Assembly: GCA_026416715.1 (NCBI GenBank) | Contig: JAOAEQ010000022.1 | Coordinates: 1-59,022, forward strand | DNA length: 59,022 nucleotides | Source of the DNA: a bacterium | GTDB taxonomy: Bacteria > UBP4 > UBA4092 > JAOAEQ01 | Direction of reading: 5' to 3' | Shown: positions 1 to 59,022 of the stretch, piece by piece | Layout of the letters: the number at the start of each line of letters is the position of its first letter | How positions within the stretch are numbered: the first letter of the stretch is position 1 | Program-made: the position numbers and the translations under genes | The notes under the pieces: generated by a model | The model's database searches: none | Told to the model about the DNA's origin: nothing | What the model saw: only the letters and a program-made list of their open reading frames with translations

Positions 1-77
1 GCCGCCTCAACTAACCCCTTCACCTCTCTCGCCTTCCCCTGCAATAAATTATCCGCAATCGCCTGTAAATCTACCAT
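1..77 (-). CDS. Corrinoid (B12-binding) methyl-carrier protein, N-terminal fragment
   Basis: Only the first 25 codons are in the window; the gene runs off the left edge. The visible peptide starts MVDLQAIADNLLQGKAREV and continues to VKGLVEAA. This resembles the start of the helical cap domain of MtaC/MtbC-type corrinoid proteins, which carry methyl groups between a substrate methyltransferase and a methyl acceptor. The start is well supported: AAGGAG lies 8 nt before the ATG. The cobalamin-binding DxHxxG motif would lie outside the window, so the family call rests on the N-terminus alone. The partner methyltransferase is not visible. Confidence 0.5.
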   Translation of the reverse strand, partial: MVDLQAIADNLLQGKAREVKGLVEA

Positions 78-165
78 GAGTTAAACTCCTTTTTCAATAA
101 GAATAAAATTGTAAATATTTTACCAAAATAGATGGAATTAGTAAAATCAAAATATATCGTTATTA

Positions 166-3100
166 TCATCCGGATGGATTGAGTAATAGAATGCAACGAT
201 TATCATCATCTTTAGATTTCATTTGTAGATTACTAGCAAATTGATTAGCTTTTTCCGGATTTAGACGAACGCCAAGATTGGTAAATAGTAAACTCATAAC
301 CTTGCCGGATTTTATCAAGTTAGTTTGTTCGAAACAAAGCTGATTGATAATAATCTGTCCTTTCCCAATTCGGAATCGGACTAATCCATTTGCTGGTTTA
401 GGTTTGGTTAATTCTGATTTGTGAATAGCAGCGGTTTTTATCGGTTCAGCTTCCCAGTTCCATTTTCGCCAATCAAGTTGCGGAGCGCCAAGCAAAATAT
501 CGCATTTTTTATTCTGGTTTGTTTCTATGCCATACTGAATTATCGGATTTTTATGGTTACGTTCAATCCAATAAAGGTCGGCGCTATGTATTCCAGAGAG
601 CAACTGGTCTGGTTTAGTTTTAACCAAATGTTCAATATCATGTTGTATTACCTGAATTGGGAAAGGGAATATAGGATAGAATGATTTTAGCGTATTTGGA
701 TTAAGCCCAAAAATAATCACTATTCCCCCATTACGAATAAAATTCCGAATATAGTTAATATGTTTTACATCAAATGTTTGACTTCCATCAATAATAATTG
801 TTGAGGTTGTAGGATTTGTCAATTTTGTATAATGATGATATTCGACTCCTAAATAATCTAAAAATAATTTGAGGGTTTTTCTCGTTTCACCGAGAAGAAT
901 TGTTGCAGTAAACTGATGGTTTAACGGTTGCCGAGCATACTCCACCAGATTACGGTAAATAAGCTCCGCTCCAGGTTCTTTTCTAATATTTTTTGATAAA
1001 GATAGCGTCGTTAGATAATATGCCCCTTTCCCTGCAAAAAGCTCAATCAATACTGGCTTCCCATTACCAAGATTAATGAGAGGACGAAAATTTCCTCTGG
1101 GAAAGTTGGCGAAATGACTATACGCAATACATTCATCACTACCCCAAAATTGTATATCAGACTGCCTGATATTATTTAAAATCGCATGTCTGGGTAGTTG
1201 AATAAAAGCTCGGTCATATTTACCCGGTTCAAAACTTGTGTATCCTAACTTATTGATGAAATCTTCATTATTATCCAGACAAATGACCCGAGAACCATTA
1301 TAAACCAGTGATTTTAAGTGGTAAATCTCGTCATCAGATAATTTCGTTCTAGGAGAAATGAGAATCAGATTATCGTATATCGTCCTGGTATACCTCATTG
1401 TTTGTCTACAAGACTTAAACCGTTCAATTGCCGGTGATAATCTTGGTAAACAAAAAATGCGGTACTTATCCTGAAAAATAATATCCGAAGTGCGTTTACG
1501 TGATTTGCTTTTTACTTGGATTTCTAACGTAACCGCAGTGCGTTGTGTAACATGCGGAGTAGAAAATTTGATCTGATAATACTGTTTTGTTGCTGGTTGA
1601 AGCTTAAACGATTTATGGCCATAAGCAACATTTCTTTTCTCAGGTTCTATTTGAATTTTCCAGTTTAAAATAATATTTTTTGTATCATAACTATCGTTAT
1701 GGATAGTTAAATTTAATCGAACAGGAGAATCCGAAAAATAACTTTTTTCCTGTTCTTTGATAAAAACCCGAATCGGTGTTAATAATTTTTTTAGTGTAAA
1801 ATATAACACATTTGGTTTCCATTTGGGTAACTGCTTATCATATCCTGGATTTAGCGTAGCACAATAAGGACCGATACGTTCAGGTTTTGGTCCTGCGGTA
1901 TTCAGCTGGGTATAACTGATTTTTTCCCCAGAGAAAGGTAATGGTTCTAAACTATACCAAACGATATTAAATGGAGTAACAAGTTCAGCCCATTCGCGAA
2001 CGAAATAAATCATTCGTTTCTGCTCTTTTGCAATAGCTTTTAGCCGTTCTTTAAAGCTTAAATACGTTTTTTCGCCGTGTAATAAACTCACCTCATCTGG
2101 TGTAGAGTAATACATCGAGCCCAGCTCACCGACTGCAATCGGTTTATTTTTAATTGTATTTTTTAATCGTGGCAGCGGCGGGTAATGGATATTATATATT
2201 TCGGCTTTGCCACAAAGATCAAAACTGCCATCCGCGCTTATCGGTCGAGTTGCGTCTATTTTTTTCACTTCTTTGACTAATTCATAGAATCGTTCGGATA
2301 AATCGTTAGCATTTTTTACCGCGTCATCTTGAACAAACGTATATGCAGCGAGCGCTTCATTTTCTATACTCCAAATAACGACTGATGGATGATTTCGATC
2401 GCGTTTGACTAATGCAGTTACATGGTCTTTCGCTCTTCGCCAGAAATCGGGATTATAATGAAATGCGCAATGCGATGCCCAAATTGCGGTCTCGTCGGTG
2501 ATAAGAATACCAAGCTCATCAGCTAAATCCAAATAAAACTGGGGATAGATTTGTGCGTGGAGTCGAATATGATTAATGTTCGATTGTTTCGCTAGCTGAT
2601 ACCATAACCGCGCATAATTCGGATTCTGGTATGCGATGCCCAGATAGTGCCAGGCATCACCGCGAAGTTTAATCGGTGAACCATTAAGGATAAAACGCGA
2701 TTTATCAATCCAGAATTCGCGGAACCCAAATCGAGTCGTTACCTTATCCAGCAACGGATGTGACAAGCTAGACGTTGTTTTTGCGGTAGAATCTGTATGG
2801 GATTTTATTTCCGTATCTAGATAATATAAATAAGGATGTTCCGGATGCCATAATTGTGGATTCGCCCAGTTCAAGGAGATCGCAACATTTTTTTTTGCAT
2901 AAGGTTTAATCGTACAAGTAGTTTGCCAAGATCTCCATTTTTTTATTTTATGGCGAAGCTGAATGGTTTGTAGTTCGTTTGTATAATTAATTATCGTGGT
3001 AGATAGAATAATCTGTTTTTTTCTAACCGAAGTCTGGATATATACATCTTCGATTCGAATTTTTGGATATGCATGTATAAATACATCAAGCCAAATTCCT

Positions 3101-3603
3101 GAAGCAAACATTCCCCAAAACGACCCAGTCGGATAAGGGTATTTTGTTTTTGCATCTATCGGAGATTGCCGATTAAAGAAAACGAAACTTTTAACGCCTA
3201 CTATCAATTCATTCGTTTGCTCGAATTTGATGTGGTTAGTGATATCGATTTCGAATGGGATAAATCCATCTTCGTGGTTGCCAATAAGAGTTCCATTAAG
3301 ATATATTTCACAATAATAATGTACTCCATTGAATTGCAGAAAAATCTGGGAGTTTTTCCAACGGTTTGGTACAACAAATTCGCAACGATGCCAACCAGCT
3401 GCAGCAAATTCCCATTCCTTTGGATAACTCGGATAACATCGGAAATCGCCACCTTTTTCTGGGAAAAAAGCATTTACATTCCAGGGAGACGGGATGCGAA
3501 TTTTTGTGTCAGACCATCGGGTTGGTTCCGGTGGATAGAGTAAAGTGCCGGGATCCGGCTGGAACTGCCATTCGCCGTTTAAGCAAATTGCATCTCGAAG
3601 CAT
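166..3603 (-). CDS. Glycoside hydrolase family 2 protein (beta-galactosidase/beta-glucuronidase type), 1145 aa
   Basis: This is a GH2-type exo-glycosidase. Residues 1-180 form the jelly-roll sugar-binding domain (LNGEWQFQPDPG near the N-terminus), followed by an immunoglobulin-like domain to about 290 and a TIM barrel from about 290 to 610. The predicted acid/base is Glu416 in the WSIENEA motif and the predicted nucleophile is Glu493 in VGELGS. Both catalytic residues are present, so the enzyme is probably active. About 530 further residues follow the barrel; they include beta-rich stretches and alpha/beta segments resembling the amidotransferase-like modules of large beta-galactosidases. No signal peptide is visible, so it is predicted to be cytoplasmic. 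No sugar transporter or regulator lies beside it. The start has only a weak GGAAAT upstream. The substrate could be a galactoside, glucuronide or mannoside and cannot be told from the sequence. Confidence 0.88.
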   Translation of the reverse strand: MLRDAICLNGEWQFQPDPGTLLYPPEPTRWSDTKIRIPSPWNVNAFFPEKGGDFRCYPSYPKEWEFAAAGWHRCEFVVPNRWKNSQIFLQFNGVHYYCEIYLNGTLIGNHEDGFIPFEIDITNHIKFEQTNELIVGVKSFVFFNRQSPIDAKTKYPYPTGSFWGMFASGIWLDVFIHAYPKIRIEDVYIQTSVRKKQIILSTTIINYTNELQTIQLRHKIKKWRSWQTTCTIKPYAKKNVAISLNWANPQLWHPEHPYLYYLDTEIKSHTDSTAKTTSSLSHPLLDKVTTRFGFREFWIDKSRFILNGSPIKLRGDAWHYLGIAYQNPNYARLWYQLAKQSNINHIRLHAQIYPQFYLDLADELGILITDETAIWASHCAFHYNPDFWRRAKDHVTALVKRDRNHPSVVIWSIENEALAAYTFVQDDAVKNANDLSERFYELVKEVKKIDATRPISADGSFDLCGKAEIYNIHYPPLPRLKNTIKNKPIAVGELGSMYYSTPDEVSLLHGEKTYLSFKERLKAIAKEQKRMIYFVREWAELVTPFNIVWYSLEPLPFSGEKISYTQLNTAGPKPERIGPYCATLNPGYDKQLPKWKPNVLYFTLKKLLTPIRVFIKEQEKSYFSDSPVRLNLTIHNDSYDTKNIILNWKIQIEPEKRNVAYGHKSFKLQPATKQYYQIKFSTPHVTQRTAVTLEIQVKSKSRKRTSDIIFQDKYRIFCLPRLSPAIERFKSCRQTMRYTRTIYDNLILISPRTKLSDDEIYHLKSLVYNGSRVICLDNNEDFINKLGYTSFEPGKYDRAFIQLPRHAILNNIRQSDIQFWGSDECIAYSHFANFPRGNFRPLINLGNGKPVLIELFAGKGAYYLTTLSLSKNIRKEPGAELIYRNLVEYARQPLNHQFTATILLGETRKTLKLFLDYLGVEYHHYTKLTNPTTSTIIIDGSQTFDVKHINYIRNFIRNGGIVIIFGLNPNTLKSFYPIFPFPIQVIQHDIEHLVKTKPDQLLSGIHSADLYWIERNHKNPIIQYGIETNQNKKCDILLGAPQLDWRKWNWEAEPIKTAAIHKSELTKPKPANGLVRFRIGKGQIIINQLCFEQTNLIKSGKVMSLLFTNLGVRLNPEKANQFASNLQMKSKDDDNRCILLLNPSG

Positions 3604-3721
3604 AGGATAATTTCCATTTGAGAGAGTTAAGGATTAAGAAAATAGAAAAAATAAAACGATAGTTAATTTCAATTATGCATGAGCGTTACACTACCTTTTG
3701 GCTCAAAATCTCGAAAACTCT

Positions 3722-4345
3722 TTACTCTTTTTTCCTTTTTTGCTGATATTCTCTGATTTTGGTTGCAATTAAATCTATTGCTACCCGATTATGTCCGCCT
3801 TCCGGAATTATAATATCAGCATATCGTTTTGATGGTTCAACAAATTGTAAATGCATCGGCCGAACCACATTTTTGTATTGTTCGATGACTGATTCAACCG
3901 TTCGTCCACGTTCATTAATATCGCGACGTAATCGGCGAATAAACCGGATATCCGCATCAGTTTCAACATAAATTTTTATTTTCATTAATTCGCGTAATTC
4001 TGGATCTTCAAGCGCAAATATTCCCTCAATAATAATCACATCACCAGGGATAATTCGTTCCGTTTTCGGCGACCGGGTATGCGTCTTAAAATCATAGATA
4101 GGTTTTTCAATCGGTTGTCCCGCAAGTAATGTACGCAAATGGTGGATTAACAGCGGTTTATCAATAGCATCCGGATGATCATAATTTATTTTCATCCGCT
4201 CTTCTAATGGTAAATGTGTTTGGTCGCGATAATATGCATCCTGATGAATAATAGTAATTCGTTCATCTTTCAATTCGCGAACAATAGCTTTAGCGACGGT
4301 TGTTTTTCCTGAGCCGGTTCCTCCGGCGATTCCAATGATTAACAT
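3722..4345 (-). CDS. udk: Uridine kinase
   Basis: This enzyme phosphorylates uridine and cytidine to UMP and CMP in pyrimidine salvage in the cytoplasm. The P-loop GGTGSGKTT lies at about residues 8-16. It is followed by the HQDAYYRD segment and the YDHPDAID motif typical of the nucleoside-binding site, and then by the [12 protein letters not shown] lid segment. The length of 207 aa is standard for bacterial Udk. It is on the minus strand between the GH2 gene and the AI-2E-type permease, with about 80-120 bp on either side, so it may be transcribed on its own. There is no clear Shine-Dalgarno sequence; the region before the ATG is very T-rich (TATATTTTTT). The call is secure because the whole family signature is present. 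Confidence 0.93.
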
Positions 4346-4427
4346 AAAAAATATAAGAGTAAGGTATGTTTTTTATTAAAAATTCTAAGATATTGTCGAG
4401 TTCTTCGTCAACTGAAACTATAAGCAG

Positions 4428-5552
4428 TTAACGTTCAGATTTTTCTAATTTCTGGCTATAATCATCAGCGATTGCTTTAGAATTAGATTTGGGTGGTATT
4501 CCACTACCGAGGATGATTCCTAACGGTTTAAGTGAATCTATTCGATCACAAATAACCTTCATAGTTGCCGTAATCGGAATAGCTAAAATCGCACCCATAA
4601 CTCCCCATAACCAACTCCAAAACATAAATGCGATGAGAACAACCAATGGACTCAGGTTAACTTTTTCTCCGAGGAGGATCGGGCTTAATATCATATTTTC
4701 GAATAACTGGATAACTGTATATAGAATAACGACCCAAATTGCAGGTAAGATAGTTGGAAATTGAACTAATGCAACCAGCGTTGGCATCAGTGTTGCAATA
4801 ATAACGCCAACCAGCGGAATCCAGTTTAATACGGCAACAACAATTCCCCATAAGAACGCATATTTTACCCCAATGAGCCAAAGCCCAACGGTGGTAAGTA
4901 AGATTAAAATCACCATAATGATCGCCCGACCGAGGATATAATTTTGCACCGCAATACTAACGTCTTTAGCCATTTGAATAGCCCGGTCAGATTTCTCTTT
5001 TCCCAGTAACATTTCTAGTTTACTATGCAGCGAGTGGCGAGTATAGACAATGAAATAAGCGATTATTAAAATCAGAATAAGTGTTGATACCAGCGATGAT
5101 AATGGTAAAACTACTTTAGATAAAAGTTTAACCAATTCTTCTTCAGAGATGAATTTCGGTAATTTCGGTTGCGGCATCGGTTTATACTCAGTTCCAGTGG
5201 TTTGTGATGATTGAAATACAGTTTGAAGTCGATACCAACCGGTTTCTATTAGTTCAGTCAATCGTTCACGATACATAGGCCAATCTCGAACAAAAAGTTC
5301 AGATTGTTTATATAAAATATAGCCAAACGTTAAAATGATCAATACCGTTAGGAGCACGATTATGATTATATTTAACCAAGTTGGAATTTTAAGCCGGTCG
5401 AGGAATTCAGCTAATGGATACAGAAGATAAGCTACGAAAATTGCTATCACTAATGGGATAAGAATCGACTGTGCATAATAGAGAAATCCAATAACAATTC
5501 CGGAAGCAATAATCGCTAAATAGAAGTTTTGTTTTTTATTTGTTTCGAGCAT
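4428..5552 (-). CDS. AI-2E family transporter (PerM/YdiK-like membrane protein)
   Basis: This is a polytopic inner-membrane protein of 374 aa. The first 75 residues hold hydrophobic segments (a pair near 10-50 and another near 58-82). A charged, Pro/Gln-rich soluble loop spans about 85-140. Four or five more membrane segments fill 140-340, ending in a short charged tail. The GVKYAFLWG and LNWIPLVGVII segments in the second half are typical of the family. Members are named after TqsA (autoinducer-2 export), but others have been linked to ion extrusion, so the substrate cannot be assigned. It is read on the minus strand, downstream of the ahbC-ahbD pair with about 50 bp between them, so it could be co-transcribed with them. 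Confidence 0.88.
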   Translation of the reverse strand: MLETNKKQNFYLAIIASGIVIGFLYYAQSILIPLVIAIFVAYLLYPLAEFLDRLKIPTWLNIIIIVLLTVLIILTFGYILYKQSELFVRDWPMYRERLTELIETGWYRLQTVFQSSQTTGTEYKPMPQPKLPKFISEEELVKLLSKVVLPLSSLVSTLILILIIAYFIVYTRHSLHSKLEMLLGKEKSDRAIQMAKDVSIAVQNYILGRAIIMVILILLTTVGLWLIGVKYAFLWGIVVAVLNWIPLVGVIIATLMPTLVALVQFPTILPAIWVVILYTVIQLFENMILSPILLGEKVNLSPLVVLIAFMFWSWLWGVMGAILAIPITATMKVICDRIDSLKPLGIILGSGIPPKSNSKAIADDYSQKLEKSER

Positions 5553-5603
5553 AGTAAATAAAGTATGAAGCGGGTAACCGAGTTAAGGCTCAACCATCTT
5601 CTG

Positions 5604-6698
5604 CTAAAGCAGGGTCGGAGAGCCATATTTCGGTTCGTAAATGCAATAAGGTTCTTCATTAAGATAATTTCCGGTTTCACCATACGCTCGGGCGCGACAT
5701 CCATAACAGATAGTCTGATATTCACAAATGCTACATTTACCACGTAATTTCGTCGGATCGCGTAATATTTGCAATACATCTGATTGTTCCCAGATATTTT
5801 GTATTGTTTGTTCATTAATATTTCCAGCTTTAACCGGCAGATAACCACATGGATAGACATCACCACGATACGATATAAAACAGACACCAGTTCCTGCAAG
5901 ACAACCTCTAGTCATCGCGGAGAATCCGAAATCATACCTAGTAACATTAATTCTATCTTTTTTTGCCCGTTGTCGCAGTATTCGATAATAATGCGGTGCG
6001 CAAGTTGCTCTTAATTCAAATGGTACAACTTTTGATTGGTCATACAACCAATTTAATATCTGCTCATATTCCTCTGGCAATAATTGCTGTTCTGCAGTTA
6101 TTATCAAACCACACCCGGTAGGGACTAGCATGAATAAATGCACGGCGTCAATTTCGAATTTTTGTGCTAATTCCATTAATTTAGATAATTCAGTAACGTT
6201 ATGTTTTGTAACTGTAACGTTCAATTGTAAACTCATTTGAAGTTCTTTTAAGTTCTTTAATCCCGTAATGGCTAATTCAAAAGAACCTGGGCTCCCGCGA
6301 AATGTATCATGCGTTTTATCAGTTGCACCATCAAGACTTATACTGACCCTTTTTATTCCGGATTGAAGTATTCTATGAGCGACTTCTTTGGTTACCAAAG
6401 TTCCATTAGTTGCCAGCGCAACTCGTAACCCTTTTTCTGTTGCATAGTTTGCGAGTTCAAAAATATCTCGTCGAAACAGAGGTTCTCCGCCTGATAAAAT
6501 TAGAATCGGTGATGCGAAGGATACAAGGTCATCGATAAATTTTAATGCTTGTTTCGTAGTCAAATCTTCTGGAGGTGAAGCGGGAGTCGCTTCCGCTCGG
6601 CAGTGAACACAACGAAGATTACACCCGACCGTCGTTTCCCAGAATACTAAACGCAGCGGATATTTTCGTTTCATTGGATTATGTTCTGATTTCTTCAT
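5604..6698 (-). CDS. ahbD: AhbD-like radical SAM haem b synthase
   Basis: This is a SPASM radical SAM enzyme of 364 aa, predicted to decarboxylate two propionates of iron-coproporphyrin III to make haem b in the siroheme-dependent pathway. The radical SAM cysteines are C26, C30 and C33 (CNLRCVHC), followed by the SAM-binding SGGEP motif. The C-terminal half holds the auxiliary-cluster cysteines in CLAGTGVC, YPCGYLP, and KCSICEYQTICYGCRARAYGETG, ending with EEPYCIYEP. That C-terminal block matches my memory of AhbD proteins much better than NirJ2. The gene overlaps the end of ahbC by 20 bp, so the pair is almost certainly co-translated. A second possible start (ATG at 6674) lies just after the ahbC stop. 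The upstream enzymes AhbA and AhbB are not in the window. Confidence 0.85.
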   Translation of the reverse strand: MKKSEHNPMKRKYPLRLVFWETTVGCNLRCVHCRAEATPASPPEDLTTKQALKFIDDLVSFASPILILSGGEPLFRRDIFELANYATEKGLRVALATNGTLVTKEVAHRILQSGIKRVSISLDGATDKTHDTFRGSPGSFELAITGLKNLKELQMSLQLNVTVTKHNVTELSKLMELAQKFEIDAVHLFMLVPTGCGLIITAEQQLLPEEYEQILNWLYDQSKVVPFELRATCAPHYYRILRQRAKKDRINVTRYDFGFSAMTRGCLAGTGVCFISYRGDVYPCGYLPVKAGNINEQTIQNIWEQSDVLQILRDPTKLRGKCSICEYQTICYGCRARAYGETGNYLNEEPYCIYEPKYGSPTLL

Positions 6699-7866
6699 CG
6701 GTTAAATAGCATGCGGGGTCTTCCATCCAAGGGTCGTTAAACACCGCTTCTGCACGAGCACGAAGGTTTCCGTTACAGATATCAATCCATTTACAATTCA
6801 TTTGGGCGCATCTGCCTTTTAGTAATGGTTTCCGATTCTTTAAACCGGCTAGAATTGGATGCATCGTATCCATCCAGATATCGCCAAATTTCCGTTCTCG
6901 AACATTACCGAATGTATGTTGTATCCAGAATTGGTCAGGATGGACATAACCGAGATTATCAATATCCGCAATTCCAACACCGGAATTATTTCCCCCGTTC
7001 AACTTGAGAAGTCTCATAACCTCATTTGCTCTTTCTGGTTTTTCTTTCGTCAATCGCAAATATAAATATACTCCATCAGTATGATTATCAACAGTTAAAA
7101 TATCCTTATCGAGTCCTCGATTATGGAAATCTATAGTTCGGTTAATAATGAAATCAATTGCAGTCCGAGTTTCTTCATGGGTTAAATCATCTCTAACCAT
7201 ATCACTTCCCCGACCGCAGTAGACTAGATGATAAAAACAGGCGCGATTAATTTTCTCTTCTTCAATAAACGTAAAGATATCGGATAAATCTTGATAATTC
7301 CGTTTGGTTAACGTTAATCGCAATCCGACTCGCAGACCAACTTGAATACAATTTTCAAACCCACGCACTGCATCATTAAACGCACCGGCTTTTCCCCGAA
7401 ACTTATCGTTGTTCAATCCGATTCCATCAAGGCTGATGCCGACATAAGCAAATTCCGATTGTTGGAGCTTTTTTGCAATATCACGAGTTATCAACGTACC
7501 GTTGGTAGATAAGACCGGCCGAATGTTTCGAGTTCTCGCATATTTAGCCAATTCAAATATATCTTCGCGGAGTAACGGTTCACCGCCAGAAAATAAAATA
7601 ACTGGAATTTTAAACTCTGCTAAATCATCAATCAATTTTTTCGCTTCTTGCGAAGTTAATTCACCCGCATATTCTTTATCTTCGGAGTTAGAATAACAAT
7701 GGATACAATGCAGATTACAGCGGCGGGTACAATTCCAGACAACTATCGGTTTTTTATCTTTAGAAAAACGTTGAGGATGCGTTGGGATGCTTCCGCTATC
7801 ATAACCATAACGAAGAGCATCTCCGGGAGTAGTGGTTCCGCAAAATAGTCGCGTTATTCCAATCAT
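6679..7866 (-). CDS. ahbC: AhbC-like radical SAM protein (12,18-didecarboxysiroheme deacetylase)
   Basis: This is a SPASM radical SAM enzyme of 395 aa, predicted to remove the two acetate side chains of 12,18-didecarboxysiroheme and give iron-coproporphyrin III. Its N-terminus, MIGITRLFCGTTTPGDALRY, is the hallmark start of AhbC/NirJ1 proteins. The radical SAM cysteines are C50, C54 and C57 (CNLHCIHC), followed by FSGGEPLLRED. The C-terminus has CAQMNCKWIDICNGN and EDPACYLTDEEIRT, as in AhbC and NirJ. The close NirJ (haem d1) is the main alternative, but the adjacent AhbD argues for haem b. The start has no Shine-Dalgarno sequence; a TATAAT lies about 17 nt upstream. The dcd stop lies 62 bp upstream, so an operon with dcd is possible. 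Confidence 0.87.
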   Translation of the reverse strand: MIGITRLFCGTTTPGDALRYGYDSGSIPTHPQRFSKDKKPIVVWNCTRRCNLHCIHCYSNSEDKEYAGELTSQEAKKLIDDLAEFKIPVILFSGGEPLLREDIFELAKYARTRNIRPVLSTNGTLITRDIAKKLQQSEFAYVGISLDGIGLNNDKFRGKAGAFNDAVRGFENCIQVGLRVGLRLTLTKRNYQDLSDIFTFIEEEKINRACFYHLVYCGRGSDMVRDDLTHEETRTAIDFIINRTIDFHNRGLDKDILTVDNHTDGVYLYLRLTKEKPERANEVMRLLKLNGGNNSGVGIADIDNLGYVHPDQFWIQHTFGNVRERKFGDIWMDTMHPILAGLKNRKPLLKGRCAQMNCKWIDICNGNLRARAEAVFNDPWMEDPACYLTDEEIRT

Positions 7867-7928
7867 GGAAAAAATTACAACGATTATAAAATCAGATTCT
7901 AACGATTTAATCTCTTCTGTAATCGTAA

Positions 7929-8489
7929 TTAGATTTTGGGAAGAGTTAATTTTTTTTGCGATTGATATTTTCCTTTTTTATCCGCGTATGAGATTGAACA
8001 AAGTTCATTACTCTCAAAAAAGATAACCTGCGCGATTCCTTCATGGGCATAAATTTTCGCAGGTAATGGACTGGTATTGGATATGGATAACGTGACGAAC
8101 CCTTCCCATTCCGGTTCGAATGGAGTTACGTTGACGATGATTCCGGCTCGAGCGTAGGTTGATTTACCCACGCAAATAGTTAGAATATTGCGCGGGATTT
8201 TAAAATATTCTACTGAACGACCTAAGACAAACGAGTTCGGGGGAATAACACAGATACGTCCTTTAAACTCGGTAAAATAATCAGAATTAAAATTTTTGGG
8301 GTCTATGAAAGCTAAACCAGTATCAACCGCAGTAAATATTTTAAATTCATCCGCTAACCGAAAATCATATCCATAGGAAGAAACGCCGTATGAAATTACG
8401 CCATCCCGTACCTGGTTGTCAGCAAAAGGAACAATCATTTTATGTTCAATTGCCATCCGCTTAATCCAGTTATCCGACTTAATACCCAT
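7929..8489 (-). CDS. dcd: dCTP deaminase family protein with altered catalytic position
   Basis: The protein belongs to the 186-aa branch of dCTP deaminases, which convert dCTP to dUTP for thymidylate synthesis. Conserved blocks are the start [45 protein letters not shown] and the C-terminal [14 protein letters not shown]. The striking feature is at residue 135. Where E. coli Dcd has the general-base Glu138 (in VLEFYN), this protein has Ser (TLSISN), and the codon TCC is unambiguous in the given sequence. It may be inactive, use another residue, or belong to a subgroup with a different chemistry. No Shine-Dalgarno is seen; CATAAT lies 6 nt before the ATG, compatible with a leaderless transcript. 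The call to the family is secure; activity is not. Confidence 0.85.
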
Positions 8490-8593
8490 AAAATTATTAT
8501 GTACCCAATTGGAAGTGCAAAATGCCGAAATAGTAAGAAAAATTACCGAATTTAGTTCTAAAAATTCGTTACTTTTTGCACTTTAAGAAAAAA

Positions 8594-8812
8594 TTATGCG
8601 GCAACAACTTCTTTTATTTCCGGTACTTCCTGCTTAATAATCTGTTCAACATAGTTTCGCAGAGTCAACTGCGACATCGGGCAATGACCGCATGCGCCGA
8701 TTAATTTAACTTTTACAGAACCATCAACAACATCGACCAATTCGATATCGCCACCGTCTGCTTGCAGTGCAGGTCGGATTTTCTCGATAACTGCTTGAAC
8801 TTTTTCTTTCAT
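8594..8812 (-). CDS. NifU C-terminal-like Fe-S scaffold protein
   Basis: This small protein (72 aa) is a stand-alone NifU C-terminal (Nfu) domain that binds or passes on Fe-S clusters in the cytoplasm. It has the family's opening (VIEKIRPALQADGGDIELV) and the CxxC metal-binding pair in GACGHCPMS, followed by a helix ending EVPEIKEVVAA. I chose the ATG at 8812 rather than the TTG six bases upstream, because AAAGG lies 9 nt before the ATG but only about 3 nt before the TTG. It stands alone, separated by about 100 bp from dcd and with a divergent gene on the other side. It could supply clusters to the radical SAM enzymes nearby, though that is only inference from position. Confidence 0.9.
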   Translation of the reverse strand: MKEKVQAVIEKIRPALQADGGDIELVDVVDGSVKVKLIGACGHCPMSQLTLRNYVEQIIKQEVPEIKEVVAA

Positions 8813-8976
8813 AACCAAAGACCTTTCGCTGAAAAGATAATTTATTTTACCACATTTTTTATCTATATATTATATCAAAAAATTCAGGATTTAATCTATC
8901 CTGTTTTGATGAGATTGAATTAGTCTAACCATTGTAATTGCTTTTTAAGACGAAAAAATGTAAAATATTTTTATAT

Positions 8977-9978
8977 ATGCAAACATTCCGATTTCTACCC
9001 ATTCTTTGTCTCCTAATTTTTTTTGAGATAGCTATTTCAGAAGACGCTACCCATATCTATGGAATTCACGATTGGGGTTCAACTGCGCAGGGATTGTTTA
9101 ATGGAAAAAGTAGATGGGATGTAGAAATGATTCGAGTTGGATTGGATACAAAACCATTAGCTCAGATTGCCGGTGAAGGATTCACAATACTTGTTCGTTT
9201 AGGGAAGCAATGGGGTGAATCGGTTCCGCGTAATTCAAACGAATGGGATACGTTTGCTTTAAGCTGTGCAAGTACAGTAAGCGTATATAGTTCTTACTGT
9301 AAACGCTGGATTATCGGGAACGAAATGAATGCTAATTTTGATAGCAATATTCCTGCTAGTGATTATATCACTATTTTCAAGAAATGCCGAGTCGCTATTA
9401 AAACGGTGCAACCTGAAGCGGAAGTATTAGTTGCTGCGGTTGCGCCATGGAATTCAAGTCAGAATCCCGGCGGTCCCTATTCGTATGCTTGGTTAAATTA
9501 TATGTACACTTTAGTAAACGGCATCAACGATGATTGCGATGGTTATGCAATTCATGCGTACGGAGGACGGAACGGGGATTCTGACCCAAGAAATGATAAT
9601 TATTGGGGTTTTGGGGTATATAAAGATTGGATGCAAATTATCGGGAATAATATGTATGCGTATGCGAAACCGGTATATCTAACAGAAATGAACTGTTTTG
9701 CTGACGGACAAGGAAGTATTCCTGGGTATCCGAAATATAATTATTCTACTGGTTGGATTAATAAAGCGTTTGAAGAAATAAATAATTGGAATCGTAGTCA
9801 TAGACAAAAGATATATTGTGCGTGCTGGTTTGCGTATGCGAACGGCGGATTTCCCGGTTATAATTTGACTTTATTACCACAAGCTAGTTCCGATTTCAGC
9901 TATACTACTCAGAATACCAACTATACAATTGCCGACCCAACTACTCTCCTACCAAAATATTGGGCAATATACGAATAA
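8977..9978 (+). CDS. Secreted TIM-barrel glycosidase-like protein (clan GH-A type)
   Basis: The predicted start is the ATG at 8977, giving 333 aa that open with a signal-peptide-like stretch (MQTFRFLPILCLLIFFEIAI). A TTG at 8938 would add 13 residues and is less likely, because it would put a charged stretch before the hydrophobic core. The rest reads as one TIM barrel. The NE pair (N115, E116 in IIGNEMNA) fits the acid/base at the end of strand 4, and E237 (YLTEMNC) fits the nucleophile at the end of strand 7. GYAIHAYGG lies between them. This pattern is that of clan GH-A (GH5, GH39, GH53 and relatives), but I cannot assign the family. It is divergent from the NifU-like gene and is probably exported, so it may cut external polysaccharide. 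No Shine-Dalgarno is visible. Confidence 0.65.
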   Translation: MQTFRFLPILCLLIFFEIAISEDATHIYGIHDWGSTAQGLFNGKSRWDVEMIRVGLDTKPLAQIAGEGFTILVRLGKQWGESVPRNSNEWDTFALSCASTVSVYSSYCKRWIIGNEMNANFDSNIPASDYITIFKKCRVAIKTVQPEAEVLVAAVAPWNSSQNPGGPYSYAWLNYMYTLVNGINDDCDGYAIHAYGGRNGDSDPRNDNYWGFGVYKDWMQIIGNNMYAYAKPVYLTEMNCFADGQGSIPGYPKYNYSTGWINKAFEEINNWNRSHRQKIYCACWFAYANGGFPGYNLTLLPQASSDFSYTTQNTNYTIADPTTLLPKYWAIYE

Positions 9979-10335
9979 TATATTGAAAATATTATAGTTA
10001 AACTGATAAACTAAAGTTACTAGTTAAAAAACCAACAGTGGAACATAATGAGAATTGAACCGTTCAATTCCCATTATACTCCATAATCAATCCGAGATGT
10101 TCTGCTAGAACTGAGCTAGTTAATGGTATTACAAATGGAATTCCATGGTTCCAGATGGTTAAATTTAAATGAAGAGCAGTCAAGACTTGATTGTCGCACT
10201 ATCTTATTCTGGGAGAAATAAATTTAAAATACTTAAGAACAAAAGACCAAGAAATAAAAAAATGAGAGAGCATAATTGTTATTTATCCACTTTTGTAAGT
10301 TATGTAAATTTTTCAGTTCTTTTGTTTATTTTGGT
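9979..10335. other. Intergenic region with a long hairpin, no gene seen
   Basis: No convincing gene is present. The notable feature is an inverted repeat at 10045-10077: ATAATG-A-GAATTGAA, a 3-nt loop (CCG), then TTCAATTC-C-CATTAT. This gives a 14-bp stem with a single A/C mismatch. On the minus strand a run of six T lies at 10026-10031, but 14 nt beyond the stem, too far for a classical terminator. It could mark the end of the tRNA transcript, which would be read towards it, or process the end of the glycosidase mRNA. Confidence 0.5.
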
Positions 10336-10421
10336 TGGTGCGAGAGGGGGGAGTTGACCCCCCACGGGGGATCCCCCCTAGATCCTAAGTCTACCGCGTC
10401 TGCCAATTCCGCCACTCTCGC
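10336..10421 (-). tRNA. tRNA-Leu (anticodon TAG)
   Basis: The sequence folds as a class II tRNA with a long variable arm. The acceptor stem GCGAGAG pairs with CTCTCGC, the D-arm contains GGCGGAATTGGCAGACGC, and the anticodon loop ACTTAGGAT presents TAG, which decodes CTA and related Leu codons. The T-arm is GTCAACTCC within a G/C-rich stem, and ACCA is encoded at the 3' end. It is the last of four tRNA genes on the minus strand. Confidence 0.93.
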
Positions 10422-10576
10422 TTTATTGACAGGTGAGAAGAAGATTAAAAACGAACTTCTCTGATAGGATTAAAAAAGTTTTGCTCCTCAATCCTTATAA
10501 ATAGTTACTTTGAGTTTGATAACAAGGGTTACGCTTATCCTTTTGGAATTTGCAATTTGGTTTAGAATATTCAAAA

Positions 10577-10652
10577 TGGTGGGCCATGAAGGAATCGAAC
10601 CTTCAACCTCTTGATTAAGAGTCAATTGCTCTACCAATTGAGCTAATGGCCC
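10577..10652 (-). tRNA. tRNA-Lys (anticodon CTT)
   Basis: The 76-nt cloverleaf has acceptor GGGCCAT paired with ATGGCCC, D-arm AGCTCAATTGGTAGAGC, anticodon loop CTCTTAA (CTT, decoding AAG) and T-loop GGTTCGATTCC. ACCA is encoded at the 3' end. It is third in the four-tRNA cluster. Confidence 0.95.
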
Positions 10653-10737
10653 GGGTTTACTCAATTACCAAGTTATGAAGGACTAAAAATCTAAAAAATA
10701 TCAGTTCGATAGATCCAGTAAAATCTGACTTTAAATT

Positions 10738-10764
10738 GAATTAAGTGCCCTTGGCACTTAATTC
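10738..10764. repeat. Perfect inverted repeat between tRNA-Arg and tRNA-Lys
   Basis: GAATTAAGTGCC, a 3-nt loop (CTT) and GGCACTTAATTC make a perfect 12-bp stem in the spacer between two tRNA genes. No T-run follows on the minus strand, the direction in which the cluster is read, so a terminator is unlikely there. A processing site within a tRNA precursor is a reasonable guess. Confidence 0.6.
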
Positions 10765-10794
10765 GATTCTTTCTATTTGATACTTTGTAAAAAA

Positions 10795-10871
10795 TGGTAC
10801 GCCCGGTAGGAGTTGAACCTACGACCTTCAGATTCGAAGTCTGCCGCTCTATCCAGCTGAGCTACGGGCGC
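10795..10871 (-). tRNA. tRNA-Arg (anticodon TCG)
   Basis: The 77-nt cloverleaf has acceptor GCGCCCG paired with CGGGCGT (one G-T pair), D-arm AGCTCAGCTGGATAGAGC, anticodon loop CTTCGAA (TCG, decoding CGA) and T-loop GGTTCAACTCC. ACCA is encoded at the 3' end. CGA is frequent in the neighbouring genes, which fits the need for this tRNA. Confidence 0.95.
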
Positions 10872-10928
10872 ACATAAACTCGGTATGCGATATTTATAGT
10901 TAATATTGGGATTTGTCTTTTAAAAACA

Positions 10929-11006
10929 TGGGGTGAGTGAGGGGACTTGAACCCCCAACCCTTGGAGCCACAGTCCAATGCTCTGACCAATTGAGCTACA
11001 CTCACC
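10929..11006 (-). tRNA. tRNA-His (anticodon GTG)
   Basis: The cloverleaf has acceptor GTGAGTG paired with CACTCAC, D-arm AGCTCAATTGGTCAGAGC, anticodon loop CTGTGGC (GTG) and T-loop GGTTCAAGTCC. The histidine identity pair is encoded: G at position -1 (11006) faces C73, and CCA follows. It is the first gene of the cluster, about 17 nt after the predicted transcription start. Confidence 0.95.
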
Positions 11007-11029
11007 ATATCATGAAAATTTATCAATAT

Positions 11030-11058
11030 ATTTTACCAGTAAACGCTAGTTTCGTAAA
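11030..11058 (-). promoter_or_regulatory. Predicted promoter of the tRNA cluster
   Basis: On the minus strand, a -35 box TTTACG (11053-11058) and a -10 box TAAAAT (11030-11035) are separated by exactly 17 nt. TGG before the -10 makes an extended -10. Transcription would start near 11023, just before tRNA-His. The same TGGTAAAAT element occurs on the other strand before the first glycosyltransferase. Confidence 0.65.
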
Positions 11059-11198
11059 GATTCGTTAAAATGACCGAATAACTCGATGCTTGGTATAGGC
11101 TTAACCTGATAAAGCGCAGTTGAAAATTCTTATTGCAAAACCACTTCTGGTTAATCCGCCACAACGCAACTACCAACCAATAATTGCTCTATAAGATA

Positions 11199-11207
11199 TG
11201 GTAAAAT
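11199..11207 (+). promoter_or_regulatory. Extended -10 promoter of glycosylation island 1
   Basis: TGGTAAAAT is followed by 6 nt and then the ATG at 11214. Transcription would begin at or next to the A of the ATG. There is no Shine-Dalgarno sequence, so this looks like a leaderless start. No good -35 is visible. Confidence 0.5.
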
Positions 11208-11213
11208 AGATAT

Positions 11214-12137
11214 ATGAACAACAATATTCCGCAGGTTGCGGTAATTATCGCTTCATATAACGGTGAATCCGTTATCCGGTTATGTTTAAGTTCAATTCAA
11301 AATTCAGATTATGCAAATATAAACATTGTTGTAGTTAATAACGGTAGCACAGATACAACAAAACAAATCATTGAACAACAGTTTCCAGATATTACGTTGG
11401 TTAATTCACCGGTTAATTTAGGGTTCGCTGGCGGTTATAATTTAGGAATACAATCAGTACCGGAAGCGCAGTATTATTTTCTGGTTAATGATGATGTTGA
11501 ATTAGCAAAAAACTGTATTTCACAAATTGTGCAGGCATTTCAGAACGATGCCAGAGTAGGAATTATCGGCTGTAAAATTCTTTATCCAGATAAAAAAACC
11601 ATTCAACATGCTGGCGGAATAATTTATCCGAACGCGCGTACCTGGCATAATGGATATGAAGAAGAAGATAAAGGGCAATGGGATACTATGTATGAACCCG
11701 ATTATGTGACTGGAGCAGCGTTTGCGTTTCGTCAGGAGTTAATTCAGCGACTTGGATATCTTGATGAATCTTATCGTCCGATATATTTCGAAGAAACTGA
11801 TTATTGCTATCGCGCGAAACGTATAGGATATAAAGTTGTCTATCTACCAACTGCGCTCGTCTATCATTATGAATCGCGCACAACCGTTAAGTATAGTCCA
11901 AGTTTCTTTACAATATATCATCGAAATCGGATTCGGTTTATGCTGAAGAATTTCCCTTTTTCGAAGCTCCGGTTAGCTTGTAAAGAAGAAATAAAATACC
12001 TTAAAACTATAAAGGATGATATGATATATCGTGCGGTGATACGAGCGTATCAATATCATGTGATTCGGTTACCGTTCACGTTATGGCATCGGTATCGAAC
12101 CTTTTGGAATGATAGACGAAATATGCTAACATTATGA
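11214..12137 (+). CDS. GT2 family glycosyltransferase (rhamnosyltransferase-like)
   Basis: This is a soluble GT-A fold glycosyltransferase of 307 aa, first gene of island 1. The N-terminal nucleotide-binding part has VAVIIASYNGE and VVNNGSTD. The metal-binding DD is in VNDDVEL at about 95. The acceptor region carries GCKILYPDKKTIQHAGGIIYPNARTWHNG, typical of WbbL-like GT2 proteins that often transfer rhamnose. A C-terminal segment with EETDYCYRAKRIGYKVVYLP completes the fold, and a basic tail may bring it to the membrane. It overlaps the next gene by 4 bp and is clearly paralogous to it, with matching motifs throughout, so a tandem duplication is likely. Donor and acceptor are not known; a dTDP-rhamnose pathway is encoded 32 kb away. 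Confidence 0.9.
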   Translation: MNNNIPQVAVIIASYNGESVIRLCLSSIQNSDYANINIVVVNNGSTDTTKQIIEQQFPDITLVNSPVNLGFAGGYNLGIQSVPEAQYYFLVNDDVELAKNCISQIVQAFQNDARVGIIGCKILYPDKKTIQHAGGIIYPNARTWHNGYEEEDKGQWDTMYEPDYVTGAAFAFRQELIQRLGYLDESYRPIYFEETDYCYRAKRIGYKVVYLPTALVYHYESRTTVKYSPSFFTIYHRNRIRFMLKNFPFSKLRLACKEEIKYLKTIKDDMIYRAVIRAYQYHVIRLPFTLWHRYRTFWNDRRNMLTL

Positions 12138-13069
12138 ATTCAACATCGCCATTTGTTTCGATTATCATTGCGTCGTATAAAGGCGAATCGGTTATCGCTC
12201 AATGTCTAACCTCGTTATTAGAAAGTGACTATAAAAATTATCAAATCATTTTTGTCAATAATGGGTGTATAGATAGAACCCGTGAAATTGTAGCCGAGCA
12301 ATTTCCTCAGGTGGTAATCATAGATTCCCCGGTGAATCTCGGATTCGCTGGTGGTTATAATCTCGGAATGAAATATGCGATAGATAAATCGGAAATATTG
12401 ATTTTGCTCAATGACGATGTTACCGTAACCCCATTGTGGTTAACCGAATATGTCCAATGTTTTCAGCGAGATACATTAGTTGGAATCGTCGGCTGTAAAA
12501 TGCTTTATCCGGATAAAAAAACGGTACAGCATGCCGGCGGAATCATGTATCCGAATGGTCGAACTTGGCATCGCGGAAATGGGGAATTAGATAACGGGCA
12601 ATGGGATACAACTGATGAACCGGATTATGTGACTGGTGCATCGTTTGCGATTCGGCGTGAATTGATTGAACGACTTGGATATCTCGATGAGGATTATAAA
12701 CCTGGTTATTTTGAAGAAACCGAACTATGTTTTCGAGCGAAAAAACTTGGGTATAAAGTGGTTTATCTACCGTCAGCGGTGGCATATCATTATGAATCCT
12801 ATTCAACGGGGAAAGCGTCCTCAGATTTTTTTGAAAAATATCATCGAAATCGAATACGATTTGTTTTGAAGAATTACTCGATATACCAGTTATACTGGGC
12901 ATTACAAGAAGAGACGAAGTTCCGTACCTCAGTTAAAGGCACGCCTGAATATGCTGCTATATTAAAAGCATATCGTTATAACATGATTCGATTACCGAAT
13001 ACATTATTTGCCCGATGGAAAACTAAATGGCAGGATTATCGAATGCGATGTGCAATGAAAAAATTGTGA
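12134..13069 (+). CDS. GT2 family glycosyltransferase, tandem paralogue
   Basis: This 311-aa protein shares the order of motifs of its upstream neighbour: VSIIIASYKGE, FVNNGCIDRT, LNDDVTVTP, GCKMLYPDKKTVQHAGGIMYPNGRTWHRG and EETELCFRAKKLGYKVVYLP. The two probably act one after the other on the same glycan. In the usual NxGSxD motif, Ser is replaced by Cys (NNGCID). Its ATG overlaps the upstream stop (ATGA), which points to translational coupling. The 3' end overlaps the next reading frame by up to 43 bp. It is cytoplasmic, with no membrane segment. Confidence 0.9.
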   Translation: MNSTSPFVSIIIASYKGESVIAQCLTSLLESDYKNYQIIFVNNGCIDRTREIVAEQFPQVVIIDSPVNLGFAGGYNLGMKYAIDKSEILILLNDDVTVTPLWLTEYVQCFQRDTLVGIVGCKMLYPDKKTVQHAGGIMYPNGRTWHRGNGELDNGQWDTTDEPDYVTGASFAIRRELIERLGYLDEDYKPGYFEETELCFRAKKLGYKVVYLPSAVAYHYESYSTGKASSDFFEKYHRNRIRFVLKNYSIYQLYWALQEETKFRTSVKGTPEYAAILKAYRYNMIRLPNTLFARWKTKWQDYRMRCAMKKL

Positions 13070-14499
13070 ATACTGCTACTGACCATTACCAACAAGCAAT
13101 AAAGCTTATTCGAGAGCCGATTCCATTCGAACAAGATATCGATGGCTATATTCCGGAAAAATTAGCCCAATTCGACTATCGTGATGGATTCGCTTGGACT
13201 TTTTATCGCGGAAATATCCCTGCGGCAATATCAGAACTAGACCACGCGATTGCTGTAAACCCCAATTTGGTAGAAGCACGAATATTACTCGCGAATCTAT
13301 TGGTGACGCAAAAGAAATTTGAACCAGCCATTGAACACTATCAGCAAGCAATGCGAGTTGCACCTGATAATTTAGTACTACACTTGAATTATGCGGTGAC
13401 GTTATCCCAAATTGGAAAGGAATCTGAAGCAGCGCTGATATATCAATCGTTGAGAACCAATCCGAAATGTCAATTTGCTTGGCTGGTAGATATGTTGCAG
13501 TTAGATGTAAAAAACCACCGTGAACTTGAGCGGCTAGTATTAAAGATTCTTGAAACCAAGGTTAAATTAGATATGCCGTTATTGCGCCAGACATTTTGGC
13601 AGAAATTACGTGCGAAGCTCTACGCAAAAGTAGAATGTCCGCTCTGTGGCGCATCCGAAATCGTCCAGTATTATATCAATCCAAAGACAAACCGCCAAGT
13701 ATTCTATTGCGTGGAATGCGGATTATATTTTGTATTTCCACAACCGACGGAAACAGAACTAACCAAGAAATATACAGAAGGATATTTTGCTCCTTTTCTT
13801 GCCAACGCAGAAAAAATACTTACCGTCTGGCAAGAGTGGTCAGCGACTGGGAAGGTTTTTAGCCCTACTGGCAAACAGTTTTCGTTGGTGTTCCAGTGGT
13901 TAGAATCGCTTGGTCTGCAAGAATATGAATCTCAAATCGGTTGCAACCGGAAAATGCTCGATATCGGTTGTGCGACCTGTGGTTTACTAGCAGAATTTAT
14001 AAATCGCGGTTGGGTCGCTGAAGGAGTTGAAGTATCTCCAGAAATTATTGCGTTTAATAGGAGAATGGGGTTTAAGGTAGTGCAAGGTCCGTTAGAGCAG
14101 TTAAGTTATTCGGAGCAATCGTTTGATTTTGCTACCATGACGCATGTTATTGAACATCTTCCGAATCCGAAACAGACCGTGCAAGAAGTATGGCGAATTC
14201 TTAAACCGAAAGGTAAACTGTTTATTCGAACCCCAAACTGTGATAGTATCCCTCGGCTTATCGCAGGAAAAGACTGGTTCTCAGACCAAGACCATTTATT
14301 CTTTTTTGGAACGAGGACATTAACGAAACTCTTAGAAGAAAATGGATTTCGTATACTTGGGCTAAAAAATTATGTTGGAATTGATATGGAAACCTACTCA
14401 GAAGTATGGAATGAACTCGGATTAAACGATATAATACGTGCGCGTATAAATCAGGTTAATCTAGGTGATGTCGCGCTAGTCTATGCGGAAAAAATGTGA
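13027..14499 (+). CDS. TPR, zinc-ribbon and SAM methyltransferase fusion protein
   Basis: The 490-aa protein has three parts. Residues about 45-150 contain TPR-like helical repeats (ARILLANLLVTQKKFEPAIEHYQQAM and a partner). Residues about 200-235 hold two Cys pairs, CPLCG and CVECG, as in zinc ribbons found at the start of sugar-modifying methyltransferases. From about 310 comes a class I methyltransferase: LDIGCATCGLLAEFINRGW (motif I), VEVSPEII, and MTHVIEHLPNPKQT. It probably methylates a sugar of the island's product, with the TPR part docking a partner. The start is uncertain: ATG 13027 overlaps the previous gene by 43 bp and ATG 13048 by 22 bp, and neither has a good Shine-Dalgarno. 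It is followed by a radical SAM gene 21 bp on. Confidence 0.85.
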   Translation: MAGLSNAMCNEKIVNTATDHYQQAIKLIREPIPFEQDIDGYIPEKLAQFDYRDGFAWTFYRGNIPAAISELDHAIAVNPNLVEARILLANLLVTQKKFEPAIEHYQQAMRVAPDNLVLHLNYAVTLSQIGKESEAALIYQSLRTNPKCQFAWLVDMLQLDVKNHRELERLVLKILETKVKLDMPLLRQTFWQKLRAKLYAKVECPLCGASEIVQYYINPKTNRQVFYCVECGLYFVFPQPTETELTKKYTEGYFAPFLANAEKILTVWQEWSATGKVFSPTGKQFSLVFQWLESLGLQEYESQIGCNRKMLDIGCATCGLLAEFINRGWVAEGVEVSPEIIAFNRRMGFKVVQGPLEQLSYSEQSFDFATMTHVIEHLPNPKQTVQEVWRILKPKGKLFIRTPNCDSIPRLIAGKDWFSDQDHLFFFGTRTLTKLLEENGFRILGLKNYVGIDMETYSEVWNELGLNDIIRARINQVNLGDVALVYAEKM

Positions 14500-14520
14500 C
14501 AGATAAAGTTCAGCAACGGG

Positions 14521-15774
14521 TTGAGAGACTCATTTCGTTATAGCCAATCTCTGATTGAGAGAACTGTTGAAATAAAGTTTATCCTGATGCATATCAGGTC
14601 TCAATCAAAGATTGCTTGGAACTCAATGAAAAATATCTTTACACAATTTCTTAAACGAGATAGACCAATAATCAAACAGGAGCAGAATCGACGACGGAAT
14701 TATAAGGAGAGTAGAAAGCAATCACTTCGAGTTCGTTCATATCCGATTCGTGGGTATCTCGAGACAACCAATCGCTGTAATCTTCGATGTCAGATGTGTG
14801 GGCAATCCTTTTTTGAAGGAGAGCGTACAGATTTATCGGATGAAATTATCAAAAAAATTCAGCCGTTGTTTCCATATTTTATAGAATTATCTATTTTCGG
14901 ATACGGAGAAGCTTTGGTTGACCATCGTATATTTCAGATACTAGAACTGATACCCAACCATGTTACCACTCGATTAGTTACCAATGGTGTTCTACTAGAT
15001 GAAAAAGCATCTCAGGAATTGATTAACCATCAGTTGAAACAACTCTATATTTCGATAGAGGCAACGAATGAAGAAACCTATTCATTCGTTCGAGGAGGCA
15101 GATATTTCAATCGAGTTATCGGAAATGTTGAACGATTACTGAAATTAAAACGGGAACGAAATTCGCCATATCCTGAAGTGGCCTTTGCATTCACCTTTAT
15201 GAAACGGACATTAGCAGAATTTTTAGATTTTGTCGAGTTAACTGCACGATTAGGGATAAAGATTATCACAGGAGACTATTTGATAGTGTATCGTCCGGAA
15301 CTAATGAACGAATCCCTTTTTTTCCACCAGGAATATACGAATCATATTTTTGCTCAAGCGCGAGAAAAAGCGAAAACGTTAGGGATTGAACTACGGATTC
15401 CACCGTCGTTTGCTGAAGCGGATATTGAGAAAGACAAAAGAAAATTATCGATCCAATCTCATTCGAGTTCTAAATCTGCGGACAATAATCCAGAGTGGAA
15501 ACTATGTTATGAACCTTGGGAATTCATTTATTTCCGCAGTGATGGATTTGTCAGTCCTTGTTGTGCCAATGACGTTAAACTAGGTGATTTACGCAATCAT
15601 TCGTTTGCAGAAGTCTGGAATGGAAAACAATATCAGGAATTTCGCAGGACTGTGAATACGACTCGGCCGCACCCACATTGTCAGACCTGTATCAATACTG
15701 GCAAACGAATTATAACGCAACGTGAGTATCATATTAAGTTACTTGATAAAAACGGTAAAATTATAAAAATTTAG
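14521..15774 (+). CDS. SPASM-type radical SAM protein in the glycan cluster
   Basis: This is a radical SAM enzyme of 417 aa from the TTG at 14521, or 395 aa from the ATG at 14587. No Shine-Dalgarno helps to decide. The 4Fe-4S motif is CNLRCQMC (C86, C90 and C93 of the long form). After it comes a barrel with FGYGEALVDHRIF and VTNGVLLD. Residues about 320-390 form a SPASM-type C-terminal region: KLCYEPWEF, SPCCAN and PHCQTCINTGKR, which bind one or two auxiliary clusters. Such proteins modify peptides or sugars or act in cofactor synthesis; the substrate here is unknown. It sits directly after the TPR-methyltransferase gene in the glycosylation island, so a sugar or peptide linked to the glycan is a fair guess. 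The basic N-terminal tail of about 70 residues is unusual. Confidence 0.85.
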   Translation: MRDSFRYSQSLIERTVEIKFILMHIRSQSKIAWNSMKNIFTQFLKRDRPIIKQEQNRRRNYKESRKQSLRVRSYPIRGYLETTNRCNLRCQMCGQSFFEGERTDLSDEIIKKIQPLFPYFIELSIFGYGEALVDHRIFQILELIPNHVTTRLVTNGVLLDEKASQELINHQLKQLYISIEATNEETYSFVRGGRYFNRVIGNVERLLKLKRERNSPYPEVAFAFTFMKRTLAEFLDFVELTARLGIKIITGDYLIVYRPELMNESLFFHQEYTNHIFAQAREKAKTLGIELRIPPSFAEADIEKDKRKLSIQSHSSSKSADNNPEWKLCYEPWEFIYFRSDGFVSPCCANDVKLGDLRNHSFAEVWNGKQYQEFRRTVNTTRPHPHCQTCINTGKRIITQREYHIKLLDKNGKIIKI

Positions 15775-15837
15775 TCGTTAGCAATCAGAACGTAGATTTT
15801 TTTCTGATTCTAACATATAACCTCTCTACTTAATTCT

Positions 15838-17118
15838 ATGAGCAGAATCCTTGCGCTTGGTGTCGGTCCGTTACCTTTTGAAAACCAGATTAAATTTTAT
15901 GGTTCATCAATCCGGACATGGCATTTTATAAAACCGTTACTCGAACTCGGACATGAAATTTGTTTGATAGCGATGCAGTTACCTGATCCCGAGAACGAAC
16001 TCAATCTAGAAAAATTAATTCGGCGTGAGATAACCGATTTCCCATCTGGTGCAAAACCTTGGATATATTACTCGGTAGATGAACTATCGGTTTTTCGAGA
16101 TATTAAGTTTCTGAAAGAAGTACACGATGGATTTCAACCGGATTGTTTACTTGGTATTAATACCCATGCAGCTTGGATGACTGCTCAAATACCGTCTGAT
16201 AAACCTTTCTGGGCAGATTTGAACGGTTATGCAATGGCGGAAGCGCAAATTAAATCATTTCAAGACCAAGATGATAAATGGATACAATATTTTTGGAATA
16301 TGGAAAAAACTATTGTTGCTCGTGCTGATATCTTTTCAACGGTATCATTGCCGCAGAAATATGCTTTAATTGGTGAATTAGCGACATTTAAACGGTTGAA
16401 CGCACAAACTGCCGGCTATGAATTTGTATATCACATACCAAATTCAATTGAAAATGCGGAATTAAAACCGAATAGAACTGTGCTGCGTGGAGTAGAAGTT
16501 GCGGATACAGATTTTGTTATACTCTGGAGTGGTAGTTATAATACCTGGACAGATGTAGATTTTTTATTTACCGGTTTGACGAAAGCTATGGAAAGAAATC
16601 CGCGCATTAAATTTGTTTCTACCGGAGGACATATTTCCGGACATGATACGAGGACTTATTCTCGATTTGTTACCTTGGTTAACCACTCTCGGTTCCGTGA
16701 CCGATTTATTTTGAAAGGATGGATTCCGCTGGATGATGTAACTAATTATTATTTCGCATCAAATCTTGGATTAAATATTGATGGAAATAATTATGAAGTA
16801 GTTTTTGGGGCACGTAATCGTTTAAATAGTATGATGCGAGCCGGGCTTCCCATTCTAACTTCTTTGGGAACGGAAATAACCCAAATTTTAGCTAAAGAAC
16901 AATTAGCGTTAACTTTTCCTATAGGCGATTTAAAAACTTTTATAACTCATATTCTCTGGGCTGTTGACCATCAATCTGAATTAACTGAGTTGGGATTGAA
17001 AGCAAAACGATTTATTTTTGAGCATTGGACCTTTGAAAAAACTACTCGCCAACTCCAACAGTGGGTATCTCATCCAACTCACGCTCCCGATTATAAAATA
17101 AATGGAATGATTCAATAA
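15838..17118 (+). CDS. GT-B glycosyltransferase (group 1-like), paralogue 1 of 3
   Basis: The 426-aa protein looks like a two-domain GT-B glycosyltransferase. The N-terminal domain opens with ILALGVGPLPFE and contains RTWHFIKPLLELGHE and FWADLNGYAMAEAQ. The C-terminal domain has LWSGSYNTWTDVDF and YEVVFGARNRLNSMMRAGLPIL, where the nucleotide-sugar site of group 1 enzymes would sit. It lacks the textbook EX7E signature and so is a divergent branch. It shares all of these motifs with the next gene and more weakly with the third, so a triplication is likely. It is cytoplasmic with no membrane helix. The start ATG is supported by alignment to the paralogue, not by a Shine-Dalgarno sequence. The sugar transferred is unknown. 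Confidence 0.75.
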   Translation: MSRILALGVGPLPFENQIKFYGSSIRTWHFIKPLLELGHEICLIAMQLPDPENELNLEKLIRREITDFPSGAKPWIYYSVDELSVFRDIKFLKEVHDGFQPDCLLGINTHAAWMTAQIPSDKPFWADLNGYAMAEAQIKSFQDQDDKWIQYFWNMEKTIVARADIFSTVSLPQKYALIGELATFKRLNAQTAGYEFVYHIPNSIENAELKPNRTVLRGVEVADTDFVILWSGSYNTWTDVDFLFTGLTKAMERNPRIKFVSTGGHISGHDTRTYSRFVTLVNHSRFRDRFILKGWIPLDDVTNYYFASNLGLNIDGNNYEVVFGARNRLNSMMRAGLPILTSLGTEITQILAKEQLALTFPIGDLKTFITHILWAVDHQSELTELGLKAKRFIFEHWTFEKTTRQLQQWVSHPTHAPDYKINGMIQ

Positions 17119-17151
17119 GCAGAATTTGAATATTGCATAAGAGTATTAAGG

Positions 17152-17222
17152 AAGCTCAAATAATAGTAGAAAAATATTGGATAACAATAAAGGTTTCCTT
17201 TACTCCAATCTCTTTTGAGCTT
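17152..17222. repeat. Three-tier nested hairpin between paralogous glycosyltransferases
   Basis: Three nested stems are perfect in base pairing. The outer is AAGCTCAAA (17152-17160) with TTTGAGCTT (17214-17222), the middle ATTGGA (17176-17181) with TCCAAT (17204-17209), and the inner TAAAGG (17188-17193) with CCTTTA (17197-17202) around a TTT loop. It fills most of a 152-bp gap. It could be a structured mRNA element controlling or stabilising one of the glycosyltransferase messages. No T-run follows, so it is not a simple terminator. Confidence 0.6.
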
Positions 17223-17270
17223 AGCTTATCATATTGTTACCACGAAATATTGTTTGCTATGATATAATTT

Positions 17271-18617
17271 ATGAAAATATTTGCTGTTGGTGCTGGACCA
17301 TTGCCCTTCGAATCGAGTACAACCTTATATGGACTTGGATATCGAACTTGGCATATTGTAAAACCATTGCTAGATGATGGACATCAGGTGCGATTAGTTG
17401 CGGTTCGAATTCCTACCGCTTCGGAATCAGGTTTAAACCTGCCATTAGTTCAGGAAATTCGAAATTTAAACGATGAATTTCGAAATTTAAGATATTTTAG
17501 TATCAACGAAATGGAACCGTTTTTGGATGGGGAAACAGTACAGAAGCTCTATGATGAATTTCGTCCGGATTGTATCGTTGGGATAAACGGACTACCAGCA
17601 TCTGTTGCTGCCAAGATAAATCGAACTGTACCATTTTGGGCGGATTTAAACGGCTGGCTGATGGCGGAAGCGCAATCGAAATCCGCACGTATCGGGTCGA
17701 ATCAACCAATTGATGAATTCTGGCAGCAGGAAGAACGCATTATTAGAACCGCAGATATTTTTTCAACGGTTTCAATTCCCCAGAAATATGCGTTACTTGG
17801 CGAACTTGCTACAATCGGTAGATTATCAGCGATAACCACGGGGTATGAGTTTGTTTACCATATACCCAATTCGTTCGAACCGAAAGAAATCCAGCATAAT
17901 AGAATTGTTATCCGCAATAGGCTAGGGCAAGATGCATTTGTTATTTTATGGTCAGGTGGATATAATACCTGGACTGATATTGATACATTATTTAACGGGA
18001 TAACGCGCGCAATGAAAAGAGATGGTCGAATTTGGTTTGTTTCTACTGGCGGCGCGTTACCGGGTCATGATGAAAAAACCTATATTCGGTTTCAGGAGTT
18101 AATCCAACACTCGGAATTTACAAATCGGTTTCTGTTACGCGGGTGGATCCCGTCAGAAGATGTTTTCAACTATTATTTCGAATCAGATATAGGAATAAAT
18201 ATAGATACGTTTAATTATGAAACTGTTTTCGGTGCACGAAATCGGTTACTGCATATGATGAAACTTGGATTGCCGGTTCTAACAACCCTTGGCACCGAAA
18301 TTAGTTATGTTATTGCAGAAAATCGGCTTGGGTTGACTTTTGAAATTGGGAACGCTGACCAACTAGCTGAACAAATCCATTACGCGATATCGCATCCGCA
18401 AGAAATGAAAGAAATTTCACAAAGAGCAAGACAATTCGTTTATTCTAATTACACCTGTGAAAAGACTGCGATACCGTTACGTGAATGGGTAAAAAGTCCG
18501 AAATTTGCACCCGATAATAGTGCTGCAATGATTGGGGGTAAAAGGCAAAATCCGGAATTCGATGCGAGTTCACCTATCCAAATTTTAAAATCGTTTTTTA
18601 AGAAAGTTAAGAGTTAG
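17271..18617 (+). CDS. GT-B glycosyltransferase (group 1-like), paralogue 2 of 3
   Basis: This 448-aa protein is closely related to its upstream neighbour: FAVGAGPLPFE, RTWHIVKPLLDDGHQ, FWADLNGWLMAEAQ, LWSGGYNTWTDIDT and YETVFGARNRLLHMMKLGLPVLTT. The similarity runs the whole length, so both probably use the same kind of donor or acceptor. It ends with a basic tail of about 40 residues absent from the first copy. A TGATATAAT element lies only 2 nt before the ATG, too near to serve as the promoter for this start, and no Shine-Dalgarno is seen. It is preceded by the nested hairpin. Confidence 0.75.
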   Translation: MKIFAVGAGPLPFESSTTLYGLGYRTWHIVKPLLDDGHQVRLVAVRIPTASESGLNLPLVQEIRNLNDEFRNLRYFSINEMEPFLDGETVQKLYDEFRPDCIVGINGLPASVAAKINRTVPFWADLNGWLMAEAQSKSARIGSNQPIDEFWQQEERIIRTADIFSTVSIPQKYALLGELATIGRLSAITTGYEFVYHIPNSFEPKEIQHNRIVIRNRLGQDAFVILWSGGYNTWTDIDTLFNGITRAMKRDGRIWFVSTGGALPGHDEKTYIRFQELIQHSEFTNRFLLRGWIPSEDVFNYYFESDIGINIDTFNYETVFGARNRLLHMMKLGLPVLTTLGTEISYVIAENRLGLTFEIGNADQLAEQIHYAISHPQEMKEISQRARQFVYSNYTCEKTAIPLREWVKSPKFAPDNSAAMIGGKRQNPEFDASSPIQILKSFFKKVKS

Positions 18618-18684
18618 GTGAGAAGAGAGAGGGAACAATATTATACTTTTTTAAACTCAAACTCGGTAATCGGTATTCAAAACT

Positions 18685-20061
18685 ATGAGCAAAAAAATAT
18701 TAATTTTTACGACAGAGATGCTTCCAGGATTAGGATATCCAACGGCGGGAGGCGGGATTCGTGCATGGCAGATTGGGGAAGGATTAAAATCACGTGGATA
18801 TGAAGTACTTTATTCCCTACCGAAAACCATTATTGAAGATAAAACGGATTTGCCGGAATTAATCCGCCAGCATACACATATATCAAATAATCTGAATGCG
18901 GTTGTTGCTAAAGTTAAACCAGATATAGTGGTATGTATTCAATGGCATCATGCGAATAAATTGCATCGGTTAGAAATGCCTTTGGTTTTAGATTTGTTTG
19001 GTCTGTTAATGTTAGAGAATGCATATTTTGATGTTTTCGACCTCGATTTATTTTTCGCATCGAAAATAGAAGCATTTGCTAAAGCGGATTATTTTATCTG
19101 TGCTTCAGATAAGCAGAAAGCATATTTTTTTACCTGGATGGTTTTAGCAGGTATTGACCCGAAAGCAGACTGTATTGCATCAATTCCCGTATCACTTTCT
19201 CCAGAATTGCCTAAATTTAGTATACCTGATGAATTAACACTAGTGTTTGGAGGCGTCTTCTGGCCGTGGCAAGACCCATTTACCCCGCTTAATCTCGTAA
19301 TAAAAAAAATGGATGAATTACAATGTGGTAAGTTAAAAATCTTTGGTAGTGTTCATCCATATTTAAAGGATATACCATTAACTTACGCTGCACCGGAAGA
19401 ACGATTGGTTAAAAGTCCGCGAGTTGAACGATATCCAATGTTACACCATGAACAATTAATGCAAGAATATGTAAAAGCAAGCTTTGCGGTAGACTTGATG
19501 ATGCCTAATAATGAAAGATTGCTTGCCTATCCAATTAGAACTGTATGCTACCTATGGTCAGGATTACCAGTGGTTATAAGTGATTTCTGTGATATCGCGC
19601 AATTAGTTAAAGAATATCAGGCAGGATGGGTAGTAGACCCATCTGACCAACAAGAAGTCGAATCAACGATACAGTCAATTTTAAAACATCCGGAAGTAAT
19701 ACCCACTTATAAAACGAATGCACAGCGATTGGTTAGAGAACAGTTAACCTGGGATAAAACTATTGAACCACTATCTCAATACTGTTTAAATCCAAAATTT
19801 CTGCAAAAGAATGATTCGATGATTAAACAACTCGCGGTTTTAGTCGTTGAATCGCAACGGGAGTTGGGCAGAATGGGTAAGGAAATAGAAAATTTAGGAA
19901 ATGATAATCAGCGAATGGGTGATGAAATTAGAAGACTCTATGAAGAAATAGATGAATTACGTAAAGCTAAAGCTGATTTAGAAGCTATCCGTAGCAAATT
20001 ATTATATCGGTTATATCATAAAGTTAGATTGAGTTTAACAGGAAAACACAAAACATCATGA
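18685..20061 (+). CDS. Glycosyltransferase with C-terminal coiled coil, paralogue 3 of 3
   Basis: The 458-aa protein opens KKILIFTTEMLPGLGYPTAG followed by GGIRAWQIGEGLKSRGYEV, a motif layout shared with the two preceding genes. The C-terminal domain contains LVFGGVFWPWQDPFTP and LMMPNNERLLAYPIRTVCYLWSGLPVVIS, consistent with a GT-B nucleotide-sugar site. Residues about 385-445 form a coiled coil rich in Glu, Arg and Leu at heptad spacing (ELGRMGKEIENLGNDNQRMG, then DEIRRLYEEIDELRKAKADL). This may join it to a partner enzyme or to itself. It overlaps the next gene by 4 bp (ATGA) and so is translationally coupled to a GT2 enzyme. The donor is unknown. Confidence 0.72.
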   Translation: MSKKILIFTTEMLPGLGYPTAGGGIRAWQIGEGLKSRGYEVLYSLPKTIIEDKTDLPELIRQHTHISNNLNAVVAKVKPDIVVCIQWHHANKLHRLEMPLVLDLFGLLMLENAYFDVFDLDLFFASKIEAFAKADYFICASDKQKAYFFTWMVLAGIDPKADCIASIPVSLSPELPKFSIPDELTLVFGGVFWPWQDPFTPLNLVIKKMDELQCGKLKIFGSVHPYLKDIPLTYAAPEERLVKSPRVERYPMLHHEQLMQEYVKASFAVDLMMPNNERLLAYPIRTVCYLWSGLPVVISDFCDIAQLVKEYQAGWVVDPSDQQEVESTIQSILKHPEVIPTYKTNAQRLVREQLTWDKTIEPLSQYCLNPKFLQKNDSMIKQLAVLVVESQRELGRMGKEIENLGNDNQRMGDEIRRLYEEIDELRKAKADLEAIRSKLLYRLYHKVRLSLTGKHKTS

Positions 20062-20903
20062 AACGACCTGTATCGGTATATATTCCTGCGTATAATGTAG
20101 AGAAATATCTTGCAACATGTATAGAATATATCCAGAAACAAACATATCCAGTTTCTGAGATTCTCGTTATAGATGATGGATCAACAGATACAACAGCGGA
20201 TATAGCTAAACAATATCCGGTGAAATTAATTCAACATCAGCAAAACCAAGGGTTAGCTGCGGTTAGGAATACCGGAGTTAAAAATGCTAAATATGATTAT
20301 GTAGCATCACTTGATGCGGATTGTATTCCGGAACCGGATTGGCTTGAACGATTGATGGTTTATTTTGATCAAGAACAGGTTGCTGGCGTGAGCGGAAAAT
20401 TAATCGAGAAACATCAAACGGATATCCCGGATCGATGGCGGGCAATACATATGAAACAGTATTGGGAAGGAGAAGAGGTTATAACTAATCCGATGCATCT
20501 ATTCGGTAATAATACTGTATTTTATCGTCCCGCGTTAGCAGAAGTAGGATTTTATAAGGATACCCCAGAATATAGAACTAATAACGAGGATTATTATATT
20601 TCTCGAAAATTGCTCGAAGCTGGGTATACAATTATCTACGACCCCAAATCGGTAGTGTATCATTTACGACACGATAATTATACATCTTTATTTCGGACGT
20701 ATTGGCGTTGGTTTTTTTTACATCGTCCACGTCCTGATTCTATAAGAGGGTTCCTACATAAAGGAATCACTAATTTAGTTTATTTTCGAAACTTTTTGCG
20801 TGAAGATTTAGATGCAGGTAGATTTAATCTGATTATTGCAGATTGTTTATTTTTATGGTATCAGACTGTATATGACATTAAGTTTGCCATAACCCGAAAA
20901 TAG
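20058..20903 (+). CDS. GT2 family glycosyltransferase
   Basis: This is a 281-aa GT-A enzyme. It has VSVYIPAYNVEKYL at the nucleotide-binding start, IDDGSTDTTADIA, and the metal-binding LDADCIPEPDW at about 93. The acceptor-side block ends in YRTNNEDYYISRKLLEAGY and the C-terminal WRWFFLHRPRPDS segment may associate with the membrane surface. It starts inside the stop codon of the coiled-coil glycosyltransferase, so the two are probably made in equal amounts. It is cytoplasmic. Substrate not assignable. Confidence 0.9.
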   Translation: MKRPVSVYIPAYNVEKYLATCIEYIQKQTYPVSEILVIDDGSTDTTADIAKQYPVKLIQHQQNQGLAAVRNTGVKNAKYDYVASLDADCIPEPDWLERLMVYFDQEQVAGVSGKLIEKHQTDIPDRWRAIHMKQYWEGEEVITNPMHLFGNNTVFYRPALAEVGFYKDTPEYRTNNEDYYISRKLLEAGYTIIYDPKSVVYHLRHDNYTSLFRTYWRWFFLHRPRPDSIRGFLHKGITNLVYFRNFLREDLDAGRFNLIIADCLFLWYQTVYDIKFAITRK

Positions 20904-20943
20904 GAGCAGCAAAACTCAGATTAAATTTTAATTTCTAATAACA

Positions 20944-22200
20944 GTGAATAATAAAATTGCTTTTCTTGATTTACTCTTTCATTACCCTCCGACAGGTGGT
21001 TCTTGGGTAGACGTGTATGAAGTCGCATCTCGGTTACATAATCACGGTGCTAGTATTCGTTTATATGTCCCTGATTTCACCCGTTATTTCCGTCGAGGTG
21101 TCATTAAGATTAATTTACCATTTCCAGTTGAATCAATCCAGTTTAGTAAATTTAGTTTTAACCGATATACCGTTGTCGAGCGATTTCAGAAAGCAATAGA
21201 CCGGTTTGAACCGGATTATGTTTTTTTAACAGATGGATATTTTTTAAAACCGCATCTTGTTAATGCGTTAGCTAAAAAATATAAAGTTATTCTGCGGTTT
21301 TATGCATATGAAATATTCTGTGGTATGAATAACTTATATCAATCACAATTAAAACGGATTTGTAACAACCATATTTTGAAACATCCAACCTTATGCGCCC
21401 TTTGTTTTTCAGTAAATTTTCGGATGGATAAAAGTATTATAAAAATATTGATTAATCGCAATACAGATTTAACCAAACTTCATTTTTGTCAGGAGTATCT
21501 TGGCGCGATGACCTTTTCTCCTTTCTATCCGCAAATTTTTAGAAAAGCATTACAGTCAGCTTATCAGATAATTGTATATAATGATGTTATTGCAAATATT
21601 ATCCGTCCCTATAATCAAAGAATTCAAATTACTCCTTCCGGGATCGATGTCAATAGATTCTATGTAACAGAAAAAGTACCGGCAAAAGTAAAACGGATTT
21701 TATTTTCTGGTCGGGTGGATGACCCAGTCAAAGGATTTTCGGTGGTAAAAAAGGCTTGTCGACGGTTATGGAAGGAAAGAACCGATTTTGAATTAATAGT
21801 AACTTCTTCTGAGACTGGATTTAACGCAGACCCTTATATAAAATCTGTCGGTTGGTTATCGCAAGAGGATTTGCCAATATTGTATCAGTCAAGTGACATA
21901 TGTCTTGTTCCATCTATTTGGCAAGAAGCGTTCGGTATAACTGCATTAGAAGCGATGGCATGTGGAAAACCCGTTATTGCTTCTAATATCGGAGGATTAA
22001 AAAATATTGTAATTGATGGAGTAACCGGATTTACCATTCCTCCTAATGATGCGGATGCGTTATATAGTAAAATGAAATTGCTGTTAGATGACTCCGATTT
22101 AAGAAAAAAGTTAGGTGGTGAAGGTAGAAAACGAGTCGAACAGGAATTTGATTGGAACAAAATCCTCGATAAATACTATCTAAATATATTTAGTAGTTAA
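20944..22200 (+). CDS. GT4 family glycosyltransferase
   Basis: This 418-aa GT-B enzyme starts with GTG. The N-terminal domain contains FHYPPTGGSWVDVYEVASRL, typical of GT4 acceptor domains. The C-terminal donor domain has ILFSGRVDDPVKGF, LYQSSDICLVPSIWQEAFG and ALEAMACGKPVIASNIGG, with the conserved EX7E glutamates (EAFGITALE) that bind the nucleotide sugar. Members use retaining chemistry with UDP- or GDP-sugars. The central region has several Cys (CGMNN, HPTLCALCFS) that are unusual and may bind metal. It is 10 bp upstream of the B12-binding radical SAM gene, so the two are co-transcribed. Confidence 0.92.
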   Translation: MNNKIAFLDLLFHYPPTGGSWVDVYEVASRLHNHGASIRLYVPDFTRYFRRGVIKINLPFPVESIQFSKFSFNRYTVVERFQKAIDRFEPDYVFLTDGYFLKPHLVNALAKKYKVILRFYAYEIFCGMNNLYQSQLKRICNNHILKHPTLCALCFSVNFRMDKSIIKILINRNTDLTKLHFCQEYLGAMTFSPFYPQIFRKALQSAYQIIVYNDVIANIIRPYNQRIQITPSGIDVNRFYVTEKVPAKVKRILFSGRVDDPVKGFSVVKKACRRLWKERTDFELIVTSSETGFNADPYIKSVGWLSQEDLPILYQSSDICLVPSIWQEAFGITALEAMACGKPVIASNIGGLKNIVIDGVTGFTIPPNDADALYSKMKLLLDDSDLRKKLGGEGRKRVEQEFDWNKILDKYYLNIFSS

Positions 22201-22209
22201 GGATAAATA

Positions 22210-24066
22210 ATGCGAATATTTCTAGGTAATGCACCATGGAGAAAAGGTAATAGATACGGGGTTCGTGCCGGGTCGCGTTGGCCACATTGGCAGCAGCCGG
22301 GTTCGGTCTATCTCCCGTTTCCGTTTTATTTAGCGTATGCAACTGCGGTGTTGGAACAGGCGGGATTTGAGTGTAAATTGGTTGATGGAATTGCAGAACA
22401 TTTAACTGAACATGAGTTCATTGACCGAATTATTCAGTTTAATCCTGATATGGTAGTTTTAGAAACTTCAACCCCAACGATTGAGGTCGACCTAGCTATT
22501 GCGAAAAAAATAGCAAAAGTTATCAGGAAAACTAAAGCAAAACGGTGGTTGGTTTTTGTCGGTCCTCATGTAAGTGTGATGCCAGAAGATATAATGAATA
22601 AAGCTGAATATATAGATTTTATTTTAGTTGGAGAATATGAATATACGTTACGCGAGTTAGTTCAGAAATTAGCTAAACATGAGTCGATAGCACCGGTCAC
22701 CGGAATCGTATATCGGACCGAGGATAATCGAATTGTTCGGAATCCACGTCGTGCGTTAATCGAAAATATTGACGAACTACCCTGGCCTGCTTACCATCAT
22801 TTACCAATGTTGAATTATAACGACGATTTCGGTGTTTTGCCAAAACCGATGGTACAAATGTGGGCGAGTCGTGGTTGTCCGTTCCAATGCAATTTCTGTC
22901 TCTGGCCACAGGTTGTGTATGGGAGCAATCGATATCGAGTTCGGGATCCGGTTAAGGTAGTGGATGAACTTGAATGGCTCATAAAAACCTACGGATTTAA
23001 ATCGGTTTATTTCGATGATGATACCTTTGACTTAGGAAAACAACGCATTTTACATTTCTGTTCCGAGCTAAATCGGCGTGGCATTAAAATCCCTTGGGCG
23101 GCAATGGCTCGTGCAGATACATTAGACCAAGAAATGCTTCAAGCAATGGCTAATGCGGGTATGATTGCTATAAAATACGGTGTTGAATCCGGGGTGCAAG
23201 AATTGATCGACCGATGTGGAAAACGGTTAGATTTAAACAAAGTTGTTGAAACGGTTAAAATCACGAAATCTGTTGGAATTAAGGTGCATTTAACGTTTAC
23301 ATTTGGACTGGAAGGTGAAACGAAAGAAACCATCCAGAAAACGATAGATTTTGCTTTATCATTGGAACCAGATAGTGTGCAGTTTTCGATCGTTACCCCT
23401 TTTCCGGGAACAAAATATTATTACGAATTAAAAGAAAAAGGATATCTTTTAGCCACTCGCTGGTCAGATTTCGATGGGAATCGTTCGGCGGTAATCAGAA
23501 CTGAATATTTAACTTCAGAAGATTTAATTGATGCATTACATCGGGCATATAATGCCTGGTATCAATACCGAGATAAAAGAGTGCAAGCCACGCCAATTTC
23601 AATTCGTCCTATACCATTATTGGAGCATTATAAACCTACTCAAAAAAAAGAAAAAGTTTTAGTAATTAATTATACTGATTTAAGCGTAGCGTTTCATGCA
23701 GCTGATATCCTGCATAACCAAGCAAACGCTGGCGAGATACATTTATTAACCCCAAAGAAAATCGAAAAAAGCAGCGATATTGCAAACAATTTTACGATTG
23801 TTAGAACGATTCAACAACATTCTGGGTATAAAAAATTGTTGCTTGCTATCCACTTACTCCGTCAAATAAGAACTGAAAAATATGATTTAGTAGTTCTATT
23901 AAGCGATAATGCGAATTCGTATCTCCGCCGGTTTCCATTAACCTTGACCTATTTGAGTGGAGCGAAGCATATTATCGTTACCGATCCTAATTGCTGTGGA
24001 TATATGGTAGTGCATCCGTTAGCATATATTATTAAAATGGTTAAATATTGGTTGACAAATCGCTAA
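22210..24066 (+). CDS. B12-binding-domain radical SAM protein with extra C-terminal domain
   Basis: The 618-aa protein has an N-terminal Rossmann-like B12-binding domain (about 30-165: ATAVLEQAGFECKLVDG, DMVVLETSTPTIEVD, VFVGPHVSVMPED). A radical SAM domain follows at about 215-430 with cysteines C223, C227 and C230 in SRGCPFQCNFC. A linker leads to about 470. Residues 475-618 form an additional alpha/beta region (KVLVINYTDLSVAFHAADIL, LVVLLSDNANS, IIVTDPNCCGYM), which I do not recognise; it loosely recalls the N-terminal half of a GT-B enzyme. Such enzymes methylate or rearrange unactivated carbons. In a glycan cluster, C-methylation of a sugar or modification of a lipid is plausible. AAGGA lies about 6 nt upstream of the ATG, a usable ribosome-binding site. 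Confidence 0.87.
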   Translation: MRIFLGNAPWRKGNRYGVRAGSRWPHWQQPGSVYLPFPFYLAYATAVLEQAGFECKLVDGIAEHLTEHEFIDRIIQFNPDMVVLETSTPTIEVDLAIAKKIAKVIRKTKAKRWLVFVGPHVSVMPEDIMNKAEYIDFILVGEYEYTLRELVQKLAKHESIAPVTGIVYRTEDNRIVRNPRRALIENIDELPWPAYHHLPMLNYNDDFGVLPKPMVQMWASRGCPFQCNFCLWPQVVYGSNRYRVRDPVKVVDELEWLIKTYGFKSVYFDDDTFDLGKQRILHFCSELNRRGIKIPWAAMARADTLDQEMLQAMANAGMIAIKYGVESGVQELIDRCGKRLDLNKVVETVKITKSVGIKVHLTFTFGLEGETKETIQKTIDFALSLEPDSVQFSIVTPFPGTKYYYELKEKGYLLATRWSDFDGNRSAVIRTEYLTSEDLIDALHRAYNAWYQYRDKRVQATPISIRPIPLLEHYKPTQKKEKVLVINYTDLSVAFHAADILHNQANAGEIHLLTPKKIEKSSDIANNFTIVRTIQQHSGYKKLLLAIHLLRQIRTEKYDLVVLLSDNANSYLRRFPLTLTYLSGAKHIIVTDPNCCGYMVVHPLAYIIKMVKYWLTNR

Positions 24067-24151
24067 AATAATGAGCGTTATTGTAAAATGTTAAACGGAA
24101 ATTCTCTATCCTAAAATAAAGCTGAAAAATACTTGCGAGTTTCGTGATCTT

Positions 24152-24177
24152 GGAATCCAGCTACAACAGCTGATTCC
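24152..24177. repeat. Imperfect hairpin after the B12 radical SAM gene
   Basis: GGAATCCAGCT, a 5-nt loop (ACAAC) and AGCTGATTCC pair with one bulged base. Only TTT follows, so termination after the glycosylation island is possible but weak. Confidence 0.3.
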
Positions 24178-24215
24178 TTTAGACATTAGAGCATTAGATT
24201 TTATACTTTTTTATT

Positions 24216-25223
24216 ATGCTTATTCTTGGCATTGAATCCTCCTGCGATGAAACCGCAGTTGCAGTGGTTAAAGATGGAACGACGATTATTTCAAACATTG
24301 TCTTATCGCAAGTCGATTTACATCAGAAATATGGTGGTGTCGTTCCAGAAATAGCTTCACGAGCGCATTTGAATACGGTTCTTCCGATACTTCAAGAAGC
24401 GTTAGATATAGCTCAATGTGATTTGCGAGATATCGATGCAATTGCGGTTGTTCAGGGACCGGGTTTAGTCGGTTCGCTGTTAATCGGGATAACTGTTGCA
24501 AAATCGATCCGTTTGACTCATTCAATCCCAATGATGGCAGTCAATCATCTCCATGCGCATATCTATGCTAGTTTTATTGATCATCAAGAGATTTCCTTTC
24601 CTTTGGTAGCATTGGTTGTTTCTGGCGGGCATACTGATTTGTTTTATATGCCTAAACATTGTACTTATGAATGGTTAGGGAAAACTTATGACGATGCGGC
24701 AGGTGAAGCGTTTGATAAAGTCGGGAAAATTCTCGGATTAGGATATCCTGCAGGACCGGAAATAGATAGATTAGCAAAACAAGGAAACCCGAACGCCATT
24801 AAGTTTCCACGGCCTTATTTAGAGGAATATGGGTTTGATTTTAGTTTCAGCGGGTTGAAAACTTCAGCGGTATATTATTTAAAAAAACATCCACTAGGTT
24901 TAGAAGCAGTCAACCTTGAAGATATCTGTGCTTCATTTCAACAAGCGGTGGTCGATGTTCTGGTAAAGAAAACTATTGATGCTGCAATCCAGAAAAAAGT
25001 ACAGGGAATCATCGTTTCCGGTGGCGTAGCTGCTAATTCTCATTTGCGAAATCAAATGACGAAAGCTGCCCAAAAACATAATCTTTCGCTGTGGATACCT
25101 TCGCCGAAACTTTGCACGGATAACGCGGCGATGGTAGCTGCTGCTGGATATTATCAGATTCAAGCTGGATATCCTTATGCCGGATACGATATGAATGCAG
25201 TAGCGAACTTAGCGCCGGGGTAA
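24216..25223 (+). CDS. tsaD: tRNA N6-adenosine threonylcarbamoyltransferase
   Basis: TsaD attaches threonylcarbamoyl to A37 of tRNAs that read ANN codons, with TsaB, TsaC and TsaE, none of which is in the window. The 335-aa length is standard. The N-terminus has the ASKHA-type MLILGIESSCDETAVAVV and GGVVPEIASRAHL. The iron-binding histidines lie in VNHLHAHIY and the nucleotide-binding SGGHTDLFY and DDAAGEAFDKVG follow. The C-terminus has GGVAANSHLR and CTDNAAMVA, with the conserved Asp. No Shine-Dalgarno is seen; TATACT lies 8 nt before the ATG, compatible with a leaderless transcript that starts after the glycosylation island. Confidence 0.97.
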   Translation: MLILGIESSCDETAVAVVKDGTTIISNIVLSQVDLHQKYGGVVPEIASRAHLNTVLPILQEALDIAQCDLRDIDAIAVVQGPGLVGSLLIGITVAKSIRLTHSIPMMAVNHLHAHIYASFIDHQEISFPLVALVVSGGHTDLFYMPKHCTYEWLGKTYDDAAGEAFDKVGKILGLGYPAGPEIDRLAKQGNPNAIKFPRPYLEEYGFDFSFSGLKTSAVYYLKKHPLGLEAVNLEDICASFQQAVVDVLVKKTIDAAIQKKVQGIIVSGGVAANSHLRNQMTKAAQKHNLSLWIPSPKLCTDNAAMVAAAGYYQIQAGYPYAGYDMNAVANLAPG

Positions 25224-25401
25224 ATCTTAGAGAGTTAACCACTTCAATGGTTAAATAACCTAAAATATTCAGATTATCCGGGGATAAACACCAAGTCATC
25301 AGGGTATCGGATTCATGCACTTTGTTCTCCTATCAATCTGATATTTACAACTACACATACTGTTCTCATCACCATATTCATTCAAACTATTCGACTAGTA
25401 T

Positions 25402-26370
25402 ATGGTTATGTATATAGGTAATTATAAGATAATCCATCCTTTTATTCTCGCACCAATGGCGGGATATACCGATTTACCATTTCGATTGTTATGTCGGAAG
25501 TATGGTGCAACGTTAGCATATACCGAAATGGTTAGTGCTGCCGGATTAGTCCGGGAGCATAGAAAAACTAACGAACTCCTCCGCTCTTCTCCTGAAGATA
25601 AACCGTTAGCGGTTCAGTTATTTGGAAATGAACCTAATATTCTTGGAAAAGCAGCGAAACTTGCAGTTGCATATGGAGCTGATTTCATAGATTTAAATTG
25701 TGGTTGTGCAGTGAAAAAAGTAGTTAAACAAGGGGCGGGAAGCGCATTGTTACAATCGTCTGAGCTTTTGCTTAAACTCGCTACTGCTCTAGTTGATAGT
25801 GTTCCAGTGCCAGTTACAGTTAAACTTCGTTCTGGATGGGATGACCATTCAGATGAATTAGGAGAACTTACACAACGACTAGAACAGGTTGGAATTAAAG
25901 CAATATCGTTGCATCCACGAACTGCACAACAAGGATTTCGCGGTAATGCTGATTGGTCGGTAATTAAAAAAATAAAAAGACATTTATCTATTCCGGTTAT
26001 CGGAAGTGGTGATGTTAAAACAGCTGCAGATGCTATAAAGATGCTCAATGAAACCAAATGCGATGCGGTTATGTTCGCTCGTGGTGCGTTGGGTCATCCT
26101 TGGATATTTGCGGAAGCAATTAAATTATACAATCCATCCGCAGATTTGATTTTTCCAGTTCCCCAGAATCGAGAAGAACAAAAACAAATTATCATTGAAC
26201 ATTTCAAAGCAATCGTAGATTTTTACGGAGAACAACGCGGTATTCGGATTTTCAGGGCACATGCATGTTACTATGTTAAAGGATGGAAAGATGCAACGCA
26301 ATTACGTAATCGAATAAATCAGCTGAATACTATTCAAGAAGTTATCTCTATAATAGCAGAGGCTTGGTAA
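25402..26370 (+). CDS. dus: tRNA-dihydrouridine synthase (DusB-like)
   Basis: This FMN- and NADPH-dependent enzyme reduces uridines in the tRNA D-loop. The 322-aa protein has the TIM-barrel signature FILAPMAGYTDLPFR, the FGNEPNILGKAA segment, KLRSGWDD, SLHPRTAQQGFRG and GSGDVKTAADA. The catalytic Cys is in LNCGCAVKKVVKQGAGSALL: the usual NMGCP is NCGCA here, with Cys kept but Met and Pro changed. It follows tsaD at 178 bp, with a weak 7-bp hairpin (TTAACCA and TGGTTAA) between. The B subtype is only a best guess from length and motif order. Confidence 0.93.
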   Translation: MVMYIGNYKIIHPFILAPMAGYTDLPFRLLCRKYGATLAYTEMVSAAGLVREHRKTNELLRSSPEDKPLAVQLFGNEPNILGKAAKLAVAYGADFIDLNCGCAVKKVVKQGAGSALLQSSELLLKLATALVDSVPVPVTVKLRSGWDDHSDELGELTQRLEQVGIKAISLHPRTAQQGFRGNADWSVIKKIKRHLSIPVIGSGDVKTAADAIKMLNETKCDAVMFARGALGHPWIFAEAIKLYNPSADLIFPVPQNREEQKQIIIEHFKAIVDFYGEQRGIRIFRAHACYYVKGWKDATQLRNRINQLNTIQEVISIIAEAW

Positions 26371-26443
26371 AAAGGGTAAATAGGCGAAATTTGGTCACAG
26401 AAAGAACAGAGAGAATAAAACAACAATGATTTGTTTCATTCAA

Positions 26444-27610
26444 TCATTTATTTTTAAGCTGCTCAATTGCTTCTTGATAAACTTCTTTTATTGGCACACC
26501 GTTTTTCTCAGCGGCTAATAAACAATTTTGATATTCCGGCGCTATAGAAACAATTTTACCGTTATGTTTTCCGATTTTAATATTTATCGTTCCATATTTA
26601 GTTTGGACGGGAACCGATTCTCGGTCGAGAGTCTGCCGCTGCGCAGTATATATCCGAAGCCCGAAGGTTGTAGTTTCAGCGAAGATGATTTCCGATAATT
26701 TATCTACGTTAGCTGCATTGGTTAAAACTGATAATAATATTCCTGGCCGGTTCTTTTTCATATGTATCGGGGTATAATATACATCCAGAGCACCAACAGC
26801 AAACAATTTGTCCATTAGATATCCATAGAACTGTGGATTCAAATCATCAATATTTGTTTCGATAACTGTTATCGTTTCTTCTTTTTGAGGTTCAACTTTT
26901 TTACCAATAAATACCCGCAGGAAATTTGGAATTTCAGGTATCTCCAAGTCTCCTGCACCATATCCGATCGCGTTAATTTCCATGGCTGGCATAGTACCGA
27001 ACTTTTCAGCAATTGTAGTGATAATCGCTGCTCCGGTTGGGGTAACTAATTCATATTCAATTCCAAGGTTATATACTGGGATTCCTTTCACCAATTCTAC
27101 CGTTGCTGGTGCAGGAATCGGAAATGTACCATGTTTTGTTTTAACTAATCCATTTCCCAGATTCAGTTTCGATGCATAGATAATTTGGATCCCTAATAAA
27201 TTTATCCCGATAATACTGCCGACAACATCGATAATCGCATCAAGTGCGCCTACTTCATGGAAATGAACCTGCGGAGTAGTTACCCCATGCACTTTCGATT
27301 CCGCATCAGCTAACCGTTGAAAAACATTTATACTCGTTTGTTTAATTCTATTACTCAGAGTACTATTGTTGATTAATTCTTGGATTTCGGCAATATGCTT
27401 AAACTGCCGTTCTTGTTCAATGATAACATCGACTTTCGTTCCAGTAATACCATGTTTAGTGACCGATTTTGCTAGTAGTTTATATCCAGTTAAATTTAAT
27501 TTTTGAAGTTCAGTGGATAATGATTCAATAGAAACACCAGCGTTCACTAATGCTCCAAGGAACATATCGCCACTGATTCCAGAGAAACAATCAAAATATG
27601 CGATTTTCAT
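26444..27610 (-). CDS. larC: Nickel-pincer cofactor chelatase LarC
   Basis: LarC inserts nickel into the sulfur-bearing pyridinium nucleotide to form the nickel-pincer cofactor of lactate racemase and relatives, using CTP. The protein starts MKIAYFDCFSGISGDMFLGAL, the family's opening, and continues with VHFHEVGALDAIIDVVG and the C-terminal ETNIDDLNPQFYGYLMDKL. The middle has the VTPTGAAIITTIAEKFG block. I take the ATG at 27610, not the TTG 12 bp upstream, because the conserved KIAYFDC follows directly. In Lactiplantibacillus the gene is split and joined by a programmed frameshift; here it is one continuous 388-aa frame. It lies 70 bp downstream of larB. LarE and LarA are not in the window. 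Confidence 0.93.
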   Translation of the reverse strand: MKIAYFDCFSGISGDMFLGALVNAGVSIESLSTELQKLNLTGYKLLAKSVTKHGITGTKVDVIIEQERQFKHIAEIQELINNSTLSNRIKQTSINVFQRLADAESKVHGVTTPQVHFHEVGALDAIIDVVGSIIGINLLGIQIIYASKLNLGNGLVKTKHGTFPIPAPATVELVKGIPVYNLGIEYELVTPTGAAIITTIAEKFGTMPAMEINAIGYGAGDLEIPEIPNFLRVFIGKKVEPQKEETITVIETNIDDLNPQFYGYLMDKLFAVGALDVYYTPIHMKKNRPGILLSVLTNAANVDKLSEIIFAETTTFGLRIYTAQRQTLDRESVPVQTKYGTINIKIGKHNGKIVSIAPEYQNCLLAAEKNGVPIKEVYQEAIEQLKNK

Positions 27611-27680
27611 AACGCTATGCAAAAACCAAATGAACAGATAGTATTCGTCGGATTATTTGGATTACTAGCTATCATTTGAT

Positions 27681-28430
27681 TTATTTATGACGATTAATCA
27701 AGCTGGCAAAACAACCGGCACCGAAACCGTTGTCAATATTCATTACCGCAACATTACTCGAACAACTATTAAGCATCGCTAACAATGCTGCTAGGCCACC
27801 AAAACTTGCACCATACCCAATACTTGTTGGAACCGCTATAACTGGACAATTAACTAATCCGCCAACTACACTCGCTAATGCTCCTTCCATCCCAGCAATA
27901 ACGATAATCACATTCGCTGCAAAAAGGATATCTTTTTTATCTAATAACCGGTGTAATCCAGCGACTCCGACATCATAGACCCGTTCAACTTTATTTCCAA
28001 AAAGATCTGCAGTAACCGCAGCTTCTTCTGCAACAGGGATGTCAGATGTTCCGGCGCAAACTATAGCGATTATACCAGAGGAGAGTTTAACTTGCTTCTG
28101 TTTAATTGCGATTGTTCTAGCTAACTCATTATATTCAGATTTTGGGAATTTTTTCTTTACAATTTTAGCAACATCTTTAGCAACTCGGGTGGCTAATACA
28201 TTCTGTCCACTCGCAACAAACCGACTGATAATTCGCAATATCTGGTCAGACGTTTTCCCTTGGCAAAATATTACTTCTGGAAACCCTTGCCGAAGATGTC
28301 GATGATGATCGAGTTTCGCAAATCCCAAATCTTCATAGGGTAGGGTGCGAAGTTTTTCAATAGCTTTTTCGACACTTAATTTTCCGGATTTGATTTGATT
28401 TAATATAACCTTCAAATTATCAGTATGCAT
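27681..28430 (-). CDS. larB: Nickel-pincer cofactor synthase LarB
   Basis: LarB carboxylates and hydrolyses nicotinic acid adenine dinucleotide to make the pyridinium biscarboxylate precursor of the nickel-pincer cofactor. The 249-aa protein has the short N-terminal helical part followed by FAKLDHHRHLRQGFPEVIFCQGKT and a PurE-like domain with VCAGTSDIPVAEEAAVTA, VAGLHRL, IVIAGMEGALASVVGGL and PVIAVPTSIGYG. An extended -10 (TGCTATAAT) sits 8 nt before the ATG and no clear Shine-Dalgarno is seen, so its mRNA may be leaderless. The larC gene follows, making a minimal larBC operon. Confidence 0.94.
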   Translation of the reverse strand: MHTDNLKVILNQIKSGKLSVEKAIEKLRTLPYEDLGFAKLDHHRHLRQGFPEVIFCQGKTSDQILRIISRFVASGQNVLATRVAKDVAKIVKKKFPKSEYNELARTIAIKQKQVKLSSGIIAIVCAGTSDIPVAEEAAVTADLFGNKVERVYDVGVAGLHRLLDKKDILFAANVIIVIAGMEGALASVVGGLVNCPVIAVPTSIGYGASFGGLAALLAMLNSCSSNVAVMNIDNGFGAGCFASLINRHK

Positions 28431-28438
28431 ACCTAGAA

Positions 28439-28447
28439 ATTATAGCA
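28439..28447 (-). promoter_or_regulatory. Extended -10 promoter of larB
   Basis: Read on the minus strand, TGCTATAAT is a perfect TATAAT box with an upstream TG. It ends 8 nt before the larB ATG, so transcription would start within a base or two of the start codon. No -35 is visible at 17-18 nt. Confidence 0.55.
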
Positions 28448-28543
28448 TAGAAATTGAACTATCGATATGGTTCACGTTAATAAGAAACGCATAAGCAATG
28501 TTTGAGCGTAGTTTATTATACCTAAGGTATTAAATTGGATTCA

Positions 28544-28717
28544 TCAACCTTCTGCAAACTTCCTGTTACTCCTGAATTGATGTTCGAACTTATCTGAGCC
28601 ATTCATAGCTAGGTTGTACATCAGCAACCCCGTATTGTAATATCCATTAGTCACGATTGACCTATCGCGAATTACGTGTATCCGGTGCTGAGTAAGCTGT
28701 AACCATTGGAATTCCAT
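28544..28717 (-). CDS. Small unknown ORF with strong ribosome-binding site (57 aa)
   Basis: This short frame has a textbook ribosome-binding site: GGAAGGAG followed by six A and the ATG, stronger than that of almost any gene in the window. The predicted peptide is 57 aa, starts MEFQWLQLTQHRIHVIRDRS and ends NGSDKFEHQFRSNRKFAEG. It is rich in Gln, Asn, Arg and Tyr, has no Cys, no membrane segment and no motif I recognise. Stop codons TGATGA end it. Codon choice differs from its neighbours (three AGG arginines, CTG and GGG used), which could mean recent transfer or that the frame is not coding. It is read towards larB, whose own promoter lies about 100 bp on. Confidence 0.4.
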   Translation of the reverse strand: MEFQWLQLTQHRIHVIRDRSIVTNGYYNTGLLMYNLAMNGSDKFEHQFRSNRKFAEG

Positions 28718-28963
28718 TTTTTTCTCCTTCCGTTTCTACCATTTCATTTCATTATCTCCATTAGAGAGATTCAAAGTTTTACGTTTTATCCATTTAAAAT
28801 TAGCTTTAAAACTCACAGTATAACCCTATGCACCTTCCCGAATTTAAGTTCGGGGTTATAGAATATTTTAGCGCTTGGTATTAATCCGGGGTTGTTTGCA
28901 TTTAAGAATAGATTGAAAATTGGATTCAGGTTCTGTTGTATAAGCATAAAAATTGTTTTCCTT
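28718..28963. other. Divergent intergenic region with competing hairpins
   Basis: No gene seen. Between the small ORF (minus) and sod (plus) lie two overlapping inverted repeats: CCCGAA (28837-28842) with TTCGGG (28849-28854), and TATAACCC (28819-28826) with GGGTTATA (28853-28860). The two share G residues and cannot both be full length, so they could form alternative structures in an RNA leading to the small ORF. Confidence 0.45.
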
Positions 28964-28993
28964 TTGACAAACGTTATGAAATTATGGTAATAA
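28964..28993 (+). promoter_or_regulatory. Predicted promoter of the superoxide dismutase gene
   Basis: TTGACA (28964-28969), a spacer of 18 nt and TAATAA (28988-28993) form a good sigma-70-like promoter. It would give a leader of about 40 nt before the ATG. Confidence 0.6.
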
Positions 28994-29041
28994 TTATCCT
29001 ACATTGCAACTATATCACACTGTTATAAGGAGGATTAAAAC

Positions 29042-29620
29042 ATGGCTTACACTGCCAAAGATTATACAAAACTTATCGGGATAGCAGGGTTTAGCGAATC
29101 TTTGCTGAAAAATCATTTTACATTATATCAAGGGTATGTAACCAATACCAATAAAGTGTTAGATGCGCTTGATGCGTTAACAAAAGAAGGGAAGAGCGGG
29201 ACTCCAGAATTTGCGGAATTAAAACGACGGTTTGGTTGGGAGTTTAATGGAATGCGATTGCATGAATTGTATTTCGAAAATCTTGGTGGGAAAACTCCGA
29301 TTAATAAAGAGGGTAGTTTCGCCAAGAAACTAACGGAACAATTTGGCAGTTATGAAAATTGGGAGAAAGATTTTAAAGCGACTGGAACGATGCGCGGTAT
29401 CGGCTGGGTAGTTCTGTATCAGGATTTAATGGACGGGAAACTAATCAATGTCTGGATTAATGAACATGATGTTGCCCATTTAGCTGGGTGCAATCCACTG
29501 CTGATAATGGATGTTTTCGAGCATGCGTTTCTACTTGATTATGGGTTAAAACGAGCGGAATACATTGAAGCTTTCTTCAGAAATATTGATTGGAGAGCGG
29601 TTGAAGCAAGAATAAAATAA
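29042..29620 (+). CDS. sod: Fe/Mn superoxide dismutase, divergent type
   Basis: The enzyme removes superoxide in the cytoplasm. The 192-aa protein has the predicted metal ligands H25 (LLKNHFTLYQ), H74 (MRLHELYFENLGG), D157 and H161 (MDVFEHAFLLDYGLKRAEY). It departs from the classical form. The usual HHDKHHQTYV block is NHFTLYQGYV, so the second-sphere His30 of E. coli MnSOD is Leu or Tyr and the His-to-Tyr34 spacing is one residue shorter. The DVWEH motif is DVFEH. I believe this belongs to a subgroup seen in other anaerobes. The start is very clear: AAGGAGG ends 8 nt before the ATG. A good promoter precedes it and it stands alone, as a stress gene might. Metal choice (Fe or Mn) is not decided. 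Confidence 0.88.
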   Translation: MAYTAKDYTKLIGIAGFSESLLKNHFTLYQGYVTNTNKVLDALDALTKEGKSGTPEFAELKRRFGWEFNGMRLHELYFENLGGKTPINKEGSFAKKLTEQFGSYENWEKDFKATGTMRGIGWVVLYQDLMDGKLINVWINEHDVAHLAGCNPLLIMDVFEHAFLLDYGLKRAEYIEAFFRNIDWRAVEARIK

Positions 29621-30152
29621 AAAAGAATTTAAACACCTAATGTCAGAGGTTGGAAGGTCAGATAATTTGGTTGATAAAGGTTATAATTTAGATTTAACCG
29701 TATTGCTACTATTTGGTAGATTTTAATCCAATTCTAACAGTACAAATTTTTTATATAGCATATAACCATTTCAATGTTGTTCATCAACATTGACTGAAAT
29801 AATCATCTTACCTTCAATTTAGTTATTTCTTCACATTGAAATCTTCGGTTCAAGCAAGCAGAGGTAAATCCGAATTAAACTGAACAATTCGGGTTATCAT
29901 TTTTGGCAGTTAAAGATACAGAACTGATTATTTCTATCCCATCAAACTCACCAATGGTGATTTTGATTAACTTTAATAAAATGAATGATATTCATAAATT
30001 TTGCGTTTTAAAAGCTCCGGGTTGTACAATAAAGTCCACCTGAGAAACGGATTACAGAACTTCAGTTTATTTTTATCTAATATGTAGTCATTATTCAAGT
30101 AGAAATTTTGTTTTTAATCACGCTGATATAGGATATCCATACATAAGATTTC
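29621..30152. other. Intergenic region before ileS, no gene seen
   Basis: I see no gene in this stretch. It holds one perfect 8-bp inverted repeat, CAATGTTG and CAACATTG around TTCAT (29772-29792). I looked for a T-box leader, common before ileS in Firmicutes, and found neither the GGTACCGCG-like antiterminator nor a terminator, so regulation must differ. Confidence 0.5.
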
Positions 30153-30181
30153 TTGACATGAATGGCGTTATTCTTTAATAT
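30153..30181 (+). promoter_or_regulatory. Predicted promoter of ileS
   Basis: TTGACA (30153-30158), exactly 17 nt, then TAATAT (30176-30181) is the best sigma-70-type promoter in the window. Transcription would start near 30188, leaving a leader of about 48 nt with the ribosome-binding site GGATGGAG before the ileS ATG. Confidence 0.7.
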
Positions 30182-30235
30182 AAAATATTTAAATTCTTAT
30201 ACTTGAAAAGAATTTTCTTTAGGATGGAGTAGTTT

Positions 30236-33013
30236 ATGGATTATAAGAGTACTTTGAATCTACCGAAAACTGAATTTCCGATGAAAGCGAATCTCCCACA
30301 AAAAGAACCGATTATTCTCGAACAATGGCGGAAAATGAAAATTTACCATCAATTACGTCAACTTCGTAGCGGTAACCCGAAATATGTACTTCATGATGGG
30401 CCGCCGTATGCTAACGGTGAAGTGCATCTGGGAACAGCTTTTAATAAGGTGCTTAAAGATATTATTGTCAAATCGAAATCGATGCAAGGATTCGATAGCC
30501 CGTATGTTCCGGGATGGGATTGTCACGGGATGCCAATAGAACATCAGGTTATTAAGAATCTTCGAAAAGAGAAGAAACAAGTTTCACAAGTCGAATTACG
30601 GCAATTGTGTCGGAAATACGCGGCAAAATATCAAGCGATTCAAAGTGAACAATTTCAGCGATTAGGGGTGCTCGGTGATTGGGATAATCCATATCTCACT
30701 ATGGTACCGCATTATGAAGCGAAAATAGTAGAAATATTTATCCAACTGGCGAAAAAAGGATATATTTATCGTGGGCTTAAACCGATACATTGGTGCACTG
30801 AATGTAAAACCGCATTAGCGGAGGCAGAAGTTGAATATTCTGACCACACTTCACCGTCAATCTATGTAAAATTTAAACTAAAATCAGTTCCGTGGCACCC
30901 GGGAGATGAACTAGCGCGGCATATTGGAAAAGAACCGGTTTATGTCATTATTTGGACTACAACGCCGTGGACACTACCAGCAAATGTCGCAATTGCATTT
31001 AATCCGAATGAAGAGTATGCGGTAGTTCGCGCTAAGGGCGAAAATTATATTATTGCAAAAGCTTTAGTTGAAACCGCAATGCAATCTATGCATATTAAAG
31101 ATTATGGGATTCTTGGAACCATTAGTGGAAATAAATTCGAAAGATTAAAAGCTGAACATCCGTTACATCAAGGAGATTCGTTGTGTGTATTAGCCGACTA
31201 TGTAAAAATGGATACCGGTACAGGATGTGTTCATACTGCACCCGGCCATGGGCAGGAGGATTATATTACTGGAGAGAAATATGGATTACCAATTCTTTCT
31301 CCAGTAGATGATTCCGGTGTATTTACTAAAGAAGCAGGGCAGTGGCATGGACAAAAGGTTTTTGCTGCAAATAAACTCATTATCGAATGTCTGAAACGGC
31401 AGGGATTATTGTTATATTCTGATACTATATCTCATGCATATCCACATTGCTGGCGATGCAAACATCCGCTCATTTTTCGTGCGACTCGGCAATGGTTTTT
31501 CGATGTTGACAAGCATAATCTCCGAACCCGTGCGTTATCTGAAATAGATAGAGTTCGATGGATTCCTGAATGGGGTCATGATAAGATACATAATTTAGTT
31601 GCTGGACGACCGGATTGGTGTTTATCTCGACAAAGGGCATGGGGAGTTCCTATACCAGCATTATATTGTGAACATTGTGCGCATGGCTGGTTACCCTTAG
31701 AACACATAGACACGTTATTATCATTGATTGATAAAGAAGGGGTAGATGTTTGGTTTAGTAAAGAGATAGAAGATTTGTTCCCAAATGGGGTTCAGTGTCC
31801 AAAATGTAATAGCAAAAAGCTAAAAAAAGAAACCGATATTTTAGATGTTTGGTTTGATTCTGGCGTAAGCTGGGCAGCAGTTTTGCAAGAACGACCTCAG
31901 CTCGGGTTCCCCTGTGAGATTTATCTTGAAGCGGGAGACCAGCATCGGGGTTGGTTCCAAGTATCGCTATTACCTGCGGTTGCTTTAGAAAATCAGGCAC
32001 CATATCATATTTGTATAACCCATGGTTTAATTCTTGATGCGGAAGGCAAGAAGATGTCGAAGTCCGCGGGGAATGTTATTTCTCCACAAGAGTTGATTGA
32101 TCAATACGGTGCTGATGTAATTCGATTATGGTTTGCATCCGGCGATTATACGACGGATATCTATTTATCAAACGAAATTTTAACCCCTTTAGTAGAAGCA
32201 TATCGTAAAATTCGAAATACCATGCGTTTTATTCTCGGAAACCTATATGATTTTAATCCAGATAAAAACGCAGTGACATATCATCAACTTTTAGCTATTG
32301 ACCATTGGGCGTTACATCAACTTCAGAAATTGATTGCCGAATGTACTGACGGATATAATCAATTCGAATTCCATCGCGTATATCAGGCACTGTATACGTT
32401 CTGTACTGTTGAAATGAGCGCATTCTATCTCGATATTTTGAAAGATAGATTGTATACTTCAAAATCTGAATCTATAGAACGTCGTGCAGCACAAACTGTT
32501 CTCTACGAAATCGGACTTGCGATGGTTAAACTCATGGCACCAATTTTATCATATACCGCAGAAGAAATCTGGCCTTTTTTGAAACAGAAAGAGCCGAGTG
32601 TTCATCTCACAACTATGCCAACAGTTAATCAGATGTATCTGAATCAGGATTTAGAACGTGAATGGGCTGGATTAATTCAAATCCGAACAGAGGTGGCAAA
32701 AGCGTTAGAAGTTGCTAGGAAAGAAAAACAAATCGGGCATTCGCTTGATGCAAAAGTGAAATTATCCGTCGCGGATAAAACCCTTATTCAATTGTTAACA
32801 AAATATGAAGAGCACTTAGCAAGTATCTTTATTGTTTCTCAGGTAACGCTGGATGTGAAAGAGCGGTTGCCAGCTGACCGGATGATTGAAGTTCAGGTCG
32901 CACCAGCGGACGGTAAAAAATGTGACCGATGTTGGAATTATAGTGTAACTGTTGGAGAAAATAAAGCGCATCCGACGGTTTGCGCTCGATGTGCACAGGT
33001 TATCACCGGTTAA
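30236..33013 (+). CDS. ileS: Isoleucyl-tRNA synthetase
   Basis: IleRS charges tRNA-Ile in the cytoplasm. The 925-aa protein has a HIGH-type motif in GPPYANGEVHLGTAFNKVLKD, an editing domain including WTTTPWTLPANVAIAFNP, the second signature KKMSKSAGNVISP (KMSKS) and the anticodon-binding helical domain after it. The C-terminus carries a zinc knuckle CDRCWNYSVTVGENKAHPTVC followed by ARC, as in bacterial-type IleRS. Length and domain order are standard for the bacterial class. GGATGGAG precedes the ATG. It heads a likely unit with lspA and lgt, a frequent arrangement for ileS and lspA in bacteria. Confidence 0.98.
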   Translation: MDYKSTLNLPKTEFPMKANLPQKEPIILEQWRKMKIYHQLRQLRSGNPKYVLHDGPPYANGEVHLGTAFNKVLKDIIVKSKSMQGFDSPYVPGWDCHGMPIEHQVIKNLRKEKKQVSQVELRQLCRKYAAKYQAIQSEQFQRLGVLGDWDNPYLTMVPHYEAKIVEIFIQLAKKGYIYRGLKPIHWCTECKTALAEAEVEYSDHTSPSIYVKFKLKSVPWHPGDELARHIGKEPVYVIIWTTTPWTLPANVAIAFNPNEEYAVVRAKGENYIIAKALVETAMQSMHIKDYGILGTISGNKFERLKAEHPLHQGDSLCVLADYVKMDTGTGCVHTAPGHGQEDYITGEKYGLPILSPVDDSGVFTKEAGQWHGQKVFAANKLIIECLKRQGLLLYSDTISHAYPHCWRCKHPLIFRATRQWFFDVDKHNLRTRALSEIDRVRWIPEWGHDKIHNLVAGRPDWCLSRQRAWGVPIPALYCEHCAHGWLPLEHIDTLLSLIDKEGVDVWFSKEIEDLFPNGVQCPKCNSKKLKKETDILDVWFDSGVSWAAVLQERPQLGFPCEIYLEAGDQHRGWFQVSLLPAVALENQAPYHICITHGLILDAEGKKMSKSAGNVISPQELIDQYGADVIRLWFASGDYTTDIYLSNEILTPLVEAYRKIRNTMRFILGNLYDFNPDKNAVTYHQLLAIDHWALHQLQKLIAECTDGYNQFEFHRVYQALYTFCTVEMSAFYLDILKDRLYTSKSESIERRAAQTVLYEIGLAMVKLMAPILSYTAEEIWPFLKQKEPSVHLTTMPTVNQMYLNQDLEREWAGLIQIRTEVAKALEVARKEKQIGHSLDAKVKLSVADKTLIQLLTKYEEHLASIFIVSQVTLDVKERLPADRMIEVQVAPADGKKCDRCWNYSVTVGENKAHPTVCARCAQVITG

Positions 33014-33160
33014 ATAGTTAACCGCTTATAAATCAGTTAAATTGCAAGTGGTTCTTGCGAGGAGCGCGAAGAAGAAATACGATGTTAGTTTTTTTCAAAC
33101 CATTCATGTTTCCATATTTTCAAAAAGTTGTAATTAGTAGAATTTGAACATTAATACTCT

Positions 33161-33685
33161 GTGAAATCTTTTTCCATAAAGTTTTTTATCATAGCAGGGA
33201 TAATAGTTATATTTGACCAGATAACTAAACTCGCAATCATTACCTATGCCCAATCGCAAGAAGGTCTGGGTAGTAGAATGTTATCCAGCTGGTTCGGTTT
33301 CATCGATATTGTGTATACTACTAATCCCGGTGCTGCCTTTGGGATATTTCCTGACCAACGAATACTGTTCATCATTATTTCAGTTATTGCCATAGCTGGA
33401 ATATTATTTTATACCATAAAATATCAATCCCAGATTTCTCAATGGTCGAAAATAGGTTTAGCGTTCATTCTAGGTGGAGCGGTGGGGAATCTTATCGATC
33501 GCATCTTTAGAATAGAAGTAGTAGATTTTATTGATGTTCATTTTAGGAATTATCATTGGCCAGCGTTTAACCTTGCCGATACGGCGATATGTGTTGGAGT
33601 CGGGATAATTATCATCGAACTGATGACTAAAACCAGAAGTCAGAAAACGGGAGCAAGAAGTCAGAATTCTGCAGAGAATAATTAA
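33161..33685 (+). CDS. lspA: Lipoprotein signal peptidase II
   Basis: LspA cleaves the signal peptide of diacylglyceryl-modified prolipoproteins in the inner membrane. The 174-aa protein starts with GTG and has four membrane segments. The family's conserved blocks are NPGAAFGIF, GGAVGNLIDRIF and VVDFIDVHF, with the catalytic aspartates in GNLIDR and in NLADTAI. The charged C-terminal tail of about 20 residues (KTRSQKTGARSQNSAENN) is probably non-conserved. It follows ileS by 147 bp and precedes lgt by 96 bp, so both lipoprotein-processing enzymes are together. Confidence 0.96.
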   Translation: MKSFSIKFFIIAGIIVIFDQITKLAIITYAQSQEGLGSRMLSSWFGFIDIVYTTNPGAAFGIFPDQRILFIIISVIAIAGILFYTIKYQSQISQWSKIGLAFILGGAVGNLIDRIFRIEVVDFIDVHFRNYHWPAFNLADTAICVGVGIIIIELMTKTRSQKTGARSQNSAENN

Positions 33686-33781
33686 CCTTTTTCTTACCTA
33701 ATTTACTTCTGGTTCTGTTTTGATTTTTAAATTCGAGTGTAGTTTAACATCTAGATTTTGGCATTCGGGTTCTATTGACGT

Positions 33782-34531
33782 ATGCATCCAGTATTTTTTG
33801 GTCCAATACGATGGTACGGGGTAATGCTCGCAACCGGGTTTATTATCGGGATTCTTTATGCGATGCGCCGTGCGAAAAAAGAAGGGGTTAACCCGGAAAA
33901 AATCCTTGATTTATCCCTATGGTTAATTGCCGCAGCGATAATCGGCTCACGGTTATTGTTTGTAATTAGTTATCCGGGATATTTTATTGAACATCCGCTA
34001 GAAATCATTTTTTCGCGGAGTGGATTTAGTATGTTTGGTGGCGTTATTACCGCAGTTGCTGTTGGAATATGGTATCTTGCGCGGCAAAAATTGCCGATAT
34101 GGAAAATAGCAGATATTATTGTTCCGGGAGTAGCGTTAGGAGAAATATTTGGACGTATCGGGTGTTTTCTCAACGGATGTTGTTATGGTAAACCTGCGTT
34201 ACGAATCCCTTGGCGGGTAATTTTTCCGTATCTCAATGGATTACCGGCAGAAAATTTTATTCCACGACATCCGACACAACTATACTATTCACTCTTTGCA
34301 CTCTTAACCTTTATTTTTCTGATTTCTTTAAGGAAACATAAAAAGTTCGATGGAGAAGTCTTCTGGTCATATCTTATCCTTTACTCATTTCTTCGGTTCT
34401 GGCTGGATATGTTTCGTGGAGATGAAATTGATAGTTTGGTATTAAGCTATTTTACCGTAGCGCAATTAATTAGTATAGCGGTATTTTTCTTTTCAGTAGG
34501 AGTTCTCGTCCGATTCCGTAGTAAAAGCTAA
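33782..34531 (+). CDS. lgt: Prolipoprotein diacylglyceryl transferase
   Basis: Lgt moves a diacylglyceryl group from phosphatidylglycerol to the lipobox Cys, the step before LspA. The 249-aa membrane protein has about seven membrane segments, the GFSMFGGVITA block, the Lgt signature GRIGCFLNGCCYG, RHPTQLYYSLFALL, and a C-terminal membrane helix (LISIAVFFFSVGVLV). It is the last plus-strand gene before a convergent junction with the nuclease gene on the other strand; no clear terminator is seen in the 79-bp gap. Confidence 0.97.
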   Translation: MHPVFFGPIRWYGVMLATGFIIGILYAMRRAKKEGVNPEKILDLSLWLIAAAIIGSRLLFVISYPGYFIEHPLEIIFSRSGFSMFGGVITAVAVGIWYLARQKLPIWKIADIIVPGVALGEIFGRIGCFLNGCCYGKPALRIPWRVIFPYLNGLPAENFIPRHPTQLYYSLFALLTFIFLISLRKHKKFDGEVFWSYLILYSFLRFWLDMFRGDEIDSLVLSYFTVAQLISIAVFFFSVGVLVRFRSKS

Positions 34532-34610
34532 TAACGATGGCTGGATGTTGTCATGTTTATTTCCAAGTATTTAATTAGACGGCTTCTTTTTCTAGCTTCG
34601 TGCTCTCTGG

Positions 34611-35396
34611 TTAAAAAGGTAAATCTTCTTCATCGGTTTCCTTTACCACAGATTCAATTTCAGTTCTTCTTGGACAAATAGAAATAAAATCACATAAACG
34701 ACAGAATGGATTAATCTGGGGAGTGAATTCTGTTTCCATAATAATCTGCGAAACAATTTTACAGATTTTTTTCAGTCCAAATTCAATCATTTCTTGATTC
34801 GGTTCGATACTTACTAAATTTCCGGTTTGGAGATATAAACAGGAGGCGGATTGAACCCGACGATTAAATTGTTTCTGCGCTAGATAACTATACGCAAGAA
34901 GCTGAATATCTTCTTGCAGATAAGTTTGGACATCATTCGGTTCTTTTCCGGTTTTATAATCAATTATCGTGATTGAACCATCAGGTTCAGCATCAATTCG
35001 GTCTATTTTTCCGGATAAACTCAGGTCTGGATTAACCAGAACTTCATAATTTTGTTCAACTGCCAGCGGGCGGAATTTCCAATTTTGGGTTTGATAGAAT
35101 CGGGTTAACATTGCGAGTGCTTTTTCGCCCCATTTCTTTTCTTCTTCAACATTTTCGAACCCTTTTCGGTTTTTTTTCCAATAACTTCGGAGTAGATGAT
35201 GTAACCGCTCTTCAGTTCGTTCTTCGATAGGAACGTATCCCATAAAATCACGTAACGCACTATGTACATTTTCTCCCATTGTGAAATATGGTCGAGGAGT
35301 TCGAAACTCAGCGGCTAATTTGTCGATATAGGTAAACTTATACTTCTGTGGACATTGTAAAAATATACTTAATTTAAACGGACTAGCGGTAAACAT
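34611..35396 (-). CDS. RecB-like PD-(D/E)XK nuclease with Fe-S cysteines
   Basis: The 261-aa protein belongs to the PD-(D/E)XK superfamily near the RecB, AddB and Cas4 nuclease domains. The active site is D132 in GKIDRID, then D146 and K148 in IDYKTG. A QEDIQLLAYSYLA motif (QxxxY-type) follows. Four cysteines, C15 (LQCPQKY), C232, C235 and C241 (CRLCDFISIC), match the 4Fe-4S cage of AddB and Cas4. It is probably a stand-alone DNA exonuclease or processing factor. No helicase or CRISPR genes are beside it. It ends 80 bp from lgt on the opposite strand and lies 3 bp after the methyltransferase gene that precedes it. Confidence 0.87.
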   Translation of the reverse strand: MFTASPFKLSIFLQCPQKYKFTYIDKLAAEFRTPRPYFTMGENVHSALRDFMGYVPIEERTEERLHHLLRSYWKKNRKGFENVEEEKKWGEKALAMLTRFYQTQNWKFRPLAVEQNYEVLVNPDLSLSGKIDRIDAEPDGSITIIDYKTGKEPNDVQTYLQEDIQLLAYSYLAQKQFNRRVQSASCLYLQTGNLVSIEPNQEMIEFGLKKICKIVSQIIMETEFTPQINPFCRLCDFISICPRRTEIESVVKETDEEDLPF

Positions 35397-35399
35397 AGT

Positions 35400-36014
35400 T
35401 TATCTCTTTTTACAGATAAAAATGAATTCTAACGCGAATAAAGTTTTCCAAATTTGGGCACAATACCGCAGAAAAAAATATTGTGGACGAGTTACACTGC
35501 TTGGAATAACTTGTTCGATAGTTAATCCCGTCCGATGAATCAGTTCTTTTGCCGTTTTCAACGTATATAACTTCACATGGGTTACATCCATTAATCCACC
35601 ATTTGCAGAATACTCGAATCTACCGAATAGATGCTTAATCCGTTCTGAGATAAACGCGATATTTGGCAATGCGATAATATATTTTCCTTGGTCTTTCAGA
35701 TACGGTTTACTTTTTTCGATAACCTCTTCTGGATTACGAATATGTTCCAGCACATTACTACAGATAATATAATCGAAATAATTAGTTTCAAAAGGTAACG
35801 TTTCCATTTTTTCTAAATCGAGAATAAGAACGTGGTCATATCGTTGTTCAGCTTCTACAGCTAATATCGGGTCAAATTCGATACCCGAAACGAAACAGTT
35901 CTTTTCCAACTTAAGCCGTTCACCCAGTCGCCCTGTTGCACAGCCTATGTCAAGGACATTAGACTGCGGAGAGATTAACTGATAGATTGCAATATTATAT
36001 CCATCATATTTCAT
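35400..36014 (-). CDS. Class I SAM-dependent methyltransferase
   Basis: This 204-aa protein is a small Rossmann methyltransferase. Motif I is NVLDIGCATGRLGERL, motif II-like GIEFDPILA, and CSNVLEHIRNPEEV and GKYIIALPN follow. The layout matches methyltransferases of polysaccharide clusters (MetW/UbiG-like). I chose the ATG at 36014, not a TTG at 36035, because no Shine-Dalgarno supports the longer form. It lies directly before the nuclease gene with a 3-bp gap, and after another methyltransferase, so the three are probably one transcript. The substrate is unknown. Confidence 0.8.
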   Translation of the reverse strand: MKYDGYNIAIYQLISPQSNVLDIGCATGRLGERLKLEKNCFVSGIEFDPILAVEAEQRYDHVLILDLEKMETLPFETNYFDYIICSNVLEHIRNPEEVIEKSKPYLKDQGKYIIALPNIAFISERIKHLFGRFEYSANGGLMDVTHVKLYTLKTAKELIHRTGLTIEQVIPSSVTRPQYFFLRYCAQIWKTLFALEFIFICKKR

Positions 36015-36040
36015 AAAATTGTGCGTCAGTTTCAATCTAT

Positions 36041-36880
36041 TTAGTATTCATCTTGATTGTTATTTTTTCTGCAAACAATAAGCCATCCGCTAGCTAAACA
36101 TTGTGGCACAAACGGAGCAATTTTTTGGTCAAGTTTATTTATTAGTTTCGTTTTATTAGGATGCATTTTGAGAATAGTGCACATAAATGAATTGATATAG
36201 GGTGATAAAAAGCCAAGATTATATGTTTTAATTGGCATAAAACCATTTTGCCGTAAAATATTTTTTATTGAAAAAATGCTAAACTGATGTAAATGTCCAA
36301 ATACTTTATCGGCTTCATAATCAACATATTTCATTCCTAGTTTTCGAAAGATTTCTCTTAAATCTTTCGAACTACCTTTTTCAAAGTTTGGAGTATCAGA
36401 ACCACCGAAAATAAGCCGATCATAAATTAGTCCGAACGTCCATCCGTTTGGGATACTGACAAAGAGTCGACCGTTATCGGTTAACACCCTGTTAACTTCA
36501 GCCAATGTCGAGACACAGTCAGGTAAATGTTCGAGTATTTCGAGTAATAATACAGCTGAAAAAGTCTTATCGTGAAAGCAAAGTTTATCTACTGGACATA
36601 AGATGAGTGGGATAGTAGCTTTTTCTATTTCAAAGAGAAATTTAGAATCGTAAAGACATTTTTCTGATAAATCGATTCCAATAATCTCAAATCCACGTTG
36701 ATGTAAATAGAGGGAAAGCCAACCACTACCAACCCCGGCATCTAAAACTGTTCTGCCGGTTAGATTGCGTTCAATCATCCGCTTTTTATACTCAATCTTC
36801 TCATCTATTTTATGAGGATAAAAATAATTAAGCAGAACTTCCTTTTCACGAGTAGTAAGTTTATCTAGGTTATATTTCAT
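36041..36880 (-). CDS. Class I SAM-dependent methyltransferase
   Basis: This is a Rossmann methyltransferase of 279 aa (from the ATG at 36880; 287 aa from 36904). It has TVLDAGVGSGWLSLYLHQRGFEIIGIDLS for motif I and II, then LLLEILEHLPDCVSTLAEVNRVLTDNGRLFVSIPNG. The family includes sugar O-methyltransferases and UbiE-like enzymes. The C-terminal half has basic and aromatic residues that may bind a lipid or a glycan. The next gene begins 27 bp on. It is read away from glycosylation island 2, across a gap containing a terminator. No Shine-Dalgarno was found. Confidence 0.78.
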   Translation of the reverse strand: MKYNLDKLTTREKEVLLNYFYPHKIDEKIEYKKRMIERNLTGRTVLDAGVGSGWLSLYLHQRGFEIIGIDLSEKCLYDSKFLFEIEKATIPLILCPVDKLCFHDKTFSAVLLLEILEHLPDCVSTLAEVNRVLTDNGRLFVSIPNGWTFGLIYDRLIFGGSDTPNFEKGSSKDLREIFRKLGMKYVDYEADKVFGHLHQFSIFSIKNILRQNGFMPIKTYNLGFLSPYINSFMCTILKMHPNKTKLINKLDQKIAPFVPQCLASGWLIVCRKNNNQDEY

Positions 36881-36904
36881 AACATACCATAATAACAAAT
36901 ACAT

Positions 36905-37144
36905 CGAATACCGTCAAGAAAAAGAAAAAAGAATAGAATATAACAATAAATTATATCTTTTTTATGAAGATGTGGGAAAATATTTTAAAAATGATAACTA
37001 TCCTCGAATCCAGAGCAATTGATTGCAAATAAAATAGTTACGATTAATCCTGAAAGCGATTATTAGCAAAGATTAATTAGATTTGCTAGAAATAAAACAA
37101 AACTAATTGTTATGAATAAGCAAGTCAACAAATATCATTGATGT
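36905..37144 (+). other. Intergenic region, possible small RNA gene
   Basis: No protein gene is seen. A strong plus-strand terminator follows at 37145-37181, yet the nearest plus-strand gene upstream (lgt) ended 2.6 kb earlier. An unseen plus-strand transcript, perhaps a small RNA beginning in this interval, would explain it. I could not find a convincing promoter for one. Confidence 0.35.
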
Positions 37145-37181
37145 AAACAGCTTGGAAAAATATATTCCAAGCTGTTTTTTT
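37145..37181 (+). terminator. Rho-independent terminator with 13-bp stem
   Basis: AAACAGCTTGGAA pairs perfectly with TTCCAAGCTGTTT over a 7-nt loop, followed by TTTT. It points to the plus strand and sits 14 nt before the -10 promoter of island 2, where it would shield the island from upstream transcription. Confidence 0.85.
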
Positions 37182-37195
37182 ATTGGTTCTTTTTC

Positions 37196-37204
37196 TGGTA
37201 TAAT
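37196..37204 (+). promoter_or_regulatory. Extended -10 promoter of glycosylation island 2
   Basis: TGGTATAAT is a perfect -10 with the TG extension. Start would be near 37211, giving a leader of about 47 nt to the ATG at 37258. No matching -35 is visible. Confidence 0.6.
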
Positions 37205-37257
37205 AACTGGTTATAATTGAAATAACTTAATCGCATAAACTCTGTTATTTACTTGTT

Positions 37258-38109
37258 ATGCCGGGATATCCATTAGTATCAATTAATATTCCAACTTATA
37301 ATGCTGCTCGAACATTAGCAAAATGTTTAGACCATGTAAAAAATCAAGTGTATCCAAATATTGAAATTGTCATCATCGATTCGGATAGTACAGACGAAAC
37401 TATCGAAATTGCTCGTCGGTATCAAACTCGAATTCTAACCGCAGGAGATTTAGCTGAGGCACGGAAAGTTGGAGTTTTGGAAAGTTATGGCGAATATGTC
37501 TATTTTCTTGATGCTGACCAGTATATCGAACCGAACCTCATTGCAGAATGTGTTAAGGAATGTGAAGAAAACGGCTACGATGCAGTAACGTTCGTCGAAC
37601 GACAGGTTATTCACAATAACACCTATTTCCAGCGATTGCTTGACTATGATAAATGGGTATTTCATACCGCAGAAGATGACGACCCGATTGCCGGTGATGC
37701 TATCCCGCGGTTTTTTCGTCGTTCAATTCTTCTAGAGATAACCTGGCCAGAAAATCTTTATGCGATTGAGCATAATATCATTTATCATCAGGCGGTAAAA
37801 AAAGGAGCTAAAGTAAAGTTTCGGAAAGATTTAAGCTTCCTCCATGACGATTCGATTAATACCTATTCGAAGTTTATCCGCAACTTTTATACCCATGGAA
37901 AATCATATATTCCAGCTCTAAAACAAGATCGAGAATTAGTTCTTGCACATAGTCTTCCCCGCCGGTCATATTTTTCGAAACGGGCATTTTCGAAACCATT
38001 ATATTGGCCTGGGTTAATTTTACTTTATCTGACTAAAGGGATTGCTGCTGGCTGTGGTGTGTTATCGTATATCCTTGCAGGCGGGAAGTTTAAAAGAGGG
38101 AAAGTATAA
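37258..38109 (+). CDS. GT2 family glycosyltransferase
   Basis: First gene of island 2. The 283-aa GT-A enzyme has VSINIPTYNAARTLAKCLDHV, IDSDSTDETIEIA and the DxD motif in LDADQYIEPN. The usual DGS/NGS of the second motif is DSDSTD. The acceptor part carries NTYFQRLLDYDKW and AIEHNIIYHQAVKKGAKV. The hydrophobic C-terminal stretch (YWPGLILLYLTKGIAAGCGV) may be a membrane anchor. It has its own extended -10 promoter. A short gap of 88 bp separates it from the next glycosyltransferase. Confidence 0.88.
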   Translation: MPGYPLVSINIPTYNAARTLAKCLDHVKNQVYPNIEIVIIDSDSTDETIEIARRYQTRILTAGDLAEARKVGVLESYGEYVYFLDADQYIEPNLIAECVKECEENGYDAVTFVERQVIHNNTYFQRLLDYDKWVFHTAEDDDPIAGDAIPRFFRRSILLEITWPENLYAIEHNIIYHQAVKKGAKVKFRKDLSFLHDDSINTYSKFIRNFYTHGKSYIPALKQDRELVLAHSLPRRSYFSKRAFSKPLYWPGLILLYLTKGIAAGCGVLSYILAGGKFKRGKV

Positions 38110-38197
38110 AGTAAATATGTTTTTAAATTATAACGTAACCGTTCTCAATATTTTGTTATTAGAATATTTGGAATTCTTGTCAGAATTGATTTTTTAA

Positions 38198-39262
38198 ATG
38201 GTAAATACCCCATCATTGGTTTCGATAATTATTGTAAGTTATAATGCGAAAGAATATCTCATTTCCTGTATTGAAGCATGTCTCCAAAGTAAGTATCAGC
38301 CGATAGAAATTATCGTGGTTGATAACGGGTCATCTGATGGAACGATTGCTATCATTCATGGAAAATATGCGAATAATCCACATATCATATTGATTCCGCT
38401 TGAAAAGAATTATGGACCAGCTTATGCGCGTAATCGTGGAATTGAATATGCTAAAGGGAAATATTTTGCATTTCTCGATAATGATACTAAACCGGATGTG
38501 AACTGGTTGATTCCACTAATTGAAGTAATGGAACAAGATAAAAGTATTGCTGCTTGCCAGTGTAAGTTGCTTCTCATGCAAGAGCCAAATCGAATCGATT
38601 ATGTCGGTGATTATCTCAGTCAATATGGTTTTTTAGTGCAAGAAGTGCAGGGTGGGGAACTGGATGTTGGACAAGCGGAAAATATGAAAGAAATATTAAG
38701 TGCGAAATCAGCAGCTATGGTAGCGCGTGCTGATGTTGTTCGTGAAATTGGAGGTTTTGACGAAGATTATTTTATTTATGTTGAAGAAACAGATTTAGGA
38801 TGGCGAATGTGGCTGAAAGGATATCGCGTTGTATATATACCAAGTTCGATAGTCTACCATGCCTTTGGCACTACTTCGAAATTCTATCCCGATTTTGCAA
38901 ATTATAACGTTCGTTTTCACGGTTGTAAAAATTATATTTTGACGCTATATAAGAATTTTGGAAGATGGTATATATGGCGAGTACTACCGTTGCATATCGG
39001 GTTATGGCTTGCAATAGCGTGCTGGTTGATGGTTAAGGGACAAGGTCGCGATAGCTATCTTATTTTGAAGGGAATTTGGTGGAATATAATGCACCTACCG
39101 AGTTCACGCAAAAAACGAAAGCTAATCCAGAAAAGCCGGAAGGTAACTGATACTGAGCTTATACCACATATACTGCGAAAACGACCGTTGAAATATTTTT
39201 ATCAGAAACTAGCTACTCCGCATAAAGTCGGTCATGCGGATAGCTGGTACAGACCAAAATAA
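38198..39262 (+). CDS. GT2 family glycosyltransferase (rhamnosyltransferase-like)
   Basis: The 354-aa GT-A enzyme has VSIIIVSYNAKEYL, VDNGSSDGTIAI and LDNDTKPDVNW as the metal-binding motif. The block EIGGFDEDYFIYVEETDLGWRMWLKGYRVVYI is the acceptor-binding loop of WbbL-like rhamnosyltransferases. A hydrophobic stretch near 265-285 (RVLPLHIGLWLAIACWLMV) could anchor it to the membrane. The genes for dTDP-rhamnose synthesis follow 5 kb downstream, which supports rhamnose as the donor, though this remains inference. Confidence 0.9.
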   Translation: MVNTPSLVSIIIVSYNAKEYLISCIEACLQSKYQPIEIIVVDNGSSDGTIAIIHGKYANNPHIILIPLEKNYGPAYARNRGIEYAKGKYFAFLDNDTKPDVNWLIPLIEVMEQDKSIAACQCKLLLMQEPNRIDYVGDYLSQYGFLVQEVQGGELDVGQAENMKEILSAKSAAMVARADVVREIGGFDEDYFIYVEETDLGWRMWLKGYRVVYIPSSIVYHAFGTTSKFYPDFANYNVRFHGCKNYILTLYKNFGRWYIWRVLPLHIGLWLAIACWLMVKGQGRDSYLILKGIWWNIMHLPSSRKKRKLIQKSRKVTDTELIPHILRKRPLKYFYQKLATPHKVGHADSWYRPK

Positions 39263-39310
39263 TTAATGTTTTAGGAGTAAATGTAAAATAGGAACAAATT
39301 TTATCTTAGC

Positions 39311-40303
39311 ATGTTAATTTCGGTATTAATTCCAACCTATAACCGTTGTGAGAGTTTAAAACAATGTTTTGATTCGCTCGTTGCGCAAATGTATAAAGAT
39401 TTTGAAGTAGTGATTGTTGATGGCGGTTCAAAAGATGGTACGTTAGAACTAATAGAACAATATCGACATACATTAAATATACAATTAACCACATCCAAAC
39501 TTGGTTTAGTCCCGACGATGAATATTGCTTGGCGGACTGCAAAAGGCGAGATTGTAGTTCGAACTGATGATGATGTTGTAGTTTCTCCGCAATGGCTAGC
39601 GGAAATTGTTCGGACATTTCAGATATCTGAAAAAATCGGTGGGGTAACGGGACCGACACTCATTCCGCAGGAACGACTTGAGTATCGTGATTTATTATAT
39701 TTCAATCAGCGGTTTCGGGAAGGGAAAAATCCGATATGGAAGCTTATCGGAAAGTTTTATTATGATTATATACTTGAAAAACAGCCGTATGCCGTGGGTA
39801 AAGTTTTTCGGAGTGGAGCATTTTCTATTGGCCCGAATTATCCAGAATGTACCACAATTCCAGATATTATTGAAGTAGATTATTTAGAAGCATGTAATAT
39901 GTCGTTGAAACGAAAATTGTTAGCGCAAATCGGTGGGTTTGATGAAGGTTATAAGGAAGTTGCAGAATGGCATGAGCCAGATGCGTGTTATAAAATCAAA
40001 AAGTTAGGTTATAGAATGATGTTTAATCCGAAGGCTGTGGTAAAACATTATCCGAGTCAAAGCGGAATTTATCAAGCTAGGGCGAATGCATTCTGGCGGT
40101 TACATAATTTTATCCGATTTTATTTGCGGCATATTCATGTTGATAGCTGGAGTAAACTCCATCGGTTCTCGGCGTATCTCTTATTTATGAACAGTTATTT
40201 TATCTATAAATTCTTGATAACTCGACAATTCAATCAACTAGGTGCAATTCCAGGGACAATATATGGTTTAATTAAATACTCTTTAAGAGCAGCTGATGAA
40301 TGA
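39311..40303 (+). CDS. GT2 family glycosyltransferase
   Basis: The 330-aa GT-A enzyme has MLISVLIPTYNRCESL, VDGGSKDGTLELI and the metal site RTDDDVVVSPQW. The segment IGGFDEGYKEVAEWHEPDACYKIKKLGY completes the acceptor side. It carries a basic and aromatic C-terminus. The next gene starts 142 bp later, the widest gap among the early genes of the island; I saw no terminator there. Donor unknown. Confidence 0.9.
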   Translation: MLISVLIPTYNRCESLKQCFDSLVAQMYKDFEVVIVDGGSKDGTLELIEQYRHTLNIQLTTSKLGLVPTMNIAWRTAKGEIVVRTDDDVVVSPQWLAEIVRTFQISEKIGGVTGPTLIPQERLEYRDLLYFNQRFREGKNPIWKLIGKFYYDYILEKQPYAVGKVFRSGAFSIGPNYPECTTIPDIIEVDYLEACNMSLKRKLLAQIGGFDEGYKEVAEWHEPDACYKIKKLGYRMMFNPKAVVKHYPSQSGIYQARANAFWRLHNFIRFYLRHIHVDSWSKLHRFSAYLLFMNSYFIYKFLITRQFNQLGAIPGTIYGLIKYSLRAADE

Positions 40304-40445
40304 CAGATTAAGAATGGAAAACCTAATGAACCTAAAACCTCATAATCGGTGACAATATGTTTTTTTGCTTTTCAGTCCTTCGGTTTGATGCCTGTATTTA
40401 ATAATAATTTGTGTAATCTATTAATTTTAATCGGTGTAATCATAT

Positions 40446-41816
40446 ATGAAATTATCAGTTGTTATACCGGTTTATAATGAAATCAATACCATAGAAGAGA
40501 TACTCCATCGTGTTCAACAGGTTCCGATAGAAAAAGAAATTATTGTTGTTGATGACGGGTCCACCGATGGAACGCGCGATATTTTAAAACGAATTAAAGC
40601 TGACAATATAAAAGTTATTTTCCATGAACGAAATTTGGGGAAAGGTGCCGCATTACAGACCGGGTTTAGTCAGGTTACCGGTGATATTGTCATTATTCAA
40701 GATGCGGATTTAGAATATTATCCAGATGAATATCCGCAACTCATCGAGTTAATTGAGCAGGGAAAGGCAGATGTTGTCTATGGTTCGCGGTTTCTCGGTC
40801 GACATCGAGTTTTTTTATTTTCGCATTATTTAGGGAATCTGATTTTGAATTTTTTAACGAATTTTCTTTATAACACCAATCTGACTGATATGGAAACGTG
40901 TTATAAAGCGTTTCGACGAGAAGTAATCCAGGGTGCGAAATTTAAATCTAAAAGTTTCGGATTCGAACCAGAATTTACCGCATATATTTTCCGTAAACGT
41001 TATCGAGTATATGAAGTTCCGATATCATACGACGGTCGGGGATATGATGAAGGGAAAAAGATAACTTGGAAAGATGGATTTATTGCGTTATACTGGCTTA
41101 TTCGTGGTAGAATGAGTCGGCTCCATCGCGAACAAGCGGAATTATACAAACTAACTAGGTTAAAGAATTATACGAAATCGGTCTATTCTCATATTGAAAA
41201 ATATCTAGGACAACGTATATTAGAACTTGGAGCCGGATTGGGAAATTATACCCGATTAATGCTGGGCAAAGAACGAGTGGTTGCATCAGATATTTCATCG
41301 ACATTTCTTGTAGAATTAAAACGAAGAATTGTTGAAAATGACCGGGTTAAAATTATTCAGTATAATGTGATTGATTCACCATCCGAGGAGTTGAAAAAGG
41401 AACGATTTGATACCATTTTGTGCCTGAATGTTCTTGAACATATCCAAGATGATATAACTGCATTAAAAAATATTGCAGAATTAATGGATGATAATAGTAG
41501 GTTAATAATCCAAGTTCCGGCGTTATCGTGGCTTTTGGGTAGGCTTGATATTGAATTAAACCATTACCGCCGATATCAGAAAGAAGAATTGGTTCTGAAA
41601 CTTAATCAGAGCGGATTCACAGTTGAACATATCCAGTATTATAATGTATTCGGTGTTTTTGCATGGTGGTTGAACAGCGTTGTTTTGAGAAGGAAAAGTC
41701 TTCCCGGGATACAATTGCGTATATTTAATTTTATGCTTCCATTATTTGATTGGATAGAAGCCCAAATACAATTACCGTTAGGTGCGTCATTAATCGCAAT
41801 CGCTAAAAAGAAATAA
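40446..41816 (+). CDS. GT2 glycosyltransferase fused to SAM methyltransferase, copy 1
   Basis: The 456-aa protein joins two enzymes. Residues 1-225 are a polyprenol-phosphate-mannose-synthase-like GT2 domain: [47 protein letters not shown], the metal-binding [12 protein letters not shown] and YGSRFLG. Residues about 255-456 are a class I methyltransferase with [24 protein letters not shown] and [16 protein letters not shown]. The pair could make and then methylate one sugar, or modify a lipid-linked sugar. The next gene has the same architecture. Databases name this fusion type, so it is known but its role is not. No Shine-Dalgarno seen. Confidence 0.88.
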
Positions 41817-41900
41817 TGGTATAAATTTAATTGTCAAATGCAGGATTCAAAATCAGACTTATAGTTTTTTTCGTTTTATTGTTCTTCCGTTTTAGTTATT

Positions 41901-43223
41901 ATGCTCCTATCTATAATCATTCCTATCTTAAATGAAAAAGTTAATCTTATCCAACTTATTCCTAAACTGCATGAACTTTTACAACAGCTTGTTTTGCCGG
42001 TTGATTATGAGATTATTCTGGTTGATGGTGGGTCAACTGATGGAACGGTTGATCTAGTTGAACAATGGCAGGTCAAATATATTCGCCAGAATACCCCAGG
42101 TTATGGCGGCGCGCTCCGTGATGGATTTAAAGAGGCTAGCGGTAAATGGATCATAACCATGGATGCTGATTTATCACATGCCCCGGAATTCATTCGAAGT
42201 TTATGGCAGAGCAGAAATCAAGCGGAAATTGTCATTGCTTCGCGGTATATCACTGGCGGAAAAGCAACGATGCCATGGATTCGCCTTATCTTAAGTCGGA
42301 TTTTAAATTATTTTTTTTCGTATGGATTATCTTTGCGCATCAAAGATATGTCTAGCGGATTCAGATTATATCGTTCAGAATCGCTTAAGAAAATAACCGG
42401 GCACCTTATATCCCGAGATTTTGATGTCCTAGAAGAAATATTAATACGCGCTTATGCAGAAGGATATCGCATCCTAGAGATTCCGTTTCATTATTATCCT
42501 CGGTTACAAGGGAAAACCCATGCAAAGTTAGTACGATTTGGGATAGCATTTTTACGAACCTTTTATCGAATGTGGAAATTACGAAATTCAATTCAATCTG
42601 CAGATTATGATGCACGCGCTTATAATAGTATTATTCCATTGCAGCGATATTGGCAACGAAAACGGGTGGCTATTATAACTAAATTTATTGCGAATTTCGA
42701 ATTGCAGATTTCAAATATTCACCCAAACCGTAAGTTACGTATTCTCGATATTGGTTGTGGGTCGAGTTATCTAGTTCAAAAAGTTCCATACCTAATTGGT
42801 GCGGATATCCAATTCAATAAACTCCGCTATTTGCGATATCAACTGGACACATTTGGGTTATTATCGTTGGTTAATACGACAATACTTTCTTTGCCATTTA
42901 AAACGAATTCTATAGATATCATCGTATGTTCCCAGGTTATTGAACATCTGCAGAATAATACGACTTGGTTCAATGAAATCAATCGAGTTTTAGTTCCGAA
43001 TGGTGTCCTCATCCTGGGAACCCCGGATTATCATAAGCTTGCCTGGCTAATCATTGAATATTTTTATAAACTTTTTGTTCCGAGTGGATATGCGGATGAA
43101 CATATAACTCATTATACTTTATTGAATTTAAAAGAATTATTAAACAGAAACAGATATCAAATACTTGATACTAGATATATTTGTCGTGCAGAATTAATTT
43201 TAGCAGCGAAAAAACTTGGATAA
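41901..43223 (+). CDS. GT2 glycosyltransferase fused to SAM methyltransferase, copy 2
   Basis: The 440-aa protein has the same two-part plan as its upstream neighbour. The GT2 part has LSIIIPILNEKVNL, LVDGGSTDGTVDL, GYGGALRDGFKEASGKWII, the metal site MDADLSHAPEF and ASRYITGGKATMP, close to polyprenol-phosphate sugar synthases. The methyltransferase part from about 265 has LRILDIGCGSSYLVQKVPYLIGADIQF and CSQVIEHLQNNTTWFNEINRVL. The two copies are diverged, so the duplication is old or they were joined separately. It ends the first half of island 2, before a 310-bp gap. Confidence 0.88.
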   Translation: MLLSIIIPILNEKVNLIQLIPKLHELLQQLVLPVDYEIILVDGGSTDGTVDLVEQWQVKYIRQNTPGYGGALRDGFKEASGKWIITMDADLSHAPEFIRSLWQSRNQAEIVIASRYITGGKATMPWIRLILSRILNYFFSYGLSLRIKDMSSGFRLYRSESLKKITGHLISRDFDVLEEILIRAYAEGYRILEIPFHYYPRLQGKTHAKLVRFGIAFLRTFYRMWKLRNSIQSADYDARAYNSIIPLQRYWQRKRVAIITKFIANFELQISNIHPNRKLRILDIGCGSSYLVQKVPYLIGADIQFNKLRYLRYQLDTFGLLSLVNTTILSLPFKTNSIDIIVCSQVIEHLQNNTTWFNEINRVLVPNGVLILGTPDYHKLAWLIIEYFYKLFVPSGYADEHITHYTLLNLKELLNRNRYQILDTRYICRAELILAAKKLG

Positions 43224-43533
43224 AACCAGATTTGCATTACAATAGGAATAGGGGGTTGTATTTAAAATATTTCAAAATTTTTCTACTCGACTTATGTTGG
43301 GATTATAAAAGCTTCAGCTTTCAGATGTTTTAACCCCAAATTAAAGAGCTTATCCGTTCCATGAGAGGATGAAATTAAATTCTGTAGTAGTATTAGTTGA
43401 ATTTAAAATATACTTAAAAGCTGAACAATAACTGTTTATGCGACGATTATTTTATGTTATAATTTCAATTGTAAGGGTAGCCATAAGTCTATAAAACTAA
43501 CTTAATTGAATTTAGCTTACCGGAAACAATATT
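43224..43533. other. Intergenic region before rmlB
   Basis: No gene seen. It contains the rmlB promoter (separate entry) and a short hairpin AAAGCT-TC-AGCTTT near 43308, which is not followed by a T-run. Confidence 0.5.
43455..43463 (+). promoter_or_regulatory. Extended -10 promoter of the rml genes
   Basis: TGTTATAAT is a perfect -10 with a TG extension. Start would be near 43470, with a leader of about 64 nt before rmlB. At 17 nt upstream lies only TTTATG, a poor -35. Confidence 0.55.
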
Positions 43534-44589
43534 ATGAAAAAACTTTTAGTGACAGGTGGAGCTGGGTTTATTGGAAGTAATTTTGTTCGATATATTCTGT
43601 CCGATTTTCCAGAGTATAGTGTTATAGTTCTTGATAAATTAACGTATGCGGGAAACCTAGAAAATCTGGCTGGATTAGCGGAACAATTTGGTACTCGATA
43701 TCATTTTGTTTATGGAGATATCTGTGATTCGCAACTAGTTAATCAACTCACCGCAGGATGTTATGGAATCGTTAATTTTGCTGCAGAAACCCATGTTGAC
43801 CGGTCAATCATTAATGCTGGTAGTTTTGTACAAACCGATGTCTATGGAACTTATGTTCTCTTAGAATCTGCACGAATGAATAACATTGAGTTATTCCTGC
43901 AAATTTCAACTGATGAAGTATATGGAGAAGCGCCTGGCCGTCCTTCTCGGGAAGATGATGCGTTGATGCCGAAAAGTCCGTACGCTGCAAGTAAATGTGG
44001 CGCGGATCGACTGGCATATTCTTACTATACGACATATAATATGCCGGTGATTATTACTCGATGTACAAATAATTTTGGTCCATATCAGCATCCGGAGAAG
44101 CTTATCCCGTTATTTATCTCGAATTTACTTGAAAACAAACCGGTTCCGGTTTATGGTTCAGGGAAAAACACTCGAGATTGGATTTATGTTGAAGACCATT
44201 GTCGAGCGTTGGCGTTATTTTTAGATAAAGGAAAACAATATGCAGGAGAGGTATTTAATATCGGTAGTGGAACCGAAAAAAGCGTATTAGATATTACTGA
44301 AACGCTTATCCGAATTCTTAATAAATCATGTGAATTGATTCAGTTTGTGGTAGATCGTCCTGGTCATGTTCAACGTCATGCGGTTGATACAACTAAACTC
44401 CGAACTAAATTCGGTTGGCAGCCGGAAACAGATTTTACTACTGGATTAGAGAAAACCATCAATTGGTATGTTACACATCAGATGTGGTGGCGAAAAATAA
44501 AAGAAAAAAATGAAGAGTACCGAAAATTTTATGAACAAAACTACATCCAACGAGATATAACATTTGAGCGAGCAAACAGAAAAACATAA
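43534..44589 (+). CDS. rmlB: dTDP-glucose 4,6-dehydratase
   Basis: RmlB converts dTDP-glucose to dTDP-4-keto-6-deoxyglucose, the second step to dTDP-L-rhamnose. The 351-aa protein is an extended SDR. It has KLLVTGGAGFIGSNFVRYIL (NAD-binding GxxGxxG), NFAAETHVDRSI, STDEVYGEAP and YAASKCGADRL (the YxxxK catalytic pair), then RCTNNFGPYQHPEKLIPL. Length and order match RmlB closely. It heads the rmlB-rmlC-rmlD-rmlA group under its own promoter. It could equally feed other deoxysugars made from the same intermediate. Confidence 0.95.
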   Translation: MKKLLVTGGAGFIGSNFVRYILSDFPEYSVIVLDKLTYAGNLENLAGLAEQFGTRYHFVYGDICDSQLVNQLTAGCYGIVNFAAETHVDRSIINAGSFVQTDVYGTYVLLESARMNNIELFLQISTDEVYGEAPGRPSREDDALMPKSPYAASKCGADRLAYSYYTTYNMPVIITRCTNNFGPYQHPEKLIPLFISNLLENKPVPVYGSGKNTRDWIYVEDHCRALALFLDKGKQYAGEVFNIGSGTEKSVLDITETLIRILNKSCELIQFVVDRPGHVQRHAVDTTKLRTKFGWQPETDFTTGLEKTINWYVTHQMWWRKIKEKNEEYRKFYEQNYIQRDITFERANRKT

Positions 44590-44625
44590 CAATGAATTAT
44601 GATATTTCTAAATCTTTAGATAAAT

Positions 44626-45081
44626 ATGATAAAAGATGTTAAAACTAAACAATTGCGTGTTATTCCTGATGAACGCGGCCGGTTAATGGAAGTGTTACGG
44701 AATGATGATGAACTTTATATTAAATTCGGTCAGATATATATGACCACGACTTATCCTGGCGTGGTTAAAGGATGGCATCTTCATCGTGTTCAAGTTGATA
44801 ATATTGTTGCAATTAAAGGCATGATAAAATTAGTAATTTATGATGCACGAGAGGATTCTCCTACCCATGGTGAAATAAACGAATTTTTTATTGGGGAGTA
44901 TAATCCAATGTTAGTACAGATTCCCAATGGAGTATATCACGGCTGGAAATGTATCAGTGAGTCAGAAGCGATAATAATAAATTGTCCTACCGAAGTATAT
45001 CATTACACTCATCCTGACCAAGTTAATCTTCCACCGCATGGATCTGTTATCCCCTATGATTGGTCAATTCAAGAAAAATGA
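44626..45081 (+). CDS. rmlC: dTDP-4-dehydrorhamnose 3,5-epimerase-like cupin (short form)
   Basis: RmlC epimerises dTDP-4-keto-6-deoxyglucose at C3 and C5. This protein is only 151 aa, against about 180 for classical RmlC, and belongs to the shorter cupin branch. It has the start VIPDERGRLMEVLRNDDELY, PGVVKGWHLHRVQVDN (with the likely catalytic His) and IPNGVYHGWKCISE, NCPTEVYHYTHPDQ. Because the other three rml genes flank it, 3,5-epimerase is the best assignment, but a 3-epimerase or ketoisomerase making another sugar cannot be ruled out. It lies 36 bp after rmlB. Confidence 0.8.
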   Translation: MIKDVKTKQLRVIPDERGRLMEVLRNDDELYIKFGQIYMTTTYPGVVKGWHLHRVQVDNIVAIKGMIKLVIYDAREDSPTHGEINEFFIGEYNPMLVQIPNGVYHGWKCISESEAIIINCPTEVYHYTHPDQVNLPPHGSVIPYDWSIQEK

Positions 45082-45159
45082 GTGAATGGAAATCTAGGAA
45101 TTTAAATTTCCTAATTGATATATATTGAGTTTTATAATAAGGTGCCGGAGTGAACTGAG

Positions 45160-46023
45160 ATGATGCGAATTCTGATAACCGGGGCAAAAGGAATGTTAGG
45201 AACAGATATATATAAGGTTTTAAGGCCCCATCATCAAGTTACTGGCATAGATATTCAGGAAGTTGATATAACACAACCCCACCAGATTTATAATTATTTA
45301 AAACCATACCGGTTTGATTTAATTATTCATACAGCTGCTAGCACTGATGTCGATGGTTGTGAGGAAAACCCGGGAAAAGCGTTTACTATCAATGGTATAG
45401 GAACTCGAAATATGGGTGAATATGCAAAACAAATTAACGCAAGATTTCTATATATTAGCACTGATTATATATTTGATGGAATGAAAGGTGAACCTTATAG
45501 AGAAGATGATGTACCTAATCCAATTAATATTTATGGAAAGACAAAACTTGAGGGTGAGAAATACATTCAGCAATTAGACATACCATATTATATTGTTCGA
45601 ACATCGTGGTTATTTGGACAGAACGGAAAGAATTTTGTTAATACAATTCTAGAAAAAGCGAAACGGTATAAGAGCATCGAAGTAGTTAATGACCAGTTCG
45701 GTTCACCGACATATACCTTAGATTTAGCTATTGCAATTGCAATGCTCATTAAGACCGAAAAATACGGTATATATCATATCAGTAATAGCGGAATTTGTTC
45801 TTGGTATGAGTTTGCCTGTGAAATATTGAAAATAAAAGGATTAAGTAATAAAGTTAAAGTTCAACCGATAGGTTCTGGCGAGCTTACTCGACTCGCGAAG
45901 CGACCACAATATTCAAAGTTAGATTCCTCAAAATATGAACGAATTACCGGGCATACGCTGCGTTCATGGCAAGAAGCATTAAAGGAATATTTAGAGAATA
46001 TTAATTTTGCTATTGAAGACTGA
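45160..46023 (+). CDS. rmlD: dTDP-4-dehydrorhamnose reductase
   Basis: RmlD reduces dTDP-4-keto-L-rhamnose to dTDP-L-rhamnose with NAD(P)H. The 287-aa SDR has RILITGAKGMLGTDIYKVL (nucleotide-binding glycine motif), IIHTAASTDVDGCEENP, STDYIFDGMKGEPYREDD and the catalytic YGKTKLEGEKY, followed by RTSWLFGQNGKNFV. These are the standard RmlD blocks. Two ATGs in tandem begin it (45160 or 45163); a GGAG about 9 nt upstream could serve as ribosome-binding site. It lies 78 bp after rmlC; the spacer has a short inverted repeat TAGGAA and TTCCTA. Confidence 0.94.
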   Translation: MMRILITGAKGMLGTDIYKVLRPHHQVTGIDIQEVDITQPHQIYNYLKPYRFDLIIHTAASTDVDGCEENPGKAFTINGIGTRNMGEYAKQINARFLYISTDYIFDGMKGEPYREDDVPNPINIYGKTKLEGEKYIQQLDIPYYIVRTSWLFGQNGKNFVNTILEKAKRYKSIEVVNDQFGSPTYTLDLAIAIAMLIKTEKYGIYHISNSGICSWYEFACEILKIKGLSNKVKVQPIGSGELTRLAKRPQYSKLDSSKYERITGHTLRSWQEALKEYLENINFAIED

Positions 46024-46166
46024 AAATTTTAATTACGAAAAGTATATTATAGTTGTAAGCAAAATTGAAGTATAGGCAATTCAAGTGAAGTGAATGATGT
46101 CATGTAGAGAAGCAACTTAATAAGTAAACATTTTATATTTATATCCAATTTTCTGGAGAAGAAAAT

Positions 46167-46946
46167 ATGAAAGGAATAATTTTAGCTGGTGGGTTAGGGA
46201 CTCGATTGTTTCCGTTGACAAAAATAACGAATAAACACCTATTGCCAGTTTGGGATAAACCGATGATATATTATCCGTTACAAACTTTGGTATCTGCAGG
46301 AATCAAAGATATCCTGATTGTTACTGGAGGGAATAACGCTGGTGATTTCCTCCGTCTTTTAGGTAATGGAAAAGAATTTGGATTAAAGCATCTAAATTAT
46401 ACTTATCAGGAAAAGGAAGGTGGTATTGCAGAAGCACTCAGTTTAGCGGAACATTTTGCCGGTGAAGAACAAGTGGTAGTTATTCTCGGGGACAATATTA
46501 TCGAAGATAATATTAGCGGAGCGGTGGAACGATTTAAAAAACAACAGTATGGTGCGCGAATTTTCCTTAAACAAGTACCTGACCCAGAACGATTTGGAGT
46601 CGTAGAATTTAAAAGTAATAGAGTGGTTCGTATCATTGAAAAACCGAAAAAACCTAAATCGAATTATATTGTGGTTGGGATATATATGTATGATGCGGAA
46701 GTATTCAAAATTATTAAAACATTGAAACCATCAGAACGAGGTGAATTAGAAATAACCGATGTCAATAATGCGTATATTCAACGCGGACTTATGGAATATG
46801 AGATTCTTCAAGGACATTGGACTGATGCAGGAACGTTTTATTCGTTATTGCGTGCCAATTTGTTATCCATGGATAAGAAAGAGCGAATGAAATTATTAAA
46901 AGAATTACAGATTACAGATAAATCTTATAAAACCACTGGGAAATGA
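46167..46946 (+). CDS. rmlA: Glucose-1-phosphate thymidylyltransferase (short form)
   Basis: RmlA makes dTDP-glucose from glucose-1-phosphate and dTTP, the first step to rhamnose. The 259-aa protein has KGIILAGGLGTRLFPLT (the nucleotide-binding GGxGTR), KHLLPVWDKPMIYYPLQTL, VVILGDNIIEDNIS (metal-binding Asp) and QVPDPERFGVVEF, EKPKKPKSNYIVVGIYMYD. It is shorter than the roughly 290-aa RmlA of enterobacteria, lacking part of the C-terminal helical region that forms the allosteric site, as in other short members. GGAGAAG lies upstream of the ATG. With rmlB, C and D it completes the pathway. Confidence 0.94.
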   Translation: MKGIILAGGLGTRLFPLTKITNKHLLPVWDKPMIYYPLQTLVSAGIKDILIVTGGNNAGDFLRLLGNGKEFGLKHLNYTYQEKEGGIAEALSLAEHFAGEEQVVVILGDNIIEDNISGAVERFKKQQYGARIFLKQVPDPERFGVVEFKSNRVVRIIEKPKKPKSNYIVVGIYMYDAEVFKIIKTLKPSERGELEITDVNNAYIQRGLMEYEILQGHWTDAGTFYSLLRANLLSMDKKERMKLLKELQITDKSYKTTGK

Positions 46947-46962
46947 GTTATGACAAAATTAT

Positions 46963-48180
46963 ATGACAATATTATATGTAGTTCCATTTGCCAATATTCG
47001 AGTAAAACAATTTGCTGAATATATAGAACGATTAGGGAATCGAGTTATAGTTGTTGATGTATCACATTGTTGGGTAGCAGAAAATTCAATAGCGGAAGGG
47101 AAATATTTTGCTGGGAAAAACAATCAACAACAAATCCGATATATTGAACCACCGTTTCAGTTTACCAATTTGGCTTTAAAGGTATTGTGTTCAATTCCAC
47201 GAATCATTTTTTATCTGTATCGAATAATTCAACATGATAATATTGATGTAGTTATTGCATATAATCCAGCTATATATACCGCATTACCGGTTTGGTTAGC
47301 ATGTTTACTAAAGAAAATTCCTTGGTATATTTATTATGTTGAACTTGTTGGGTATGCTCCGACTGGGATGCGGTTCCGTAAATGGTTTGAAAAATTCATC
47401 GTTCGCCGTGCAAACTATGTTATTTCGTTAACTGAATGTTGGAAATCATATATTTCGCAAAATTGGAACATAGCACCAGAACGGATTTTTGTTTTACGAT
47501 TAGCCATCGATATCAAAGCATTTGATCGGGAAATTATTAATATTGAAAAATATCAGCAGTTATATGGTATCACATCCGAAAATAAGGTGTTAGTGAATGC
47601 AGGGACAACATATCCGGTTAAAACCAAGCAAGGTATCTATGATTTACAAGATGTAGCGACACTTATTCGGGGTCTACCAATCATACACCGGAAATATCCT
47701 CAAACGAAACTTATTCTACTGGGAATTGGTCATGACCAATCAATTATTGGTTTAGTGAAAGAGCTCAATCTTGAGAAACAGGTAGTCATTGTTGGACGAT
47801 TTATGTTTTGGGAAGAACAGCATTTATCAACATTAGCTATGGCGGATATTCTCTGTTTACCATCAAGCGATGCGGAAGCTATGCGATATTTTAGTAAGTA
47901 TAAAGCATTAGATTATATGGCTGCAAAACGTCCTATTGTAGCATCTGGAACACTATCGTTGCAGGAAACCTTAAAGGATAGCGCAATATATTATATTCCG
48001 CATCGGCCGGATTCGTTTGCGGAAAAAGTGATATATTGTTTTGAGCATCCAGAAGAAACGCAAATACAGGTTGAAAAAGCATATCAAATACTTTTAACCG
48101 AACATCTTTGGGAAATAGAAAGTAAACGATTAATAGCGTTTCTTCAGCAACATATTCAGCAAAATCACCAAATCGAATAG
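46963..48180 (+). CDS. GT4-like glycosyltransferase
   Basis: The 405-aa protein is a GT-B enzyme. The N-terminal domain starts TILYVVPFANIRVKQFAEYI and includes IDVVIAYNPAIYTALPVWLACLLKKIPWYIYYVELVG, which may touch the membrane. The donor domain contains YPQTKLILLGIGHD, LATLAMADILCLPSSDAEAM-type sequence and YKALDYMAAKRPIVASGT, where the nucleotide sugar binds. The EX7E pattern is altered (EAMRYFSKYKALDY). It begins 16 bp after rmlA. It may use dTDP-rhamnose, but that is only a guess from position. Confidence 0.85.
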   Translation: MTILYVVPFANIRVKQFAEYIERLGNRVIVVDVSHCWVAENSIAEGKYFAGKNNQQQIRYIEPPFQFTNLALKVLCSIPRIIFYLYRIIQHDNIDVVIAYNPAIYTALPVWLACLLKKIPWYIYYVELVGYAPTGMRFRKWFEKFIVRRANYVISLTECWKSYISQNWNIAPERIFVLRLAIDIKAFDREIINIEKYQQLYGITSENKVLVNAGTTYPVKTKQGIYDLQDVATLIRGLPIIHRKYPQTKLILLGIGHDQSIIGLVKELNLEKQVVIVGRFMFWEEQHLSTLAMADILCLPSSDAEAMRYFSKYKALDYMAAKRPIVASGTLSLQETLKDSAIYYIPHRPDSFAEKVIYCFEHPEETQIQVEKAYQILLTEHLWEIESKRLIAFLQQHIQQNHQIE

Positions 48181-48323
48181 GTAGATTATTATTTGATACA
48201 TTTTCCAATCTATCATTTATATTTGTTTGATGGTCTATGAATAGCTTTTGTTTTTTATCATTAAATATGTCAAATTTATCGTTATACATTCGATAAATCT
48301 ATTTAAGCCACTGTGTCCAAATT

Positions 48324-49058
48324 ATGAATCGAACAGATAAATCTTATGTCCCACAATTATGGTATGGAAATATGTATCAAGAGGACATTTATGCAGATTT
48401 ACGAATCCAGAAATATGCTAAAATGGTTATTCCTTATTTAAAAAAAGGAGCCGAAATATTAGATATCGGTTGTTATACAGCACGGTTATACGATTTTTTG
48501 CCGAAAAGTAACCAAATTGAATATTGGGGAGTAGATTTTGATGAACAAGCGTTATCCATTGCAAAACAAAAAGGAATACATGTTCAATTCGTTCGATTTG
48601 ATACCGATCCCATTCCACTACAAAAACAATTTGATATCATTGTTGCCGGAGAAGTGTTAGAACATTTAATTAATCCAGCTAATTTAATGGAGCAAATGCA
48701 ACGTCTATTAAAATCGGATGGCATAGTCCTTATTTCGTTACCTAATGAATGCACCCTCTATCATCGAATCATGTGTCTAATAGGCTCTGGGGTAGATTCG
48801 CAAGCGTTTCAATTATATAAACATCTTCATCTGCCGACGATTAAACAAAGTGAACAGTTTATCAGTAAATATTTTAACATTATTAAAAAAGCATATTTTG
48901 TTAATCCAGGTGGTAAGGGGTCAAAATGGGAAATGGTCGGAAAAATCAGTTCGATGCTCCCCATAGGTTTTTGGCAAAAACTGGGTGATTGGTTTCCGAC
49001 GCTATTTGCTCGTGGGACAATTTTCCTTTGTGTTACACGTGAAAGCTCAAAACAATAA
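48324..49058 (+). CDS. Class I SAM-dependent methyltransferase (MetW-like)
   Basis: The 244-aa protein has AEILDIGCYTARLYDFL (motif I), YWGVDFDEQAL, VAGEVLEHLINPANLMEQM and DGIVLISLPNECTLY. The C-terminal region with LPIGFWQKLGDWFPTLFARG is basic and aromatic. It probably methylates a sugar of the island's glycan or its lipid carrier. A 143-bp gap precedes it and another methyltransferase of similar type follows immediately. No Shine-Dalgarno was found. Confidence 0.8.
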   Translation: MNRTDKSYVPQLWYGNMYQEDIYADLRIQKYAKMVIPYLKKGAEILDIGCYTARLYDFLPKSNQIEYWGVDFDEQALSIAKQKGIHVQFVRFDTDPIPLQKQFDIIVAGEVLEHLINPANLMEQMQRLLKSDGIVLISLPNECTLYHRIMCLIGSGVDSQAFQLYKHLHLPTIKQSEQFISKYFNIIKKAYFVNPGGKGSKWEMVGKISSMLPIGFWQKLGDWFPTLFARGTIFLCVTRESSKQ

Positions 49059-49083
49059 AGATTTTGATTATGAATCAAATATT

Positions 49084-49935
49084 ATGGGAGTGGGTACAAT
49101 TGATTTCCTTTCTATTTATAGCCCACATAGATTTAATTTTGAAGAATTTTGTTCAGCCGTAAAATATCGAAGAGGGAAATTAATTGAAATAGGATGCGGA
49201 GCGGGAGTATTTTTATACAATATAGCAAAATATATTCCCGATTTAGAATTATATGGCTGCGATATTAGCAATGCAGCCATCAAGGCAGCAAAGGATACAA
49301 CTCCAAATACTAATATCCATTATTTTGTTGGCGATGGTTCAAATTTACCAATCAATAATAATTCTTTTGACATAGTTATTCTGATGGATGTTCTTGAACA
49401 TATTTCCGATGTTAATAAGCTGTTGAATGAATGTAACCGTATTTTAAAAATTCAGGGAATGTTACATGCCAATATTCCCTGTGAAAAGAATAGGTTTACG
49501 ATATGGTGGTTCATGGAAAAAATAGGTTTGGGAAAAAATCTGACACGAAAACATTTAGGGCATATCCAGAAATTAACTATAGATGAAGTTATCCAACTTA
49601 TCAATTGTGCTGGATTTGAAGTACAATCGATTTCATATTCAAGACATTTATTTGGACAACTTGTTGCGTTATTCGGTTTCTTTCTCCCCAAAGAAATACT
49701 AACCAGACTATTTGGAAAAACTACTACTTTAGCTTTATCAGATTATGCAATAAACACAACGAAAGTTCAAAATCAATCATGGATATTAAAAGGTTTACTT
49801 TTATTTCGAGAAATATGGTTTTTTATTTTTAAACTATTTGCAGCAATTTCATACTTTGAATCGGTGATATTGAGACGGAAACGTTTTTTGGCTACCGATA
49901 TGCATATAACATGTATTAAAAAAGGAGATGTGTAG
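49084..49935 (+). CDS. Class I SAM-dependent methyltransferase
   Basis: The 283-aa protein has KLIEIGCGAGVFLYNIAKYIPDLELYGCDIS (motifs I and II), FDIVILMDVLEHISDVNKLLNECNRIL and IPCEKNRFTIWWFMEK. The second half has hydrophobic stretches (LFGQLVALFGFFLPKEIL; LLFREIWFFIFKLFAAISYF) suggesting membrane contact, so the substrate may be lipid-linked. I chose the ATG at 49084 because the longer frame from 48985 would overlap the upstream methyltransferase by 74 bp. It ends at the start of the YfhO gene. Confidence 0.78.
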   Translation: MGVGTIDFLSIYSPHRFNFEEFCSAVKYRRGKLIEIGCGAGVFLYNIAKYIPDLELYGCDISNAAIKAAKDTTPNTNIHYFVGDGSNLPINNNSFDIVILMDVLEHISDVNKLLNECNRILKIQGMLHANIPCEKNRFTIWWFMEKIGLGKNLTRKHLGHIQKLTIDEVIQLINCAGFEVQSISYSRHLFGQLVALFGFFLPKEILTRLFGKTTTLALSDYAINTTKVQNQSWILKGLLLFREIWFFIFKLFAAISYFESVILRRKRFLATDMHITCIKKGDV

Positions 49936-49937
49936 TG

Positions 49938-52451
49938 ATGGATAAGGAAAAATGGGGTAAGAAGAAAATTGCAGATAGGCAGAGTCGTAAACAAGAAATA
50001 CCTGACCGAGTCAACTCAATACTTCCGTATAAAACTGATTTATGGTTGCTATTAATAATGCTTATCATTGTTATAGTTTTATTTCACGGGATATTTTCAT
50101 TTGACCAAACAATTGTTAGTAGTGATTTTGGCGTTTGGTCAGCGAAATATTTTGCTAATCAAATCCGACAGTTTACTTGGCAGAAATGGTTACCCTATAA
50201 TCACGCTGGCGGTGATTTTAGTGGACAGCCAATCTATCCGACGCATTTATTATTATTTTTTATGCCCCCTTCATTTTGGCTTGGTTTCAACTATGCACTC
50301 CATGTGTTTTTATTGGGTGTATTTATGTATTGCTGGATGCGATATCTGAAATTAAGTCGAACCGCGAGTTTCTTCGCAGCAATTAGTATGATGTTAACTA
50401 ACCATGTCGTAACGCTTGTTTACCCCGGGCATATGGGAAAATTCGATACGTTCGCTTGGACTCCATTGACATTTCTTTTTCTTACCAAAGGAGTAAAAGA
50501 GAAGAAAATTCAATCGTTTATACTAGCAGGTTGTTTTTTCGGATTGCAGTTTCTTGGTGTTGAAGTTCAGGTAGCATTTTATTTAGGAATATGTCTATTC
50601 ATTTATCTAATCTATCTGTTAGTTAGCGAATTTAAACAAAGTAAACAAATTAAACCTTTACTGAAATCAGGTGCTGGGTTCGTGATTATGGCTGTAGTAA
50701 CCGCTATATTCGCTGCGCAGGTTATTTTCCATTTTTTTGGATTTCTACAGTCTGCCGATGTTGCGTGGAAGAAAAAAAATCAGGAAAATCAAGCTGCTGT
50801 AACCGCAACGGTTGAACCTAAATCGGAAGATGAAACGCAGAGCGGATATGAGTTCAATATTTCCTGGTCGTTTCCACCTGAAGAGACCTTAACTTTTATT
50901 ATGCGGCGACCATTTGGGGATTATAGCGGCGCTGGCGGAGATAAAGAATATTGGGGTCGGTTAGGTAGTAAACAGATGACCTTGAAACTTACTGACGATT
51001 ATCTTGGAATAATCCCGGTAATTTTTGCGTTTCTAGCACTATGGTTCGTCCGGAAACAAGGTATATGGTTTTGGGTTATCCTCGGGCTAATAGCGTTGAT
51101 TTTTTCATTTGGTGGTTTTACGCCTATTTATAAATATGTTCTACTAATTCCCGGAATGAATAAATTTCGTGATCCGAACAAGTGGATTTTCATTGTAACG
51201 TTCTGTTTTGCTACTGTGACCGGATATGGAATGCATTGGTATGCGAATTATATCAGTCAACCCAAAGCGAAAAATCAGTTACCGGATAAAAAAGTTAGCT
51301 ATTTTACCACAACGATTATTATTCTGTGTATTGTGTGCGTGCTAGTCATGCTTATAGGAATTTTCTTTAAGGAAGCAATTGTGTCAAACATTACCGCAAA
51401 ACTTGCAGCACACGGTTCATCGCTCGATTATGCTACCGTATTAACTCGAGCAGAAAATGTAATTTCAAGTTGGACTAGAATGACTGTTTTGTTAATTATT
51501 GGGGTAGGTTTAGTTATCGCTGGGTTTCAGTTTCAATTGAAAGATAAAAAAGAATATCCACGATATTTATTGATAGCGATTATTACCATTACTGCATGCG
51601 ATTTAGGATTCAGCGCATCTCGGTTCATTCAATACATTGATACGGAACAACAATATCAGCTCGACCCGATTACTGCTTTTTTGAAAAGTGATAACTCATA
51701 TTATCGGGTTAAACTATATTCTCGGCATCCGTTCCTAGAGAATCTCTCCAATTTCAAATTTAAATATTATGAAATTCCAGCGTGGGATATTGCAGCTTCA
51801 CGACTACCGACATTGTATAATAATTTCTTACTGCACATTGCCGATAAAAATTTCGGAACATTTTTAGATGTTGGGAATGTCAAATATATGCTCGGTGCAC
51901 AACCATTATCTCATCCAGCATTTCGCCAGGTATATACGGTCGGGAATTTCTACGTATATGAGTATCTAGGATTTGTCCCACGGGTATTTACCATCAGCAG
52001 CTATGAATTGATTCCGGATGAAAATAAAGTGATCGAACGAATGCAAAGTCCGACGTTTAATGTCCGTAATGGGGTTATTCTAGAATCTGACCCCGGATTT
52101 AGTTCTTCAACGATATCGGATTATAATCCAAATGGTGCGCAAATTGTTGAGTATACTCCTAATCGAGTCACGGTGAAGTGTGAGGTAAAAACACCAAGTT
52201 TATTAGTGTTCCATGATTATTATACACCGGATTGGAAAGCATATCTAAACGGAAAACCAGTGAAAATATTAAAAACTAATTATCTAATGAGGTCAGTAGC
52301 TGTTCCTGCCGGAAGTAACACGGTAGTTTTCAAATATGAACCTAATATGATAGGATTATATATCAGTGGATTATGCTTGATACTCTTTGCAGGATATTTG
52401 GGATATCTTGGTTGGAACTGGTGGCAATACCAAAAGGTAAAATCTATTTAA
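49938..52451 (+). CDS. YfhO family membrane protein (GT-C-like)
   Basis: The roughly 837-aa polytopic membrane protein has about a dozen predicted membrane segments, the first near 32-52 (WLLLIMLIIVIVLFHGIFSF). It has large hydrophilic loops, including one with VAWKKKNQENQAAVTATVEP. A beta-rich C-terminal extracytoplasmic domain (VTVKCEVKTPSLLVFHDYYT, DWKAYLNGKPVKIL) precedes the last membrane segment. This matches YfhO, which in Gram-positives glycosylates lipoteichoic acid with polyprenol-linked sugars outside the membrane. AAAGGAGA lies 9 nt before the ATG; a GTG at 49935 overlaps the upstream stop and is the alternative. The next gene makes polyprenol-phosphate sugar, a fitting partner. 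Confidence 0.85.
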   Translation: MDKEKWGKKKIADRQSRKQEIPDRVNSILPYKTDLWLLLIMLIIVIVLFHGIFSFDQTIVSSDFGVWSAKYFANQIRQFTWQKWLPYNHAGGDFSGQPIYPTHLLLFFMPPSFWLGFNYALHVFLLGVFMYCWMRYLKLSRTASFFAAISMMLTNHVVTLVYPGHMGKFDTFAWTPLTFLFLTKGVKEKKIQSFILAGCFFGLQFLGVEVQVAFYLGICLFIYLIYLLVSEFKQSKQIKPLLKSGAGFVIMAVVTAIFAAQVIFHFFGFLQSADVAWKKKNQENQAAVTATVEPKSEDETQSGYEFNISWSFPPEETLTFIMRRPFGDYSGAGGDKEYWGRLGSKQMTLKLTDDYLGIIPVIFAFLALWFVRKQGIWFWVILGLIALIFSFGGFTPIYKYVLLIPGMNKFRDPNKWIFIVTFCFATVTGYGMHWYANYISQPKAKNQLPDKKVSYFTTTIIILCIVCVLVMLIGIFFKEAIVSNITAKLAAHGSSLDYATVLTRAENVISSWTRMTVLLIIGVGLVIAGFQFQLKDKKEYPRYLLIAIITITACDLGFSASRFIQYIDTEQQYQLDPITAFLKSDNSYYRVKLYSRHPFLENLSNFKFKYYEIPAWDIAASRLPTLYNNFLLHIADKNFGTFLDVGNVKYMLGAQPLSHPAFRQVYTVGNFYVYEYLGFVPRVFTISSYELIPDENKVIERMQSPTFNVRNGVILESDPGFSSSTISDYNPNGAQIVEYTPNRVTVKCEVKTPSLLVFHDYYTPDWKAYLNGKPVKILKTNYLMRSVAVPAGSNTVVFKYEPNMIGLYISGLCLILFAGYLGYLGWNWWQYQKVKSI

Positions 52452-52480
52452 TCGTTTTTTAAATCTTTGCAATCATTTTT

Positions 52481-53182
52481 ATGAAAATAATCATCGTTAT
52501 TCCGACCTATAATGAAAAAGATAACTTAACTAATATCATTCCAGAGATTTTGAAAATCGACCCCCAGTATGAAGTTTTGGTGGTAGATGACAATTCTCCT
52601 GATGGTACTGGTGAAGTTGCGGAGCGATTTGCAGCTGAATATCCGAATCGAGTTCATGTCATCCATCGCGCTGGAAAATTAGGACTCGGTTCCGCGTATC
52701 GAGAAGGATTTAAATTCGCCTTGCAGCATGGTGCAGATTATATTTTTGAAATGGATGCTGATTTTTCGCATGACCCTAAATATCTACCGGAGTTTATCCG
52801 AATGATGGATACATATGATGTCGTCATAGGTTCGCGATACAAATCTGGTATCAGTGTTGTAAACTGGCCATTACGACGATTAATTTTAAGTTGGATGGCA
52901 ACCAAATACGTTCGATTTGTTACCGGATTAAAATTAACCGATTGTACAACCGGATATAAATGTTTCTCCCGAAAAGCGCTCGAAGCCCTACCATTGGAGC
53001 AGATTATATCAAATGGATATTCGTTTCAAATAGAAGTTAATTACCGGCTATACAAACTCGGTTTTAAAATAGGCGAGTTGCCAATTGTTTTTGTTGACCG
53101 ACATTCTGGAACTTCGAAAATGTCCGGTCATATTATTCGTGAAGCGTTGTATGTTGTCTGGAAACTTCGATGCGGAATATGA
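52481..53182 (+). CDS. Polyprenol-phosphate sugar synthase (DPM1-like GT2)
   Basis: The 233-aa GT2 enzyme resembles dolichol- or polyprenol-phosphate mannose synthases. It has KIIIVIPTYNEKDNL, VVDDNSPDGTGEVA, GLGSAYREGFKFAL, the metal-binding MDADFSHDPKY, GSRYKSG and LTDCTTGYKCFSRKAL with the C-terminal RHSGTSKMSGHI. It lacks the C-terminal membrane helices of some relatives, like Ppm1 of actinobacteria. It would load a sugar onto polyprenol phosphate for a GT-C enzyme such as its YfhO neighbour. The sugar could be mannose or glucose. Confidence 0.9.
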   Translation: MKIIIVIPTYNEKDNLTNIIPEILKIDPQYEVLVVDDNSPDGTGEVAERFAAEYPNRVHVIHRAGKLGLGSAYREGFKFALQHGADYIFEMDADFSHDPKYLPEFIRMMDTYDVVIGSRYKSGISVVNWPLRRLILSWMATKYVRFVTGLKLTDCTTGYKCFSRKALEALPLEQIISNGYSFQIEVNYRLYKLGFKIGELPIVFVDRHSGTSKMSGHIIREALYVVWKLRCGI

Positions 53183-53236
53183 TTTTGATTAAGAATTGAG
53201 AAGTTCAACAGTTGGAATCAGAAAAATCTTACCGCT

Positions 53237-53932
53237 ATGAATGTATGCGCATTGCTTCTTGCAGCAGGTGAATCTAAGCGGTTTGGAAGCAATAAACTCC
53301 TGCTTCCACTACATACACGGGCAAAGCAGCATAGCAAAGAAAAATTATGCTCCAATCAAACCCTAACTATTATTAACCATATTCTCCACAGCATTATCCA
53401 ATCCGGACTGACAAAAGTAATAACAGTGCTAGGTTATCAAGCTAGCCAGCTTAAACAACAGATTTTATCTGAAAAATATTATTATAAAGAACAGACAATT
53501 TACCCAATTTTCGTCATTAATTCTCGGTATCGGTTAGGTATAGCTAGTTCGATTATCAGTGGGATAGGAAAACTACCACAAAATACCCATGCGGTTTTTA
53601 TCTTTCTCGCAGATAAACCGTTGATTTCTATTAAAACGATACAGAAGATGATTGATCAAACTAATAAAACTAACAAAGGGATTATCATTCCTGTATATCA
53701 GGGAATACAAGGGCACCCGGTGGTTTTTAAAAAAAAATATTTTACAGCATTACGTCATCTCGATAAAAATAAAGACTTTGGAGCACGTGAGCTTATAACA
53801 GCTCATCTAGATGATGTGGAGTATGTTATGGTCAAAGATATCGGTGTCATTCACGATATTGATACGATATCAGATTATATCCAAGTTAGAAAAAGAAGTC
53901 AAAAGTTGGCTGGCAGAAAATCTACCTGCTAA
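53237..53932 (+). CDS. MobA-like nucleotidyltransferase (MocA type)
   Basis: The 231-aa protein resembles the cytidylyltransferase that adds CMP to molybdopterin (MocA). It has ALLLAAGESKRFGSNKLLLP (nucleotide-binding), ITVLGYQASQLKQ, FVINSRYRLGIASSIISGI, FLADKPLISIKTIQKM (the GDxP-type motif, here ADKP) and GIQGHPVVFKKKYF. The family activates cofactors for xanthine dehydrogenase-like molybdenum hydroxylases. It is followed 17 bp later by the YqeB-like gene, the usual partner. No hydroxylase gene is in the window. Confidence 0.87.
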   Translation: MNVCALLLAAGESKRFGSNKLLLPLHTRAKQHSKEKLCSNQTLTIINHILHSIIQSGLTKVITVLGYQASQLKQQILSEKYYYKEQTIYPIFVINSRYRLGIASSIISGIGKLPQNTHAVFIFLADKPLISIKTIQKMIDQTNKTNKGIIIPVYQGIQGHPVVFKKKYFTALRHLDKNKDFGARELITAHLDDVEYVMVKDIGVIHDIDTISDYIQVRKRSQKLAGRKSTC

Positions 53933-53949
53933 CCTTTATATTTTTTCTT

Positions 53950-54825
53950 ATGAACAGGGTAGCAATTGTCATTAAGGGTGGAGGTGATATTGGAACCGGT
54001 GTAGCCCATCGGCTATTTCAAGCTGGTTTTCCAGTTATTGTAATTGATTTACCGCAACCGACAGCGGTGCGTCGAACAGTCTCTTTTTGTGAAGCGATAT
54101 ATCAAGGAGAAATAGAAGTTGAACATGTTATCGCTCGTTTGTTTCCATCAAAACACAGATGTGGGGTTTTTGCAAACAAACTAAAAAATAATAGTAGTGT
54201 TGAATTATTGACTCTCATTACCTATCTAGAACAACATGAATTTGTTCCGGTGATAATTGACCCGGATGCTTCGGGGAAAATCGTTACACAAATCATTGCT
54301 ATCCTACGTGAAAAATATACGCGAATAGTTCTGATCGATGCGATTTTAGCGAAAAGAAACCTTGGTACAAAACGTTCTGATGCAAATCTAGTTATCGGAT
54401 TAGGCCCGGGATTTATTGCCGGAATAGATACCCATTGTGTTATTGAAACTAAGCGGGGTCCTAACCTAGGTAAAATTATCACGACCGGCACCACAGAACC
54501 TAATACAGGAATTCCAGCTCCAATCCTTGGAATTACTGAACAGAGAGTTATTCGTGCACCAACTTACGGTATGTTCTCTGCCCAAGCTCAAATTGGCCAA
54601 CTAGTTCAACAAGGGGATATCCTTGGTAATATCAACGGTGTAAATGTCTACGCACCTATTTCGGGATTATTGCGCGGGTTAATTCATTCCGGACTCATAG
54701 TTGACCGTGGGATGAAATTAGGTGATATTGACCCCCGAGGTGAAGCAGTTTCAATATTTCAAATTTCTGATAGAGCTAGAACGATCGGTGATGGAGTTTT
54801 GCGAGCAATCAACTTAAATCTGTAA
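53950..54825 (+). CDS. yqeB: YqeB-like selenium-dependent molybdenum hydroxylase accessory protein
   Basis: The 291-aa protein matches the EF2563/YqeB family, found with selenium-dependent molybdenum hydroxylases. It starts with VAIVIKGGGDIGTGVAHRLFQAGFPVIVID, then FCEAIYQGEIEVEHVIARL, LIDAILAKRN and GLGPGFIAGIDTHCVIETKRG. The C-terminal part with APTYGMFSAQAQIGQLVQQG is also typical. The exact activity is not known; a role in maturing the enzyme is inferred from its partners. No Shine-Dalgarno is seen; TATATT lies 7 nt before the ATG. It closes the plus-strand group before a convergent helicase gene. Confidence 0.85.
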   Translation: MNRVAIVIKGGGDIGTGVAHRLFQAGFPVIVIDLPQPTAVRRTVSFCEAIYQGEIEVEHVIARLFPSKHRCGVFANKLKNNSSVELLTLITYLEQHEFVPVIIDPDASGKIVTQIIAILREKYTRIVLIDAILAKRNLGTKRSDANLVIGLGPGFIAGIDTHCVIETKRGPNLGKIITTGTTEPNTGIPAPILGITEQRVIRAPTYGMFSAQAQIGQLVQQGDILGNINGVNVYAPISGLLRGLIHSGLIVDRGMKLGDIDPRGEAVSIFQISDRARTIGDGVLRAINLNL

Positions 54826-54929
54826 CTCACATTCCGCCTAAGTTTGATAGTAGTTCATTTTCCGACTTTTTATCGCATTAATACGAGATTGATTTATTAT
54901 GGGTACTCTTCGTGGAAGGATAAAGGGTT

Positions 54930-56666
54930 TTATCTGGAATGAGAAATTAAACCTTTCTTTTGCTTAATCAAACCTGATTTATTAGTGAATACGTTCATAA
55001 TATTCTTCTCGTTTTCGACGGTAATACTAAATTTAGGTTCGGTGAGGTATATTTTCCATCGGTTTTTACTATGCTCTTTTAAATACGGTGCAGAATCTAG
55101 AAAGTCAATGATAATGGCTTCTTCTTTATCTTCGCAACGCCGCAGAACTCGGCCAACCCTTTGAAGAGCGCGAGTTTCGGACCTCCCCCCACTAGCGAGA
55201 ATTAACGCATTCAGATTAGGAACATCGAGTCCTTCATCGGCTAACGTAGTCGCAATGACAAGATTAATATTTTTTAACCGTAATTCGTTCCAAATATGGT
55301 TACGTTTTTGCATCGGAATCGTACCGTGGACAAACGTTGCTTCTGGAAGTAATCGAAGAAGCAGTTTCCCATGTTCAACCTGTTGAACCAAAATAAGAAC
55401 GCTTAGCCCTTGGTTAAGCAATAGCCGTGCTTTTTTTGCGATTAATTTATTTCGAAATTTATTGTGAACGATTTCATTCTGATAGATGGTTGAATAGTCA
55501 AACGATTTATAGTTGGTATTGTTTGAAGGAACCGGAATAAAATATATTCGAGGCGGGACCAGATACTTTTCGTCAATTAACATAGAAGCATTAATTTTAA
55601 TAATTTTCTCGCCTAGCGCAGCTTCAATAAGCAAGTCATGTCCATCTGCCCGATATGGAGTAGCACTCAACCCGTAACGGAACTCAGCTCGTTTCGTCTG
55701 CATGGCTATAGAATAACAGGTATCAGAGGGAATATGATGACATTCATCGAAAAATACAACCGGGTACGATTCAATCATTTGGATAATTGCGTCACGGTTT
55801 GCAGTAATATCGGTTTTATCGTCTTCATCTTCTTCGTCAAATTGATGGTATTCACCACCGAGCGCGCGAATTGAGGTTTGGATTGTTGCAACTGTAATCG
55901 GCAGCAAATTGATAATTCCGTCACCCAGTTGACCAATAGGTATGCCGAATTGATGGTGGAAAAAATCCCGAATTTGATACAGTAATTCACGCGTGTGAAC
56001 GAAAAAGATAGTCGGTCGGTTTAATTCAGCTATGATACCAGCAGCAACCATAGTTTTACCAGAACCGGTTGCCATTTCAATGATTCCGCGTTTAGCAACG
56101 AGCGCTTTTTGAATTGCTAGAAGTTGATATTTTCGAATATTCTCTTTTGATTTGAAAGATAAATTTAAACTCGGTGAACTGCTGATTCTTTCGTCGACTA
56201 TAAGGTAGTTGATTTGATGGGCGTCAAGAATTTTTAATATTTTTTTTAGTAGACCGGTTGGAAATTGGTAGGTTCGTTTATTAAATAAATGCCGTTTTCC
56301 ATCCCAAACACCCTCTATATATTTCGGATTATATTCCGATCCACTGAGTCGAAACGAGGTTGCTGCTTCGATTTGATTAAACGGAATTGATGCACCAGAT
56401 AGTGTGGTATATATATGGTTGATTTTTACCCGCAAATTAGTTTGAATCCAATCTTTCCGATAGAGATGAAATATCTGCGGGTCTATCTGCGATGGATGAA
56501 GTGAACCAATTCGTATCAGGTCAGGAAGATGAATCAGATGTACTTCCCAACGTTTCTTTTCATGATTCCATCGTCGGTTTTCTAAAGCTCGAATCTGATC
56601 AACGATAGCCTGATTAAACTGAAATCGAACCCCTAAATAATCATTATCAATCAACCAAATTTCCAT
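54930..56666 (-). CDS. UvsW/XPB-like superfamily 2 DNA helicase
   Basis: The 578-aa protein has an N-terminal region (about 1-135) with RRWNHEKKRWEVHL and GVWDGKRHLFNKR, recalling the substrate-binding part of UvsW and HARP-type proteins. The helicase core has MATGSGKT (Walker A, about 199-205), FFVHTRELL, FFDECHHIP (DECH, 307-310), LSATPYRADG and the C-terminal ALQRVGRVLRRC with its arginine finger. Such enzymes remodel branched DNA or act in repair. It has no nuclease domain. It is read towards the plus-strand yqeB-like gene with about 105 bp between the two stops and lies after alr with 78 bp between. Confidence 0.88.
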   Translation of the reverse strand: MEIWLIDNDYLGVRFQFNQAIVDQIRALENRRWNHEKKRWEVHLIHLPDLIRIGSLHPSQIDPQIFHLYRKDWIQTNLRVKINHIYTTLSGASIPFNQIEAATSFRLSGSEYNPKYIEGVWDGKRHLFNKRTYQFPTGLLKKILKILDAHQINYLIVDERISSSPSLNLSFKSKENIRKYQLLAIQKALVAKRGIIEMATGSGKTMVAAGIIAELNRPTIFFVHTRELLYQIRDFFHHQFGIPIGQLGDGIINLLPITVATIQTSIRALGGEYHQFDEEDEDDKTDITANRDAIIQMIESYPVVFFDECHHIPSDTCYSIAMQTKRAEFRYGLSATPYRADGHDLLIEAALGEKIIKINASMLIDEKYLVPPRIYFIPVPSNNTNYKSFDYSTIYQNEIVHNKFRNKLIAKKARLLLNQGLSVLILVQQVEHGKLLLRLLPEATFVHGTIPMQKRNHIWNELRLKNINLVIATTLADEGLDVPNLNALILASGGRSETRALQRVGRVLRRCEDKEEAIIIDFLDSAPYLKEHSKNRWKIYLTEPKFSITVENEKNIMNVFTNKSGLIKQKKGLISHSR

Positions 56667-56744
56667 ACAATAAGTTGTTAGGTTTACTGCTCAAATTTTT
56701 TCAGAGACTTATAACTAAATACCTACAACTGACATTGATAATCA

Positions 56745-57863
56745 CTACATATAAATTCGTTTATTCAACCTACCGACAGAACAAACTATTTCGTAAGATA
56801 TTGTTGAAGCCCATTCTGCTACTTCATCAATTCGGATACAATTTCGCTTTTGCTTGCCGAATAAGACCACTTCATCACCAACCTGTGCTTGTGGAACAGC
56901 AGAAATGTCTGTCATAAATTGATCCATACATATTCTACCAACGATTGGGACTCGTTTACCATGAACCAGCACTTCACCACGGTTGGATAATAACCGCGGA
57001 TATCCATTACGATAACCAGCACTAATCGTTGCAATTATTGTTGGTTTATTAGTAATATAAGTTTTCCCGTAGCTAATTGTCCGTCCGGCTTTACATCGTT
57101 TAATATAAATGATTCGCGATTTTAATGTCATTGCTTCCTGTAATGTTGCCAACCGCTGCATCGAGATGGCGGGATATAACCCATAGATGATTAATCCAGG
57201 TCGTACGCCATCAAAATAGTATTTCGGATAGGCTAATACCGTCGCGCTATTTGCCACATGTTGAAAAGGAACGGATATACCGATGGTAGCTAGTTCATTG
57301 ATTACTGTTTTATATCGTTGTACTTGCAGTGCAGTAAATTCTGGGTCAGTATCAGCGCATGCAAAATGTGTAAACAATCCGGTTAATTTCAAGTTTGTAA
57401 GGTTAACTAATCGTTTAATCAATTTCGTTGCTTCTGAATAATAGACACCAATGCGACCAATTCCGGTATCAATTTCGGTATGAAATGGGATAACTCGATT
57501 GTGTTTAGCGGCTAATTGATTAAGTTTAACCGCTACATCATAATGACAGATATTAGGAATCAGCTCATAGTTAATCACCGGATCAACCTCAGCAGTTTGA
57601 CAGCAGCTTAATACGATAATCGGAATGGTAATTCCTGCTTCGCGTAACAAAATAGATTCATCATAAGTTGCAAGACCCAGATAAGGAACGTTTAATTTTT
57701 GTGCGATTTGAGCAACCTTAACCGCTCCATGGCCATAAGCGTCAGCTTTAATCACCGCAATAAGTTTTCTTTTTCTTCCAATTTTTGATTGTATCTGCTT
57801 AATATTATTAGTTATTGCTATTGTATCTACTTCACACCACGTTCTGTAGAGAACATCTACCAT
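56745..57863 (-). CDS. alr: Alanine racemase
   Basis: Alr makes D-alanine for peptidoglycan with PLP. The 372-aa protein has the PLP-binding Lys in IAVIKADAYGHGAVKVA (K39), then GIGRIGVY, GLFTHFACAD, HVANSATVL and VRPGLIIYGLYP. The second catalytic residue lies in the C-terminal domain around SAGYRNGYPRLLS and VGRICMDQFMTDIS, which bears the conserved Cys-Met-Asp. Length is standard. AGGTG lies about 6 nt before the ATG. It stands between the helicase and rpsA, with 68 bp to rpsA; it may be co-transcribed with both. Confidence 0.96.
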   Translation of the reverse strand: MVDVLYRTWCEVDTIAITNNIKQIQSKIGRKRKLIAVIKADAYGHGAVKVAQIAQKLNVPYLGLATYDESILLREAGITIPIIVLSCCQTAEVDPVINYELIPNICHYDVAVKLNQLAAKHNRVIPFHTEIDTGIGRIGVYYSEATKLIKRLVNLTNLKLTGLFTHFACADTDPEFTALQVQRYKTVINELATIGISVPFQHVANSATVLAYPKYYFDGVRPGLIIYGLYPAISMQRLATLQEAMTLKSRIIYIKRCKAGRTISYGKTYITNKPTIIATISAGYRNGYPRLLSNRGEVLVHGKRVPIVGRICMDQFMTDISAVPQAQVGDEVVLFGKQKRNCIRIDEVAEWASTISYEIVCSVGRLNKRIYM

Positions 57864-57931
57864 TATTTACACCTGCCATCAAGGACTTGATACATTAAAC
57901 CATGACATCTTCACAACTAGACCGATGTATA

Positions 57932-59022
57932 TTATTTTATTGTATTGTTTTTCTGCTGATTAATCAATTCACCGAGATTGGTTTTAATTTCCGGCTCTTG
58001 TGCGATATAGAGTTCAAAATCTTTTCTTTCCATTTCCTCCAAATAAGCGCGTCGACTGAGTATCGCTTGTTTTTGTGATTTATTCAAGCGGACTAATTTA
58101 AATTGAACTTCCTGGCCGACTTTCACTACTTCTTCAGGGGCTTTAATTCGTTTTATATCTAATTGAGATAAACGACATACTCCTTCAACGCCATACTCCA
58201 ACTCTACGAAAGCACCAAAATTGGTAATGGAAACGATTTTACCTAGAACAATGCTTCCAATTTGATATTTTCGGATAAAACTTAGCCATGGATCAGCAGT
58301 GATCTGCTTGATTCCAAGCCCGATTTTCCGCTCTTTTTCGTCTATGCGGAGAATTCGCGCTTCAATAATTTCACCAACTTTAACCATTTCAGATGGATGT
58401 TTAATCGGTTTAGTCCAAGAAAAATCAGAGATGTGAATTAATCCTTCAACTCCTTCTGTAATTTTGACAAAAGCACCATAATCGGTTATTGCGGTTACTT
58501 CAACTTTAACAATTGTACCTACTGGATACTTTTTGATAGCTTCATCCCAAGGACTGGGGAGTAACTGTTTAATTCCGAGTGCAATTCGTCGATTTGCTAC
58601 ATCAATATTTAAAATTTTAACTTTAATTTCATCGCCGATTTTAACCACTTCTGATGGATGGTTAATACGTGTCGTCCAAGACATTTCTGATATGTGTACC
58701 ATACCCTCAATGGTTTCATCTAATCTGACAAAAGCACCGTAATCAGTGATTGCAACCACTTTTCCAGTAACAACACTATTGACTGGATATTTTGTTTCAA
58801 CCGTTGTCCATGGGTCGGGGTATTTCTGTTTGAGACCAAGAGCAACTCGTTCAGATTCCATATCTTTTTTTAGCACGATTACTTCTAACTCTTGTCCGAT
58901 ATGAACCACTTCGTTAGGGGCTTTAATTGGAGCCCAAGACATATCACTTATATGTAATAACCCATCAAGTCCACCGAGGTCAATAAATGCACCATACGGA
59001 GTAATCGCTTTAACTTTTCCTT
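57932..59022 (-). CDS. rpsA: Ribosomal protein S1, C-terminal part (cut by window end)
   Basis: The frame is open to the right edge, so the start lies beyond the window. The 363 visible residues hold four S1 RNA-binding domains in tandem, each with the pattern GKVxAITxYGAFVxL, then EGxxHISxxSW and a closing ALGxKQ. The first begins about 4 residues in from the edge, and the others follow every 84-90 residues. The last domain is the most divergent (CRLSQLDIKRIKAPEEVV). The C-terminal tail is charged (EMERKDFELYIAQEPEIKTN). S1 brings mRNAs to the ribosome; in bacteria with few Shine-Dalgarno sequences it matters more. Such repeats also occur in other RNA-binding proteins, but this is the standard rpsA pattern. 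Confidence 0.9.
   Translation of the reverse strand, partial: GKVKAITPYGAFIDLGGLDGLLHISDMSWAPIKAPNEVVHIGQELEVIVLKKDMESERVALGLKQKYPDPWTTVETKYPVNSVVTGKVVAITDYGAFVRLDETIEGMVHISEMSWTTRINHPSEVVKIGDEIKVKILNIDVANRRIALGIKQLLPSPWDEAIKKYPVGTIVKVEVTAITDYGAFVKITEGVEGLIHISDFSWTKPIKHPSEMVKVGEIIEARILRIDEKERKIGLGIKQITADPWLSFIRKYQIGSIVLGKIVSITNFGAFVELEYGVEGVCRLSQLDIKRIKAPEEVVKVGQEVQFKLVRLNKSQKQAILSRRAYLEEMERKDFELYIAQEPEIKTNLGELINQQKNNTIK

Follow-up and report, generated by a model that had tools for sequence, protein, structure and literature searches.

A 57-codon open frame behind a strong Shine–Dalgarno-like sequence upstream of larB: chance or very young frame, or orphan small gene

The gap between sod and larB

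In the window (the whole stretch of 59,022 nucleotides that was analysed), sod (29042..29620, plus strand; Pfam Sod_Fe_C, 93.3 bits) and larB (27681..28430, minus strand; Pfam AIRC, 51.9 bits) are divergently oriented and separated by a gap of 611 bp. The name LarB was taken from the preliminary description and from the position of the gene before larC, the gene that follows it and matches Pfam Ni_insertion with 492 bits. The gap contains a frame of 57 codons, running from ATG to TGA on the minus strand (28544..28717), on the same strand as larB, which is the next gene downstream and is separated from it by 113 nt. Read along that strand, the order is GGAAGGAG (28724..28731), six A, ATG, the 57 codons and a tandem stop TGA TGA, the second in-frame TGA of which lies at 28541-28543. 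The preliminary description had given the position, strand, length, start region and double stop of the frame exactly.

Two further features were noted in the same gap. Just before the 57-codon frame lies a 44-codon ATG frame (28813-28947, minus strand), with AAAGGA 11 nt upstream of its ATG; its codon score of -0.202 is also non-coding-like, and a family search returned nothing for it but an NCBIfam match at chance level (E 0.015), well short of the cut-off. Positions 28837-28854 form a short perfect inverted repeat, CCCGAA-CTTAAA-TTCGGG, which could be an operator or a product of chance.

The ribosome-binding site and its chance expectation

We calculated the energy of pairing to the anti-Shine–Dalgarno (anti-SD) sequence using its canonical form, which was assumed because a search of the assembly for a 16S gene gave no match (the same search was positive in 9 of 14 control genomes). 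On this assumption, the frame has a start codon with a ribosome-binding site, as expected of a gene. Its pairing energy of -12.4 kcal/mol is stronger than that of all 47 genes listed in the window, the runners-up being sod (-11.1 kcal/mol) and the gene at 49938 (-10.0 kcal/mol), and stronger than that of 252 of the 267 genes in a 447-kb sample of the genome. Among the window's 2100 other ATGs, three equal or exceed it. The preliminary description had ranked the site as the strongest outside sod. By duplex energy the site surpasses even sod, but by the longest perfect match (6 nt) it falls behind both sod and the gene at 49935/49938 (7 nt each).

Exact copies of GGAAGGAG placed 4-8 nt ahead of an ATG occur seven times in the genome, against none for the reversed control. 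Among the six copies elsewhere, two resemble gene starts, one encoding a small membrane-type protein and the second a product that we take to be ketol-acid reductoisomerase; the remaining four seem to lie inside genes.

The earlier statement that most genes here lack a Shine–Dalgarno (SD) sequence holds for the window, where an SD sequence is missing from 34 of 40 called genes, but not as a rule for the genome. In the 447-kb sample, of which the window is part, an SD match of at least 5 nt precedes 61 of 267 genes, compared to 2.2% of random positions, and the matches peak sharply at -18 to -9. Gene starts in the sample were set by a script as the first ATG near the beginning of the longest frame, with genes shorter than 600 bases left out; some of these starts are wrong, and SD use is therefore probably underestimated. 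The use of SD sequences differs by region: the window has matches of at least 5 nt at 3 of its 40 called genes, the stretch C1 at 31 of 113. The window has many genes that, judged by reading, are glycosyltransferase-like. Leaderless genes were considered as a general cause of missing SD sequences and rejected, as there was no enrichment of -10 boxes directly before 258 gene starts of the sample.

How often would a frame of this kind arise by chance? We counted ATG frames of at least 57 codons with a pairing energy of -12.4 kcal/mol or better in Markov-randomised gaps, and obtained a mean of 0.015 in the gaps of the window (7.6 kb) and of 0.17 in those of the sample (55 kb). Extrapolation from the randomised gaps gives about one such chance frame per whole genome, a figure to be read with the post hoc choice of the frame in mind. 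The real sample contains six such intergenic frames, including the one studied here. Of the other five, three match Pfam families above the cut-offs, one falls just below, and one has no match but a positive codon score. Per 447 kb, about 0.17 chance frames thus compare with about five real genes. Among out-of-frame and antisense frames inside genes, none qualifies at -12.4 kcal/mol and five do at -10. The combination of SD strength and length, which the 57-codon frame shares with frames that are otherwise gene-like, is the best evidence that it is a gene. For a short frame in this genome, a strong SD sequence ahead of it is a good indicator of a gene; it is insufficient where codon use disagrees and no relative can test conservation.

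Codon use and the search for relatives

On the window's own scale, the codon score of the frame is -0.14 bits per codon. Ranked against 286 gene pieces, this is the 0.3rd percentile; against 79 intergenic pieces it is the 49th, and against 1317 wrong-frame pieces the 39th. The codon use thus does not resemble that of the genome's genes, and is like that of intergenic DNA. On the scale of the sample the score is -0.186. The scores of the five out-of-frame or antisense frames span this value (-0.164 to -0.344); the remaining five intergenic frames, whose SD sequences are equally strong, all score higher (0.015 to 0.152). The third-position G+C content is 51% versus 30%, and the overall G+C content 42% versus 37%; the earlier remark that codon choice is unlike that of the neighbours is borne out. 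The difference in G+C between codon positions within the frame is not significant (p 0.11). Between 28540 and 28719, G+C climbs locally to about 0.40-0.43, compared with 0.34 for the gap.

We also scored the frame with foreign codon models. Those built from genes of 37-46% G+C classed it as non-coding (likelihood ratios 0 and 0.06, from only 9 and 12 training genes), and those from genes of 45-60% G+C gave ratios of 0.71 and 0.64.

No relative of the peptide was found at E 0.001 in any collection searched (40 genomes, GTDB species contigs, viral contigs, phages, plasmids and PDB). The 40 comparison genomes gave chance-level matches alone (E 0.117 or worse); there were none in PDB, among the plasmids or in the viral and GTDB species contigs, and no family in the family libraries matched. 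Searching 104 larB-type loci with tblastn returned a best E of 0.056. A Synechococcus phage protein annotated as methylamine utilization (28% identity, E 0.8) and a PHROG match pointing in the same direction (E 0.21) were both judged to be chance. Finding no relative argues only weakly against a gene, as the phylum is represented in the collections by a single other genome. The LarB of that genome is 58% identical to the one in the window; the nearest in the GTDB contigs, in a Poribacteria record, is 65% identical, and in most relatives the alignments begin at residue 1.

Readings of the frame

The codon score favours a chance frame, and the ribosome-binding site favours translation. We consider a chance or very young frame with no selected function to be the best reading, with a probability of roughly 0.53 and a modest lead over a lineage-specific or foreign small gene. 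The probabilities attached to the four readings discussed here, in figures or in words, are judgements and not computed values. In a chance or very young frame, a strong SD-like polypurine tract in the 611-bp gap would be followed, by coincidence, by 57 codons free of stops. Were the minus strand of the gap transcribed, ribosomes could well initiate there, and the product would be a peptide without selected function, that is, a chance product or a very young ‘proto-gene'. We infer an absence of selection and function from the non-coding-like codon score, the lack of any relative or family, and the expectation of about one such frame per genome. Against chance stand the mere 0.015 frames expected in the window's gaps and the gene-like appearance of the five comparable intergenic frames.

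The latter observations point instead to a lineage-specific or horizontally acquired gene for a 57-residue protein, with its own strong SD sequence and independent of larB, a tentative reading to which we give appreciably less than an even chance. Its atypical codons would then be explained by a donor with a G+C content of about 50%, or by the gene having arisen recently. This is consistent with the raised overall and third-position G+C and with an SD sequence among the strongest in this part of the genome; the codon models of 45-60% G+C leave room for it, but those of 37-46% G+C speak against it, as does the failure of every collection searched to return a relative. A foreign origin is possible, with no match to back it. 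Single-sequence AlphaFold2 predicted two helices, with a mean pLDDT of 80 in the best and 50 in the worst of five models and a pTM of 0.38; obtained for this frame alone, the prediction can be set on either side. Hardly any real genes look as non-coding as the 57-codon frame. If one in twenty to one in fifty true short genes were so atypical, chance and gene would be nearly even.

The local rise in G+C might alternatively mark a non-coding RNA, or what is left of a mobile element or larger gene, with the frame contained in it by accident. We regard this as very improbable: folding did not exceed that of shuffled sequences (z-scores of 0.58 on one strand and -0.05 on the other), Rfam gave no match at the cut-off and thus no known family (a CRISPR-repeat match, at E 1.6, was far below it), the tRNA scan was negative here, and the genome holds no second copy beyond chance short matches.

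Least probable of the four is a leader peptide whose translation regulates the downstream larB-larC genes via attenuation or coupling. Leader peptides of attenuated operons are encoded by short SD-bearing frames upstream of a gene and on its strand, and the 57-codon frame, 113 nt ahead of larB, is like them in all these respects. It differs from them in lacking a terminator or attenuator and any conservation beside larB, and we saw no run of regulatory codons in its peptide. On the minus strand, the region from 28543 to 28431 contains no terminator-like site and, with no sign of alternative hairpins, folds no better than shuffles (z 0.48). Of 104 larB loci, 95 had enough upstream sequence to be scanned for a frame of 35-90 codons with a good SD sequence lying wholly upstream; three had one, and the three peptides are dissimilar. 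The frame thus does not recur beside larB in distant genomes, though a young leader would be compatible with its lack in these 95 loci, which belong to distant relatives. In addition, an extended -10-like site, TGCTATAAT (28439..28447, minus strand), read from the sequence 8 nt ahead of the larB ATG, would, if used, place the start of the larB transcript downstream of the frame. This is only suggestive; TGCTATAAT was not among the sites listed by a sigma-70 scan, and, as noted above, the sample shows no excess of -10 boxes ahead of its gene starts. Of the three readings that the preliminary description had offered, the leader peptide is therefore unlikely, given the missing terminator, the 3 of 95 loci and the 113-nt gap, but the chance frame and the transferred or orphan gene are both more probable.

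As it stands, the finding is of little importance. If the frame is translated, it adds one more orphan small protein from a poorly sampled phylum; if it is a gene, that protein is a new one. Passages in two Ribo-seq reports describe unannotated intergenic small frames in E. coli O157:H7 (PMC5597208) and in M. tuberculosis (PMC9094748). As far as those passages go, the 57-codon frame is like these in being short, intergenic, without known relatives and easily missed by an annotation pipeline, but unlike them it is known from sequence alone.

The surroundings of larB

Among the matches listed, publications on leader peptides that appear under ‘larB' mostly concern, in the portions available, lasso or other modified peptides; lar there denotes the lariatin cluster, a homonym.

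Among the 17 inspected larB-type loci with Poribacteria in their title, a small protein is encoded directly upstream of larB in L046, L047, L048, L052, L054, L055, L059 and L060; it is partial in L050, and similar ones occur in L088 and L097. The protein begins with a hydrophobic segment, ends in a charged helical tail and is presumably YtxH-like. The window has no such gene directly upstream of larB.

Two LarA-type genes and one LarE-type gene above the cut-off are found on other contigs of the same genome, G000 (C5:130397-130975, C3:5556-6143 and C6:80520-81296). The nickel-pincer pathway thus looks complete but scattered, with the LarA and LarE genes away from larB-larC.
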